Below are positions 1-47,597 of a DNA stretch of 47,597 nt, piece after piece. How positions within the stretch are numbered: the first letter of the stretch is position 1; every line of letters starts with the position of its first letter. The DNA lies in assembly GCA_013298595.1 (NCBI GenBank), contig JAAFIG010000037.1, positions 1 to 47,597 on the forward strand, written 5' to 3'. A program made the position numbers and the translations under genes. The notes under the pieces were generated by a model, which saw only the letters and a list, made by a program, of their open reading frames with translations, ran no database searches and was not told the DNA's origin. This DNA comes from Deinococcales bacterium. GTDB taxonomy: Bacteria; Deinococcota; Deinococci; Deinococcales; JAAFIG01.

Positions 1-938
1 GCACCTTGCCAACCCAAGAATGCTCCAGCGGCTGCCCAGAGTTTGACATCGCCAAAACCCATCGCTGTTGGGTCGAGTTCTTCTTCGGGGATTTCTGGGC
101 TTTCGGTGCTGTTATCAGGAACAATCCACCAGTACACACCAACCAGAATTGCCATAGCTCCCGCAGCTTGCAACGCACCTGAGATACTATTTAAGACGTT
201 TCCACTCGAGGCTTGAATAATAATTGAAATCAGCACACCACCCAGTGTGACAAAATCAGGCATTGGCACAACTTTTTTAGTCACCAAATTGGCAAACATC
301 AAAGCAACACCAGCAATCACACCAGGGATAATGCCAAACCAAACACCAACCAACATAGCAAGATGGATATTCAAGTACCCCAGTGGATAAAACGGATGGC
401 GTGGTTCACGAAACCGTCGCAGCACCCACGAACCAAAAGCAATAATGCTCGAGATTAAACCAGCTCCAAGTAATGCCCCCTCGAGTGCCTTAGAAAATGT
501 ACCAAGCACAACAGCAATCAGTAAACCAACTGCAATTACAGGAATAGTCAGTTCATCTGGTAACTCGAGCGATTCAAAATCTATGGCACTACCAGCTAGA
601 AAGCAGGTGAACATAAAAAATAAACCAGCCACTAGTAATGGATTCTCGAGCAAACCAATTTTCCAAGCAATCAAAAAGTACCCGAGCGCACTGATTGTTT
701 CGATGATCGGGTAACGGCTGGTAATAGGTGCTTTGCAATAACGGCATTTACCGCCTAAAGAAAGCCATGACAACACTGGTACAAGGTCGAGTACGCCAAG
801 CCGATGATTGCATTTTGGGCAACGTGACGGTGGAAAAGCAATACTTTCTTTACGCGGCAAACGATAAATCAGCACATTGGTAAACGACCCAACTAAACCA
901 CCAAGCACTGCTGCAATGATTAATGCAAATGATTCCAC
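1..938 (-). CDS. pilD: Type IV prepilin peptidase (A24), 3' end cut by window
   Basis: Membrane aspartyl protease that cleaves, and usually N-methylates, type IV prepilins and type II pseudopilins. The GTG at 938 gives MESFALIIAAVLGG followed by the family opening GSFTNVLIYRLPRKES. A zinc-type pair CPKC/CRYC lies at residues 40-43 and 65-68. The first catalytic Asp is in AIDFESLELPDELT and the second in GFGDVKL near the window edge. Several hydrophobic helices follow. The end of the gene lies outside the window. The start is supported by a TACGAT -10 box six bases before the GTG, which implies a leaderless mRNA. It is divergent from ctpA, and no pilin gene is visible. Confidence 0.93.
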   Translation of the reverse strand, partial: MESFALIIAAVLGGLVGSFTNVLIYRLPRKESIAFPPSRCPKCNHRLGVLDLVPVLSWLSLGGKCRYCKAPITSRYPIIETISALGYFLIAWKIGLLENPLLVAGLFFMFTCFLAGSAIDFESLELPDELTIPVIAVGLLIAVVLGTFSKALEGALLGAGLISSIIAFGSWVLRRFREPRHPFYPLGYLNIHLAMLVGVWFGIIPGVIAGVALMFANLVTKKVVPMPDFVTLGGVLISIIIQASSGNVLNSISGALQAAGAMAILVGVYWWIVPDNSTESPEIPEEELDPTAMGFGDVKLWAAAGAFLGWQG

Positions 939-944
939 AGCGCT

Positions 945-950
945 ATCGTA
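945..950 (-). promoter_or_regulatory. -10 box of leaderless pilD promoter
   Basis: On the minus strand TACGAT is followed by six bases and then the GTG start. No Shine-Dalgarno is present. No convincing -35 element was found. Confidence 0.5.
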
Positions 951-1037
951 CCTTGTCTGCCTCGAGTTAGGTGGCAATTTTTGGCTTAGTTCTTCTCTAG
1001 GCATTTTGTAACACATTTGCCCTTCAGGTCAGAAGAT

Positions 1038-1043
1038 TAGAAT
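1038..1043 (+). promoter_or_regulatory. -10 box of leaderless ctpA promoter
   Basis: TAGAAT is followed by seven bases and the ATG at 1051. A possible -35 (TTGCCC, 1017-1022) lies 15 bp upstream, which is short. There is no ribosome binding site. Confidence 0.5.
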
Positions 1044-1050
1044 ACACAAC

Positions 1051-2367
1051 ATGAGAATCGAACGTTTTTTACTACCAGCTGTTGTTGTTGCAAGCGCAGG
1101 AGTTTTTAGTTACGCACAATTCTCGGCAGGTAATAACAGCAAAGTGCTAGACAGTGCCAATGGGAAATCTTTGCTTGAAGCCTTAAATGCCCTCGAGCGT
1201 AACCATTTAACCCCTGTCAACCGCGAAAAATTGCTTGAAGGTGCAATTAGTGGCATGTTGTACGCCTTAGATGACCAATTTACGTTTTATATTCCTCCCG
1301 CCGAAGCCAGCACAGGCAGAGAGGATTTACAAGGCGAATTCTTTGGTATTGGTGTGGGTATCAACCCAGCTAATAAAGATGGAACAGGCGTGCTGGTAGA
1401 AACTGTGTACAGTGGTTCGCCAGCGGCTCGAGCTGGGTTATTAGCTGGTGATATTTTATTATCGGCAAATGGCAAAGATGTGACTAAATTACCCCTCGAG
1501 CAGGCTGTGCGTTTGATTCGAGGTCCGAATGGTTCAACAGTTAAACTCGAGGTGTTACGTAATGGTGCAAAAATTACCATTACAGCTACTCGAGCAAAAA
1601 TTCTTAAAGTCACTGTGGAAAGCACTGTTTTACCCGGTAATGTTGGTTATATTTCCTTATCCGATTTTGCCAATCAAAAAGCCACAGAGCAATTACAAAC
1701 CCAATTAAAAACCTTACAAGCTAAAGGTATTAAAGCCCTTATCTTTGATTTGCGTAACAACCCAGGTGGTTTGGTCAACCAAGCCGAAGGCATTGCTGAT
1801 ACATTCCTCGAGCAAGGTGATATTTTTATTACTCGCGGTAAAGATAAAAAAGTGATTGTCGAATACGCCGCTTCTAAACAAAGCTCGGATTTTAAATTAC
1901 CTATGGTGGTTTTGGTCAACGGCTCGAGTGCCAGTGCTTCAGAAATTGTTGGAGCTGCCTTGCAAGAACTTGGTCGTGCCAAAGTGGTTGGCGAGAAAAC
2001 ATACGGCAAAGGTGTGGCGAATATTCCAACACCTTTAAGCAACAACGGTCAAATCAATGTTGCCACAAAAGAATGGCTGACCCCGAAACGCAACAGCTTA
2101 TATCAACGTGGAGTCACTCCAGATTATGTGGTACAAGACACACGTTATGGCAATTTACTAGCTCTCGAAGGGATTGGTGCAAAACCAGGTAGTTCTATTG
2201 AAGTTAAAATCAATGGTAAAACCATCAAATTAACAGCTGATAAAACTGGTAAATTTGTCCACCAAGACACACCCGTTCGCCAGAAGAACTCGAGTATTCA
2301 AGGACAAGCCATTGTGGATATTGCAGCCGATGCCCAGTTGCGTAAAGCCCTTGAGTTACTGAAATAA
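1051..2367 (+). CDS. ctpA: S41 C-terminal processing peptidase (CtpA/Prc)
   Basis: Periplasmic serine protease of 438 aa that trims or degrades envelope proteins from their C-termini. A signal peptide (RFLLPAVVVASAGVFSYAQ) is followed by a short N-terminal helical region, a PDZ domain at about residues 90-170 (GIGVGI...AARAGLLAGD) and the S41 catalytic domain. The Ser/Lys dyad motifs are intact: NGSSASASEI for the nucleophile and GEKTYGKG for the lysine. It is convergent with the phosphate acyltransferase gene, the stops being one base apart. Two divergent S41 paralogues lie downstream on the same strand. Confidence 0.93.
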   Translation: MRIERFLLPAVVVASAGVFSYAQFSAGNNSKVLDSANGKSLLEALNALERNHLTPVNREKLLEGAISGMLYALDDQFTFYIPPAEASTGREDLQGEFFGIGVGINPANKDGTGVLVETVYSGSPAARAGLLAGDILLSANGKDVTKLPLEQAVRLIRGPNGSTVKLEVLRNGAKITITATRAKILKVTVESTVLPGNVGYISLSDFANQKATEQLQTQLKTLQAKGIKALIFDLRNNPGGLVNQAEGIADTFLEQGDIFITRGKDKKVIVEYAASKQSSDFKLPMVVLVNGSSASASEIVGAALQELGRAKVVGEKTYGKGVANIPTPLSNNGQINVATKEWLTPKRNSLYQRGVTPDYVVQDTRYGNLLALEGIGAKPGSSIEVKINGKTIKLTADKTGKFVHQDTPVRQKNSSIQGQAIVDIAADAQLRKALELLK

Positions 2368-2368
2368 T

Positions 2369-3343
2369 TTACCCACTGATAGGTGCACCAAACTGCCCTC
2401 GTTCTGCCAGAATGCAAGCGAGGGCAATACTATTGAATTTGGTTTCACCCGAGTCGGCTCGAGAAGTTAAGATCATTGGGGCACTGGCTCCCATGATGGT
2501 GCCTGCTACGTTGGCTCCTGCAAAATACACCAAGGTTTTATAAAAAACATTACCAACATCGATGTTATCCACAATTAAAACATCAGCATGACCTGCCACC
2601 GGCGAAATAATGCCTTTGATTTCAGCAGCTTCTGGCGAAACCGCGTTATCAAGCGCTAATGGTCCATCTATGGTGGCTCCTTTAATTTGACCACGATCTC
2701 CCATCTTCGAGATAATCGCATCATCCACAGCGGTACTCATATCGGGATTGACCACTTCGACTGCTGCTAACATTGCCACTTTTGGTTTCTCGAGACCAAG
2801 CGCTTGGGCAACAGCCACTGCATTTTGCACAATTTCGATTTTGGCTTTCAGGTCTGGTTCGATATTCATGGCTCCGTCAGACATGCAAAACAAGCGATCA
2901 AATTTGCCTGGTGCATCAAAAACCAAAATATGTGACAGCAACTTACCTGTACGAAGTCCCCATTCTTTATTTAATACAGCTCGTAGGATTGTGGCAGTAT
3001 CCACTAAACCTTTCATGATGATATCGGCTTGACCAGATCGTACAGCTTTGACCGCTAATTCGGAAGCTTCGGCATTATTTTTAGCATGATGAATCTCGAG
3101 TTTACTATGATCAATTCCCAGTGCTAGACACTCTGCTTTGATTTTGTTCTCATCTCCAAAAAGAATGGGATGAATCATACCTTCAAGCCGTGCATTATGA
3201 ATTGCCTCAAGTACATGGTCATCTTCGGCAGCGGCTACTGCGACCCGTTTAACACCGCGCACCTGACCAATCAGTTTTGCCAGACTAACAACGCTTCGCA
3301 TATCACGCAGGGCTTCGATACTCGAGAAATCCACAGTTTCCAT
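2369..3343 (-). CDS. ptb: Phosphate butyryl/acetyltransferase family enzyme
   Basis: Enzyme of 324 aa in the phosphate acetyl/butyryltransferase family, which transfers acyl groups between CoA and phosphate. The length matches Ptb and lacks the N-terminal extension of long Pta proteins. Family segments include ADIIMKGLVDTATILRAVLN, SHILVFDAPGK, DGAMNIEPDLKAK, VNPDMSTAVDDA, DGPLALDNAVSPEAA and GNVFYKTLVYFAGANVAGT. No kinase partner (buk/ackA) is adjacent. The ATG at 3343 is preceded by TAGACT with six bases between, a leaderless arrangement. Choice between butyryl and acetyl substrates cannot be made from sequence alone. Confidence 0.88.
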   Translation of the reverse strand: METVDFSSIEALRDMRSVVSLAKLIGQVRGVKRVAVAAAEDDHVLEAIHNARLEGMIHPILFGDENKIKAECLALGIDHSKLEIHHAKNNAEASELAVKAVRSGQADIIMKGLVDTATILRAVLNKEWGLRTGKLLSHILVFDAPGKFDRLFCMSDGAMNIEPDLKAKIEIVQNAVAVAQALGLEKPKVAMLAAVEVVNPDMSTAVDDAIISKMGDRGQIKGATIDGPLALDNAVSPEAAEIKGIISPVAGHADVLIVDNIDVGNVFYKTLVYFAGANVAGTIMGASAPMILTSRADSGETKFNSIALACILAERGQFGAPISG

Positions 3344-3349
3344 ATGTGT

Positions 3350-3355
3350 AGTCTA
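3350..3355 (-). promoter_or_regulatory. -10 box of leaderless phosphate acyltransferase promoter
   Basis: Minus-strand TAGACT, then six bases, then ATG. The 21-bp tandem array begins about 33 bases further upstream, so it could act on this promoter as well as on the S41 gene. Confidence 0.45.
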
Positions 3356-3387
3356 TCAAGTTCGTACCAGCTATAACATCACAGCAG

Positions 3388-3492
3388 TATGGATGTAATA
3401 ACTCACAGTATTGGATGTAACACTCACAGTATTGGATGTAACACTCACAGTATTGGATGTAACACTCACAGTATTGGATGTAACACTCACAG
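3388..3492. repeat. 21-bp tandem repeat array, four perfect units plus one degenerate
   Basis: Four identical units of TATTGGATGTAACACTCACA+G lie at 3409-3429, 3430-3450, 3451-3471 and 3472-3492. A degenerate unit (TATGGATGTAATAACTCACA+G) precedes them at 3388-3408. The period equals two turns of B-DNA, so bound proteins would sit on one face. The array lies between two divergent genes and ends 42 bases before the -10 box of the S41 lipoprotein gene. No spacers are present, so this is not a CRISPR. Confidence 0.95.
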
Positions 3493-3533
3493 CGTTAAGC
3501 AAAAACATCATCTTATGCTTAATAACCATGTGC

Positions 3534-3539
3534 TACAGT
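3534..3539 (+). promoter_or_regulatory. -10 box of leaderless S41 lipoprotein promoter
   Basis: TACAGT, six bases, then ATG at 3546. No Shine-Dalgarno precedes the start, and the -35 region is weak. The location favours the 3546 start over a longer ORF through the tandem repeats. Confidence 0.5.
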
Positions 3540-3545
3540 TTTTGT

Positions 3546-4886
3546 ATGAAACGAATTGCCTTACTTGGATTAGTAGCACTTGCCGCTTGTGCACCAGCTC
3601 AAAAAGCCAGCAGTGGCAACAGTGCCGAAGACTTATTTAACCAAGTTTCGGGTTTACTCGAGGAAAATTATTATGGTTTTAATTTACCGCAATTACCAAC
3701 CGTGGTGGCTCGAGCCAAAACCGATCTGCAAAAAGCGTGTGCTAGTGCAGGCTCGAGTTGCAAAACTGAAGCGGCGTATGACGTACTTAATACCATGTTG
3801 GATAAATTCGGTGATCCGCACACTTTTATCGAAAATCCAGCCGAGTACGCTGAATCAAACCGTACCCGTTCTGGACAAGGTGGCAGTTTCCCTATTCTTG
3901 GCATTCGCAGTGTCTACCGTGCTAACAGCAACGGACGATTGATTATCGAAGCCTTACCTGGTATGCCAGCCGAAGCTGCTGGTTTAACTCGAGGTGATCT
4001 GATTGTTGCTCTTAATGGCAAACCATTACCTAAAAATGATGAAGCCAGCAATCTTGCCTTACGTGAAGAAGTTCGTAGTGGTAAAGAATTTGTGATCACA
4101 CTGCGCCGCGCAGGACAAACCCGTGAAGTTCGAGCCATAGGTAAATTACCAACCGTTCCTGCTTTACCAAGTCTGAAAAAATGGGCAGGGGTTCCCTCGA
4201 GTATCGCCATTATCCGCATACCAGATTACTTACCTCCACAAACGGCTGATATTGTCCATAAGTTGGTTAATCAAGTCAGTAAAAGTGGTGTTAAAAATAT
4301 CATTCTTGATTTACGCAGTAATAGTGGTGGACGTGCCACCGACTGCCTGAGTGTAGCAGGGATTTTTGTTGGACGAACAGGTATCATTTTTGCTAAGAAA
4401 ACCAGCCAAGAAGCCTATACGTATAACAACGGCACTGTCACTATTGCAGGTAAAGGACGAATTGGTGTTTCTGAACCTGCCAGTTTTAGTGGTGGTGTTG
4501 TCACACTGGTAGACCAAGGTAGTGCCAGTTGTGCTGAAATCACCCCAGTCATTCTACAAAACGCTAAACGTGGCGTTGTTATTGGCGAACCCACATACGG
4601 CATTCTGAACACTGGCACAAACTCATTTGACTTAACCGATGGTGGCGGATTAACCATCACCACTGTCCGTACCTTAGACCAAAGCGGCACAGCTTTTAAT
4701 ACTCGAGTTACACCAAATATTGCGTTGAAAGAAGATTTAGACAGTTTAGAAAGCAAAGCTCAAGATGTAATGATAGACCGCGCTGTGAAAGTGTTACAAG
4801 GCAACGATGCCAGCCTTGAGACACAACCGATACTGAAATTACCTAAGCGCCTGAGTTTACTCGAGTTACAAAAAGCTTGGAATTAA
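3546..4886 (+). CDS. S41-family lipoprotein lacking the catalytic Lys
   Basis: Exported lipoprotein of 446 aa; the lipobox LVALAAC places the lipidated Cys at residue 15. It has a PDZ-like segment (AAGLTRGDLIVALNGK) and an S41 core. The nucleophile motif reads GSASCAEI (Ser328), but the region that is GEKTYGKG in the ctpA product reads GEPTYGILNTGT, so the dyad lysine is gone. A DPHT motif with His92 is present, as in S41 relatives that use a Ser/His dyad such as nisin-resistance protein. It may therefore be an active Ser/His protease or a binding protein. The ORF is open further upstream through the repeat array, but the lipobox and -10 box favour 3546. Confidence 0.85.
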   Translation: MKRIALLGLVALAACAPAQKASSGNSAEDLFNQVSGLLEENYYGFNLPQLPTVVARAKTDLQKACASAGSSCKTEAAYDVLNTMLDKFGDPHTFIENPAEYAESNRTRSGQGGSFPILGIRSVYRANSNGRLIIEALPGMPAEAAGLTRGDLIVALNGKPLPKNDEASNLALREEVRSGKEFVITLRRAGQTREVRAIGKLPTVPALPSLKKWAGVPSSIAIIRIPDYLPPQTADIVHKLVNQVSKSGVKNIILDLRSNSGGRATDCLSVAGIFVGRTGIIFAKKTSQEAYTYNNGTVTIAGKGRIGVSEPASFSGGVVTLVDQGSASCAEITPVILQNAKRGVVIGEPTYGILNTGTNSFDLTDGGGLTITTVRTLDQSGTAFNTRVTPNIALKEDLDSLESKAQDVMIDRAVKVLQGNDASLETQPILKLPKRLSLLELQKAWN

Positions 4887-4955
4887 ACGTACAGCAAAGC
4901 CTGAACCTCTAAAATACCCTTCTGTTTTTGCGTAACATGATACGCTACTTGCTGA

Positions 4956-6308
4956 ATGAAAAAGTTCTTATTCGTTGTACTATTCTCGAACTTCATTTCT
5001 GTCACTTTAGCCAGTCCAGCCCAAGATTTATTTGCCCAAGCACGCAATTTTTTAAGCACAAATTACTATGGTTTCCCAGCTGTCAAACTCGAGGATGCCT
5101 TGCAACGCGGCGATGAAAAACTCAAAGCAATATGCGGCTCGGATACAAAATGTTCCTTTAAACAAGCCCGTCCTGTTATCCAAGCAGTGATTGATGAACT
5201 TAAAGACCCGCACACGTACTATCAAATCCCAGCAGAAAATGCCAGTGAGCAACAATATCAGGCTGGTCAGGGAGCCATTTTCTTACGTATTGGCATCAGT
5301 TGGATATACCGTGAAACCAGCAATGGGTGGCTTGTTTTAGATGTGATGTCAAATGCTCCTGCCAAAGCGGCTGGCATTACTCGAGGCGATCTGATTATTG
5401 GTATTGATGGAGTGGCTTTACCTAAAGGTCAAGAACTGAGTAATAAAATTCTGATCGAAACAATTCGTTCAGGTAGAGAATTTACTTTCACCGTGGCTCG
5501 AGGTGCAGATCAACGCACTGTCAAACTGGCTGGTCAAGAAATTCCTTTTCCTTGGTTACCAAGTTTATATCAACCCAGTGGTATGTCCGCCAATACATTT
5601 GTTCTCAGTATTTCAGATTTTAACTTTCCAACAGCTGCCCAAGAAATCCATAACCTTGTCCGTGAGGCAATCCAAAAAAATGCAAAAACCATTATTCTAG
5701 ATTTACGCGACAACTTAGGTGGTTTTGTACAACAATGCGCTGCTGGAATTGGTGCCTTTTTAGGTGATACTGGTATCACAATTGCTAGTCGCCGCGAAAA
5801 AGTCACTTATGGATACTCGAGTGATGGCACTATTTATGTAGACAACAATGGACAACGCTCCCAACGGGGTTTAATCCGTCAACCTGTACATTTTACAGGA
5901 CAAGTTATCACTTTGGTCAACACTGCCACATCAAGTTGTGGTGAAAACTTTGCTGCCAATTTACAAATAAGTCAGCGCAGCATCGTCATTGGCGAACCCA
6001 CTTTTGGTATTTTGAACACGGGCACGCTGACCTATAACTTACTTGATGGTAGCGGTTTAACCATTACAGCTATCCGCATTCTAAGACCTAATGGTGAAAT
6101 CTTTCCTGTGCGTGTCACCCCAGATATTTCCGTACCAGACGATTACGACACCCTCGAGAAAACAGCTCGAGATACCATGCTTGAAAAAGCTATTCAGACC
6201 CTAAATAACCCAACTACACTCGAGATTCAATCTGTTTTACCTGTTGTACTTCGTATTTGGAATCCTCGAGCGATAGTTCCTAGGGCAGTAAGCATTCAAC
6301 ACAATTGA
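4956..6308 (+). CDS. Exported S41-family protein, paralogue of the upstream gene
   Basis: Protein of 450 aa with a Sec signal peptide ([20 protein letters not shown]) and no lipobox. It is collinear with the 3546-4886 product: NYYGF near the N-terminus, DPHTYY (His86), a PDZ-like [15 protein letters not shown], a Ser region ATSSCGENF (Ser327) and [12 protein letters not shown] in place of the lysine-bearing GKG. Both copies share the same loss, so it predates their duplication. The gene is 69 bases downstream on the same strand, and its stop overlaps the -35 box of the leuS leader promoter. Function unknown beyond the fold family. Confidence 0.83.
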
Positions 6309-6334
6309 CCAATCTGCACCAAGCAGGCTATATT
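6305..6334 (+). promoter_or_regulatory. leuS leader promoter
   Basis: TTGACC (6305-6310), 18-bp spacer, TATATT (6329-6334). Transcription would begin at or next to the ATG at 6341, making the leader peptide leaderless. The -35 box overlaps the stop codon of the S41 gene. Confidence 0.75.
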
Positions 6335-6340
6335 ACACCC

Positions 6341-6385
6341 ATGATCCGCTCTGGACTACTTTCACTAGGGGCATTACTCGGGTAA
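6341..6385 (+). CDS. leuL: leuS leader peptide, Leu-rich, 14 aa
   Basis: A 14-codon ORF encodes [14 protein letters not shown]. Five of 14 residues are leucine, including adjacent pairs CTA-CTT and TTA-CTC. The ATG is six bases after the TATATT -10 box. The last five sense codons form the 5' arm of the antiterminator. A Leu-rich leader ORF followed by mutually exclusive hairpins upstream of leucyl-tRNA synthetase is the standard arrangement for ribosome-mediated attenuation: low charged tRNA-Leu would stall the ribosome early and allow read-through. The symbol leuL is descriptive. Confidence 0.72.
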
Positions 6386-6408
6386 GCATTTCTCGAGTAA
6401 TAAGCCCC
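6368..6408 (+). promoter_or_regulatory. leuS antiterminator hairpin
   Basis: GGGGC (6368-6372) plus ATTACTCG (6373-6380) pair with CGAGTAAT (6394-6401) plus GCCCC (6404-6408), leaving two bulged A residues and a 13-nt loop. The 3' arm sequesters the 5' arm of the terminator, so the structures exclude one another. A ribosome reaching the leader stop would cover the 5' arm. One strand of the stem contains a CTCGAG motif. Confidence 0.7.
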
Positions 6409-6431
6409 AGTCTTGTGTCTGGGGCTTTTTT
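6402..6431 (+). terminator. leuS attenuator terminator
   Basis: AAGCCCCAG (6402-6410), an 8-nt loop, CTGGGGCTT (6419-6427), and a T run to 6431. It is a rho-independent terminator 55 bases before the leuS ATG, after the leader ORF and not at a gene end, which argues for regulation. Confidence 0.88.
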
Positions 6432-6486
6432 ATTTTCGATATCTCTCATGGCGAGGCAAGCCCCGTCTACAGTAAGCGAGGAACTT

Positions 6487-8931
6487 ATGACTGAAGAAAA
6501 AAATCGTTTAGAAAAGTACAATCCGCACGAAGTTGAACCGCGTTGGCGTGCCACTTGGGAGTCAAGCAATATTTATAAAACCGATTTGCACTCGAGTAAA
6601 CCCAAGCATTACATGCCAACAATGTTTCCGTACCCCAGTGGTAATTTACATATTGGGCATTGGTATGCGTTTAGTATTCCTGATACTAGGGCGCGTTTCA
6701 TGCGAATGCAGGGTTTTGAAGTGTTATTCCCAATGGGTTTTGATGCCTTTGGATTACCTGCCGAGAACGCTGCTATTAAAAATAATATTGACCCTGCCAA
6801 GTGGACATACAGCAATATCGAGTACATGACAACGCAGTTTAAGCGCATGGGCACAATGATTGATTGGGAAACCACCGAATTAAAAACTTGTGACCCCGAG
6901 TATTACAAGTGGAATCAATGGTTTTTTGTCCAGTTTTATAAGCGTGGTTTGACATATAAAAAAGAATCCTTTGTTAACTGGGATCCTGTAGATAACACCG
7001 TACTTGCCAACGAACAAGTGATTGATGGACGCGGCGACCGCAGTGGCGCTTTAATTGAGCGGCGCTTGATGAGCCAATGGCACATGAAAATCACTGATTA
7101 CGCCGAAGAATTACTGAATTTTGATGGTCTCGAGTGGTCAGAAAAAGTACGGGTGATGCAAACCAATTGGATTGGTAAAAGCGTTGGTGCAGAAGTAGAT
7201 TTTGCCACCCCCGCTGGGGCTTTAAGGGTTTTTACCACCCGTCCTGACACAATTTTTGGCGCAACCTTTATGGTACTTGCTCCTGAGCATCCGATGGTGG
7301 CAGCCTTGACCAAACCCGAAAAGCTCGAGGAAGTGACTGCGTATCAAGCCGTAGCAAAACTGGCTTCGGACATAGACCGCACTGCCGAAGGTAAAGAAAA
7401 AACGGGTGTGTTCTTGGGGTCAACTGCCAGCAACCCGTTCACTGGCAAGGAAATCCCAATTTTTATTTCTGATTATGTGCTGGTGACATATGGCACAGGC
7501 AGCATCATGGGTGTGCCAGCCCAAGATGCCAGAGACTGGGATTTTGCTAAAAAATTCAATCTCGAGATTATTCGTACCGTACAAACACCTGCCGACTGGG
7601 ACGAGAATAAACCATTTATGGGCGATGGCGTGGCGATCAATTCTGATTTCTTAAATGGCTTAAATGTCACCGAAGCCAAAACCCGCATGATGGATGAACT
7701 CGAGCAAACAGGCAAAGGCAATCGTAAAACCACTTTTCGGTTGCGCGATTGGCTGATTAGTCGTCAGCGTTACTGGGGAACTCCGATTCCAATTATTTAC
7801 TGTGACAAGTGCGGACAAGTGCCAGTGCCCGAAGAGGATTTACCAGTTTTACTGCCTGAGAACCCACAGTTCTTACCCACAGGTCAAAGTCCTTTAACTT
7901 TACTCGAGGATTGGAAGAATTGTACTTGCCCAAAATGTGGTGGGGCAGGTGTGCGTGATACTGATACGATGGATTGTTTTGTGGATTCGAGTTGGTATTT
8001 TTACCGTTTTCTCGACCCAAAGAACACCCAAAGCGCCATCAATTCGGAATTGGTGAATAAGTGGAGTCCAGCTGATTGGTACACCGGTGGTATCGAACAT
8101 GCAATTCTGCACTTGTTATATGCACGTTTCTGGACAAAAGCTATGCGTGACATGGGCTTAATCAATTTCGGTGAGCCTTTTACCCGCCTGATGAACCAAG
8201 GCATTATTCTGGGCGAAGATAACGAAAAAATGAGTAAGTCTCGAGGCAATGTTATTGACCCTGACAATTTGGTTGATGAGTACGGCACCGACACCGTGCG
8301 TTTGTATTTACAATTTATTGGACCTTGGGATCAAGGTGGACCGTGGGCACCTAAAGGTGTCAATGGCTTGGCAAATTGGCTCGGGCGAGTCTGGAATTTA
8401 TTCCTTGAAAGTCCAGATAAAACAACCGAAAATATTCCCTTGATTGATCTCGAGTACGCCATTCACTACGCTTTGAAAAAAGTTACGGAGGATACCGAAG
8501 CGTTTAAGTTTAATACCAGTATCGCCGCGATGATGGAATTATCCAATTTTCTTGGTAAAGCCAAACGCAGCAATTTGTACGGCACAACCGAATGGAACAT
8601 TGCCCTCGAGACATTTAACTTGATGTTAGCACCATATGCACCACACATTGCCGAGGAAATCTGGCATCGCACAGGGCATATTGGCAGCGTGCACCTCGAG
8701 AGCTGGCGTGCTTTTGACCCGAGCAAATTGGTCAAAGATACCTTTGAAATGGTGGTGCAAGTCAACGGTAAAGTACGTGGTAAAACCGAAGCCCCGAGCA
8801 ATATCACCGATGCTGAAGCTTTTGCACTGGCTCGAGGTTTAGAGAACATTCGCGGGCATGTTGAAGGCAAAGAAACCGTGAAAGAAATTTATATCAAAGG
8901 ACGCTTAGTCAATATCGTTGTCAAAGGGTAA
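6487..8931 (+). CDS. leuS: Leucyl-tRNA synthetase
   Basis: Cytosolic class I synthetase of 814 aa that charges tRNA-Leu. HIGH motif at residues 55-58 ([10 protein letters not shown]), KMSKS at 581-585, and a CP1 editing domain inserted between with [19 protein letters not shown]. Cys pairs CDKC and CPKC lie in the inserted zinc-like region, and the C-terminal anticodon-binding and compact domains end VNIVVKG. The ORF extends upstream to 6415 inside the attenuator, but the ATG at 6487 with GCGAGGA ahead of it gives the normal bacterial N-terminus ([20 protein letters not shown]). A perfect terminator follows. Confidence 0.97.
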
Positions 8932-8936
8932 AATCT

Positions 8937-8965
8937 TTGGGGCGAGCAATCTCGCCCCAATTTTT
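8937..8965 (+). terminator. leuS terminator
   Basis: TTGGGGCGAG, loop CAAT, CTCGCCCCAA, then five T. A perfect 10-bp stem directly after the leuS stop. Confidence 0.93.
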
Positions 8966-8972
8966 CACAGCT

Positions 8973-9331
8973 ATGTTTAAAAATCTTGATGCCTTGTGCC
9001 TATTACCTAACGCCTTAGTCGCAAATTTGCGTGAAGCTTTACTGTTGCGCTGGACATATCATTCCAATGCCATCGAAGGCAACACTTTAACTCTCAAAGA
9101 AACCAAAGTGGTACCCTCGAGTACCACTTTGTTGGCAAATCCTTACGTGAACATTTTGAAGTAATCAATGACCGAGACACAATTTTACTGGTCGAAGCTA
9201 TTGTGGCTCGAGCTATTATTTTACCTGTTGAGCGTCGTCTCAAGGCTTTGACAAATGTCATCGTTGGTTTGCTCGAGCAGCGTTTCGCAATTTATGCCCA
9301 TGCCGTTGGACAAAGGTGGAATGTGCCATAG
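8973..9331 (+). pseudogene. Fic-family protein remnant, frameshifted and truncated
   Basis: From ATG 8973 the reading frame gives a typical Fic N-terminus (LLLRWTYHSNAIEGNTLTLKET). After KVV the frame is lost. A second frame resumes the family sequence as GKSLREHFEVINDRDTILLVEAIV and decays to a stop at 9329-9331. The HPFxxGNGR AMPylation motif is absent, so no activity is expected. The break coincides with a perfect inverted repeat at 9105-9130. CTCGAG sites persist within the relic. Confidence 0.78.
9105..9130. repeat. 10-bp perfect inverted repeat at the Fic break
   Basis: AAAGTGGTAC, six-base loop CCTCGA, GTACCACTTT. It lies exactly where the Fic frame is broken and is probably a scar of the deletion or rearrangement. 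Confidence 0.8.
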
Positions 9332-9391
9332 TAGTGTTTTGACCATACTCCAATAGTGCCTTGGTGTACCATGCCTTCCGAGGTATTTACG

Positions 9392-10150
9392 ATGAAACGA
9401 ATTTTTATATTAATCACTTTGGGTTTAGGTTTACTTTCTTTGGCACTGGCTCGTCCATTATCAGCAATTGAAGCCAATAAAACCATTATTTTTGGTAACA
9501 GCCGCGATTATGCCCCTTTTTATAGTATGGAGAAAGGTAAATTAGTGGGTTTTGAAATTGATTTTGGTGTGGCATTAGCCAAACGTTTGGGTTTAAAAGT
9601 TGAATGGCGTAACGTGGCATTTGATTCACTTTTTGGCAAACTCAACGATGACAAAATAGATGTCGCATTAGCTTCACACACCATCACCACAGCTCGAGAA
9701 AAATTTGTGGATTTTACAGTGCCTCATTACTGCACTGGTATTGTCATTGTGGCTTTAACAGGTAAGGGTCTAGAAGTCAGTTCCTTAAAAGGCAAAGTGG
9801 TCAGTGCGACTCGAGCTTCAACTTTTGCTGAATTTGCTCGAAAAATCCCTGGTGTCAAGAAAGTGATTACAACTGCCAGTGAACTCGAGGCATTCAAAAC
9901 CATGCAATCGGGTAAAGCTGATGCCTATATTACAGACCGTCTTGGTGCATTAGCATTAGCCAAAACGTACCCTAAGCCAGCTGTTAATTTATCGCTTTTG
10001 CAAACACAGGATCGGATTGCTATGGCATTGAAAAAAGGCAACACCGAGTTGATTACAAAACTGAATGAAACCGTTGAAGCTATGAAAAAAGATGGCACAA
10101 TTGAACGTTTAGCGTATCGTTACTTTAATGGTCGAGTAGATTGCCTTTAA
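9392..10150 (+). CDS. Amino-acid ABC transporter substrate-binding protein (SBP family 3)
   Basis: Periplasmic solute-binding protein of 252 aa. Signal peptide KRIFILITLGLGLLSLALA is followed by the family 3 fold: IIFGNSRDYAPFYSMEKGKL, VGFEIDFGVALAKRLGLKVE, KIDVALASHTITTAREKFVDF, LKGKVVSATRASTFAEFARK and AYITDRLGALALA. The ATG at 9392 has GAGGT ahead of it. No permease or ATPase gene is adjacent, so it either serves a transporter elsewhere or acts as a sensor or scavenger. Ligand type (polar amino acid) is inferred from the family. Confidence 0.9.
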   Translation: MKRIFILITLGLGLLSLALARPLSAIEANKTIIFGNSRDYAPFYSMEKGKLVGFEIDFGVALAKRLGLKVEWRNVAFDSLFGKLNDDKIDVALASHTITTAREKFVDFTVPHYCTGIVIVALTGKGLEVSSLKGKVVSATRASTFAEFARKIPGVKKVITTASELEAFKTMQSGKADAYITDRLGALALAKTYPKPAVNLSLLQTQDRIAMALKKGNTELITKLNETVEAMKKDGTIERLAYRYFNGRVDCL

Positions 10151-10165
10151 AGCTCGAGTGGTACA

Positions 10166-10196
10166 AAAATCGGTGCAAAACAGCACCGATTTTTTA
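10166..10196. terminator. Bidirectional terminator
   Basis: AAAATCGGTGC, loop AAAACA, GCACCGATTTT, with A and T runs on both sides. It lies between the convergent SBP and alpha-E genes. Confidence 0.88.
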
Positions 10197-10198
10197 TT

Positions 10199-11116
10199 TC
10201 AGGCATTAAGATGAAAATACGTACTTTGCACCATTGCACCAACATCGTTGACATCTTCAAGGATTTCTTCAAGCGCATCTTTGCTGAGGATTTCATGGAC
10301 TTGGCTGTGCTCGAGCCGTGCCAGTAACCAATTGGTTTCTTTTTGAATTTTCTGAGCATTAGGCAGTTTTTTGAGGCTATCGCGGATACCTTCGATGGCG
10401 TAAATCACACTGCGTGGAAAAGTTGAATCGAGCAATAAGAATTCGGCAATGTTTTGCGGCTCGAGCCGAGTGTGGTAACGCTTGCGGTACGCTTCGTATG
10501 CCGAAACTGTTTTTAATAATGCCATCCAGCGGTGATTCTCGAGGGCTTCGGCTATTTCGGATGTGCCTGTTTTTTGGTAACGCACTTGTAAAATTCGTAA
10601 TAAATTATCGGCTCGTTCGATCAGTTGCCCGAGCCGCAAAAACTGCCAACCTTCGTCGCGTAGCAGTGTTGAAAGTGCTGTTCCAAAAAATAAATGGCTG
10701 GTGTCACGCACCCGATTGCAATAATCATGCAAAGCATCATTTTGCAAAACAGCATCGGTATCAAAACACAGTTCGTGATACGCCTTGTTAATACATTCCC
10801 ACATCTCACTGGAAATTCGTTCACGCAAAGCTCGAGCATTTTCTCGAGCTTGGGTTAAGGTACTGCGAATACTCGAGGGGTTATACAAATCAAAAGCTAA
10901 CCAAAACGGTACACTTTTAGCATCAGCTCGAGCATGTTGTTCACGAAAAGCGTCTTCGCCACCTGTAATGACTAAAAGTGGCGACCATTGTTCTTGGACT
11001 AAATTACCACCTTCGAGGGTTGCATAATAATTCACGTCCAGTAAACGGGCGGTGCTTTCGGCACGTTCGATGTACCGTGCTATCCAAAACAAATTTTCGG
11101 CAACTCGAGATAACAT
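10199..11116 (-). CDS. Alpha-E domain protein (DUF403)
   Basis: Helical protein of 305 aa. The start [20 protein letters not shown] is the family hallmark, and the rest is alpha-rich with many Arg/Glu (AFREQHARADAKSVPFWLAF, LRDEGWQFLRLGQLIERADN). It is nearly always encoded next to a circularly permuted ATP-grasp protein, as here. The ATG overlaps the upstream stop by one base (TAATG), and its ribosome site GGAGGT lies within the last codons of that gene, so translation is coupled. Such pairs are proposed to make or modify a peptide-like product. Exact reaction unknown. Confidence 0.9.
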   Translation of the reverse strand: MLSRVAENLFWIARYIERAESTARLLDVNYYATLEGGNLVQEQWSPLLVITGGEDAFREQHARADAKSVPFWLAFDLYNPSSIRSTLTQARENARALRERISSEMWECINKAYHELCFDTDAVLQNDALHDYCNRVRDTSHLFFGTALSTLLRDEGWQFLRLGQLIERADNLLRILQVRYQKTGTSEIAEALENHRWMALLKTVSAYEAYRKRYHTRLEPQNIAEFLLLDSTFPRSVIYAIEGIRDSLKKLPNAQKIQKETNWLLARLEHSQVHEILSKDALEEILEDVNDVGAMVQSTYFHLNA

Positions 11117-12579
11117 TATGTACCTCCTTGTGTTGGGCTAGAACTTGTATCGTCCTCGAGCACCCATGTATCTTTGCTGCCTCCGCCTTGACTGGAATTA
11201 ACCACTAAACTGCCGCGCTTCAGGGCAACTCGGGTTAAACCACCAGGAATGATATTGACTTTTTCACCACACAAAATATAAGGGCGTAGATCAATATGAC
11301 AAGCTTCCATTTTGCCACTATCGGGGTAATACGTTGGATGCCTCGAAAGCGGAATCACTGGTTGGGCAATGTAATTTCGTGGGTTTACCCGAACATTCTC
11401 GAGGTATGCGGTTATTTCTGCATTGGTACTAGCAGGTCCGACCAACATGCCATACCCACCTGCTTCACCAACTGCCTTAAAAACAAGTTCGGCAGGTTTT
11501 GCCAGCATTTGCTCGAGATGATCTTTATCCCAGCCAAGCAGTGTGGGTACATTACCCAGAATTGGTTTTTCACCAAGGTAATACTCAATCATTTTTGGTA
11601 CATACGCATAGACAGCTTTATCATCGGCGACACCAGCGCCAACAGCATTTGCCAGTGCCACCCGCCCTTGACGATAAACCTCGAGTAAACCGGGTACACC
11701 CAAAGCACTATCAGCACGAAATGCAACGGGATCGAGGAAATCATCATCTAAGCGGCGATAAATCACATCTACTTGTGCTCGCCCTGTGGTGGTTCGCATC
11801 CAAACTCGGTTATCAGCAACAAATAAATCGCGCCCTTCAACCAGTTCGACACCCATTTGCTGGGCTAAAAAAGCATGTTCAAAATACGCCGAGTTATACA
11901 TACCAGGGGTTAAAACCACCACCGTTGGATTTTCTCGAGGCGATAAACTTTGCAGCATCTCGAGTAATAACGTTGTGTAATGCTGCACTGGACGCACATT
12001 CATACCTGCAAACAAACCAGGCAAAGTACGAGTTAAGGCGGTGCGATTTGCCAGCACATACGAAACACCACTGGGGGTGCGTAAATTATCCTCGAGTACC
12101 AAGTATTCACCGCGTTCATTACGAACCAAATCTGAACCAACAATATGGGTATAAACCCCGAGTGGTAATTTTAAACCAAAGACTTCACGCCGAAAATTAC
12201 TACAAGAAATCACTAACTCCCGTGGCATGACATTATCGCGCAGAATCGCTTGTTCGCCGTAAATATCGCGCAAAAACGCATTTAAAGCCAGTACCCGCTG
12301 GGTCAAACCACGCTCGAGATGCGCCCATTCTGCGGCTGGAATAATACGCGGTACAGGGTCAAAAGGAAACGTGCGTTCTGTGCCTTGTGAATCGCCGTAC
12401 ACAGTAAATGTAATCCCCTGATTGCGAAAAGTTAAATCCGAAGCAGCTCGACGGCGTTCAAATTCTGGTTTAGGGATACCATTCATACGCTCGAGAATGC
12501 GCTGATAATGGACTCGAGCTTGATTGTTCGAGTCATACATTTCATCAAAAAAACCAGTTGGATTGTAATGGTCGAACAT
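11116..12579 (-). CDS. Circularly permuted type 2 ATP-grasp protein (DUF404/DUF407)
   Basis: Protein of 487 aa with the family landmarks [12 protein letters not shown] at the N-terminus, [70 protein letters not shown] and [15 protein letters not shown], then [23 protein letters not shown]-grasp enzymes form amide bonds through acyl phosphates. It is first in a two-gene operon with the alpha-E protein. The ATG at 12579 is served by a leaderless promoter (TTGCGG-18-TATACT, five bases before ATG). Substrate unknown. Confidence 0.92.
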
Positions 12580-12584
12580 GTATA

Positions 12585-12614
12585 AGTATACAGTGTTCTC
12601 AAGAATTGCCGCAA
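12585..12614 (-). promoter_or_regulatory. Leaderless promoter of the ATP-grasp/alpha-E operon
   Basis: On the minus strand TTGCGG (12614-12609), 18-bp spacer, TATACT (12590-12585), five bases, ATG. No Shine-Dalgarno. Confidence 0.6.
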
Positions 12615-12617
12615 ATA

Positions 12618-13370
12618 TTAGCGGGTTGCTAAATTTTCCAAAGCCGTTTTAGCTGCACCATGATTAGAATTAAATTCTAATGCCCGACGATAACTTTCTC
12701 TGGCTGCCTCGAGTTTATTTTGTAATTCTTGTGCTCGACCACGCCAGTAATAAGCTTCTGGAATGGCAGGATGATTCTTAGGTGTATTTGCCTGCATTAA
12801 AGTAATGGCTTTATTTAAGGCACTCTCGGCTTCAGAGCCACTCGATTGCGATACCAGAATAATCCCTTGATTTAACCAAGCCAGAGGCTGACTAGGGTCG
12901 GTTCGTCCAGCCCGACGATACGCCTCGAGTGCTTGTTGCAAATCGCCTATACGCCAAGCAACCGCACCCCAATCCATGGCAAAACGATACATTTCTTTGT
13001 AACTGGCTCGAGAATCCCCGCTCGAAGCTGTACGTAAATCCGTTAGTGCCTCTTTGCTACGGTTAGAACTGGCATAAATCAGACCTCGTTGCCAATGATA
13101 CTCGGCTCTGGGAAAAGCCGATTGGCGAAAACAATTACGAATTGCATCCTCGGCTTTAGCAAGATTAACTGCACCAGTTGCTAAATAATAGGCTCGAGCT
13201 AATAAAAAAAAAGCTTCGGCATCGCCAGGTCGTACTTTAATATGCGCCTCGAGTTTAGGAATAGCACTTAAAAATTCGCCTTGTTCGATACGGTTTCGTA
13301 GCAACGCCAAATCTGTAACTTGCGCCAAAGCAACCGCGAAAAACACGAACAATGCTAAAAAACGTTTCAT
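12618..13370 (-). CDS. Exported tetratricopeptide-repeat protein
   Basis: Protein of 250 aa with signal peptide [16 protein letters not shown] and several TPR-like helical pairs ([60 protein letters not shown]). TPRs act as protein-binding scaffolds; the partner is unknown. The start codon overlaps the Hsp20 stop as TAATG, so the two are co-translated from the upstream promoter. A periplasmic TPR protein coupled to a cytosolic small heat-shock protein is a curious pairing. Confidence 0.85.
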
Positions 13371-13759
13371 TACCGATTCACATCCACTGTAATGGTACGC
13401 CCTAATTTACGAAAACGAATCTCAAGCTGACCCGCTCGGTATTGTGCCACTACACTTCCTGCTTCAACTGCCAGCGGAATTTCTAAGTTACGCTGAAACG
13501 ACCCCAAGGCACGCTCACCATGTAAACGCGTACCAAAAGTTTGATCCTCCCGAGTTCCAATCACACTAATCATATTGCCATCATGGGCAATCTCGAGCAA
13601 ATTCATATCCAAACCAGGTGCATCTAAGACCAATAATAAATCATCATCAGATTCAAACCAATCCGCTGACGGAGACCAACCAGCTCTTTGTGATATCTGA
13701 GCCACACGTTCACGAATTTTGGCGAGTTGCGATAGTGGTTGCCAAGATTGCAGTTCCAT
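13370..13759 (-). CDS. Small heat-shock protein, Hsp20/alpha-crystallin family
   Basis: Cytosolic holdase chaperone of 129 aa with one alpha-crystallin domain from about residue 35: DWFESDDDLLLVLDAPGLDM, then ISVIGTREDQ, ERALGSFQRNLEIPLAVEAG and GQLEIRFRK. The IXI tail is weak (GRTITVDV). An in-frame TTG at 13774 would add MYYGF, but that stretch contains the -10 box TATTAT located six bases before the ATG at 13759, so the shorter, leaderless start is preferred. First gene of the Hsp20-TPR operon. Confidence 0.88.
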   Translation of the reverse strand: MELQSWQPLSQLAKIRERVAQISQRAGWSPSADWFESDDDLLLVLDAPGLDMNLLEIAHDGNMISVIGTREDQTFGTRLHGERALGSFQRNLEIPLAVEAGSVVAQYRAGQLEIRFRKLGRTITVDVNR

Positions 13760-13765
13760 AAAACC

Positions 13766-13771
13766 ATAATA
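13766..13771 (-). promoter_or_regulatory. -10 box of leaderless Hsp20 promoter
   Basis: Minus-strand TATTAT, six bases (GGTTTT), ATG. It overlaps the codons of the alternative longer start, which argues against that start. Confidence 0.5.
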
Positions 13772-13780
13772 CAACTTCGA

Positions 13781-15124
13781 TTATCTTGGCGGTACTGCCA
13801 CAAATAAAGCCACTGCTAAAACCGTGAAAACACTGGTCATTGCCGCAATTGTCAACCTTGGTAACCATTTGATTTGCACAACCTCGAGTTTATCTTGCAA
13901 AGCAACGCTACCACCAAACAAAGCACCCACATACGTAAAACCAAACCATGAAATCATGCCACAAATAACATGCCATGCTATCGTCTCGAGATTAACCCTT
14001 GGATAGACCAGCAGTTGCGAAACCCCAATCAGTACAACGGTTAGAGCTAGAGCACCGCTCGAGAAGGTTGTCTGCCAATGCCAAGCCCCATTTTTATGCC
14101 ACCAAGCAATCAGATCTACGCTGATTAACACCAGAATCGCAATCAAATGCGATTTAAAAGTCATACCAAGGTCGTAACCACCAATCAGTGTTAATGCCAA
14201 GATCCTTTGCAATATCAAGAAAATACCAACCATTGTTGCAGCCCCAACACGCTTGGTCGCATTTTGGGCAAAGGCACCAATAAAACCAGTCACAGCCAAC
14301 ATCGTTGCCACATACAACCATTCAGGGCGTTGCCAGAAAACATCAGTATCCGAATGAAACAAAATCCGAATAGGGTTCACGTTATCCCACTCGGTTGTCC
14401 CAAATTGCAATAAAAACATTAAAGCAGTCGCACACAACCACAACATCAGCCATTCATTCAACACCAAACCTCGTAAACCCTGCCAAACTCTGGTTTGCAC
14501 ACTCGACAGTGCCAGTGTTGCACCACATAAGACCACACTCGAGAAACCAAGCATCAAGGTGATATGCGGTAAACTCCAAGCTGTAATATCCAAACCATAA
14601 ATTTTATGCCACAACAAATCTGAAGGGGCACTGAACAACAAAAAACCACTCGCTGCCGCTAACAACGCCACCAGCGGTTCACTTCTGGCTCGAGTCCGCA
14701 AACCACCTTGTCCTCGTAAACCAAGGTAAATAATGCCAGCACTTGCCAGTACTGAACAAATTGCAAAACTCGAGTAAATCATGATGTGCGGCATCCAAAA
14801 AAAATCGTTACCCGTGCCAAAACGCCGATGCCACGCTTCATCCCAGGTGGTTGCGAATGTCATTTGGGTGGCGCTGGCAAGCACAGCAATTGTGCCAAGT
14901 TGACGCAGTAAAGCATTGGGTTTACTGGGTTGGGCATTAGCAATAGGTGCTGCTAGTAACCAGTATAAAAACCCAGCAAAACCAAGTATCAAAGCAATCA
15001 GTACAGCCACACCCAACACAAATATGGGACCTGGCGTAGCCGTACCACCCCAACGCACAACATTGATTAAAACAAGTAATGCGCCTAATGGAACACCCAA
15101 ACGTTGTGCTTTAGACCAGCCCAT
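13781..15124 (-). CDS. Polytopic membrane protein with paired WH/PH motifs
   Basis: Unrecognised membrane protein of 447 aa with roughly ten to twelve hydrophobic helices. Two similar segments, TTWDEAWHRRFG...FWMPHIMIY and PSDLLWHKIYG...WSLPHITLM, suggest an internal duplication that places two Trp-His and two Pro-His pairs in or near the membrane, possibly for a metal or quinone. The start at 15124 (MGWSKAQRLGVP) follows TACAAT by seven bases; ATGs at 15133 and further upstream (15178) are also open. It lies 26 bases below the DUF2259 gene on the same strand. Function unknown. Confidence 0.75.
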   Translation of the reverse strand: MGWSKAQRLGVPLGALLVLINVVRWGGTATPGPIFVLGVAVLIALILGFAGFLYWLLAAPIANAQPSKPNALLRQLGTIAVLASATQMTFATTWDEAWHRRFGTGNDFFWMPHIMIYSSFAICSVLASAGIIYLGLRGQGGLRTRARSEPLVALLAAASGFLLFSAPSDLLWHKIYGLDITAWSLPHITLMLGFSSVVLCGATLALSSVQTRVWQGLRGLVLNEWLMLWLCATALMFLLQFGTTEWDNVNPIRILFHSDTDVFWQRPEWLYVATMLAVTGFIGAFAQNATKRVGAATMVGIFLILQRILALTLIGGYDLGMTFKSHLIAILVLISVDLIAWWHKNGAWHWQTTFSSGALALTVVLIGVSQLLVYPRVNLETIAWHVICGMISWFGFTYVGALFGGSVALQDKLEVVQIKWLPRLTIAAMTSVFTVLAVALFVAVPPR

Positions 15125-15131
15125 AAACACC

Positions 15132-15137
15132 ATTGTA
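15132..15137 (-). promoter_or_regulatory. -10 box of leaderless membrane-protein promoter
   Basis: Minus-strand TACAAT followed by seven bases and ATG (15124). No clear -35 element. Confidence 0.4.
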
Positions 15138-15150
15138 CAAGAAAAAAACT

Positions 15151-15783
15151 TTAAAGCGTGCCAGTAACCACCATCCAACGCAAATCTGAACCTTCAAAAC
15201 CAGGGGTTTCTCGAGTTAAAAACACTGCTAATTGCTGACCGAACACATGCACATGATGCAATTTATAGCCCAAAGCACAAGTACGAGCAGCTGGCAATTG
15301 ACTATCTTTTTGTAAAACACGGGTTTTATTATCCACACTAAGTTTTAACTCGAGCAACGATTCCATCCCATCAGAACACGTGGTATTTGCCCGTCGATTC
15401 GTTTTTAATTGCAATTGATACAATTTCTTACCACTGATAAAATACCCATTTGCAGCAATCCCAATACTGCTACCAGGCAAAGCCGAAAGCAGCTTATACC
15501 GTGCCAAAACACTCTTTGCCACACCTCGAACCATACTTCGGGCTTGCAGCAACGTGCCTTGATCTTGTTCAATCACCCGTTCAGTCTGCCATAACAACAC
15601 ATTCTTTTTCACATCCACAACATGCACACTCGAGTACGGAAAACCACTCCCATCTTGAAAACCATATTGTTCAAACACCAAGTAACGCCCATCTCGAGAA
15701 AAACCTTGCACTTCAAGACTGGCAGAATCCCCAGCTCGAGCTAGAGAAAATAAAAGCAAGCAAGCAATAAAAAGTTTTTTCAT
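15151..15783 (-). CDS. Secreted DUF2259 protein
   Basis: Exported protein of 210 aa with signal peptide KKLFIACLLLFSLARA. The start of the mature part, VQGFSRDGRYLVFEQYGFQD then GSGFPYSSVHVVDVKKN, matches the DUF2259 family of predicted secreted proteins. The ATG has AAGGAT eight to nine bases upstream. No enzymatic motif is visible. The downstream membrane protein gene may be read partly from this promoter. Confidence 0.8.
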   Translation of the reverse strand: MKKLFIACLLLFSLARAGDSASLEVQGFSRDGRYLVFEQYGFQDGSGFPYSSVHVVDVKKNVLLWQTERVIEQDQGTLLQARSMVRGVAKSVLARYKLLSALPGSSIGIAANGYFISGKKLYQLQLKTNRRANTTCSDGMESLLELKLSVDNKTRVLQKDSQLPAARTCALGYKLHHVHVFGQQLAVFLTRETPGFEGSDLRWMVVTGTL

Positions 15784-15898
15784 AAGGGTATCCTTTTCGT
15801 ATAACCGAACTCGAGGCGTAAACCAAAAAAGAAACTTGAGATACCTACTTTAAACCCAATGATGAGATTTTGTCCTACCCGACAAGCGCCACTTTTGT

Positions 15899-15904
15899 TA
15901 CAAT
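15899..15904 (+). promoter_or_regulatory. -10 box of the aminotransferase promoter
   Basis: TACAAT lies 63 bases before the ATG at 15968, giving a normal leader that contains the ribosome site AGAGGTG. The -35 region is unclear. The remaining part of 15784-15967 holds no other gene. Confidence 0.4.
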
Positions 15905-15967
15905 AGACAAAACAAGTATCAACTCGAAACACCGTGATGTTCGGATACTTCGTTGCAGAGGTGATTT

Positions 15968-17311
15968 ATGACGCAGACCGCTAGTCGTCAAGAGCAACAT
16001 CAAGCACAACATAAAAAATATGTGCTCTCGAGTTGGAGTGCTCAGGGCGCACTGAATGCCCCTGTGGTGACTCGGGGCGAAGGACGTTTTTTCTTTGATG
16101 AGGATGGCAATAAATACCTTGATTTGTCTTCGGGTTTAGTCAGTACAAATCTTGGACATGGGCACCCAAAGGTTGTGAAAGCCATTCAAGACCAAGCTGC
16201 AACTTTGTGTTACAGCCCAACTGGGTATTTTCAGGATAAACGCGCCGAACTTGGCGAAGCGATTATTAAACTCACCCCTTGGTCTGAGGGTGGTAGAGCA
16301 TTTTTTACCACTGGTGGCGCAGAAGCCAACGATGATGCAGTGCGAATTGCTAGGGCAGTTACTGGGCGTTTTAAGGTTTTAGCTGCCTACCGCAGTTACC
16401 ACGGTAGTACTGGCACTGCTATGCAACTTACAGGCGAGGATCGCCGTTTTGGAAACGAACCTGCTTTATCGCCTGGCATCATTCATTTCTTTGCACCATA
16501 CCCATACCGTAGCCCGTTCTACACCACAGACCCACACCAAGAAACCGCTCGAGCCTTAGAACACCTTGAGCGTACCTTGATACACGAGAACCCACGTAAT
16601 GTTGCAGCTATTTTGCTCGAGCCAATTGTCGGTAGCAACGGTGTAATTATCTACCCAGATGGATATCTCGAGGGTGTGCGCCGTATTTGTAGTCAGCATG
16701 GCATTTTACTGATTTTTGATGAAGTGATGACTGGTTTTTGGCGCACAGGTAAGGCTTTTGCTGCTCATACCCTTGGTGTAATCCCTGATATGATGGTTTT
16801 TGCTAAAGGCGTAACAAGTGCCTATATTCCACTTGGTGGTGTGTTAGTACGCGAAGGCATCGCCCAATACTTTGATACCAAAGCCCTTCCTGTTGGGCAT
16901 ACCTATGCAGGGCATCCGTTGTGTTGCGCCGCAGGACTTGGTGCAATTGCTGCGTATCAAGAAGATGGTATCGAAGCCCATGTTGCTACACTCGAGGGTT
17001 GGCTCCGTACAGGCTTAAAAGAACTCGAGAATCGTTACCAAATCCTTGGTGAGGCAAGGGGCATTGGGGCATTCTGGGCACTTGAATTTGTCAAAGACAA
17101 AGACACTCGAGAGCCGCTTGTGCCTTGGCATGGTGATGGTCCTGGGATTATGAAGAATTTCTTTATGGAACTCAAAAAACGTGGGGTCTTTAGCTTTGGT
17201 AAGTTTAATATTGCGATGGTAACACCACCACTGAACATCACTCGAGATGAATTAGACCTTGGTCTCGAGGCATTAGATGCTGCGTGTAAAGTGCTTGACT
17301 CGGCTGTTTAA
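15968..17311 (+). CDS. Class III aminotransferase
   Basis: PLP-dependent enzyme of 447 aa from the omega/taurine-pyruvate-like aminotransferase group. Landmarks are YLDLSSGLVSTNLGHGHPKV, TTGGAEANDDAVRIARA, YRSYHGSTGTAMQLTG, LLEPIVGSNGV, LIFDEVMTGFWRTGKAFA, and the Schiff-base lysine K280 in FAKGVTSAYIPLGG. VGHTYAGHPLCCAAGLGAIA is the substrate/PLP-phosphate region. AGAGGTGATTT precedes the ATG. It is monocistronic with its own terminator. The amino donor is not determined. Confidence 0.9.
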   Translation: MTQTASRQEQHQAQHKKYVLSSWSAQGALNAPVVTRGEGRFFFDEDGNKYLDLSSGLVSTNLGHGHPKVVKAIQDQAATLCYSPTGYFQDKRAELGEAIIKLTPWSEGGRAFFTTGGAEANDDAVRIARAVTGRFKVLAAYRSYHGSTGTAMQLTGEDRRFGNEPALSPGIIHFFAPYPYRSPFYTTDPHQETARALEHLERTLIHENPRNVAAILLEPIVGSNGVIIYPDGYLEGVRRICSQHGILLIFDEVMTGFWRTGKAFAAHTLGVIPDMMVFAKGVTSAYIPLGGVLVREGIAQYFDTKALPVGHTYAGHPLCCAAGLGAIAAYQEDGIEAHVATLEGWLRTGLKELENRYQILGEARGIGAFWALEFVKDKDTREPLVPWHGDGPGIMKNFFMELKKRGVFSFGKFNIAMVTPPLNITRDELDLGLEALDAACKVLDSAV

Positions 17312-17330
17312 CCCCAAATGAGTTATTGAA

Positions 17331-17358
17331 GCGTGAGCCAGTTGGCTCACGCTTTTTT
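17331..17358 (+). terminator. Aminotransferase terminator
   Basis: GCGTGAGCCA, loop GT, TGGCTCACGC and six T. Strong rho-independent terminator 19 bases after the stop. Confidence 0.92.
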
Positions 17359-17456
17359 GTGCTCGAGTTTGAAGCTAGACGTACTCTCAACCAATAAAAT
17401 CCCAGTTCTCGAGTGATGGTTTTTGGCTGTTGAGGTATTTCTAATGTTAGAAATAC

Positions 17457-17485
17457 TTGACATAATGTCTGATTTGTTTTACATT
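17457..17485 (+). promoter_or_regulatory. Promoter of the 4-TM/HTH operon
   Basis: TTGACA (17457-17462), 17-bp spacer, TACATT (17480-17485). The -35 box is overlapped by the inverted repeat GACAT-A-ATGTC (17459-17469), a likely repressor site. Confidence 0.7.
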
Positions 17486-17507
17486 AACTCATGTCAAAGA
17501 TTTTTTA

Positions 17508-17521
17508 CATGAGCGCTCATG
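17508..17521. promoter_or_regulatory. 14-bp perfect palindrome, candidate operator
   Basis: CATGAGCGCTCATG lies about 15-30 bases after the predicted transcription start and 20 bases before the 4-TM gene. With the HTH gene in the same operon, autoregulation is a natural guess. Confidence 0.5.
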
Positions 17522-17541
17522 AACTTTGGCAAGGAGTGAAC

Positions 17542-17961
17542 ATGTCACATCAAGAAAAAAGAACTTGGATTTTTGCAGGAGTCACCATCCTCACCGCTGG
17601 GTACTACTTCATCTGGCTGATTATCCAAGCCCAAACCATACCATTTACAACCATTGCCTACATTCCCACAATGCTCTGGGTGATTGCAGCCGCCACCGTT
17701 CTCGTCACACTTGCCGAAACCATTGTTGCCACTATCACACCCAAAGAAAGTAAGAAAAAAGACCAACGCGACCAAGAAATCTATCAATACGGCGAATACA
17801 TCGGACATTCTTTTGTGATTATCGGTGCAATCGGTGCGCTTATTTTGTCCATACTCAAAGTAGACCACTTCTGGATAGCCAACAGCATCTACATCGCCTT
17901 TGTCCTTTCGGCACTGGTCAGTTCGATGGCAAAACTGGCAGCATACCGCACAGGGTTTTAA
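17542..17961 (+). CDS. Small four-helix membrane protein
   Basis: Protein of 139 aa with four hydrophobic helices: WIFAGVTILTAGYYFIWLII, MLWVIAAATVLVTLAETIV, SFVIIGAIGALILSIL and SIYIAFVLSALVSSMAKL. A charged loop (PKESKKKDQRDQEI) separates helices 2 and 3. An in-frame ATG exists at 17491, but AAGGAGTG lies five to six bases before the ATG at 17542. Small membrane proteins of this type commonly precede a short HTH regulator, as here with a 3-nt gap. No CTCGAG occurs in this gene. Function unknown. Confidence 0.8.
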   Translation: MSHQEKRTWIFAGVTILTAGYYFIWLIIQAQTIPFTTIAYIPTMLWVIAAATVLVTLAETIVATITPKESKKKDQRDQEIYQYGEYIGHSFVIIGAIGALILSILKVDHFWIANSIYIAFVLSALVSSMAKLAAYRTGF

Positions 17962-17964
17962 GAC

Positions 17965-18180
17965 ATGGGACAAACCACCAAAATCACCAACTCTATTCGA
18001 GCCTTACGTTTCAGCAACAACGAAATGACCCAAGCTGACCTTGCCGACCGCATAGGCATGACCAGACAAACCGTCATTGCCATAGAACAAGGCAAGTACT
18101 CGCCTTCGCTCGAGATTGCTTTTCAAATTGCTAGGGTTTTCAAAGTCCCACTTGAAGAAGTTTTTCATTATCCCGAGTAA
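17965..18180 (+). CDS. XRE-family HTH regulator, 71 aa
   Basis: Single-domain DNA-binding protein. MTQADLADRIGMTRQTVIAI then EQGKYSPSLEIAFQIARVF is a classic XRE helix-turn-helix close to YgzD/YozG-type short regulators, ending in LEEVFHYPE. It starts three bases after the membrane protein stop and depends on the upstream promoter. Likely ligand-free or membrane-partner-controlled repressor of its own operon. Confidence 0.9.
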   Translation: MGQTTKITNSIRALRFSNNEMTQADLADRIGMTRQTVIAIEQGKYSPSLEIAFQIARVFKVPLEEVFHYPE

Positions 18181-18266
18181 TAGCTTCTAGCTTTAGACAC
18201 GCCTCTCGATTTTGCGCGTTGTGTAAGGTTTAACATCCCAATTTATAGCTGGCTCGAGGTGCGTTC

Positions 18267-18293
18267 TTTGAGTCTGAGCGTTTCGTACTCAAA
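18267..18293. promoter_or_regulatory. 7-13-7 inverted repeat upstream of the MDR gene
   Basis: TTTGAGT, 13 bases, ACTCAAA, 27 bases before the start codon. A possible operator; no clear -35/-10 pair was identified in 18181-18320. Confidence 0.35.
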
Positions 18294-18320
18294 AAATATT
18301 GTTAGTGATAAGGAGTCTCT

Positions 18321-19301
18321 ATGAAAGCCATGGTATTCACTCAGTACGGCGCACCTGATGTGCTGCAACTTAAAGAAATTCCAATGCCAACCCCCAAAGA
18401 AAACGAGGTATTGGTCAGGGTGATGGCAGCTTCGGTCAATGCCGCCGATTGGCATTTACTGCGCGGCGACCCATTTTTACTGCGCTTGAATTTTGGATTA
18501 CTCAGACCCAAACTCAGTATTTTAGGAGCTGATATTGCAGGTAAAATCGAAGTTATTGGCAACAAAGTCAAGCAATTCAAAGTAGGTGACGAAGTTTTTG
18601 CTGATATATCAGGTTTTGGTTTTGGGGCTTTTGCCGAGTTCATCTGCGTTCCCGAACAGGCTTTAGTACACAAACCAAGCAATCTGAGTTTTGTACAAGC
18701 TGCGGCTGTACCCATGGCAGCCGTCACTGCCTTACAAGGTTTACGCGATCATGGCAAAATCAGAGCTGGGCAAAAAGTCTTAATTCATGGTGCATCTGGT
18801 GGGGTTGGAACATTTGCAGTGCAACTCGCAAAAACATTCGGAGCTGATGTCACAGCCGTATGCAGCACACAAAAACTCGAGTTAGCAAAGTCACTTGGCG
18901 CAGACAAAGTGATTGATTACAGCCAAGAAGATTTTACGAAAAATGGACAACGTTATGACCTGATTCTTGCAGTCAATGGCAATCGTTCAATTCTCGAGTA
19001 CAAAAAAGCATTAAGCCCGAATGGTATTTCCTTGACGATAGGTGGCGCGATGTCACAACTGATGCAAGCCATATTTTGGGGTTCGCTGCTTTCCCTGATA
19101 GGTAAACAAAAAATGGGTAGTGTTTTAGCGAAACCCAATATCCAAGATTTAGCTTTCATCCGCGATTTAATCATGGCAGGAAAAATCAGTCCAGTGGTTG
19201 ATAAAACATATTCATTCCAGCAAATCCCAGAAGCCATTCGTTACCTCGAGACAGGTAAAGCTCGGGGCAAAGTCGTGATTCACATCGGAGACAACAGATG
19301 A
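18321..19301 (+). CDS. NAD(P)-dependent alcohol dehydrogenase/quinone oxidoreductase-like (MDR)
   Basis: Zinc-free medium-chain reductase of 326 aa. MKAMVFTQYGAPDVLQLKEI is the typical MDR opening. AAAVPMAAVTALQGLRDHGK precedes the nucleotide-binding Rossmann motif HGASGGVGTFAVQLAKTFGA. KSLGADKVIDYSQEDF follows, and the C-terminus ARGKVVIHI is characteristic. No structural zinc cysteines are seen. AAGGAG precedes the ATG. The stop overlaps the next gene by ATGA. Substrate unknown. Confidence 0.9.
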   Translation: MKAMVFTQYGAPDVLQLKEIPMPTPKENEVLVRVMAASVNAADWHLLRGDPFLLRLNFGLLRPKLSILGADIAGKIEVIGNKVKQFKVGDEVFADISGFGFGAFAEFICVPEQALVHKPSNLSFVQAAAVPMAAVTALQGLRDHGKIRAGQKVLIHGASGGVGTFAVQLAKTFGADVTAVCSTQKLELAKSLGADKVIDYSQEDFTKNGQRYDLILAVNGNRSILEYKKALSPNGISLTIGGAMSQLMQAIFWGSLLSLIGKQKMGSVLAKPNIQDLAFIRDLIMAGKISPVVDKTYSFQQIPEAIRYLETGKARGKVVIHIGDNR

Positions 19302-19927
19302 ACACCATTTTCATTGCTCGGATGATCGGAATTTTATTTCTGGTTTCAACCAGCAGCTACATTGTTGGCAATGTACTGATAGATGCAGCAACCCAGAATC
19401 TGAACAACCTCAGTTCATCCCAAATTAGTCTTGGGGCAATGCTGATGCTGGTCAATTCGGTAGCTGTGGTTGGCATTGGTTTAACAGTATTCCCAATTCT
19501 CGAGCAGCACAGCCAAACCATTGCCCGAATTTACTTAACCTCGAGAATTGTTGAGGGCATTTTGCTGACTATTGGAATTTTGAGCTTATTATCGCTGATA
19601 ACATTAAGTTCTGAGCCAAAAATACTGGCAACCTTAGCGATCAAAACCAATTTCTTTGCTTATCAAATCGCCATGATGCTGCTTGGGATTGGCAGCTTAT
19701 TCTTCTGTGCTTTGCTGTACCAAACCAAGTTAATTCCGCGTTTTCTGGCAGCGTGGGGTTTTTTGGGGTACATCGCGCTTTTAACAGGTGCAGTACTCGA
19801 GATTTTTGGTTTGAAAGTTGGACTTATGTACTCGGTGCTTGGTGGTTTGTTTGAACTAGCTTTACCCATCTGGTTGCTGGTCAAAGGTTTTGAAGAGAGT
19901 CAAACTATGCACTTAAAACCCGTATAG
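19298..19927 (+). CDS. DUF4386 membrane protein
   Basis: Protein of 209 aa with six or so hydrophobic helices. RMIGILFLVSTSSYIVGN at the N-terminus and LLYQTKLIPRFLAAWGFLGY near the C-terminus are the DUF4386 landmarks. Translation is coupled to the MDR oxidoreductase by the ATGA overlap, so it may be its membrane partner. Its 3' end overlaps that of the convergent CDP-alcohol transferase gene by 23 bp. Confidence 0.85.
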   Translation: MNTIFIARMIGILFLVSTSSYIVGNVLIDAATQNLNNLSSSQISLGAMLMLVNSVAVVGIGLTVFPILEQHSQTIARIYLTSRIVEGILLTIGILSLLSLITLSSEPKILATLAIKTNFFAYQIAMMLLGIGSLFFCALLYQTKLIPRFLAAWGFLGYIALLTGAVLEIFGLKVGLMYSVLGGLFELALPIWLLVKGFEESQTMHLKPV

Positions 19928-20732
19928 CTCGAGCTTCACGCCTGAGCTGTAAGGCACAGCATACAATTCCACAGATCAGCATCAACCAAAGAAATGCTTG
20001 TGGCACACTAAACACAAGACAAATTCCAAGCAGCAGCAATTGCGTGCTTAACTCGAGGTTAGCGAGCACAAACAAGCTGTCAGCTTCGTAATACGCTAAC
20101 CGAGCAGCTTCTCGAGTGTTCGCATTTGAGTATTTGGCATAAATTGTTTCAAATCTTTTTTCACAAAAAACTCGAATCAGACTGTCTTGGGGTTTAAAAA
20201 TAACTGCATAGAAATTCTCGAGGAAGCGCAGTACCACTTGGTTTTCCTTACTGGTATCTGGGGCTGGGCGAAAATATTCTTTGCGCTCGAGTCGGTAGAG
20301 GTACTCCCAGTTAAAATCCAAACTCAGCATCAGGGTAAAAATGATAAAACCGAGTATTGCCAGTAACCATTGCCCTGTAAACCAACCTAAGCCTACAAAT
20401 AAAGCAATGTTGACAATAAAATCACCTTCTGTATCGGCATACCGACCAATTTCTGAGACCATTCCCGAAGCCCTTGCCAATTGCCCATCGGCGTTATCTA
20501 ACACCGTTTTTATTTGAATCAGTAATGCTGCCCAAATGAATTCACCTCGAGCAATCAAAACACCTGCAATCACACCCAGTATCGTATGGAAAATAACGAG
20601 ATTCGTTGGCGCAACCTTGAGTGGCAGTAAAACCAGCACAACAAGATGGGCTAATTTACGAAAACCATACTCGGAGACATATTCAACTCGAGGTCGGGCT
20701 TTTAAGGATTTCTCGAAGGTACTTTGGCTCAC
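19905..20732 (-). CDS. CDP-alcohol phosphatidyltransferase family protein
   Basis: Integral membrane phospholipid-synthesis enzyme of 275 aa. The signature DG-x2-AR-x8-G-x3-D-x3-D is complete: D82 G83, A86 R87, G96, D100 and D104, within DNADGQLARASGMVSEIGRY. The Asp residues bind the catalytic metals. The start is GTG at 20732. The acceptor alcohol is not predictable. The gene is divergent from dnaG. Confidence 0.9.
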   Translation of the reverse strand: MSQSTFEKSLKARPRVEYVSEYGFRKLAHLVVLVLLPLKVAPTNLVIFHTILGVIAGVLIARGEFIWAALLIQIKTVLDNADGQLARASGMVSEIGRYADTEGDFIVNIALFVGLGWFTGQWLLAILGFIIFTLMLSLDFNWEYLYRLERKEYFRPAPDTSKENQVVLRFLENFYAVIFKPQDSLIRVFCEKRFETIYAKYSNANTREAARLAYYEADSLFVLANLELSTQLLLLGICLVFSVPQAFLWLMLICGIVCCALQLRREARAIRVLSA

Positions 20733-20900
20733 ACCTTACTGTACTGCTGACAAAACCCTGACATGGTAAGCCTGAATCCCCTTCTCGAGGACAAACCCAA
20801 TGAATTTGTACTCAGTTTTGTCTCGAGCCTGACACAACAAACGTATTTAATGCGTCTGGTGCAATCATTCTTTTGCTTTTCGAGCAGCTTGTTTTCGAGG

Positions 20901-20906
20901 TACAAT
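20901..20906 (+). promoter_or_regulatory. -10 box near the dnaG start
   Basis: TACAAT followed by nine bases and the ATG at 20916. The leader would be only a few bases. No consensus -35. Confidence 0.4.
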
Positions 20907-20915
20907 CAGGCTTCT

Positions 20916-22676
20916 ATGGATTCTCGAGAACAAATCCGTCAACGCTTAGATATCCGCGAGGTGATTGCGGAATACGTGGCGTTGAAACCTGGTGGGACAA
21001 ATAAATGGAAGGGGCTTTCACCGTTCTCGAAAGAAAAAACCCCGAGTTTTAATGTAGATACCGCTCGGCAACTGTGGTATTGCTTTAGTACTAAACAAGG
21101 TGGCGATGTTTTTGCTTTTGTCATGAAAGTTGAAAACATTTCTTTCCGAGAAGCCCTCGAGAAATTAGCAGCTCGGGCTGGTGTGACCATCGAACCGCGC
21201 AGTGCCACAGATTCAAGCAATAAGAAACGCGATTTATTCGAGGTCAATGCACTGGCAGCTCAGTTTTTCCAAACGCAACTCGAGGGTTCGGAAGCCTTGT
21301 CGTACCTCGAGAAACGTGGTGTCAGCCAAGAAAGTCTTAAAACTTTTGGTGTGGGTTTTGCCCCAAATGCCTTCGATGGTTTGATGAAGTACGCCAAAGC
21401 TCGAGGGGTTGGAGAACGCGAATTACTCGAGGCTGGGTTGTTGTCCGAGAACGAACGTGGCAGTGTTTATGACCGCTTTAGAAACCGTGTGATGTTCCCA
21501 ATTGCTGATTATCTGGGGCGAATTGTGGCTTTTGGCGGACGGGTTTTGGATGATAGTAAACCCAAGTATTTAAACAGCCCCGAAACCGACGTTTTCAAAA
21601 AAGGCGAAACGCTGTACGGCTTAAACTTGGCGCGTAAACACATCCAAGATACTGGTGAAGTGGTTGTCGTCGAAGGCTATATGGATGTCCTGATGATGCA
21701 CCAACATGGCTTAGCTGGCGCAGTTGCTAGTCTTGGCACAGCTTTAACCCAAGATCACGCGCATTTACTGGCACGCCAAGGCGCAACCAAACTTGCCATG
21801 ATGTTTGACAACGATGCGGCTGGTCAACGTGCCACATTATCAGGCTTAGACCAAGAGATCGGTAAGTTATTCTTGGTACGAGCCGTGGTTGCCCCTGGTG
21901 GCAAAGACGCAGCCGATATTCTGCTGGCAGGTGGTCAAACCGAACTCGAGCTGGCATTAAGTGGTGGTATCTCGGAAGTTGAATTTAGGTTAAATGCAGC
22001 CCTCGAGAAGTACGACCCCAGCACCTTAGAGGGTAAACGTAATATCTTACAAATGCTGTTGCCGCGTTTGCGCCCACAACATGTTTTTGACCCAGTCGCA
22101 CTCGAGTTACAACGCTTAGTGGTGGATCGGTTGATGCTCGAGCAGAAAATGCTGGAAACATACTTAAATCAAAACCGTCCTAAGCAAAATACGCCACGTT
22201 TAGATGATGTGCAAATGCGTGGTATGGCAAGGGGCAACAGTGGCGACGAGTTAAAACTGGCAAAGTTACTGATTCAAAACCCTGCTTTAATTGCTAAACT
22301 CGATGGTGAAGCCGCTTTTGAAAGCCCTTTAATTGTCGAAGTGATCGAAGTGGCTCGCACTGCCAGCAGCACCGAACAGATCATCGAGCATTTTCGGGGT
22401 CGTCCAGAAGCCAATATTTTACTCGAGGGATTATTTGTACCAAACCGCACCACCAATCACAGTTTTATTCCTTCAGAGATGTCCTCGGATAAAGTCAACT
22501 TTGCGGCTGCCGAAATTACCAGTCGGCAACGCGAGGAAAGCCTCCGACTCGAGATTGCAACCCTCAAAGCACAAATCCCAAAAGCACCAATCGAACAGCA
22601 AATTAGTTTGGCACGGCAGTGCAGTGAGTTACAAAAAGCCATCGAAGCCGAACGTCGTTTACGAAAGCGAAATTAG
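20916..22676 (+). CDS. dnaG: DNA primase with degenerate zinc ribbon
   Basis: Primase of 586 aa that makes RNA primers at the replication fork. It has an N-terminal zinc-ribbon fold (KGLSPFSKEKTPSF, LWYCFSTKQGGDVFAF), a catalytic core (MFPIADYLGRIVAFGGRVLD) and a TOPRIM domain with EGYMDVLMMHQHG and MMFDNDAAGQRA, then a helical C-terminal region. Of the four canonical zinc ligands CxxH...CxxC, positions 35, 38 and 59 are Ser, Ser and Thr and only Cys56 remains. The frame is open to 20763, but the family N-terminus begins at 20916. It is convergent and abutting with the next gene, and no rpoD follows. Confidence 0.95.
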   Translation: MDSREQIRQRLDIREVIAEYVALKPGGTNKWKGLSPFSKEKTPSFNVDTARQLWYCFSTKQGGDVFAFVMKVENISFREALEKLAARAGVTIEPRSATDSSNKKRDLFEVNALAAQFFQTQLEGSEALSYLEKRGVSQESLKTFGVGFAPNAFDGLMKYAKARGVGERELLEAGLLSENERGSVYDRFRNRVMFPIADYLGRIVAFGGRVLDDSKPKYLNSPETDVFKKGETLYGLNLARKHIQDTGEVVVVEGYMDVLMMHQHGLAGAVASLGTALTQDHAHLLARQGATKLAMMFDNDAAGQRATLSGLDQEIGKLFLVRAVVAPGGKDAADILLAGGQTELELALSGGISEVEFRLNAALEKYDPSTLEGKRNILQMLLPRLRPQHVFDPVALELQRLVVDRLMLEQKMLETYLNQNRPKQNTPRLDDVQMRGMARGNSGDELKLAKLLIQNPALIAKLDGEAAFESPLIVEVIEVARTASSTEQIIEHFRGRPEANILLEGLFVPNRTTNHSFIPSEMSSDKVNFAAAEITSRQREESLRLEIATLKAQIPKAPIEQQISLARQCSELQKAIEAERRLRKRN

Positions 22677-23948
22677 TTAGGGTTCTAGCGCTAACGTAAC
22701 TGCTGTAAAACTTTCGATAAAGACTCGATTAAAGTCATCTTTGACAATAAAACCACGTGTACCACTCGAGCCTGTGTTGCTTTGGATTTGGTCGGCAAGC
22801 AATAGGGTTAAATTGGTGGTCGCACCGCTATCGTAGCGAATACTGAGGTTGCTGGTATCCTCAACTCGGCGCAAATGATTGACTGGTGATAAGGTCAGGA
22901 TACGAAGTACCATTGCATCTTTGATTGTATCCACAGCGGGAGCAACAACTGGGCTGGCAGCATTTTGTATAGTATGGGCTTCACGGATTCGTTGCACACC
23001 TCTGTATGCCAGAATAATGGCTCGAGCATTGCTGGCTTGGTTTAATTGAAATTGATTTTGATTACTTTGGTTATTATTGACATATTTGGAGAAAATCCAA
23101 ACACTCTTAATTGCAGCAGCATTTTCTACCAGTGGATATCCTGCCTCGAGCAACCAACCACTTGGTGGCGTAACTGTGTTACTGGCAGTAGCATTGATGC
23201 AAAGAATGGCGATCAGTACATCTTGTTCTTGTACCCCGACAGGTGTGGCGAGATTGAGGCTCGAGATTGCGTTGGCATCAATTACAGGGCTGCTCGAGAC
23301 AAAACTGACTGCGGTGCTTGGATTCGGGGCAGCTTCAACTGTTAACGTTTGGAGAGGGCTGGTTGTGGTGTTGCCTGCTGCATCGATGGCAATCGCTTTG
23401 TACTTAAAACTTCCGCTATTGGTAAACCGCTTTGTGAGGGTAAACGGAGCTGCACTCCATTGCTGAATGATTGTGTCATTCTCGAGTAATTGCACTTGCG
23501 TAACACTTTTGTTATCAGTGGCTTCAACACGAATTTGCAGATCTTGGGGCGCGATGATATTGGTACGGTCAAGGGTAAGAGTCACTCGCGGAGCTTCAAG
23601 GTCTGGTGCAGCCAACACTTCAAGATTTTTACTTGGGCTGAGAATCGTTTTGCCTACAACTTCGGTGCGTGCCACATAGCTATACATTCCTGCTTGGTCG
23701 AGCAGGCGATTGTGTGTGTAAGGCGGTATTTCCCAGCGATGAATGACTTTTTGATTCTCGAGTAATTCGGTAACCAGTGGCTTTGCGCTGTTGGTACTGA
23801 CTTCAATGCGAATTGTGTTCGGTGCAGTGAGTTGTGTCGCTCCGAGTTGCAACCCCAAAGTGATAGGGATTGGCGGTTCAACAGGCAATTCTCGAGTTGG
23901 TTGGCACGCAACAAGCACAAACATCAGTGCTCGTAAAGCATTTTTCAC
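22677..23948 (-). CDS. Ig-domain lipoprotein
   Basis: Surface or periplasmic lipoprotein of 423 aa. Lipobox MFVLVAC places the lipidated Cys at residue 15. Two bacterial Ig-like repeats follow (ELLENQKVIHRWEIPPYTHN; QLLENDTIIQQWSAAPFTLT), then a C-terminal beta-sandwich with TPPSGWLLEAGYPL and AYRGVQRI, seen in many secreted proteins. The GTG start overlaps the regulator gene's TGA by four bases (GTGA), so translation is coupled. Probable adhesion or sensing role, inferred only from architecture. Confidence 0.85.
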   Translation of the reverse strand: MKNALRALMFVLVACQPTRELPVEPPIPITLGLQLGATQLTAPNTIRIEVSTNSAKPLVTELLENQKVIHRWEIPPYTHNRLLDQAGMYSYVARTEVVGKTILSPSKNLEVLAAPDLEAPRVTLTLDRTNIIAPQDLQIRVEATDNKSVTQVQLLENDTIIQQWSAAPFTLTKRFTNSGSFKYKAIAIDAAGNTTTSPLQTLTVEAAPNPSTAVSFVSSSPVIDANAISSLNLATPVGVQEQDVLIAILCINATASNTVTPPSGWLLEAGYPLVENAAAIKSVWIFSKYVNNNQSNQNQFQLNQASNARAIILAYRGVQRIREAHTIQNAASPVVAPAVDTIKDAMVLRILTLSPVNHLRRVEDTSNLSIRYDSGATTNLTLLLADQIQSNTGSSGTRGFIVKDDFNRVFIESFTAVTLALEP

Positions 23949-25852
23949 GATGCTGCCTCGAGTCGGTAAGCCTCTACGGTATGCCCAGAAGTTGTTGTTG
24001 CATAGGCGGTTAATTCGACTTCAACCACACACATGGCTTGACTGCTGATATGAAGCGCACACTTAGCTGGCACATGAATCCAGTATTCAAACGCTCCAAC
24101 GGATGGAAGCACCGACTGCATGGCAAATTGTGTGGCTGCTTTTATTGGTTGAAGTTGAATCGCTTCACCAGTGCCGTACACTCCAATGGCTAAACCAATG
24201 GCTTGTCCACTGATACCAAAACCAAAAGGCTCTTTGTTATGAATTCTGCCGCTGATGCGTAACAAAGTCGCTTGCGATAGCTTAGCGAAAACCAACCCAC
24301 TTTTTGAGTTTGGTACACTTTCGACCACGATTATTCGCCCTGCTTGAAAGGTGAGTGCTGTGCCATATTTTTTGGCTTCAAGCAAAGCAATTTCTTGGTT
24401 TTGATGGCAATAAGAAAATTGTTGTGGTTGCTCGAGTGGTAATTCAAATGGCGTGTGGGTATTGGCACATTGCCGAGCTTGCGCCCTGCGTTCAATTTCT
24501 GGTGTAGTTGTACAAGAACTTGAACGCCAAGCACAGAGTAAGGCTTGTTGCAATGATGTGAGTTTTGGAAGCCACTGTTGCCAATCGAGATTCGGATTTG
24601 CTTGGTAACTGTGGTACAACGATAAAATCGGTTGGTTAGTTTGACGACTGTAAAAATCAGCGAGTCTTTGGTGCATTCGCAGTCGTCTGCCTGGTTGGAG
24701 CGCTTCCATCAGCAACCTTCGCACCGATTCGTATTTAAATTGCCAAGTATCGGTATAGACAAACCAACCTCGTCGTTCAAATTCTTCAACATGCACATCT
24801 GCACCTAAGAATTTGCAAACTTCATCGGATAAGCCTGTTGGACAAACCGCTAAATTCTCGAGCATAATCCGCGATTCCAAGGGTAAAAAACGCAACTCGA
24901 GTTGCAATTGATTTAAAATTTGGGGTGCACCAAGGTCGTTGGAGTCGCTATCTAAGCATTCTTGGATTTGTCCAGGCAAGCCTTGACTGATCAAAAAAAT
25001 ATGGGCTGCTTGGTCAAATGAAAGAGTGGCAAGTAAATGCCTGCGAGCATCCGACCAGACCAATGGTGGCAATCGAACTTTGAGCAATTGTTCAGGGGAT
25101 AATCTTTGCTCTAACTCGAGTATTAAGCGAGGTGTTTCACCAAAGGCACTGCGTGCCAAAACCACAACACCAACAAGTTTTTGCACCATGGTTTCAGCAT
25201 CCAGTGTTGCTATGTTTTTAAAAAATTGGAGAACAAATTCGCCACCATTGCTTTGCCCTTCAACAAATAGAAAATTGAGTTTACGGGCTAAATCTCGAGC
25301 AAAAAATGTGCGTTGACTACCGGGTAAACCTTCAAGTACTAGCACGCTTGGAACACGGATTTTTTGCAAAATCTCGAGCAGCAGAGTATCACGGCTTGGT
25401 GCGATTTTACTGTTTGTATCGGTGTTTAGGGTTTGTTTACGCCATTCAAGCCAATCCTCAAATTGTTCACTAACTCGTGAAAGCCGCTCGAGTCCAAGCA
25501 GTGGCATACCTGATTGTGGTTCTTCAATAATTTTTATTTGCTCGGGTAAGGTAAGCCAATTTTTTTGATTAGTAAAAGCATCGATGCCTACTGTGCTCAA
25601 ATTTTTACGCAAATAATGCAGTTCTACACGCAGATTACCTTGAGGGTCGTTATTTTCCCAGAGTAATTCTGCTAATTTTTGCCGATCAACTGTTTTTTCA
25701 AAAGCCAAATAGTACAACAGTGCAAGGCTTTTTTTACGCAGTGGCAAGACTTTTTCTTGATACTCGAGCCGAGCTTCGCCCCATAATCGCAAACCTAACA
25801 TGGTTAGGTTTGTACTTTCCGTATCGGCGCTTAGTAGGCGGTAATTGCCCAT
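23945..25852 (-). CDS. SARP-like transcriptional regulator with degenerate P-loop
   Basis: Regulator of 635 aa. The N-terminus (about residues 15-115) resembles a SARP/OmpR winged helix: LPLRKKSLALLYYLAFEKTV, RQKLAELLWENNDPQGNLRV, ELHYLRKNLS. A central STAND/AAA-like domain begins VLVLEGLPGSQRTFFARDLA, where the Walker A lysine is Arg. The C-terminal part is beta-rich with GFGISGQAIGLAIGVYGTGE and may sense a ligand. The ATG at 25852 has AAGGAG eight bases upstream; an ORF extends to 25921 without a better site. It is divergent from the fibre-like cluster and likely regulates it. Confidence 0.82.
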   Translation of the reverse strand: MGNYRLLSADTESTNLTMLGLRLWGEARLEYQEKVLPLRKKSLALLYYLAFEKTVDRQKLAELLWENNDPQGNLRVELHYLRKNLSTVGIDAFTNQKNWLTLPEQIKIIEEPQSGMPLLGLERLSRVSEQFEDWLEWRKQTLNTDTNSKIAPSRDTLLLEILQKIRVPSVLVLEGLPGSQRTFFARDLARKLNFLFVEGQSNGGEFVLQFFKNIATLDAETMVQKLVGVVVLARSAFGETPRLILELEQRLSPEQLLKVRLPPLVWSDARRHLLATLSFDQAAHIFLISQGLPGQIQECLDSDSNDLGAPQILNQLQLELRFLPLESRIMLENLAVCPTGLSDEVCKFLGADVHVEEFERRGWFVYTDTWQFKYESVRRLLMEALQPGRRLRMHQRLADFYSRQTNQPILSLYHSYQANPNLDWQQWLPKLTSLQQALLCAWRSSSCTTTPEIERRAQARQCANTHTPFELPLEQPQQFSYCHQNQEIALLEAKKYGTALTFQAGRIIVVESVPNSKSGLVFAKLSQATLLRISGRIHNKEPFGFGISGQAIGLAIGVYGTGEAIQLQPIKAATQFAMQSVLPSVGAFEYWIHVPAKCALHISSQAMCVVEVELTAYATTTSGHTVEAYRLEAAS

Positions 25853-26234
25853 AAAACTCCTTCTCTGAGACATTTTTTGATGATTGAAAAAAAATCTATG
25901 AAATTTCTCTCTTTCGATCATAGTCTATTTTTAACAAATTGCCTAGATAGACGCGAGGATGCTTGTCCTAGACTACAAAAACTCGTAAAAATATGACCTG
26001 ATTCACCTCATTTATGCAAGCGTGAATTCAAACGTTAAGTGTCATGAATTTTGTAAAGCTTTAAAAGCAAAAAATCTTAGTAATAACAAACTACACTCTT
26101 AATAACAGCTTAAATGCACTTTACGCAACTTTCACGCTTGCGTTGGTAACCTTTTATCAGTCGCCAGAACACACACGTGTTCAGCGCCAGTATTCGAGAA
26201 TCTCGAGTACGTATAAGCACTAAGGAGGTATTTT
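25853..26234. promoter_or_regulatory. Divergent regulatory region with paired inverted repeats
   Basis: No gene was found in these 382 bases. CAAGCGTGAA (26017-26026) and its exact reverse complement TTCACGCTTG (26131-26140) lie 104 bases apart; the second is embedded in ACGCAA-9-TTGCGT (26123-26143). GAACAC-ACAC-GTGTTC is a further short dyad at about 26168-26183. AAGGAGGT at 26222-26229 is the ribosome site of the next gene. These are candidate binding sites for the adjacent SARP-like regulator. No consensus promoter could be fixed. Confidence 0.45.
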
Positions 26235-27134
26235 ATGAAAGTACGGACGTTAGTCAGTTTAGCCACCACAATCATGCTCGGCGCTGCTGCTTTTGCACAA
26301 GGTGACCCAACTGTGATTGGTCCAACAACTGGCGGCGGCGCAGACGCCTATGCCAAAGGTGATAACAGCGCCACAGTCAGTCAACTCTTGACACTGCGGC
26401 TACCAAAAGCCACTGCCTTGCACCTCGATGTGACCGATTTGCTGTTTGATTTAACAGGCTTAAACGGTACCAACTGGGCGTCTCGAGCCGCTTCTGGAGC
26501 CAATGTGGATTTTGCAAGCCAAATGGTTTGTGTTTACGGCTTACAAGATACAGACAGTATTTCACAACTTGGCGATAACTTCTACAACCAAAAGCAATAC
26601 TTGCCACTCGGCACCAGTTACTCACCACAAGCCTGGCCCAATGTTAAAATCAATGGTGGTCCAATTGTCAATACATACCCACCAATCCGCGTTGGTGCCA
26701 ACGGCGAATTAATCCAAGGTTCAAAAAATTACTTTGTTTGTTACCGTACCTTTAAGTTACAAAAATTCAGCAACGGCGCAAGCTGGGATTTAACAGTGCA
26801 ACGCACCGATGATGTTACCCGTCCTCGTGCCTTGAAGCACATTTACATCCAAGATAACCCATGCGATACCTTTGGTGCTGCAACAGGTTTCTACAAACTC
26901 GGAGCTTCCGAAGCCCAAGGACAACCACTGCACTTGGTACCAAAAAACTTGAATTTTGGACCAACAGGTAGCCGCACCCCAACCAACCGCAACAACTGTG
27001 GTTACAAGAGCTGGTTAGACGATCTGATCATTGTGGCTTTGCCCGTAGATGGCGAACTCAACGGCGATAACACCGCTAACTTGCAATACACCCTAACCAC
27101 AACCGCTTGGGAACCAGCTACAACCACACGTTAA
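26235..27134 (+). CDS. Exported Cys-containing subunit-like protein, first gene of the fibre-like cluster
   Basis: Secreted protein of 299 aa with signal peptide VRTLVSLATTIMLGAAAFAQ. The mature part is rich in Asn, Thr and Gly with a predicted beta character and four cysteines (QMVCVYGLQ, NYFVCYRTF, NPCDTFG, NNCGYKS) that could form two disulfides. It has the strongest ribosome site of the cluster, AAGGAGGT, and is followed by a terminator-like hairpin before the next gene, as expected for a highly expressed structural subunit. No known pilin domain recognised. It contains a single CTCGAG. Confidence 0.8.
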   Translation: MKVRTLVSLATTIMLGAAAFAQGDPTVIGPTTGGGADAYAKGDNSATVSQLLTLRLPKATALHLDVTDLLFDLTGLNGTNWASRAASGANVDFASQMVCVYGLQDTDSISQLGDNFYNQKQYLPLGTSYSPQAWPNVKINGGPIVNTYPPIRVGANGELIQGSKNYFVCYRTFKLQKFSNGASWDLTVQRTDDVTRPRALKHIYIQDNPCDTFGAATGFYKLGASEAQGQPLHLVPKNLNFGPTGSRTPTNRNNCGYKSWLDDLIIVALPVDGELNGDNTANLQYTLTTTAWEPATTTR

Positions 27135-27142
27135 ATTTTGCA

Positions 27143-27176
27143 ACATCGGGGGCTTGGTTACTCGAGTCCCCGATGT
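27143..27176 (+). terminator. Intercistronic hairpin, probable partial terminator
   Basis: ACATCGGGGGCT pairs with AGTCCCCGATGT (one G-U) around a 10-nt loop containing half of a CTCGAG. The tail GTATTTTC is only moderately U-rich. It probably limits read-through from the subunit gene to the assembly genes or protects the subunit mRNA. Confidence 0.6.
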
Positions 27177-27266
27177 GTATTTTCAAAAACCCAATTTGCT
27201 AGCCCGAAAAAAGTTTAGAAAAAAATTATTTTACAACTCGAGAAATCTCAGTTAAAGGAGTGACTT

Positions 27267-28073
27267 ATGAAATACATACTGACATTGCTACTGACGGTAC
27301 TTTGCACTTCTTCTGTTTTTGCCCAAACTTCGCTAGGTGTTGAACCACCCGTGGCATTACACGATGTTGTACCAGGGCAAACCGTTACTTTCCAATTAAA
27401 AATTGGTAATCCTAGCCCAAAACCACTGCGAATACGGGTCAGTTTAGGCGATTGGAATTACAATCAATTTGGTGAACTGCTATATTTTGCCGTTGGCAAA
27501 GGACCTTCAAGCGCTTCTATTTGGACAAAAATCTCATCTTCGGTGCTCGAGATTGCAGGGCAAGATGTGGTGAGTTTGCGTTACACCGTGCAAATCCCCA
27601 CCGATGCCAAAGCAGGCAGCCATTGGGGTATGGTGTTTTTTAATGCCGAAAGCAGTGCCGCCGAACCGGGCATTGTCAATGCTGCGATGAGTGTTCGTGT
27701 GGCTCACACATTTTATGTCAATGTCGCCCCTGTTAAATCCAGTGGTAAAATCACAGGAATTTTTGGTAAACCCGGACAGAACAGTAAAAGCAATTATATT
27801 TTTGCAGTGCAGTACCAAAACACAGGTAATATCGCACAGATTCTCGAGGGTCGAATCGAAATTCGTGATAGTAGCGGCAAATTGGTTTCGGCTGCTATTT
27901 TTCGTCGCCAAGTGATTTTGCCTGGTGCACTGCGGATTTTACAAACCACCTTAAATGGTCCGTTACCCGCAGGTGATTACACCGCTTTGGTGGTGCTGAA
28001 TTACGGCGATAAATCTCGAGATGTGGCTGGTGAGTACAACTTCACCTTGAAAGCACCCTTATCTGAGCCTTAA
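27267..28073 (+). CDS. Exported chaperone-like Ig-fold protein (DUF916/PapD-like)
   Basis: Periplasmic protein of 268 aa with signal peptide KYILTLLLTVLCTSSVFAQ. The first domain reads VEPPVALHDVVPGQTVTFQL then KIGNPSPKPLRIRVSLGDWN, ASIWTKISSSVLEIAGQDVV and IPTDAKAGSHWGMVFFNA, matching DUF916-type or pilus-chaperone-like Ig domains. A second Ig-like domain follows (AVQYQNTGNIAQILEGRIEI). AAAGGAGTGA precedes the ATG. Its position between an exported subunit and a barrel protein suggests subunit chaperoning, but the classical PapD Arg/Lys pair cannot be assigned. Confidence 0.75.
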   Translation: MKYILTLLLTVLCTSSVFAQTSLGVEPPVALHDVVPGQTVTFQLKIGNPSPKPLRIRVSLGDWNYNQFGELLYFAVGKGPSSASIWTKISSSVLEIAGQDVVSLRYTVQIPTDAKAGSHWGMVFFNAESSAAEPGIVNAAMSVRVAHTFYVNVAPVKSSGKITGIFGKPGQNSKSNYIFAVQYQNTGNIAQILEGRIEIRDSSGKLVSAAIFRRQVILPGALRILQTTLNGPLPAGDYTALVVLNYGDKSRDVAGEYNFTLKAPLSEP

Positions 28074-28084
28074 AGGAGTTGACC

Positions 28085-28594
28085 ATGAAAAAACCAAGTC
28101 TAATTTTGTTGTTGATTGGTGCTTTGCTCTGCACAGTACAAGCCCAATCGACATGGTCTACCCAAGTGCTACTGCAGAGTGCTTTAGGTAAAATTGAGGC
28201 ACGAACCCCAAGCAATAGTGTGTTGTTTACTTTTGAAAAAAACTATCCACCTGCTCAGTTCCCAGCCACATACATCGCTACCACACCGATCAATGGAGTA
28301 TTGCCATTGCAAGTGCAATCCACTGTTAGTGGCACTTGGAATGTCTTGCTCGAGATTGCCGATTTACGCGATGGCAATGGACGTTTACTGGTACCCGCTC
28401 GGCAAATCATGGTTCGTGTCAACAATGGTTTGTGGTTGCGTGGCAACGGCGCTGCCCAAATAATTTATACCGACCGAGGCGCAACCCGCACTTGGAAAGA
28501 CATCAAGCTCGAGTTTGCCATTGAATTACTCGGTAACGAAATCGCTGGTGAGTACGCAGTTCAAACCTACTTTAGTGCTCTGGCTTTACCGTGA
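28085..28594 (+). CDS. Small exported beta-rich protein, minor-subunit candidate
   Basis: Protein of 169 aa with signal peptide KKPSLILLLIGALLCTVQAQ. The mature part alternates hydrophobic and polar residues (PLQVQSTVSGTWNVLLEIAD; IKLEFAIELLGNEIAGEYAV). It starts 11 bases after the chaperone-like gene. AAGGAG, overlapping the stop of that gene, is spaced well for the ATG at 28085 rather than the TTG at 28079. Length and context suit a minor or tip subunit; no family recognised. Confidence 0.72.
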   Translation: MKKPSLILLLIGALLCTVQAQSTWSTQVLLQSALGKIEARTPSNSVLFTFEKNYPPAQFPATYIATTPINGVLPLQVQSTVSGTWNVLLEIADLRDGNGRLLVPARQIMVRVNNGLWLRGNGAAQIIYTDRGATRTWKDIKLEFAIELLGNEIAGEYAVQTYFSALALP

Positions 28595-31500
28595 ATGCTT
28601 ATGCCACTTCTTCTTGCCTTGTTGATCACACTGGCTTTCTCGAGCACTTTACCTGCCGAAAAGCCAGTTGGTCTATTGGCAGCACAAAGCGCTAATTTGG
28701 TGTTACAGGCAAATGATGCACCATTGGCTCGCCCTGGTGATTATGTGACTTTGGCATTTGTGGCAAAAGGTTCTGGTGAATTTCAATTTTTGCTTAACGC
28801 GCCCGATGGCTGGGAACCACTTTCAAATAACAAAACGATCAGTATCGAAGGACAAAGAACCATTGGTTTTACAGTGCGAATTCCGCTCGATGCCTTAGCC
28901 GATCAGATAGCAAAATTTGTTGTCACCGCTTCGCAAAATAATAAAACCATCGCCTCTACTAACCATGCCATTCGGGTCTTAGCCGTTGGTGGTGTACGCT
29001 TACGCGCCCCAGACCAAGTCGGCACCAACTTAGGCGACCCCGCCCAATTTAATTTATTTGTCACCAATACAGGTAACAAAACCGACACGATTCGCCTAAC
29101 TGCCCAAAAATCTGTTTGGCAAGTACAAATCGAACCTGCTTCCTTTGCTCTCGAGGTTGGTGAAACCCGTAGTGTTCAAGTGCGTTTGCTGCCAGAAGGG
29201 CAACTCTCGAGTGGCTATATTTATGTTTTACGGGTGCGTGGCGAATCGAGTCTCGAGGCGGAGTACAGCGAATCACAAGTGCTTTTTCGTTTTGGTAGTG
29301 TCAGCGAGCGCAGCAACGACGACATTTTACAAGTTCAAGCCAATCTGCAAGTCAGTGCCACACCTGCCCTGACCTTACCTGTGGCAACCCCACCGATTTT
29401 TGCTTTTAATATCGGCATTGTACCCGCCTTGAGTGGCGAATTATCCGATTATGTCAGCGGTAACTTAGACGCAAGCGGCAATGGTTTTCGTTGGGATAGC
29501 AGCTCTGGGTTTCAATTTCCCAATGGCTTAACCCTTGGTTTTAAAGCTGCCTTATGGGATACAGCTGTGCGTTTCTCGAGCGAAGAAATTGCTTGGAGTA
29601 TCAATTACGCCCTAAAAGACTGGCTGCTCAGTGGTGGTGTTGGCTACCGCAACACATCAGGCAACCAAGGTTTACAATTTGCCGCCAGCCTCAACAGTTC
29701 CCAAGACTGGTTGCGTTTGCAACTCTACGCCAATTTTAGTCAAACCTCGAGTATCACCAACCAAACTCGAGCCGATACCTTAGGAGCCAACTACACTGTA
29801 CCACTCGAGCCAGGTTTAGATTTGAATCTGGGTGCTGATCTGACAGGTACAGGCGCGAATGGAGGGTACAGCCTCGGGCTTTCGTTACAACAATCCTTGC
29901 GTTGGCAACGTCCGTTGTTTGAAATTTATCAGACCTTAACGGCTGTGCCTTTTTCGGGTCAGTACGGACTGAGTTTATTTGCTGGCTTACGCGACACCGA
30001 ACCGTTTGCTTTGCGTGCCAATTCTGCTTTAAGTCTTACAGCCAGCGATCCGCTGAATTTTACGTGGCGTAACAGTGCGGTGGCTAGTCTGAGTATCCTC
30101 GAGGGATTGGGTATTTCGGTCAGTGCAGGCTACCAAATTGCCACCACACCACAATACGCAATCACTTGGAATATCGGTGCTCTCGCCACCTATAACTTAC
30201 GTCTAGCAGGGTCATTATTTGCCAGTCTGAACGCAGGGTACGCTTACGCTGGCACGATTGTTGGCAGCAACAATACCAGCGCTACTATCAGCCTTGGTGG
30301 GCAAATCAGCAGTGGTAATTTTTCGGTTGCTGCCAGTGGTGGCTTCGTTGGCATCACCAGCAACCAAGGTAACAGCGAAACTGTTACTGCCAACGCCCAA
30401 CTCAGTTATGTCTTCTCGAGCAACACCGCTTTATTTTCGACGTACAGCTATAAATTAGTCCTGACCGATGAGGCTCGAGAAAATCATGCCTTAACGTTTG
30501 GTTGGGCTCAAGTTTGGAGTGCCAATATCAGCTCGAGTTTAACCTATACCCGCACTTTAGTAGCAGATTTTGTGCAACCGAATTTAAATGGCGACGCACT
30601 TGGTATCGCGCTGACCTTTAATAATGTGATTAGTCAAGGCGTGAATCTTGGTATAGGCTGGCAATGGTCGGCACCGAGTGGTTCGATTTTTAATGCTGCG
30701 GTACCAAGTCAGCACCGCTTTAGTTTAACGATAGGTTTTAATACCAACTTGCTATTTGATACCCCTGCTTTTATTACCGATGTGTTTGGTGGCAGACGCA
30801 GTGGTGAAATCAGTGGTGTGGCATTCGTCGACGACAATCTCAATGGACAACGCGATTCTGGCGAAACCAGTTTAGCGGGTGTGACACTGCGTTTAGGGCG
30901 CAGTGTCAGCACCGTAACCAACAGCGATGGCAGTTATCGTTTACGAGCGCCTGTTGGCAATTACCAACTCGATTTTCCAGCTGGGCTAGAAGCTGGTATG
31001 GATTTAATCGCCGAACGCGAAGTCAAAATTGTGCTGAATCAAAGCCAACGCCGCGATTTACCATTTGCGCCTGTGGTCAGTTTAGAAGTCAGTTTATACG
31101 ACGACAGCAACAACAATGGGCAACGCGATGCTGACGAAGATGGCATTCCCTACGCGGGTATTCGCATCGAAGGTCCGATCAGCAAAGAAGCCAAAGTGGA
31201 TGGAGAAGGTCGAGTCACCGTTTCTGGTTTAGTCACAGGGGTCTACACCGTTGTTACCGATAGCTCGAGATTACCCGATGGTTACCGCATGACCACCGCA
31301 TTACAACGCATTGAAATAACCACCCCGAACACACCCGAAGCCATCAGTATTGGTGCTGCACTGCCACCTCGAGTACGTGAAACCACCTTTGAAGCTGGGA
31401 ATTTATCGGTTTTTGCCGATGTGCAAGATAACATCTTGCCAGCTGGTGCGGATTTACGTATCGAAGCCCTGACCCAAGGCAACATTACGAAAGTCACTGC

Positions 31501-31933
31501 TCAAGTCGGACAAACCAGCATCGAATTAACTGTCTCGGCAGATGGACGGTACACTGGTGTTTTACGTATTCCCACTTCGACAGCCATTGGCGATCAGATT
31601 GTGATTGTCACAGCGTTTAGTGGTAACCAAAAAAGTCAATTTGAAGTCCCGATCACGGTGGTACAAGGCGAATTATTTGTCGCTTCGGTTTACCAAGCGC
31701 TGATTAACAGCAATCTCGAGTTTAACTTACGCACCTTGTACCAAATCAAAAATCAGGAACTCGAGCTGGTCTTTCCCGATGGGCAACGAATCAAATTGGA
31801 ATCTACTGATGGTTACAACTGGGTTGGGCGTTGGCGCACCCCTGCCACTTCTGGTCGTATCGAAGCTCGTCTCGAGGTTAAAGGTGTGCTGCTGGGCAAA
31901 GTACAATTTTTGATTCTGGTTCCGGGTTCGTAA
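28595..31933 (+). CDS. Large usher-like outer-membrane barrel protein with SdrD-B-like domains
   Basis: Protein of 1112 aa. A signal peptide (MLMPLLLALLITLAFSSTLP) is followed by two Ig/NEW3-like domains (about 30-235), then a long region, about 265-735, of short amphipathic beta-strands rich in Gly, Asn and aromatic residues, as in a 20-plus-strand barrel. Next come an SdrD-B/CNA-B-like domain (GEISGVAFVDDNLNGQRDSG, about 737-820) and a second (DDSNNNGQRDADEDG), then two C-terminal beta domains. The order resembles an usher with plug and C-terminal domains, but sequence similarity to FimD/CsuD is not evident. The start ATG directly follows the previous stop. Confidence 0.75.
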   Translation: MLMPLLLALLITLAFSSTLPAEKPVGLLAAQSANLVLQANDAPLARPGDYVTLAFVAKGSGEFQFLLNAPDGWEPLSNNKTISIEGQRTIGFTVRIPLDALADQIAKFVVTASQNNKTIASTNHAIRVLAVGGVRLRAPDQVGTNLGDPAQFNLFVTNTGNKTDTIRLTAQKSVWQVQIEPASFALEVGETRSVQVRLLPEGQLSSGYIYVLRVRGESSLEAEYSESQVLFRFGSVSERSNDDILQVQANLQVSATPALTLPVATPPIFAFNIGIVPALSGELSDYVSGNLDASGNGFRWDSSSGFQFPNGLTLGFKAALWDTAVRFSSEEIAWSINYALKDWLLSGGVGYRNTSGNQGLQFAASLNSSQDWLRLQLYANFSQTSSITNQTRADTLGANYTVPLEPGLDLNLGADLTGTGANGGYSLGLSLQQSLRWQRPLFEIYQTLTAVPFSGQYGLSLFAGLRDTEPFALRANSALSLTASDPLNFTWRNSAVASLSILEGLGISVSAGYQIATTPQYAITWNIGALATYNLRLAGSLFASLNAGYAYAGTIVGSNNTSATISLGGQISSGNFSVAASGGFVGITSNQGNSETVTANAQLSYVFSSNTALFSTYSYKLVLTDEARENHALTFGWAQVWSANISSSLTYTRTLVADFVQPNLNGDALGIALTFNNVISQGVNLGIGWQWSAPSGSIFNAAVPSQHRFSLTIGFNTNLLFDTPAFITDVFGGRRSGEISGVAFVDDNLNGQRDSGETSLAGVTLRLGRSVSTVTNSDGSYRLRAPVGNYQLDFPAGLEAGMDLIAEREVKIVLNQSQRRDLPFAPVVSLEVSLYDDSNNNGQRDADEDGIPYAGIRIEGPISKEAKVDGEGRVTVSGLVTGVYTVVTDSSRLPDGYRMTTALQRIEITTPNTPEAISIGAALPPRVRETTFEAGNLSVFADVQDNILPAGADLRIEALTQGNITKVTAQVGQTSIELTVSADGRYTGVLRIPTSTAIGDQIVIVTAFSGNQKSQFEVPITVVQGELFVASVYQALINSNLEFNLRTLYQIKNQELELVFPDGQRIKLESTDGYNWVGRWRTPATSGRIEARLEVKGVLLGKVQFLILVPGS

Positions 31934-31988
31934 ACAAAGGTTTCTTGGTAAGCAATATGGCTTTCGCCCTCTCAAATAGGAGGTTTTT

Positions 31989-32408
31989 ATGAAAAAGGTT
32001 TTTGTCGCTATCGGTTTGATGCTGCTTTTTGTTGCTTGTCCGCAAAGCAACGTTGGTATCAGTAAGGCACGGGTGCTCTCGAGTATTTCCAATCCTAATT
32101 TGGAAACGTGTCCGATTATTCGCACGCAATACATTGCTATCAAAGGCGAGAATTTTGGTGTGGCGGCTGATTGGGCAAATGGCACAAATAAAGTTATTTT
32201 CTTTGACAATGTGGTTGTCCCCAGCGCAGATGTGGAATTAACCCAAGCAGGCAATCCTGCAACCCTGTTTGTTAAAGTACCAAGTGCCGCCCAGAGTGGT
32301 CCGTTGGTTGTCGAAGTTGCAGGTGTGACCAGTGCACCAATCAACGTGATTATTACCGATTTTGTACCCAGCAACGCGGTTGGCGAATGTATATACCCTG
32401 CAAATTAA
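31989..32408 (+). CDS. IPT/TIG-domain lipoprotein
   Basis: Lipoprotein of 139 aa; lipobox MLLFVAC. The mature part is one IPT/TIG Ig-like domain: YIAIKGENFGVAADW, NKVIFFDNVVVPSADVELTQ, FVKVPSAAQSGPLVVEVAG. AGGAGG lies six to seven bases before the ATG. It is the last gene of the cluster and followed by a strong hairpin. It may anchor or cap the assembled structure. Confidence 0.78.
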   Translation: MKKVFVAIGLMLLFVACPQSNVGISKARVLSSISNPNLETCPIIRTQYIAIKGENFGVAADWANGTNKVIFFDNVVVPSADVELTQAGNPATLFVKVPSAAQSGPLVVEVAGVTSAPINVIITDFVPSNAVGECIYPAN

Positions 32409-32424
32409 ATCGATAAACGCAGCT

Positions 32425-32468
32425 AAACAGTTGTGATGGATACATTTCAATATCTATCACAACTGTTT
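32425..32468 (+). terminator. Terminator of the fibre-like cluster
   Basis: An 18-bp stem with one G-U pair: AAACAGTTGTGATGGATA (32425-32442) and TATCTATCACAACTGTTT (32451-32468) around an 8-nt loop, ending in TTTTA. Confidence 0.8.
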
Positions 32469-32526
32469 TAAACTCCCGCAAAATAGGCTCGAGCACTATT
32501 GCCTCATCTTTGCAGCCTAAAACGGG

Positions 32527-32532
32527 TAACAT
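32527..32532 (+). promoter_or_regulatory. -10 box of leaderless methyltransferase promoter
   Basis: TAACAT, six bases, ATG (32539). No Shine-Dalgarno. Confidence 0.45.
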
Positions 32533-32538
32533 ACCCCA

Positions 32539-33702
32539 ATGATCGAACTGAAAATCAATCGAGAACGTCGCATTCGCAATTTCCATCCGTGGATTTTTAA
32601 GGACGACATTGACAATGTCAGCGGTGACCACACTCCAGGCACATTACTCGAGGTTAAAGATATTGGTGGTGCTTTTGTCGGACAAGCTTTTTACAATCCG
32701 CGTTCAAATATTCCAGCTCGGATAATCAGTCTCGAGCGGGGCAAAATTGGTGTGGATTTTTATCGTAAAAAAATTCGAGTTGCCCTCGAGAAACGCAGAA
32801 CCCTAGTCAATACCAATGCCAAGCGAATCATCAATGCCGAATCTGACGGTATTCCTGGTTTTATCGTTGACAGTTTTGATGGCATACTGGCTGTACAAAT
32901 TCGTAATGCAGGACTGGAATTACACCGCGAAATCATTCTCGAGGCATTACAAAAAGAAACCAATGCCGTGGCAGCTTTTGAACGCAGCGATACTTCCGAG
33001 CGCAACAAAGAAGGATTACAACCTCGAGTTGGTGTGCTCTGGGGCGAAGTGCCAGATACCGTGCGTTTTATTGAAGATGAAGTGCAATTTGAATTTAAGC
33101 CCTTTGATGCCCAAAAAACAGGTTTTTACTTAGATCAACGCGACAATCGTCGGCGTATTGCCAGCATGGTCACAGCCTCGAGCCGCGTGCTTGACGTCTA
33201 CTCCTACACAGGTGGATTTAGTTTATACGCTGCCAAAAACGGTGCAAATTGCTTAGCTGTGGATAAAGATGCCATTGCCTTACAAACCTTAGAGCGCAGC
33301 GCAGCACAAAATAAGCTCGAGAAAAAAATATCCGTGCGACTAGGCGATGCTTTAGAGGTCTTAGATCAACTTGTGCTCGAGAAAAAACGTTTCACCCATG
33401 CAATTATAGACCCACCAACCCTTGCAAAACGCAAAGAAGAAGTGATCGCTGCCAAACGCATCTTTACCATTGCTACTAAAAATGTATTAAAAATGCTCGA
33501 GCCAAACGGCATTATTCTTGTTTCGACTTGCGCTTTTCATATTAAAGTAGACGATTTACTCGAGGCATGTCGGATGGCAGGTGCAGACGCAGGGCGTAAA
33601 CTCGAGGTGATAGATGTGACCTACCAACCCAGCGATCATCCGTGGATGTTGCAAGTTCCTGAAAGTTTGTACTTAAAAAGTTTGTTACTCAGAGCCGAGT
33701 GA
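32539..33702 (+). CDS. Class I SAM-dependent rRNA cytosine-C5 methyltransferase (RlmI/RlmO-like)
   Basis: Protein of 387 aa with an N-terminal PUA domain (RRIRNFHPWIFKDDIDNVSG), a central EEHEE-like part ending GFYLDQRDNRR, and a Rossmann methyltransferase domain: VLDVYSYTGGFSLYAAKNGA (SAM motif I), HAIIDPPTLAKRKEE (motif IV) and LVSTCAFHIKVDDLL with the catalytic-type Cys. It belongs to the COG1092 family acting on 23S rRNA. The target base is not known here; the Thermus relative RlmO methylates C1942. Confidence 0.9.
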   Translation: MIELKINRERRIRNFHPWIFKDDIDNVSGDHTPGTLLEVKDIGGAFVGQAFYNPRSNIPARIISLERGKIGVDFYRKKIRVALEKRRTLVNTNAKRIINAESDGIPGFIVDSFDGILAVQIRNAGLELHREIILEALQKETNAVAAFERSDTSERNKEGLQPRVGVLWGEVPDTVRFIEDEVQFEFKPFDAQKTGFYLDQRDNRRRIASMVTASSRVLDVYSYTGGFSLYAAKNGANCLAVDKDAIALQTLERSAAQNKLEKKISVRLGDALEVLDQLVLEKKRFTHAIIDPPTLAKRKEEVIAAKRIFTIATKNVLKMLEPNGIILVSTCAFHIKVDDLLEACRMAGADAGRKLEVIDVTYQPSDHPWMLQVPESLYLKSLLLRAE

Positions 33703-33739
33703 TTAGCTAATTGACATATTTTGGAATCGTAAAAGAAAT

Positions 33740-34243
33740 ATGCTAAAAATAAATATCCATAAAACCATATTTAATACCTTCATACTTTGTATGTTACTTT
33801 CTATTGGTCTAATTTCTTGTCAAAAGCAAGAAATTTTAACTAAAGAGGTAATAATCAAGGAATATCGTTTGTTTAAATCAAGGAATTTTAATCTAACTGA
33901 TTTATTGAAAATCAATGAAGATTTATTCTTGAATCCAAAAATTGATAATCAATCTGTGGAAATTAACCAGATGTTGTCGTATTTGAAAGCTAAATATAGG
34001 GATGCGAGTATATACACAAGAATAATTGAATTTAATAAAAAACCCATAATTTTTTTTAGATTACAATTTATAGGGAGCAATTTCAGCGATGATTATTTAG
34101 ATATTGGATTTTGTCTTGTCCAAGACGAGAAATTATTAAATAATACTATTTTTCAAAGTGCTGATAATCCAGCACTAGTTAATGGTAAAGGAATTGGACT
34201 ATTTAAGATAGAAAAAGGATGGTATGGATTTTTTCATTATTGA
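33740..34243 (+). CDS. AT-rich orphan lipoprotein
   Basis: Lipoprotein of 167 aa with lipobox LSIGLISC. The mature part is rich in Ile, Asn and Lys, and no domain was recognised. Its AT content is far above that of its neighbours, and no CTCGAG occurs between about 33606 and 34312. AAAAGA before the ATG is a weak ribosome site. The composition suggests recent acquisition. Confidence 0.72.
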   Translation: MLKINIHKTIFNTFILCMLLSIGLISCQKQEILTKEVIIKEYRLFKSRNFNLTDLLKINEDLFLNPKIDNQSVEINQMLSYLKAKYRDASIYTRIIEFNKKPIIFFRLQFIGSNFSDDYLDIGFCLVQDEKLLNNTIFQSADNPALVNGKGIGLFKIEKGWYGFFHY

Positions 34244-34442
34244 CAAGAGTAAATTGATCATTAATGACTGCTGATCGAGAAAATAATGTGGTCTTGCTTG
34301 TCCACCTTTTCACTCGAGCCAGTCAATACTCAAGCTTTTTGTTGTTCTCAAGTATTTAGGATTTTATAGTCTCGAGACGTAGCATGGTTTTTTCCTACAT
34401 TTAGAAAACTTTTTCTGCTCACCGCATGAGAAACTCGAGGGT

Positions 34443-35861
34443 TTACTTTTGCCGAGCCTGAAAAGTTAAATCATAAATATCTTTACTCTGGTTTTTGAAT
34501 GTAAATTTAGGTGGTTCAAAAATCAAACCGTTTTTGCTTGGTGTGATTGTACCTGTCCAATTTGGCGGTACTGTACAAGTAAAATACCCACCATTGTTTG
34601 AATAATCGCAAGAAGCATCGGCATTTCTGTCCTTGAATGGTCGCCCAGAGTCCAGATAAACGCCGTCTATGCCATTGGTATTTTCCGTAATACGCCCAGC
34701 GATTTGTACTTTGGCATCAAAACGTGCCAAGGCTCGAGTGACAAATGCTTCGACTGAAAACCCAAGTGGTTTGTTTTGGGCTACTTTTTTAGCTGCTCGA
34801 GCTACTAGGCTCTCGAGTCCGTTAGGTAATTGCACACCTTTGCCTTGGGTGTTCCACCAGTCCATATTTTCGTTATAAACCCAAACGTATTGGTCGGCGT
34901 TTTGTAAAGCATGGTAGATATTGTGTTCAAGAAATTGTTGTCGCTCGAGGGTGTTTTGTAAGTAATAGCCAAAAAAGCGTGGTGATTCCAAGAGGTTGAG
35001 TAAACCATCGACAAAGACTGCATGGGCTATTTTGACTTGGGAATCGTATTTGCTGCGGTTCTCGGGTGAGACAAAGGCTTTGGCTTCATTTTTGAATTGG
35101 CGAAAATCCGAGAATGCTTGTGTTTTGGTGTAATAATAAGAACCCTCATTGCCATCTATCAGTGTGGCTTGTGGGTTTATTACATCTAGCATTCCATCCA
35201 TAAAGGCTGCTAGTAAAACCCAATCAGCTTTTTGCAAATCGCCCCCAGCATCGGCTTGGGCTTTAACAATTGTGGCAGCAAAAAACATCAGTATGGTCAC
35301 ATCAGGCATTTGGCTTTGAATGGCATTCATAAAAGCTGCACCACGTTGCCGCACTTTGGCTTGGACACTCGAGAAGCTTTTATTTGGGTATAGGCTCGAG
35401 GTGTACGACCACGGGTTTGTACCGTAAGGTTCTGGGTCAAAGAAAAATCCTTTGCAACGCCCTATTTTTGCAGTTTTTGCAAAATTCCGAGCGTTGTTTT
35501 CGGTGGCTGCCCAATCTTGGTCGTTAAACCAATCCCAGTTGGTTTCTCGAGCCGACCAGATGGTGACAAAATTGTTTTTCAATTTGCCAAAATTGGTAGC
35601 AGCTAAATCGGTTTGATCTTGATTAAACGCATTATCGGGGTAAGCTGTTTTATTGAAAATAGTTTTACCAGCGCGTAAGTTCAGCATCAGACCGTCAAAT
35701 GGGCGCTGCTGCATGGTTTTGATATTGGCTCGAATAATATTTGGTGTTGGTGCATCCCAACCTACTTCAATCAGCAACTTATTGCTTGTCTGATTTGCCT
35801 TTCCAAGTTGAACTAAGAAAAGCAGGCTAAAAATTACGCATATCAGGTAAATATATTTCAT
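34443..35861 (-). CDS. Secreted glycoside-hydrolase-like protein
   Basis: Protein of 472 aa with signal peptide YLICVIFSLLFLVQLGKANQ. A TIM-barrel-like catalytic region has EVGWDAPTPNIIRANI, FDGLMLNLRAGK, CKGFFFDPEPYGTNPWSY and YNENMDWWNTQG; acidic residues in FDPEPYG and WVYNENMDWW are candidate catalytic groups. A C-terminal Ig/carboxypeptidase-regulatory-like domain (GIDGVYLDSGRPFKDRNADA) follows about residue 375. CGGAGG precedes the ATG. Glycan target unknown. Nearby intergenic DNA (34244-34442) shows no gene. Confidence 0.75.
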   Translation of the reverse strand: MKYIYLICVIFSLLFLVQLGKANQTSNKLLIEVGWDAPTPNIIRANIKTMQQRPFDGLMLNLRAGKTIFNKTAYPDNAFNQDQTDLAATNFGKLKNNFVTIWSARETNWDWFNDQDWAATENNARNFAKTAKIGRCKGFFFDPEPYGTNPWSYTSSLYPNKSFSSVQAKVRQRGAAFMNAIQSQMPDVTILMFFAATIVKAQADAGGDLQKADWVLLAAFMDGMLDVINPQATLIDGNEGSYYYTKTQAFSDFRQFKNEAKAFVSPENRSKYDSQVKIAHAVFVDGLLNLLESPRFFGYYLQNTLERQQFLEHNIYHALQNADQYVWVYNENMDWWNTQGKGVQLPNGLESLVARAAKKVAQNKPLGFSVEAFVTRALARFDAKVQIAGRITENTNGIDGVYLDSGRPFKDRNADASCDYSNNGGYFTCTVPPNWTGTITPSKNGLIFEPPKFTFKNQSKDIYDLTFQARQK

Positions 35862-35886
35862 TGTGATACCTCCGAGGTTGTGTTTG

Positions 35887-35902
35887 GTACGTTTAATCGT
35901 AC
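35887..35902. promoter_or_regulatory. Inverted repeat upstream of the glycosidase-like gene
   Basis: GTACG, six bases, CGTAC, centred 33 bases upstream of the ATG on the minus strand. Possible operator. Confidence 0.35.
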
Positions 35903-35990
35903 AAATCGGCAGATGAGGAAGGCTTTGATCGGCTGAGAAAAAGTGGGTAGTATAAAATCCCTATAGTCTGTACGGAATTTACGTGATAAA

Positions 35991-36007
35991 CTGAGAATGA
36001 TTCTCAG
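35991..36007. promoter_or_regulatory. Fur-family-type operator (7-1-7) before the Rrf2-desulfurase operon
   Basis: CTGAGAATGATTCTCAG is a perfect 17-bp palindrome whose core TGAGAAT-G-ATTCTCA matches the 7-1-7 layout of Fur/PerR/Zur boxes. It lies 23 bases upstream of the regulator ATG. An IscR-type site is an alternative. Confidence 0.65.
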
Positions 36008-36030
36008 TAAAAGATTCAAGGGAGTTCAAC

Positions 36031-36513
36031 ATGTGGATTTCAACCAAAGCTCAATACGGTTTACGCGCCCTCGTCGAAATAGCCCACGCTGGTAACCAAT
36101 CCGTTGCCTTAAAACACGTTGCCGAACGCCAAGATATCAGTTTACATTACCTCGAGCAAATCGCCAGTAATTTGCGACGCGCAGGCTTTATTCGCAGTGT
36201 CCGAGGGGCGTTTGGTGGCTATAAATTAGCTCGAGCACCCGAAAGCATTACCGCTTTAGAAGTAGTTGAAGTCATGGAAGGCAGTATTGCCCCTGTGTCT
36301 TGTATCGAGGACTCAAGCAGTTGTGTACACACCAGTTCTTGTGGCACCGAAAGCTTGTGGCGGCGGGTAGACACCGCTTTACGTGATGTCCTAGGTAATG
36401 CAACCCTCAAAGACTTAATGCTCGAGGCTGAACTTGCCGATGCGGCTAAAGCTCGAGTCACGCTAAATCCTGCTGTGATTGGTGGGCAACCATTACCAAT
36501 GATTGGGCAGTAA
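36031..36513 (+). CDS. Rrf2/IscR-family transcriptional regulator
   Basis: Winged-helix regulator of 160 aa beginning MWISTKAQYGLRALVEIAHA. The recognition helix lies in ISLHYLEQIASNLRRAGFIR, followed by the wing GAFGGYKLARAPESIT. Three cysteines, C91, C98 and C104, form the Fe-S ligand set typical of IscR/CymR-like members. GGGAG precedes the ATG. It is immediately followed by the cysteine desulfurase gene with no intergenic base, so it probably controls Fe-S assembly. Confidence 0.92.
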   Translation: MWISTKAQYGLRALVEIAHAGNQSVALKHVAERQDISLHYLEQIASNLRRAGFIRSVRGAFGGYKLARAPESITALEVVEVMEGSIAPVSCIEDSSSCVHTSSCGTESLWRRVDTALRDVLGNATLKDLMLEAELADAAKARVTLNPAVIGGQPLPMIGQ

Positions 36514-37650
36514 GTGCGGGTTTACCTTGATTATGCTGCAACCACGCCACTCGACCCCAGTGTCGAAGGACGGATGCGACCTTATTTATTTTTGCTCGGT
36601 AATGCCTCGAGTGTGCACCGCGAAGGTTCAATAGCAAAAGAAGCCCTTGAAGAAGCTCGGGAGCGTGTAGCTCGAGTGCTTGGGGTACTAAGTCAAGAAT
36701 TACTTTTTACTTCTGGTGGCACCGAAGCCAATAACCAAGTGTTATTTTCAATCGCTTTATCAGGTGGACATATTATTACAACAGCTGTTGAGCATAGCGC
36801 CATTCTTGCCCCAGCTAAGGCATTAGCTGCTATGGGACGCGTAGATGTTACCCTGCTCGAGCCTGATGCTTTTGGCATGGTGTCTGCCGAACAAGTCAAA
36901 GCCGCGATTCGCTCAGATACCAAATTAATTTCGGTGCAGCATGTCAACAACGAATTAGGTACAATTCAACCAATCTCGGAAATTGCAGTTGTTGCCAAAG
37001 AACACGGCATTGCTTTTCATGTAGATGCTGTCCAAAGCCTTGGGCATGTACCACTGAATGTCGGTGCATTAGGTTGTGATTTACTTTCGATATCCGCCCA
37101 TAAATTCTACGGACCAAAAGGCATTGGTGCCCTCTGGGTTTCAAGGCAACTCGAGCAACGCGGTTTTGTCTTATCACCATTATTATTTGGTGGGCAACAA
37201 GAACGTGGTTTACGCGGCGGCACCCACGATGTACCCGCCATTGTTGGTATGGGCTTGGCTGCCGAACTTGCACACTCTCTGCAAGCTTCCGAAGCCACTC
37301 GGCTCGAGCCAATGCGTGACTGGTTAACAACACACCTGACCAATATAGAAGGTATCAGCCTCAATGGTCATGCCACTCATCGCAGCCCAAGGCATGTCAA
37401 TGTCAGCGCTGCTAACACCGACGGCGAAGCCCTCCTGATGAACCTAGACCTTGAAGGTGTTGCTGCTAGTTCAGGTAGTGCCTGTAGTTCGGGCACCCTC
37501 GAGCCAAGCCATGTCTTAACAGCCTTAGGTAAAAGCAAAGCCGAAGCTCGAGCCAGTATTCGTTTCTCGCTGGGCAGAGCCACACAACAACCAGACCTCG
37601 AGTATGCTGTAAAAGCCTTTCAAAAAGCCCTGCAACGCTCGAGAATGTAA
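36514..37650 (+). CDS. Cysteine desulfurase (IscS/NifS family)
   Basis: PLP enzyme of 378 aa that transfers sulfur from cysteine for Fe-S clusters and tRNA thiolation. YLDYAATTPLDP opens the protein, TSGGTEANN is the cofactor site, K197 in SAHKFYGPKG binds PLP, and C324 in SSGSACSSGTLEPSHVL is the persulfide carrier in the loop typical of the IscS group. The start is GTG at 36514, directly after the regulator's TAA. No iscU follows in the window. Confidence 0.93.
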   Translation: MRVYLDYAATTPLDPSVEGRMRPYLFLLGNASSVHREGSIAKEALEEARERVARVLGVLSQELLFTSGGTEANNQVLFSIALSGGHIITTAVEHSAILAPAKALAAMGRVDVTLLEPDAFGMVSAEQVKAAIRSDTKLISVQHVNNELGTIQPISEIAVVAKEHGIAFHVDAVQSLGHVPLNVGALGCDLLSISAHKFYGPKGIGALWVSRQLEQRGFVLSPLLFGGQQERGLRGGTHDVPAIVGMGLAAELAHSLQASEATRLEPMRDWLTTHLTNIEGISLNGHATHRSPRHVNVSAANTDGEALLMNLDLEGVAASSGSACSSGTLEPSHVLTALGKSKAEARASIRFSLGRATQQPDLEYAVKAFQKALQRSRM

Positions 37651-37658
37651 TTCATTCC

Positions 37659-38147
37659 TCACTGCCAATCGCGGACAGTGCTAATACTTGGGTTGCCTTT
37701 GTCGTAAATTACTTCGACACTGGGGCTGCGTTCACGCAGTTTCTCGAGGCAGTAAACACGAATGGCTTCTCGGTTTTCTAAGGTGATACCGTTTTCGAGT
37801 TCGAGTTTTTCGGGGATTTCGCGTTCAAATTCGTTGCTGGTGATAGCGTTCACTATTTTTCCAAAAGCTATTTTCTGACTTTCGGTGGGTAATGTAATTT
37901 CATAACTCGAGTCTTTGATGCTGAATTTATACAGTGCATTCAGCATTAAACGTGGTTGACCACCTGCTCTGGTGAGGAATCGCACATTCAGATTCTCGAG
38001 GGTGGCAGTGGCGATTGGTCCTGTTTTTCGCAGGAGTTTGTCGCGGCGTGTACCGAACCATTTGCCATTGGGGAATTTAAGGGAATAATAAAGTGCTAGT
38101 GCAATAAATCCGCACATAATCAGGGCAATAATCCAGAGTACATTCAT
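37659..38147 (-). CDS. Hypothetical protein with one N-terminal TM helix
   Basis: Protein of 162 aa with hydrophobic segment VLWIIALIMCGFIALALYYS, then a soluble domain (LENLNVRFLTRAGGQPRLML; IVNAITSNEFEREIPEKLEL). No family recognised. The upstream ATG at 38177 would place the start inside the terminator hairpin of the preceding gene, so 38147 is chosen. It is convergent with the desulfurase gene. Confidence 0.65.
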   Translation of the reverse strand: MNVLWIIALIMCGFIALALYYSLKFPNGKWFGTRRDKLLRKTGPIATATLENLNVRFLTRAGGQPRLMLNALYKFSIKDSSYEITLPTESQKIAFGKIVNAITSNEFEREIPEKLELENGITLENREAIRVYCLEKLRERSPSVEVIYDKGNPSISTVRDWQ

Positions 38148-38160
38148 GGTTTTTTCCAAT

Positions 38161-38189
38161 AAAAACGAGCCATCCAAAAAGATGGCTCG
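38161..38189 (-). terminator. Terminator of the 95-aa membrane protein gene
   Basis: On the minus strand CGAGCCATC, loop TTTTTG, GATGGCTCG, TTTTT. It separates the two minus-strand small genes. Confidence 0.85.
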
Positions 38190-38203
38190 AGGTTTGCGTT
38201 TGC

Positions 38204-38491
38204 TTAGCTTTTAACAACAACTTTTTGTGGTTTACGGGCTAAAGATTCGGCTTTCATAATTTCGCTTTTTTCGGTGACACCAACGTATAATTTGCCTTTT
38301 TTCTCGCCAGATAAAGCAAATTCGCGGATCATAAAACCACAAACTGCCACAAATCCTGCCATGACAATGCCAAGCAGTAATGCTTCGATACCTTTACCGC
38401 TGACTGCACCAATAAAACCTGAGGCTAAGCAGAATAGTGCGATGGCGATAGTGATGTATGCGCTGATTTCGTAGATGCGTCTGAGAATCAT
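38204..38491 (-). CDS. Small membrane protein with two TM helices
   Basis: Protein of 95 aa. Helices YITIAIALFCLASGFIGAV and ALLLGIVMAGFVAVCGFMI are followed by a basic tail rich in Lys (GEKKGKLYVG, RKPQKVVVKS). AGGGGGT precedes the ATG. No family recognised. A strong terminator follows. Confidence 0.7.
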   Translation of the reverse strand: MILRRIYEISAYITIAIALFCLASGFIGAVSGKGIEALLLGIVMAGFVAVCGFMIREFALSGEKKGKLYVGVTEKSEIMKAESLARKPQKVVVKS

Positions 38492-39012
38492 GGTTACCCC
38501 CTAAATCTGGGCAGAGTGTAGCATTTTGGGCTTGAGACGAACATCCCCAATGCGTTTAGGGGTGTCTTTTACAAGTTGTTTTGGTTGGACTCATGAAGCA
38601 AAGGGAGATTTCATGATGAGAATCGCTTTTTCACAATTTTCTCGAGCTGATTCCTAGATATGGTATGCAACAAGCATTTGTCTCTACATATTGTGCTTTA
38701 GTAAAGTAAATTCTTAGAGTAATCTAAGACTCGAGATGAGAAGTGTGCCCATTCCCTTGGCACTTCTCTCAGAATTAAAAACCGATGATAAGCGTGAAAA
38801 ACCGCACTTTTGAACCCGAGTTCCAAAAGAATATGTATCATTCATGAGAAAAGATCCCTACAATTCTCAGAACACGCTTATCGGGAGTCTCTAAACTCCC
38901 TCAGTTGCCCCGAGCAGGCTTAGCTCGAGTCACAAATTGATTGTCTGCTCATTCAAGCAGCAATCTGCCAAAACGCCGAGCAGCAACACACTCGGACAGG
39001 GAGGCACTCAGG
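38492..39012 (+). ncRNA. Structured 5' leader of the 3D-domain gene, candidate regulatory RNA
   Basis: These 521 bases hold no convincing protein gene; one 14-codon ORF (38613-38657) has AAAGGGAG ahead of it but is unproven. TTGTCT-18-TAAAGT (38678-38707) is a possible promoter. After it come hairpins CTTAGA/TCTAAG (38713-38728) and GAGAAGTG/CACTTCTC (38738-38768). A closing stem GATAAGCGTG/CACGCTTATC (38787-38796 with 38873-38882) encloses two hairpins, CTTTTG/CAAAAG (38807-38829) and TGAGAA/TTCTCA (38845-38869), i.e. a three-way junction. GGGAGT/ACTCCC, CGAGC/GCTCG and CTGCT/AGCAG hairpins continue to the start codon. It may be a riboswitch. I could not match the c-di-AMP (ydaO) consensus. 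Confidence 0.5.
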
Positions 39013-39948
39013 ATGTACAAACAGCAGTTGAAAAAAATTTTGCGCGGTGTCGCGCTCGGTTTAGTTCTTGCAAGCAGCACCTTGGCACAAAACGATGATG
39101 GCACACTACTCTCGCCGAATCTGCCACTGCCCGCACCACTTAACCTCTTACCGATCAGCAACAAACCAAGCCCCGCACCGACACCTGTCAGTGCCCAACC
39201 ACAACCAGTTGTTCCGCCAGCTGTCAGTAAACCCGTCACGGCAGCCCCTAACGCACCCGTTACCAGCCAACCTGCTCCCTCGAGCCAAGCAACCTCGAGC
39301 CAACCCATTAGTGCCCCACGCCCAGTTGAAGCCACTAAGCCAGTGACTGCTCCGACCAAACCTGTGGAATTACCAAATGGTTTGGTTATGCCAATTTCAG
39401 TAGCAGCAAAGCCAACCACACCTGCAACCGCCGCTAAACCAGCAGCAAAACCAGTTGTGGCAGCGGCAGCACCAAAACCAGCAGCTAAGCCAGCCGCCAA
39501 ACCAGCACCAAAACCTGTTGCTGCCAAACCAGCCGCTAAACCACCAGTCCGCACAGCCAGCCGTACCCCAACCTCGAGCCGCAGCTTATTAACAATAACT
39601 GTCAAAAGCACAGCCTATAACTCGCAGCGCTCACAGACAGATAGCACCCCACACATTACTGCCACAGGCGCACGCACTCGCTTTGGTATCGTTGCCCTCT
39701 CGAGAGATTTATTGCGTCGTATTCCGTATGGCTCGCTTGTTCGCATCGAAGACCTTGGTAGTTGGGGCAATGGACGCGGACGTGGACGTTACAGTCGTAT
39801 GTTATCAGGTGTTAATTTCATTGTCGAAGACACCATGAATATTCGTAAACGCAACACTGTAGATGTTTGGTTTCCAACCAGACGCGCCGCCATTCAATGG
39901 GGCGCACGACAAATCCGTGTGACTGTGATCCGTTACGGCAGACGCTAA
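39013..39948 (+). CDS. 3D-domain exported protein with Pro/Ala/Lys-rich linker
   Basis: Protein of 311 aa. Signal peptide ILRGVALGLVLASSTLAQ, then a low-complexity region (residues about 35-185) of Pro, Ala, Lys and Thr typical of cell-wall-spanning linkers. The C-terminal 3D domain (about 192-311) has STAYNSQRSQTDSTPHITAT, VALSRDLLRRIPYGSLVRIE, IVEDTMNIRKRNTVDVWFP, carrying the Asp residues that name the family. 3D domains have a lytic transglycosylase-like fold and act on peptidoglycan. The ORF is open to 38941, but the signal peptide fixes 39013. Confidence 0.87.
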   Translation: MYKQQLKKILRGVALGLVLASSTLAQNDDGTLLSPNLPLPAPLNLLPISNKPSPAPTPVSAQPQPVVPPAVSKPVTAAPNAPVTSQPAPSSQATSSQPISAPRPVEATKPVTAPTKPVELPNGLVMPISVAAKPTTPATAAKPAAKPVVAAAAPKPAAKPAAKPAPKPVAAKPAAKPPVRTASRTPTSSRSLLTITVKSTAYNSQRSQTDSTPHITATGARTRFGIVALSRDLLRRIPYGSLVRIEDLGSWGNGRGRGRYSRMLSGVNFIVEDTMNIRKRNTVDVWFPTRRAAIQWGARQIRVTVIRYGRR

Positions 39949-39961
39949 ACTTATACACCAA

Positions 39962-39996
39962 AAAATAGCTCGAGATTAATCATCTTGAGCTATTTT
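39962..39996. terminator. Bidirectional terminator
   Basis: AAAATAGCTCGAGAT, loop TAATC, ATCTTGAGCTATTTT, with one G-T pair; A and T runs on both sides. It serves the convergent 3D and activase-like genes. The left arm contains CTCGAG. Confidence 0.88.
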
Positions 39997-40003
39997 TATA
40001 GCA

Positions 40004-40879
40004 TTAGATCCGAATCGAAGCAGCAAAAGTCTGTAATTGTTCCATATCCAAATTGCCCCACTCGAGCATCACTGATGGCTTTTTAATATTATGGCTACTG
40101 CGTTGCAATAAAAATTTGCGTTGCGAATCGGCAAAGGGTTGTGCCACATAAACCAAACCACGAATCGCTGCTTTAGCAGCTAATAATTTAGCTGCACCCA
40201 CTAATTCGCGGTTGATCTCGAGAAAATGCGGATTGATTCGCGCACCTTCTTCAGTAGCTCGGTCTCGAGCGATGACACTGATTGGAATAGCATGTAATTG
40301 CACGGCTTTTAAAGCAGCCAGCACAGGTTCAATTAAAAAAGCTTGCTCGAGTAAAACAGGGTCAGCGACTAAACCAATGGTGGTATGACCCGATAATTGC
40401 CAAATTGGTTCGGGAATACTGATTGGTTTTAAACCTGTTTGTAACCGATCCAAAGCTCGCCGTACCAATTGTGCATTACCTGTCAGCATTTGCCCAATTC
40501 GCACAGCATAAGCAGTGGTTTGGCTAGGCTCGAGTTTAGCAGGAACTTTATACAGTGTTGGTAAACTAAAGCGCTGCGATAACATCGTGGCTAAATCCAC
40601 CAGCCAAGGTTCTACCGCTGCACCTCGAGTACCTGGTTCTGCGCCAGGGTTAACATCAGGAATTAACAAACCCTCCACTTCGGTGGCTAACTCGAGGATA
40701 CGTCCAAGCAGCAATTGCATGGTTGGTGCTTCTTCAGGCATGGCATTCTGTCCGATTCGCATTGAATCAGCAAAACTGGCTTTTGGTCGGATCGCTTCGA
40801 CATCTATGGTTTCAAGAAATGTTGTCCACCATGTGCCATAACGACCAAATACTATTGAATCGGGTATTCCAATACGCAT
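40004..40879 (-). CDS. Cysteine-free DUF2229/acyl-CoA dehydratase activase-like protein
   Basis: Protein of 291 aa. MRIGIPDSIVFGRYGTWWTT resembles the opening of COG3580/DUF2229 proteins related to 2-hydroxyacyl-CoA dehydratase activases (GIPRxLxxYxxxxxWxxFF). EEAPTMQLLLGRILEL and VEGLLIPDVNP occupy the place where those proteins carry Fe-S cysteines, but this protein contains no cysteine at all. It is therefore unlikely to hold a cluster. GAGGAAGG precedes the ATG at 40879; a longer frame to 40927 is rejected. Function unknown. Confidence 0.7.
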   Translation of the reverse strand: MRIGIPDSIVFGRYGTWWTTFLETIDVEAIRPKASFADSMRIGQNAMPEEAPTMQLLLGRILELATEVEGLLIPDVNPGAEPGTRGAAVEPWLVDLATMLSQRFSLPTLYKVPAKLEPSQTTAYAVRIGQMLTGNAQLVRRALDRLQTGLKPISIPEPIWQLSGHTTIGLVADPVLLEQAFLIEPVLAALKAVQLHAIPISVIARDRATEEGARINPHFLEINRELVGAAKLLAAKAAIRGLVYVAQPFADSQRKFLLQRSSHNIKKPSVMLEWGNLDMEQLQTFAASIRI

Positions 40880-40972
40880 AAAACCTTCCTCGTGCTTTGC
40901 TTTTATTTGTAAAGCATTGGTTTGCATTTGTGTAACTTAGGGATATGACCTACTAAGTATAAGACTTGATTG

Positions 40973-41083
40973 TTACCTGATTTGATAACACAGCATAGGA
41001 GTCTATCAAAGATTGTGTACCCTTAGCAGGTCAAAAAGGCATTGTTTGCAAGAAATAGACGAATGACCTCTAAAATCAGGTAA
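40973..41083. repeat. Distant 11-bp inverted repeat upstream of minD
   Basis: TTACCTGATTT (40973-40983) and AAATCAGGTAA (41073-41083) are exact reverse complements 89 bases apart in the 252-base gap before minD. They may be paired regulator sites. No other gene was seen in 40880-41131. Confidence 0.45.
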
Positions 41084-41131
41084 ACTATGCAAATCAGAAG
41101 GTACTGAATTATCGGTGCTTGGAGGCAAGAA

Positions 41132-41929
41132 GTGAACGGAAAAGTTATTGTTGTTACGTCTGGTAAAGGCGGAGTCGGTAAAACCACCACCAGTGCCAAT
41201 GTTGCCACAGGTCTAGCAAAACTTGGTGAAAAAGTTTGCGTCATTGATGTAGACGTGGGTTTACGCAATTTAGACAGCATCATGGGACTTGAAGGTCGAG
41301 TGGTTTACGATCTGGTAGATGTCATCGAAGGTAAATGCAAATTACGCCAAGCCATGATTAAAGATAAACGCGTCGAAGATTTATACTTAATCCCTGCTTC
41401 TGGTACTCGAGACAAAGACGCATTAACCATTGAAGGAATGCACGAATTGGTGCGTAAATTGCTCGAGGAAGAAGGCATGACAAGAGTTATTCTTGATTCT
41501 CCTGCGGGGATCGAAGCTGGTTTTAAAACCGCTGCTGCTCCTGCCCAAGCTGCTTTGGTAGTGGTCAATCCTGAAAGCTCGAGTATCCGTGATGCAGACA
41601 GAATTATTGGTTTACTTGAACCGCAAGGCATTACCGAAGTGCGTTTAGTGATTAATCGTTTACGCCCAAAAATGGTGGCTCGAGAAGAAATGCTTTCAAT
41701 TGAAGATGTGGTCAGTTTACTGGGCGCTAAACCAATTGGCATTATTCCCGAAGATGAAAATATTTTGGTTTCCACCAATAAAGGCACACCGATTGTTTTG
41801 GATACCAAATTTAAGGCAGGCTCGGCATTCTGGGATACTGCTCGGCGAATCCACGGTGAAGATGTTCCGTTCCCTTCACTCGAGGAGAAACTTGGGTTCT
41901 TTGCTCGCTTATTTGGCGGAGGGAGGTAA
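41132..41929 (+). CDS. minD: Septum-site-determining ATPase MinD
   Basis: Membrane-associated ParA-family ATPase of 265 aa that positions the division septum. Deviant Walker A SGKGGVGKTT (residues 10-19), switch region VIDVDVGLRNLDSIMGLEGR and Walker B-type VILDSPAGIEAGF are intact. The C-terminal LEEKLGFFARLFGGGR is the amphipathic membrane-targeting helix. Start GTG with GGAGG ahead. It is followed by minE two bases later. No minC gene lies next to it. Confidence 0.97.
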   Translation: MNGKVIVVTSGKGGVGKTTTSANVATGLAKLGEKVCVIDVDVGLRNLDSIMGLEGRVVYDLVDVIEGKCKLRQAMIKDKRVEDLYLIPASGTRDKDALTIEGMHELVRKLLEEEGMTRVILDSPAGIEAGFKTAAAPAQAALVVVNPESSSIRDADRIIGLLEPQGITEVRLVINRLRPKMVAREEMLSIEDVVSLLGAKPIGIIPEDENILVSTNKGTPIVLDTKFKAGSAFWDTARRIHGEDVPFPSLEEKLGFFARLFGGGR

Positions 41930-41931
41930 AC

Positions 41932-42162
41932 ATGTTCTGGGGTCGCAAAAAAGGCAGTGCCAATACCCTCAAAAATCGTTTACAAGTCATGCTGGCATAT
42001 GACCGCGCTGGCTTGCCACCTGGCAAGGAACAAATGCTGCGTGAAGAATTACTGGGTGTTTTAAAGCGTTACTTTCCAAATTTGGAAAATTTTAATATGG
42101 ACATGCAGCGCGATGGCGAAGGCGAAGCCATGATTCTGAAAGCCGATATCCCACTCAGATAA
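41932..42162 (+). CDS. minE: Cell division topological specificity factor MinE
   Basis: Small regulator of 76 aa that stimulates MinD ATPase. LKNRLQVMLAYDRAGLPPGK is the MinD-binding N-terminal segment, and MLREELLGVLKRYFPNLENF then NMDMQRDGEGEAMILKADIP is the dimerisation domain. GGGAGGT overlapping the end of minD serves it. Its stop codon lies inside a 12-bp inverted repeat. Confidence 0.95.
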   Translation: MFWGRKKGSANTLKNRLQVMLAYDRAGLPPGKEQMLREELLGVLKRYFPNLENFNMDMQRDGEGEAMILKADIPLR

Positions 42163-42182
42163 GTCAAAGGTTTGACTTATCT
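42157..42182 (+). repeat. 12-bp perfect inverted repeat at the minE stop
   Basis: AGATAAGTCAAA (42157-42168), GG, TTTGACTTATCT (42171-42182). No T run follows, so it is not a standard terminator. It may stabilise the minDE mRNA or form an operator for the next gene. Confidence 0.7.
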
Positions 42183-42194
42183 CCCAAAGCTTTT

Positions 42195-42878
42195 ATGCAG
42201 CGATTACAAAAATTATTAGCTCGAGCTGGCATCGCATCGCGTCGAGCTGCCGAGAAACTATTGCTTGAAGGCGCTGTCACCGTCAACGGACGCGTGGCAC
42301 AACTTGGCGAATCCGCCCTTGAATCTGATGAAATCTTGGTTTCAGGTCAGCGCTTAGAATTCGCTATTGAACACATGACCTTTGCGCTTTACAAACCACG
42401 AGGTGTTGTCACCAGTGCCTCGGATGAACTTGGCAGACAAAATGTACTCGAGTTAGTTCCGAAAGTAGCTGGTTTGCACCCTGTTGGACGCTTAGATCGC
42501 GCTAGCGAAGGCTTACTGATTCTCACCACCGATGGCAATTTAACCCTCGAGTTAACCCATCCTCGTTACAACCATCAAAAAGAATACCGAGTCTGGACAG
42601 ACCCAGAACCCAGCAACCAACAACTCGAGACCCTCTGGAACGGCGTAGAACTCGAAGATGGCATGGCACAACCATACGCCCTAGAAGCAGCCAAAGAAGG
42701 TTTTCGTATGGTGCTACTCGAAGGACGCAAACACCAAGTCAGGCGCATGGCAACAGCTGTAGGACTCGAGGTAAAACGGTTAATGCGAACCCGCATTGGC
42801 AAATACCAAATAGGCGATTTACGCCCAGGTGAATGGCGAGTGCTCGAGTTACCCGATCTGGCATTATTAAAAAAATAA
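42195..42878 (+). CDS. RsuA/RluB-family rRNA pseudouridine synthase
   Basis: Enzyme of 227 aa. The N-terminal S4 RNA-binding domain MQRLQKLLARAGIASRRAAE is followed by the catalytic domain, with Asp101 in GRLDRASEGLLILTTDG, then LTHPRYNHQKEYRVW and LLEGRKHQVRRMATAVGL. It isomerises a uridine in 16S or 23S rRNA; the exact site cannot be told. No Shine-Dalgarno is apparent, so it may be leaderless or coupled to minE. Confidence 0.93.
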   Translation: MQRLQKLLARAGIASRRAAEKLLLEGAVTVNGRVAQLGESALESDEILVSGQRLEFAIEHMTFALYKPRGVVTSASDELGRQNVLELVPKVAGLHPVGRLDRASEGLLILTTDGNLTLELTHPRYNHQKEYRVWTDPEPSNQQLETLWNGVELEDGMAQPYALEAAKEGFRMVLLEGRKHQVRRMATAVGLEVKRLMRTRIGKYQIGDLRPGEWRVLELPDLALLKK

Positions 42879-42934
42879 ACCCGAACATGAGGTGATGTTG
42901 TGTCGGGTATCACACATTGAGAAGCGAAATATCT

Positions 42935-42940
42935 TACAAT
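42935..42940 (+). promoter_or_regulatory. -10 box of leaderless PrcB-domain gene promoter
   Basis: TACAAT, seven bases, ATG (42948). No Shine-Dalgarno and no clear -35. Confidence 0.5.
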
Positions 42941-42947
42941 AGTAACC

Positions 42948-43979
42948 ATGAAACGATTTTTATTCGTGCTGCTCATTGCCGCTACTGCATTAGCACAAGA
43001 TAAATCGTCCTATACAGTGTCAGACATAGTCTTACTTGGTTTAGGCGAACGCCATGTTATTTTTTACAGCAGCAACAATAATCAAAAACTCAATGCCCAA
43101 CTCCAAGGACAAGAGTACAAACTCGAGTTACAACCAACCACCAGTCAAACTCGAGGACTGAGTATTCCAGGTGGTACAGCCGTCAATGGTACAGGGAGTT
43201 GGAAATTACCAATCAGCAGCACCACCACTGCTTTTACAGTACGCCGAGTTGGCGATACGATGGTTGTACAAGCCAACACCAATCTGCGTTCGATTTATTA
43301 CTGGGATGGCAGCAATTGGTTTACAGTTCTCGAGCGGCTAAATGCTGGTAAACAACAAATTGCTACACCTAAAATACGCTCGGGATTACTCGGTGCTGCT
43401 AATTTATGGCGCGATGAAGCCACAGCCTTAGAAACCTACTTAAAACCACGTGGCGCTTTCTTTATTGCCACACTGCCCGAAGATACGCTAGATGGCAACG
43501 AAACAACCTTCTCCCCTGCTCCAACAGCCAGCCGTCGCTCTGTACTGGCAGTACAACTCGGTTACAACGGCATGTGGTTACAACAAACCACCAGCAACAC
43601 CACCAACCCTGTGCTTGGAGTCACTGCCAGCAGCGCCTTCAGTGGCTATAAAGACACCACCTTCTGGGCACGAGTAGACAGCAGCAACGAAGATTTCACC
43701 CGCACTTGGCAAGTTGCCACCGCTGGACAAAGCCCAACTCCTGCTCTACCCAACATAGACTTTGCCACCCGCCGCATCATCACTGTTTTTCTGGGTAAAA
43801 AAGCCAGCACTGGTTACAACCTTGGCTATAAAACTGCTACCCTCGAGCGAGGCACCTTAAAAGTCAGTCTTGAGTTACGCGAACCCAGCACCCTGAACAC
43901 CACACCCAGCAGCCCATTTATCATGCTCGAAGTAGCAGCCAAAGACATCCAAGTGGTACAAGTCGAACTGGTCAAATAG
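42948..43979 (+). CDS. Exported protein with C-terminal PrcB-like domain
   Basis: Protein of 343 aa with signal peptide KRFLFVLLIAATALAQ. The N-terminal half is beta-rich (DIVLLGLGERHVIFYSSNNN) and unrecognised. The C-terminus from about residue 275 reads FLGKKASTGYNLGYKTATLE and SSPFIMLEVAAKDI, the pattern of PrcB_C domains found in protease-complex and protease-inhibitor-like secreted proteins. Its stop overlaps the convergent trmH gene by eight bases. Confidence 0.78.
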   Translation: MKRFLFVLLIAATALAQDKSSYTVSDIVLLGLGERHVIFYSSNNNQKLNAQLQGQEYKLELQPTTSQTRGLSIPGGTAVNGTGSWKLPISSTTTAFTVRRVGDTMVVQANTNLRSIYYWDGSNWFTVLERLNAGKQQIATPKIRSGLLGAANLWRDEATALETYLKPRGAFFIATLPEDTLDGNETTFSPAPTASRRSVLAVQLGYNGMWLQQTTSNTTNPVLGVTASSAFSGYKDTTFWARVDSSNEDFTRTWQVATAGQSPTPALPNIDFATRRIITVFLGKKASTGYNLGYKTATLERGTLKVSLELREPSTLNTTPSSPFIMLEVAAKDIQVVQVELVK

Positions 43980-44592
43980 GATACGGCTCGTTGCGTTCAC
44001 GCAAAATTTCAGCTTCCCGAGGATACAACCATTCAAACTCGAGCTTAGCCAATTGCGAAGGTGTTAACCGACTACCCGCATACAAACCCTTCTCGAGCCG
44101 CTGACGTTGCGCTTCAAACAACACCACCGCCGCTGCCACAGAAACATTCAAACTTTGCACCATACCGTGCATCGGAATAATAATATGAGCATCACAAAGC
44201 TGAGCCGCTTCGCTCGAGACACCCCATTTTTCCGCGCCAAGCAACACCGCCGTTGGTTGCGTATAATCCCACTCCCGATAATCCAAAGCCTCAGCAGAAA
44301 GATGCGCCGCGACCACCTGAAAACCTCGAGCTTTCAAACTCGAAAAAGCCAAAGCAGTTGTCTCATGCGACACCAAAGGCAACCACTTATCCGAACCGGC
44401 ACTGGTTTCATTAAACGTTGGCGGACGACCCTCCAACGCCACAATATGCGCCTCGAGCACCCCAACAGCATCACAAGAACGCAAAATAGCCGATAAGTTA
44501 TGAGGCTTATGCACATGCTCGAGTAACACAGTTAAATCGGGTTGGCGTTTCTCGAGCACAGCACGAACACGGGATTGACGTTCTTCAGTCAT
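43972..44592 (-). CDS. trmH: tRNA (guanosine-18 2'-O)-methyltransferase
   Basis: SPOUT enzyme of 206 aa that methylates G18 in the tRNA D-loop. VHKPHNLSAILRSCDAVGV carries the motif 1 Asn and Arg, AVLLGAEKWGVSSEA is motif 2 and IIIPMHGMVQSLNVSVAAAV is motif 3, forming the trefoil knot. GRPPTFNETSAGSDKW is typical of TrmH. AAAGGAT precedes the ATG at 44592; the frame is open to 44718 but the extension is unlike TrmH. Confidence 0.94.
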   Translation of the reverse strand: MTEERQSRVRAVLEKRQPDLTVLLEHVHKPHNLSAILRSCDAVGVLEAHIVALEGRPPTFNETSAGSDKWLPLVSHETTALAFSSLKARGFQVVAAHLSAEALDYREWDYTQPTAVLLGAEKWGVSSEAAQLCDAHIIIPMHGMVQSLNVSVAAAVVLFEAQRQRLEKGLYAGSRLTPSQLAKLEFEWLYPREAEILRERNEPYPI

Positions 44593-44677
44593 GATAAATC
44601 CTTTAATAAATGTCAAATCTAAAACCAGCCAAAGCCTAAGCTGAAGCAATAAAACCATCCTACAATTCGACTTGGTA

Positions 44678-45541
44678 TTATGAAGCCGAAAGGTAAAGCA
44701 TATCATTTGTGTAATCAAGTTCTACTCGAAAATACTTGAGAACATTTCCAGCCAATGCACCAACAATTGGTGCAGTCATCATCGAACTCATATAGTTCTC
44801 GAATATACCTTCTCGTTGTGAGACAACACCAAATTCTTGGAGTTGATTTACGCCCCACCATCCATCATGTACAAACAAGGTCTCGAGGGTCGTACCGCCT
44901 AGTGTAGTTGCTTCGCCAAACGCACCAAGATATCGCTGCCAATCTGGATGAGCAGCACCCCAAGATTTGAGTAAAACCTCCGACACCATCGTAAAAGAAG
45001 CACCAGTATCCATAAGGAATCCATGCAGCACACCATCTACCTCGAGTTCTGTTCGTGGGAACCCTTGCCGTTTGGAAACAGAAATTGGCATGGGTTGTCC
45101 GCTTGGAATCAAAACATCAGGTCGCGCAAGTGTAAACATGCCTTTTAGATAATCAAACACAACATGATACTTTGCGAGCAAATGTCCAGGAAACATCCCC
45201 TCTGCATACCCTTGAGCAACACTTGGCAGGATGTTATCGGTCCTAAGTATAACAAACACTCGCTCAGGCTCGAGATCAAGTGCAAACCCGTCCAAAAATA
45301 CATTAGGCAAAGTCGTTACAGTAGCCAATTCCATGTTCTCTTCACGTCTTATCTGATTCCACTTGAGACCAAGATCACGGGCAAGTGATTCAGCAATCAG
45401 AAACCCGCCACCACCAGAATCAATAAGAAATCGAGCAAAACGCAACGAACCATTTGCACAACGAAACGCAATCTCCACAAAAGGGCGATTGCCTTCTACA
45501 AAGAGTGGCACTGTAACATGATTCACGTCCGTATCTCGCAT
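44678..45541 (-). CDS. Retropepsin-like aspartic protease
   Basis: Protein of 287 aa with two pepsin-type motifs: FLIDSGGGGFLIAESLARDL in the first half and GFLMDTGASFTMVSEVLL in the second, the latter a canonical DTGA site. No signal peptide is seen. This two-lobe layout may form an active site intramolecularly, though the first motif reads DSGG. The ATG at 45541 is chosen; a TTG at 45550 adds three residues. Substrate unknown. Confidence 0.78.
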   Translation of the reverse strand: MRDTDVNHVTVPLFVEGNRPFVEIAFRCANGSLRFARFLIDSGGGGFLIAESLARDLGLKWNQIRREENMELATVTTLPNVFLDGFALDLEPERVFVILRTDNILPSVAQGYAEGMFPGHLLAKYHVVFDYLKGMFTLARPDVLIPSGQPMPISVSKRQGFPRTELEVDGVLHGFLMDTGASFTMVSEVLLKSWGAAHPDWQRYLGAFGEATTLGGTTLETLFVHDGWWGVNQLQEFGVVSQREGIFENYMSSMMTAPIVGALAGNVLKYFRVELDYTNDMLYLSAS

Positions 45542-45567
45542 ATGGTTCAATTCTGATCTTACATGTA

Positions 45568-45702
45568 ATTGACGATGCTTCGCTGGTAGCTCTTGCTGAA
45601 GAACTCGAGATGACTCGGATTTTCACGCTTGACGGCGATTTTTATGTGCACCATAGAAGCCAAAGCACAAGCTCAAGCAGGGAAAAGCTGGGCAGAGCCT
45701 AA
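45568..45702 (+). pseudogene. C-terminal relic of a PIN-domain (VapC-like) toxin
   Basis: The frame from 45568 reads IDDASLVALAEELEMTRIFT then LDGDFYVHHRSQ to a stop at 45700-45702. This is the end of a VapC-type PIN domain, in which DAxxVALAExL and TLDxxDF carry the last acidic residues. The N-terminal part and any antitoxin are missing, cut off by the start region of the retropepsin-like gene. A decayed toxin-antitoxin locus. Confidence 0.55.
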
Positions 45703-45703
45703 C

Positions 45704-46210
45704 CTAAGAAAAGTCGAACACAGACCAACAAATTTTATTTCGCAAAAACTGATCTTCCAAGACAAGTTCCCGAATGGCAAAAGGAAGCTGTTCTCGTTGC
45801 CAGTGACACTCAAGGCGACCAGCGCTTTCACCATTAGCTGCCTGTACAGCTTTAATCGCATAGGCTGCAGCACCTAATTCATGCGCCGCAACGTGAGCCG
45901 TCACCCCAGCTTGACCAGCAGCATAAGCTGCGTGCCGTGCTGCCCCACTTAGTGGTCTTGCCGCTACCATCGCATGACCACCTGATGCACGAGACTCAGA
46001 CATCTTGATTTCCCCTCGAGTCCAAGCTCGAAGCTGTTCAATAGCGCGGCGAGGACGCAAATCTGAAGGTTGTACAGCTTCAAATAAATGCAAAACATGT
46101 TCTGCACACATCGCTGCCCATAAAGCCAAAAGCCGATGGTCAGCATCTGTAAGTGTTCCGCCGCGCCGAATGGTGATAAAACGAAGGTCGCGGACTTTGG
46201 GAAGAATCAT
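45704..46210 (-). CDS. Imm5-like putative immunity protein
   Basis: Helical, Ala-rich protein of 168 aa. DHRLLALWAAMCAEHVLHLF then EAVQPSDLRPRRAIEQLRAW, TRGEIKM, and AARHAAYAAGQAGVTAHVAA match a family annotated as putative immunity proteins (Imm5-like). GGTGGAG precedes the ATG. No cognate toxin gene is visible. The role in contact-dependent competition is inferred from the family name only. Confidence 0.72.
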   Translation of the reverse strand: MILPKVRDLRFITIRRGGTLTDADHRLLALWAAMCAEHVLHLFEAVQPSDLRPRRAIEQLRAWTRGEIKMSESRASGGHAMVAARPLSGAARHAAYAAGQAGVTAHVAAHELGAAAYAIKAVQAANGESAGRLECHWQREQLPFAIRELVLEDQFLRNKICWSVFDFS

Positions 46211-46360
46211 GACTCCACCCTATAACAAAAATATTTATATCCACAAAACCCCCGATTTCTCAAGGGGTCACTTTTACTTTAGAGTGGGAAAGAAATTCAG
46301 CATAGTAAGACGATTTCGCTCAAGGAAGCCTTTATATAAAGTCTCGAGAATGAAACCAAG

Positions 46361-46404
46361 GAATAGACTCGAGCAGAGAAAAGTCCACCTGCTCGAGTCT
46401 ATTC
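46361..46404. repeat. 16-bp perfect inverted repeat with twin CTCGAG
   Basis: GAATAGACTCGAGCAG (46361-46376), 12-nt loop, CTGCTCGAGTCTATTC (46389-46404). It overlaps the last codon of the DUF6602 gene. No T run follows on either strand. The rest of 46211-46360 holds no gene. Confidence 0.85.
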
Positions 46405-47196
46405 AATACTTAACAATCGTGCATTTAAGTCATTATAGAAAGTCAAATCGTGATCTTCAATTTTGATGTAATGCCATAAAACTGGGGCATCTATTAAAGT
46501 CCCAGAACGAGGTAATTTATTTAACCAAAACAAAAACATTGCTATCGTATTTTCATCATACTGACGATAAAAAATACCCTCATCTGGCAAATCTGAAAAA
46601 TAACCGTCTTTCTTACTATTAAAAACAATTCCCAAATTATTAATCACGATAAAATCGAATTGTTCATGTTTTGGTGTTTGTTCTTTAACGTAAAAATCAA
46701 CAATTGTTTTGATCAAATCCCTGATATTTTTGTAAGTTTTGTTTGCAAAAATAAAAGTAGGAAGTCTTTTTATAGCTTCAACACTAAATTTAGGAAAACT
46801 CAGATCAATGCCATTCTTAACTCGAGTCAATTGTTTTACGGATACAATTTGCCTTAATGCACGGTGTATCTCGTCACTTCTACCCAAGTCAGGTTTTACT
46901 TCGATAGCAAAATCAACGCCATCTACAAATATAAGCGAATATTTATCATCATTAGAAACAGTATATGGATGACAAGGATTTAAAACTAAGCAATCAATTG
47001 ATTGGCTTTTTTTGCCTAAACTATCAATTACACCCCCTTTAGCAATACGAAATGGGAATGGAAAATATTTTTCAAGAAATTTTTTTACAACGGCTTCTCG
47101 TCTATCTGATATTTCCTGAGGTGTACCCTTACCTTCAATAGACGCTGTTTTAAATGCGGCTGTAATGTCATTTGCCTCAATATGCAGAAGCTTCAT
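46399..47196 (-). CDS. DUF6602 protein with PD-(D/E)XK-like nuclease core
   Basis: Protein of 265 aa. GKKSQSIDCLVLN (Asp) and DFAIEVKPDLGRSDEIHRAL (Glu-x-Lys) give the D...EVK spacing of PD-(D/E)XK nucleases, preceded by RREAVVKKFLEKYFPFPFRI then AKGGVIDS, as in DUF6602 proteins. Gene is AT-rich. The open frame runs on through tRNA-Gly and is not credible there. ATG 47196 is taken; GTG 47208, six bases after TATAAT, is an attractive leaderless alternative. A defence or mobile-element role is possible but unproven. Confidence 0.75.
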   Translation of the reverse strand: MKLLHIEANDITAAFKTASIEGKGTPQEISDRREAVVKKFLEKYFPFPFRIAKGGVIDSLGKKSQSIDCLVLNPCHPYTVSNDDKYSLIFVDGVDFAIEVKPDLGRSDEIHRALRQIVSVKQLTRVKNGIDLSFPKFSVEAIKRLPTFIFANKTYKNIRDLIKTIVDFYVKEQTPKHEQFDFIVINNLGIVFNSKKDGYFSDLPDEGIFYRQYDENTIAMFLFWLNKLPRSGTLIDAPVLWHYIKIEDHDLTFYNDLNARLLSIE

Positions 47197-47213
47197 CAAA
47201 TCGGTCACAAAAA

Positions 47214-47219
47214 CATTAT
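47214..47219 (-). promoter_or_regulatory. -10 box for the DUF6602 gene
   Basis: Minus-strand TATAAT, six bases (GTTTTT), GTG at 47208. It lies about 35 bases beyond the tRNA 3' end. Confidence 0.5.
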
Positions 47220-47253
47220 ACCCCCAAGCTTCTGCTCGAGGGGTCTTTATTTT

Positions 47254-47329
<76 letters not shown>

Positions 47330-47494
47330 ATTCCATATTCTTTTTGTTCTTCTCGAGTTCTTGGTGTTCTCGAGCTTTGATTGTACTGCTTGTGTGGTTG
47401 TTTTTCAACTAATTCTTCTGTTCTTATGTTTCTCGAGCTAGTATCTTCTTTGTTCTTCTGTTTTGTTCTACTCGAGCTTTCTCGAGATAATAAA
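47330..47494 (-). other. 5S-tRNA-Gly spacer, purine-rich in RNA, five CTCGAG
   Basis: No gene. The transcribed strand product is rich in AGAA/GAAC runs and carries five CTCGAG sites in about 140 bases. Two of them form a hairpin CTCGAG-AAAG-CTCGAG (47471-47486). It may guide processing of the rRNA-tRNA precursor. Confidence 0.6.
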
Positions 47495-47597
47495 AACCCC
47501 CCGCATCGACCTACTCTTCCAAAATCGTAGACTTAAGTACCATCGGCGCTCACACGTTTAACGACCCAGTTCGGGATGGAGTGGGGTGGGACCATGT
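47495..47597 (-). rRNA. rrf: 5S rRNA, 5' end beyond the window
   Basis: The minus strand reads CCATCCCGAACTGGG, GAGCGCCGATGGTACTT and AGAGTAGGTCGATGCGGGGG, the conserved middle and 3' part of bacterial 5S rRNA. About 100 of 120 bases are in the window. The 3' end is estimated at 47495-47497. Confidence 0.95.

Follow-up and report, generated by a model that had tools for sequence, protein, structure and literature searches.

Candidate leader-peptide attenuation of leuS in Deinococcales, with a conserved CTA codon at a near-constant distance from the antiterminator

Textbook attenuators sense runs of codons, and the aminoacyl-tRNA synthetase genes of Firmicutes use T-boxes. Which device, if either, controls a leucyl-tRNA synthetase gene in the Deinococcales is the question raised by the present locus, which lies in a 47,597-nt stretch of DNA (the window, analysed in full) from a 4.6 Mb genome whose order also includes Meiothermus and Truepera. 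An earlier note had read the interval ahead of leuS as a ribosome-mediated attenuator. With high confidence, based on sequence comparison, we interpret this interval as a leader-peptide transcription attenuator through which leuS would sense the charging of the CUA-reading tRNA.

Organization of the leuS leader

The promoter, ATG, 14-codon ORF, antiterminator and mutually exclusive terminator described in the earlier note were all recovered at the same positions (Table 1). A consensus scan of 5500–7200 returned the promoter at 6305–6334 as the single promoter-like site. The S41-peptidase-like ORF that lies upstream (end 6308) has a stop codon sharing bases with the −35 element, and TTGAC(A/C/G/T)-17/18-TAnnnT stands at the equivalent place in relatives from families f1–f3 (see below). 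The leader ATG occupies the predicted first transcribed base, which would make the mRNA leaderless, and the 6-nt interval between −10 element and start codon recurs in 40 of 46 leuS leaders. The ORF reads ATG ATC CGC TCT GGA CTA CTT TCA CTA GGG GCA TTA CTC GGG TAA, and the leader peptide of a same-genus relative is MIRSGLPRLGALLE. Upstream of leuS, two neighbouring S41-peptidase-like ORFs (3411–4886 and 4956–6308, the second scanned against families) resemble a tandem duplication.

Table 1. Features of the leuS locus in the window (forward-strand positions)
Feature	Position	Strand	Remarks
Promoter	6305–6334	+	−35 TTGACC 6305–6310; 18-nt spacer; −10 TATATT 6329–6334
Leader ORF	6341–6385	+	ATG 6341, 6 nt past the −10 element; 14 codons, 5 Leu; TAA 6383–6385
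First CTA codon	6356–6358	+	Putative sensor (hungry) codon; nine codons ahead of the stop
Antiterminator hairpin	6368–6408	+	5' arm 6368–6382; 15 bp; 3' arm 6392–6401 and 6404–6408, 2-nt bulge
Intrinsic terminator	6402–6433	+	Arms 6402–6410 and 6419–6427, then a T-rich tract
Shine-Dalgarno-like GAGGA of leuS	6478–6482	+	leuS itself is not leaderless
leuS, leucyl-tRNA synthetase	6487–8931	+	TIGR00396, 957 bits (cut-off 548)

The antiterminator loop (6383–6391) contains the leader stop codon, and the 43-nt fold reaches −18.7 kcal/mol (z −5.0), compared with −17.1 kcal/mol (z −5.4) for the terminator at 6402–6427. The two hairpins are mutually exclusive, GCCCC at 6404–6408 being common to both. 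For the entire 96-nt leader RNA the z-score is −5.8, with none of the shuffles folding equally well; all folding was done at 37 °C, far below the growth temperature of Thermus. A combined scan of both strands of the window for a promoter, ATG, short ORF and terminator returned the leuS leader as its sole match, and the same scan gave no match in 30 shuffled windows.

Two repeats were also observed. Between terminator and leuS, positions 6450–6469 (GGCGAGGCAAGCCCCGTCTA) are similar to a short dispersed repeat (GTAGGGGC..CTTGCCTCGCC), a type also spotted by eye at two more loci of this genome, L002 and L003. The palindrome CTCGAG is highly iterated, with 263 copies in the window (1–47597) against 4.5 expected, and its density is ~5–7 per kb in the window's family, ~1–3 at Deinococcota loci sampled outside that family and 0.3 at Chloroflexi/Firmicutes loci. 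Since it is abundant in the genome and one copy lies inside the antiterminator, some of the antiterminator complementarity could be a by-product.

Conservation of the leader and its CTA codon

The leuS upstream regions were taken from the order; class- and phylum-level searches gave families f1–f5, a set that does not include Deinococcaceae. A finder that was blind to leucine codons, relying only on promoter, spacing, short ORF and terminator, identified 46 distinct leuS leaders distributed over all five families, including Truepera, Meiothermus and Thermus-like genomes. Every one of them contains an in-frame CTA (46/46), whereas the +1 frame contains CTA in two; these counts come from related genomes, so the leaders are not independent. 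CTA makes up 69 of the 513 sense codons (13.5%), compared with 0–0.46% in coding genes, and each of the other leucine codons accounts for 0.8–1.4%. The shortest Thermus-like leaders, ATG AGC CCG GCC AGG CTA GTC CCC TAA and GTG CGC GCG TCC CTA CGT CCC TAG, each hold a single leucine codon. The codon directly 5' of the sensor encodes arginine in 24 of the 46 leaders, compared with 40 of 421 codons (9.5%) elsewhere.

In a looser survey such an ORF was present in 58 of 81 leuS upstream regions, three further leaders (L021, L022 and L126) being recognized by other criteria; about 20 of the 81 regions, chiefly from certain Trueperaceae genera, had no leader. By the criteria used, no comparable leader was found at non-Deinococcota leuS loci of a named genome collection. 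In Meiothermus L126 and L127, leuS lies downstream of a tRNA-Leu-like gene, and the terminators of their leaders (MFSALLTGR and MSNALLARR) lack a clear T tract, which gives an impression of decay.

The alignment of relatives proposed in the earlier note was borne out in part. The leucine codon is kept and the pairing persists, but within genera there is little strict covariation, since the shared arms hardly vary there; between families the arm sequence is fully different, yet pairing is retained. Loss of the ORF or of the alternative pairing, named in that note as grounds for abandoning a ribosome-mediated attenuator, was not seen in the 46 leaders, which supports that reading. Its remark that such a leader appears unusual does not hold, the arrangement being the rule across the order in its own lineage; moreover, leuS attenuators have been predicted in Streptomyces (PMC1262725), and a leaderless leuS leader peptide has been reported in S. 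lividans (PMC8079986).

Spacing of the putative sensor codon and proposed mechanism

Counted from the first base of the A-site codon, ribosomal protection extends ~12–13 nt downstream. Each leader was folded over the stretch that begins at its first CTA and finishes with the terminator 5' arm, without the ribosome edge being supplied. In 35 of the 46 leaders the first base of the antiterminator fell between CTA+12 and CTA+17 (median +14), the remaining 11 lying outside this range. The position of the antiterminator is held most tightly relative to CTA (SD 3.2 nt), compared with 7.3 nt from the start codon, 8.9 nt from the stop and 10.5 nt from the terminator arm. ORF length does not account for this spacing, since the distance from CTA to the stop varies strongly (8–10 codons in f1–f3, 3–4 in most f4 and f5 leaders).

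Placement of a virtual ribosome gave a similar picture. Moving it two codons past the first CTA lowered sequestration of the terminator arm by a mean of 0.30, compared with 0.09 at a random codon, and none of 20,000 random-codon draws reached a drop of 0.30. In the window's leader, modelled sequestration is 0.44 when the ribosome sits on the first CTA and has fallen to 0.0 once it has moved one codon on; the later leucine codons border the antiterminator arm or fall within it. The five leucine codons recorded in the earlier note are thus present, but the model points to the first CTA alone, rather than to the cluster, as the probable sensor.

Segment folds gave mean z −2.0 over all leuS leaders, with values of −5.6, −3.8 and −2.2 in the window's family. 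A plain shuffle test of the fraction of the terminator arm sequestered at CTA was significant in Thermus-like and some Meiothermus leaders and not significant in f1 and f3, partly because five of nine terminator-arm bases are shared; segment z-scores and the spacing analysis were used in its place. In Thermus-like leaders, the segment just 5' of CTA pairs further downstream as an extra protector hairpin. Their terminator arm is mostly free without a ribosome (0.05–0.48 sequestered), and a default OFF state is therefore predicted for them, as in classical attenuators. For the window's leader the predicted default without a ribosome is the antiterminator.

The leader thus combines an ORF with cognate codons, an intrinsic terminator and an exclusive antiterminator, and in silico a ribosome at the sensor frees the antiterminator whereas one at the stop masks it. 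The start site, leaderless initiation, stalling, direction of regulation and leucine dependence are predictions from the DNA, and events would run as follows. The first transcribed base would be the A of the leader's start codon (6341) or one beside it, with the ribosome loading straight onto the 5' end. With charged tRNA-Leu plentiful, the ribosome would clear the CTA at 6356, arrive at the stop at 6383 and cover 6368–6382; the antiterminator could not form because these bases are covered, the terminator at 6402–6427 would fold, and RNA polymerase would halt near 6433, leaving leuS OFF. With charged tRNA-Leu scarce, the ribosome would pause while CTA occupies the A site. The front edge of the paused ribosome, ~12–13 nt downstream, would coincide with the start of the antiterminator, whose freed 5' arm would pair with 6392–6408 and remove GCCCC from the terminator, so that leuS would be transcribed. 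Two states would suffice for this leader, ON with the ribosome at CTA and OFF with the ribosome at the stop. Scarcity of charged tRNA-Leu is most likely the condition under which leuS expression would be raised.

Other synthetase genes, alternative readings and known attenuators

Comparable leaders precede metG in all five families (L217–L222, with L219 from the same genome as the window, and L261–L285), carrying one or two internal Met codons, usually as CGA ATG, together with a terminator. All 24 have an internal ATG, and in 18 of them a CGA codon comes directly before it; the antiterminator starts mostly 9–14 nt 3' of this ATG, and most z-scores range from −2 to −5.6. This set is less blind than the leuS set because it was chosen by eye from the finder output. 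Codon content, rather than antiterminator spacing, was checked for tyrS and pheS. The tyrS leaders of f1 and f2 (L235, L232, L231 and L226) contain CGA TAT, extended to CGA TAT TAT in two of the four, and the pheS leaders (L255, L256, L252, L254, L258 and L257) contain TTT or TTC, with Ser-Pro-Phe common to f1 and f3 and a stable hairpin at the leader stop showing no obvious overlap with the terminator arm. The strongest argument that a codon, and not an RNA motif, is being read is that the triplet follows the synthetase.

No such leader was found in the leuA upstream regions of 15 genomes, used as a control, or at valS and ileS of the same genome, and nothing coherent emerged at thrS, serS, hisS, proS, glyS and trpS loci. 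The absence from leuA in 15 genomes and the incoherence of the other synthetase loci argue that the finder is not promiscuous. At serS (L188 and L189) a possible Ser-rich leader with a conserved S-S-F-x-x-S-S-P was noted.

A broader reading would extend this control to leuS, metG, pheS and tyrS across the phylum, through leaderless mini-ORFs (down to 7–9 codons), a single cognate sensor codon and a fixed ribosome-footprint length before the antiterminator. The arginine codon, in particular CGA, preceding the sensor would sharpen the stall because CGA is decoded slowly. We put this extension forward tentatively, as somewhat less probable than its opposite. If true, such leaders would play the part that T-boxes play for Firmicutes synthetase genes.

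Among the alternatives to attenuation of leuS, the least improbable, though very unlikely, is a regulatory RNA that binds protein or tRNA in the manner of a T-box, CTA being an untranslated recognition motif. T-boxes are on record for the Deinococcus-Thermus group (PMC3766115), and the frequent arginine at the codon before the sensor looks as if a sequence motif had been kept. However, Rfam gave no match to a T-box or other family in the window, at leuS or at the synthetase loci searched in the same genome; CTA keeps to the reading frame of a start codon that lies 6 nt past the −10 box; the triplet switches to ATG, TAT or TTT/TTC to match the synthetase; and only ~90 nt separate the start from the terminator end, with no common fold retained. 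Slightly less credible again is a translated leader that delays leuS constitutively or aids its reinitiation without sensing leucine. Leader genes near structural genes have indeed been proposed as reinitiation aids, Deinococcus-Thermus included (PMC4833913), but the distance from leader stop to gene start peaks there at 10–11 bp, whereas here it is ~100 nt with a terminator between, and neither the cognate codon nor the 12–17 nt spacing is explained. The weakest proposal, that the hairpin terminates the S41-peptidase-like gene, which ends on the same strand ~95 nt ahead of it, and that the short ORF arose by chance, is already contradicted by a same-genus relative (L007) whose leader is present beside an upstream gene of apparently opposite orientation and by retention of the leader, always with in-frame CTA, in 46 distinct sequences with differing neighbours. 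We therefore retain leader-peptide attenuation as the preferred reading.

In E. coli, the trp, leu and pheST attenuators couple leader translation to the choice between terminator and antiterminator, with CUA codons in leuL; those leaders are Shine-Dalgarno-led, use codon runs and need a 1:2 hairpin for OFF, whereas the window's leader would be two-state. Leaderless polycysteine ORFs were reportedly described in mycobacteria by Canestrari et al. in 2020 (as cited in PMC13236596); they reportedly also act as leaderless regulatory short ORFs sensing one amino acid, but through Cys-codon runs and at other genes. Closer in target are the classical attenuators predicted upstream of leuS in Streptomyces avermitilis and S. 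coelicolor (Seliverstov et al. 2005, PMC1262725), which share a leader ORF with Leu codons, an antiterminator and a terminator; they belong to another phylum, they are not known to have a single conserved codon or fixed spacing, and the likeness is one of description, descent aside. The same source places the actinobacterial LEU element, a conserved pseudoknot, upstream of leuA, whereas the attenuator here targets leuS and the leuA loci have no leader. The S. lividans leuL2 leader peptide of leuS (MRAVRLLLSEPR), leaderless by RNA-seq (PMC8079986), also precedes a terminator-like hairpin and has Arg ahead of its Leu run; it differs in coming from an actinobacterium and in having three Leu codons in a row, whereas here one CTA can suffice and metG follows the same plan. 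The two-state logic has a counterpart in the Mycobacterium tuberculosis ilvB1 attenuator, where the antiterminator is masked once the ribosome has reached the stop codon and stays free when the ribosome stalls (PMC13236596), but ilvB1 is a biosynthetic operon with four regulatory codons (LVVI) and a 166-nt leader.

In the open literature we found no description of a leuS attenuator for this phylum; the survey of Lopatovskaya et al. (2010), which possibly lists such cases, lay outside the search. What is likely new, judged from these comparisons, is the phylum, sensing by one codon, a spacing ruler of ribosome length, and the spread over leuS and metG with probable tyrS and pheS cases. One rare codon seems to be enough, and the distance from CTA to the antiterminator appears to be dictated by ribosome size and to persist while the hairpin sequences change completely. 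If this is true, Thermus and its relatives, which are easy to purify from and whose ribosomes and RNA polymerase are well known, would possess natural attenuators of very small size at several tRNA synthetase genes, and transcription-translation coupling and leaderless initiation could be studied on RNAs of <80 nt. The lineage would then also provide an example of synthetase genes being regulated without T-boxes.

Follow-up and report, generated by a model that had tools for sequence, protein, structure and literature searches.

A putative chaperone-usher-like export and assembly locus in Deinococcota, with a tandem-Ig chaperone related to WxLIP

Chaperone-usher systems of the classical, alternative (ECP, CFA/I) and archaic (Csu) classes are built from a short list of parts: one or more subunits, a periplasmic chaperone of two Ig-like domains, and a large outer-membrane barrel flanked by N- and C-terminal beta domains. 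In known ushers the barrel has 24 strands with a plug domain inserted between them, and in pap operons a stem-loop follows the first subunit gene. The WxL/WxLIP clusters of Lactobacillales (DUF916-DUF3324 with small and large WxL proteins) also use a tandem-Ig protein, as one partner to two surface proteins per cluster, in cells with neither barrel nor outer membrane; this partner, WxLIP, carries a C-terminal transmembrane helix. An AlphaFold2 prediction described in PMC10599100 has a strand of DUF916 inserting into WxL, which is a donor-strand-like arrangement. Deinococcota have an outer membrane, yet in the 111 genomes of the phylum that we searched, the source genome of this locus included, the Pfam usher PF00577 matched nothing (an E. 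coli control was positive); SCPU matched in a single genome, with the source genome negative, and Pfam WxL (PF13731) in none. Here we describe a locus from this phylum that we lean towards reading as a phylum-specific chaperone-usher-like export and assembly system, analogous to the known classes and not a member of them, whose parts look closer to a Gram-positive surface system than to any of the known fimbrial families. In the literature on WxL/WxLIP, and on chaperone-usher systems and filaments in Thermus and Deinococcus, we did not find the locus described.

The locus lies in a stretch of 47,597 nucleotides, analysed whole and called the window throughout (Table 1). A sequence-only reading had marked out five consecutive exported products between 26235 and 32408 as a possible fibre assembly locus, and all five open reading frames do lie there on the forward strand, each product opening with a signal-peptide-like stretch as read from sequence; in the last of them (31989-32408) LFVAC forms a lipobox-like stretch with its cysteine. 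The close packing ascribed to the assembly genes is equally real: 5 nt separate the chaperone stop from the small-protein gene if the latter starts at TTG 28079, or 11 nt from the likely start, ATG 28085, with its better-placed AAAGGAG, and 0 nt lie between that gene and the barrel gene. A further 55 nt lead to the lipoprotein gene. The first gene (subunit, 26235) is preceded by TAAGGAGGT. The hairpin said to divide it from the rest was recovered by folding and has a counterpart at the same place in all 20 loci folded, with z <= -2.8 against mononucleotide shuffles in 19 of them and -1.7 in the other (L032).

Table 1. Features of the locus, with window coordinates and the evidence for each
Feature	Coordinates	Strand	Evidence
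Divergent 658-aa gene, probable regulator	23945..25921	-	weak Trans_reg_C, E=0.0096
Major subunit-like exported protein, 299 aa	26235..27134	+	ORF; subunit profile
Intercistronic stem-loop between subunit and chaperone genes	27139..27179	+	RNA folding
Chaperone-like protein, 268 aa: signal peptide and two Ig-like domains	27267..28073	+	profiles; model
Candidate donor (G1-like) strand of chaperone, residues 139-153	27681..27725	+	32 sequences; strand in model; role inferred
Small exported protein, 171 aa from TTG, subunit homologue	28079..28594	+	hhalign 94%
Usher-like outer-membrane barrel protein, 1112 aa	28595..31933	+	AlphaFold2, Foldseek, VIA-align
Two N-terminal Ig-like domains of barrel protein	28700..29293	+	AlphaFold2; hhalign to chaperone family 93%
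Barrel region, 28 strands of 8 or more residues	29330..30760	+	AlphaFold2 model
Most conserved motif, TP...FGGR, directly past last barrel strand	30764..30796	+	alignment conservation
C-terminal beta domains, including two SdrD_B/CarboxypepD_reg-like domains	30800..31918	+	domain search; model
IPT/TIG-like lipoprotein, 139 aa, accessory	31989..32408	+	TIG E=0.052

The window has a further peculiarity. CTCGAG is a highly iterated palindrome here, with 263 copies in 47.6 kb against the 4.5 expected from dinucleotide shuffles (26202-26207, 27161-27166 and 29150-29155 are examples), and the next commonest palindromic hexamer reaches 35 copies. Its density is 4.1-4.6 per kb in three loci of the same family (L032, L003, L067) and 2.3 per kb in L033.

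The chaperone-like protein had been described as an Ig-fold, DUF916/PapD-like chaperone. Two Ig-like domains are indeed predicted by its model, and both the DUF916 (WxLIP) kinship and the PapD-family fold stand, but its closest relative in sequence is the Gram-positive WxLIP and not PapD. Profile-profile comparison (hhalign), with signal peptides trimmed and eight null profiles (one reversed, seven column-shuffled), aligned the chaperone family with WxLIP over 230 columns spanning both domains (97.0%, score 77.8, null maximum 15.6) and more weakly with EcpB (48.1%, score 33.8, null maximum 17.3), a match that outlived trimming; against eight K-12 chaperones it returned noise (0.4%). An apparent match to PapD at 78%, obtained with signal peptides left in, collapsed to that 0.4% once they were trimmed and was dropped. 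Pfam WxLIP_PGBD was matched by 14 of 19 chaperone members (best 9e-4) and by the window protein at 0.014 (15.8 bits, under the 27.3 cut-off), and a search of the PDB with the chaperone profile reached EfmWxLIP1 at E=0.027. By profile, then, the chaperone is a relative of WxLIP, and the earlier remark that nothing here shows clear identity to fimbrial families needs amending to that extent; it survives in that no protein of the locus matches PF00577.

The chaperone model, part of a read-through model of subunit and chaperone together, lies mostly above pLDDT 90. Foldseek ranked first a WxLIP bound to a long WxL (9i25_C, 3e-10), with PapD-family chaperones from 2e-8 and V. cholerae RbmA in between, and VIA-align gave Z 13.8 for WxLIP and Z 11.3-13.2 for the PapD family, with YadV, EcpB, SfaE, SafB, Caf1M, FimC and CsuC at Z 12-13. 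The predicted fold thus sits about equally near to WxLIP and to PapD-family chaperones, in a tie or nearly so, and the PapD-fold chaperone that marks the chaperone-usher pathway is present here at fold level only. In contrast to WxLIP, the model has no C-terminal transmembrane helix, and the window protein stops after its second Ig domain. The candidate G1-like strand alternates hydrophobic and polar residues and includes Arg144 (29 of 32 sequences) and Tyr150 (32 of 32).

The subunits are less forthcoming. As the sequence-only reading had it, the 299-aa protein contains cysteines, four of them conserved in the main subunit group (99, 169, 210 and 255). Its model opens with a low-confidence N-terminal extension of about 23 residues, conserved but without a clear alternating hydrophobic run, which argues against its copying the classical donor strand. 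Beyond this extension, an alternating A-x-V-x-x-x-I-x-L-x-L strand occupies ORF residues 46-56, and confidence is low again over residues 60-95, a segment that opens with a conserved ALHLD...FDL motif and could, at a guess, be where a partner strand is missing from the model. The read-through model (pTM 0.46), of mixed confidence in its subunit part, gives no reliable view of the contact with the chaperone. The third product, formerly just a small exported protein, is better regarded as a second subunit-like protein: profile comparison with the subunit gave 94.0% (score 52.5, null maximum 15.2), which indicates homology, and its HMM matches L048:3403-4143 at 1.8e-9. Neither protein has an hhalign profile match to FimA or EcpA, and neither Pfam SCPU (PF05229) nor Pfam WxL matched any of 19 subunits and 19 small proteins. 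The subunit C-terminus aligned with WxL over 26 columns (score 27.8, null maximum 15.1, probability 10.7%), which is not significant alone. Searches of the PDB with single proteins (phmmer) gave nothing useful; LRRTM, the only PDB match of the subunit profile (E=0.014), and Pfam AHD, matched by 9 of the 19 subunits (best 0.0048), were rejected as chance, and the NCBIfam matches, all far under cut-off, were set aside.

For the 1112-aa protein the sequence-only reading had proposed an usher-like order of N-terminal domains, long barrel and C-terminal domains, and this is the order that AlphaFold2 predicts from 37 aligned sequences (mean pLDDT 87.2, pTM 0.51; ORF numbering is mature plus 23): beta domains at mature residues 13-210, a large beta-barrel whose 28 strands, each at least 8 residues long, lie between 223 and 699, and further beta domains up to 1085. 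The absence of a barrel would have counted against that reading, and the model does predict one. The loops of the modelled barrel are very short, and the longest gap between strands is 16 residues, with no plug domain inserted. The SdrD-B-like domains of that reading are real (E=8.7e-13); its assignment of one of them as a plug is only a guess, because no plug is inserted in the barrel. In Foldseek searches of the PDB, large ciliary Ig-repeat proteins rank above ushers, the first barrel is FimD (3rfz_B, E=1e-13), followed by more FimD and PapC chains, and the best TonB receptor stands at 3e-8; the usher chains align loosely (TM to target about 0.3, rmsd about 19). VIA-align prefers MtrB of the Mtr electron conduit (6r2q_B, Z 18.0, rmsd 6.8, 407 aligned), ahead of porins and TonB receptors at Z 15-16.7, with no usher in its best 50 rows, which is not evidence that the barrel differs from ushers. 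MtrB differs in function, and it has neither such N- and C-terminal Ig-like domains nor chaperone or subunit genes. A comparison of the barrel profile with six K-12 ushers/FimD revealed no sequence relation (hhalign 2.3%). As a prediction, then, a large barrel flanked by beta domains is well supported, and the models support an usher-like architecture, but homology to FimD, PapC or other ushers is not supported. The N-terminal Ig-like domains match the chaperone family at 93.3% by hhalign and are possibly related to it, although generic Ig similarity may be what is seen.

Relatives of these genes recur across the phylum. Some part of the 1112-aa protein was matched in 43 of the 111 genomes, the chaperone profile in 57 and the subunit profile in 31, and comparison of the lists showed all 31 subunit-positive genomes to be positive for chaperone and barrel gene as well. 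Among 84,980 species, each represented by one genome, a scan with patterns from the subunit alignment confirmed 12 loci among 68 pattern stretches, all of them in Deinococcota (six named Thermus species and six MAGs); since the scan demands exact patterns, this count is a lower bound. An initial contig scan with one protein had produced 33 pattern matches and zero relatives.

Linkage was assessed in 62 loci (the window, L032-L068, L117-L120 and L139-L158; E up to 1e-5). Widespread occurrence of the genes apart from one another would speak against a common system, and it was not observed: 58 loci contain the chaperone, and 56 of these have the usher-like gene alongside, the two exceptions being L147 and L157, on contigs 6.8 and 5.2 kb long. 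Of the 58, 34 comprise the window plus those loci that were chosen through usher matches, so that linkage is biased there. The other 24 were chosen by chaperone alone, comprising 20 genome places (part of the chaperone-profile places without a nearby usher match in the 1112-aa search) and four of five Deinococcus plasmid matches; an usher-like gene was adjacent in 18 of the 20 and present in all four plasmid loci. The full order subunit-chaperone-small-usher on one strand was found in 28 of 62 loci, and in several further loci the usher-like gene points towards that of the chaperone. The proposed five-gene order accordingly extends to other Deinococcota in its first four members, whereas the IPT lipoprotein, present in 14 of 62 loci, is accessory. 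Homologues of the divergent gene, their relatedness judged by all-against-all BLAST among eight of them, occupy the same divergent position ahead of the subunit gene in 21 of the 62 loci.

The four genes also lie in order on plasmids of Deinococcus psychrotolerans, D. sp. D7000 and D. sp. NW-56, every one annotated 'hypothetical protein', and plasmid 2 of D. deserti has a diverged pair of chaperone and usher-like genes; when the more distant chaperone of Thermus type was searched for on plasmids, there was no match. The diverged D. deserti chaperone (L120:6905-7675) is annotated as a FimB/Mfa2 family fimbrial subunit, probably a misassignment. L048, L061 and L062 have two or three subunit-like genes in addition to the small-protein gene. 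They represent a second locus, paralogous to the first, in which three subunit-like genes accompany the chaperone, the small protein, the barrel gene and the same divergent regulator. Other variants include a subunit split into two frames (L047), near-identical loci in two genomes (L034 and L065) and a chaperone in two overlapping frames (L033:5744-6599), either a frameshift or an error of assembly. In four Thermus-type loci the barrel gene and the IPT lipoprotein are separated by an additional lipoprotein-like gene of ~390 aa (L043:10034-11200, L039:10066-11250, L042:5751-6920, L045:5401-6564); the one tested (L043) has no Pfam match.

Kinship between the chaperone and WxLIP over both domains, together with the weak 26-column match of the subunit C-terminus, could be taken to mean that the locus is the diderm counterpart of the WxL complex, in which a WxLIP-like protein and two subunits would remain non-polymeric, the barrel would be an outer-membrane anchor or exporter, and there would be no fibre. 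We think this unlikely, given that paralogous loci have multiple subunits and Gram-positive clusters have no barrel; nor is the locus a WxL cluster as such, because Pfam WxL matches in none of the 111 genomes, nor in the subunits themselves, and the chaperone is without the transmembrane helix.

That the locus might instead belong to one of the known chaperone-usher classes, archaic or alternative, and merely have diverged very far, we regard as highly improbable. A barrel of 28 predicted strands rather than 24, with no plug inserted, and subunits without a profile match to FimA or EcpA set it apart, and a 'diverged archaic usher' sits poorly with PF00577 in none and SCPU in one of the 111 genomes. 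Such a view could draw on the weak chaperone-EcpB profile match and on the archaic systems that PMC4654587 places in Deinococcus-Thermus. We do not assign the locus to a known class, because PF00577 and SCPU are wanting in it and plug insertion in its model. Scarcely any credence attaches to the view that the barrel is a transporter or porin of the outer membrane, served by accessory Ig-like proteins and having nothing to do with subunit export: very short barrel loops, and the porins and TonB receptors that follow MtrB in VIA-align, speak for it, but against it stand the strict linkage with genes for a tandem-Ig chaperone and subunit-like proteins, the large N- and C-terminal beta domains, and an usher as the first barrel in Foldseek.

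If, as we prefer, the locus encodes an export and assembly system analogous to the chaperone-usher pathway, the 268-aa tandem-Ig protein would be a WxLIP-family chaperone, soluble in the periplasm, holding the 299-aa major subunit and a 171-aa minor (tip or base) subunit and presumably binding or capping them by donor strand. The N-terminal Ig-like domains of the 1112-aa barrel would take in the chaperone-subunit complexes, its lumen would let folded subunits through to the surface, and the SdrD_B domains that follow the barrel are candidates for its gate or plug. Outside, the subunits would assemble, probably into a fibre; both fibre formation and donor-strand exchange we infer. The stem-loop, in a position parallel to that of pap operons, may give an excess of the major subunit, and the divergent gene may control the locus.

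More tentatively, and at rather less than even confidence, the locus may represent an independent, phylum-wide chaperone-usher-like class in which a WxLIP-type chaperone feeds an unrelated barrel of ~28 strands, so that the WxL system and the assembly of diderm fimbriae would both branch from a single, older strategy based on tandem-Ig chaperones. If true, this mode of building surface structures would be wider and older than the fimbrial families, many 'hypothetical' genes in Thermus and Deinococcus would acquire a function, and WxLIP itself may act as a chaperone in Gram-positive bacteria too.
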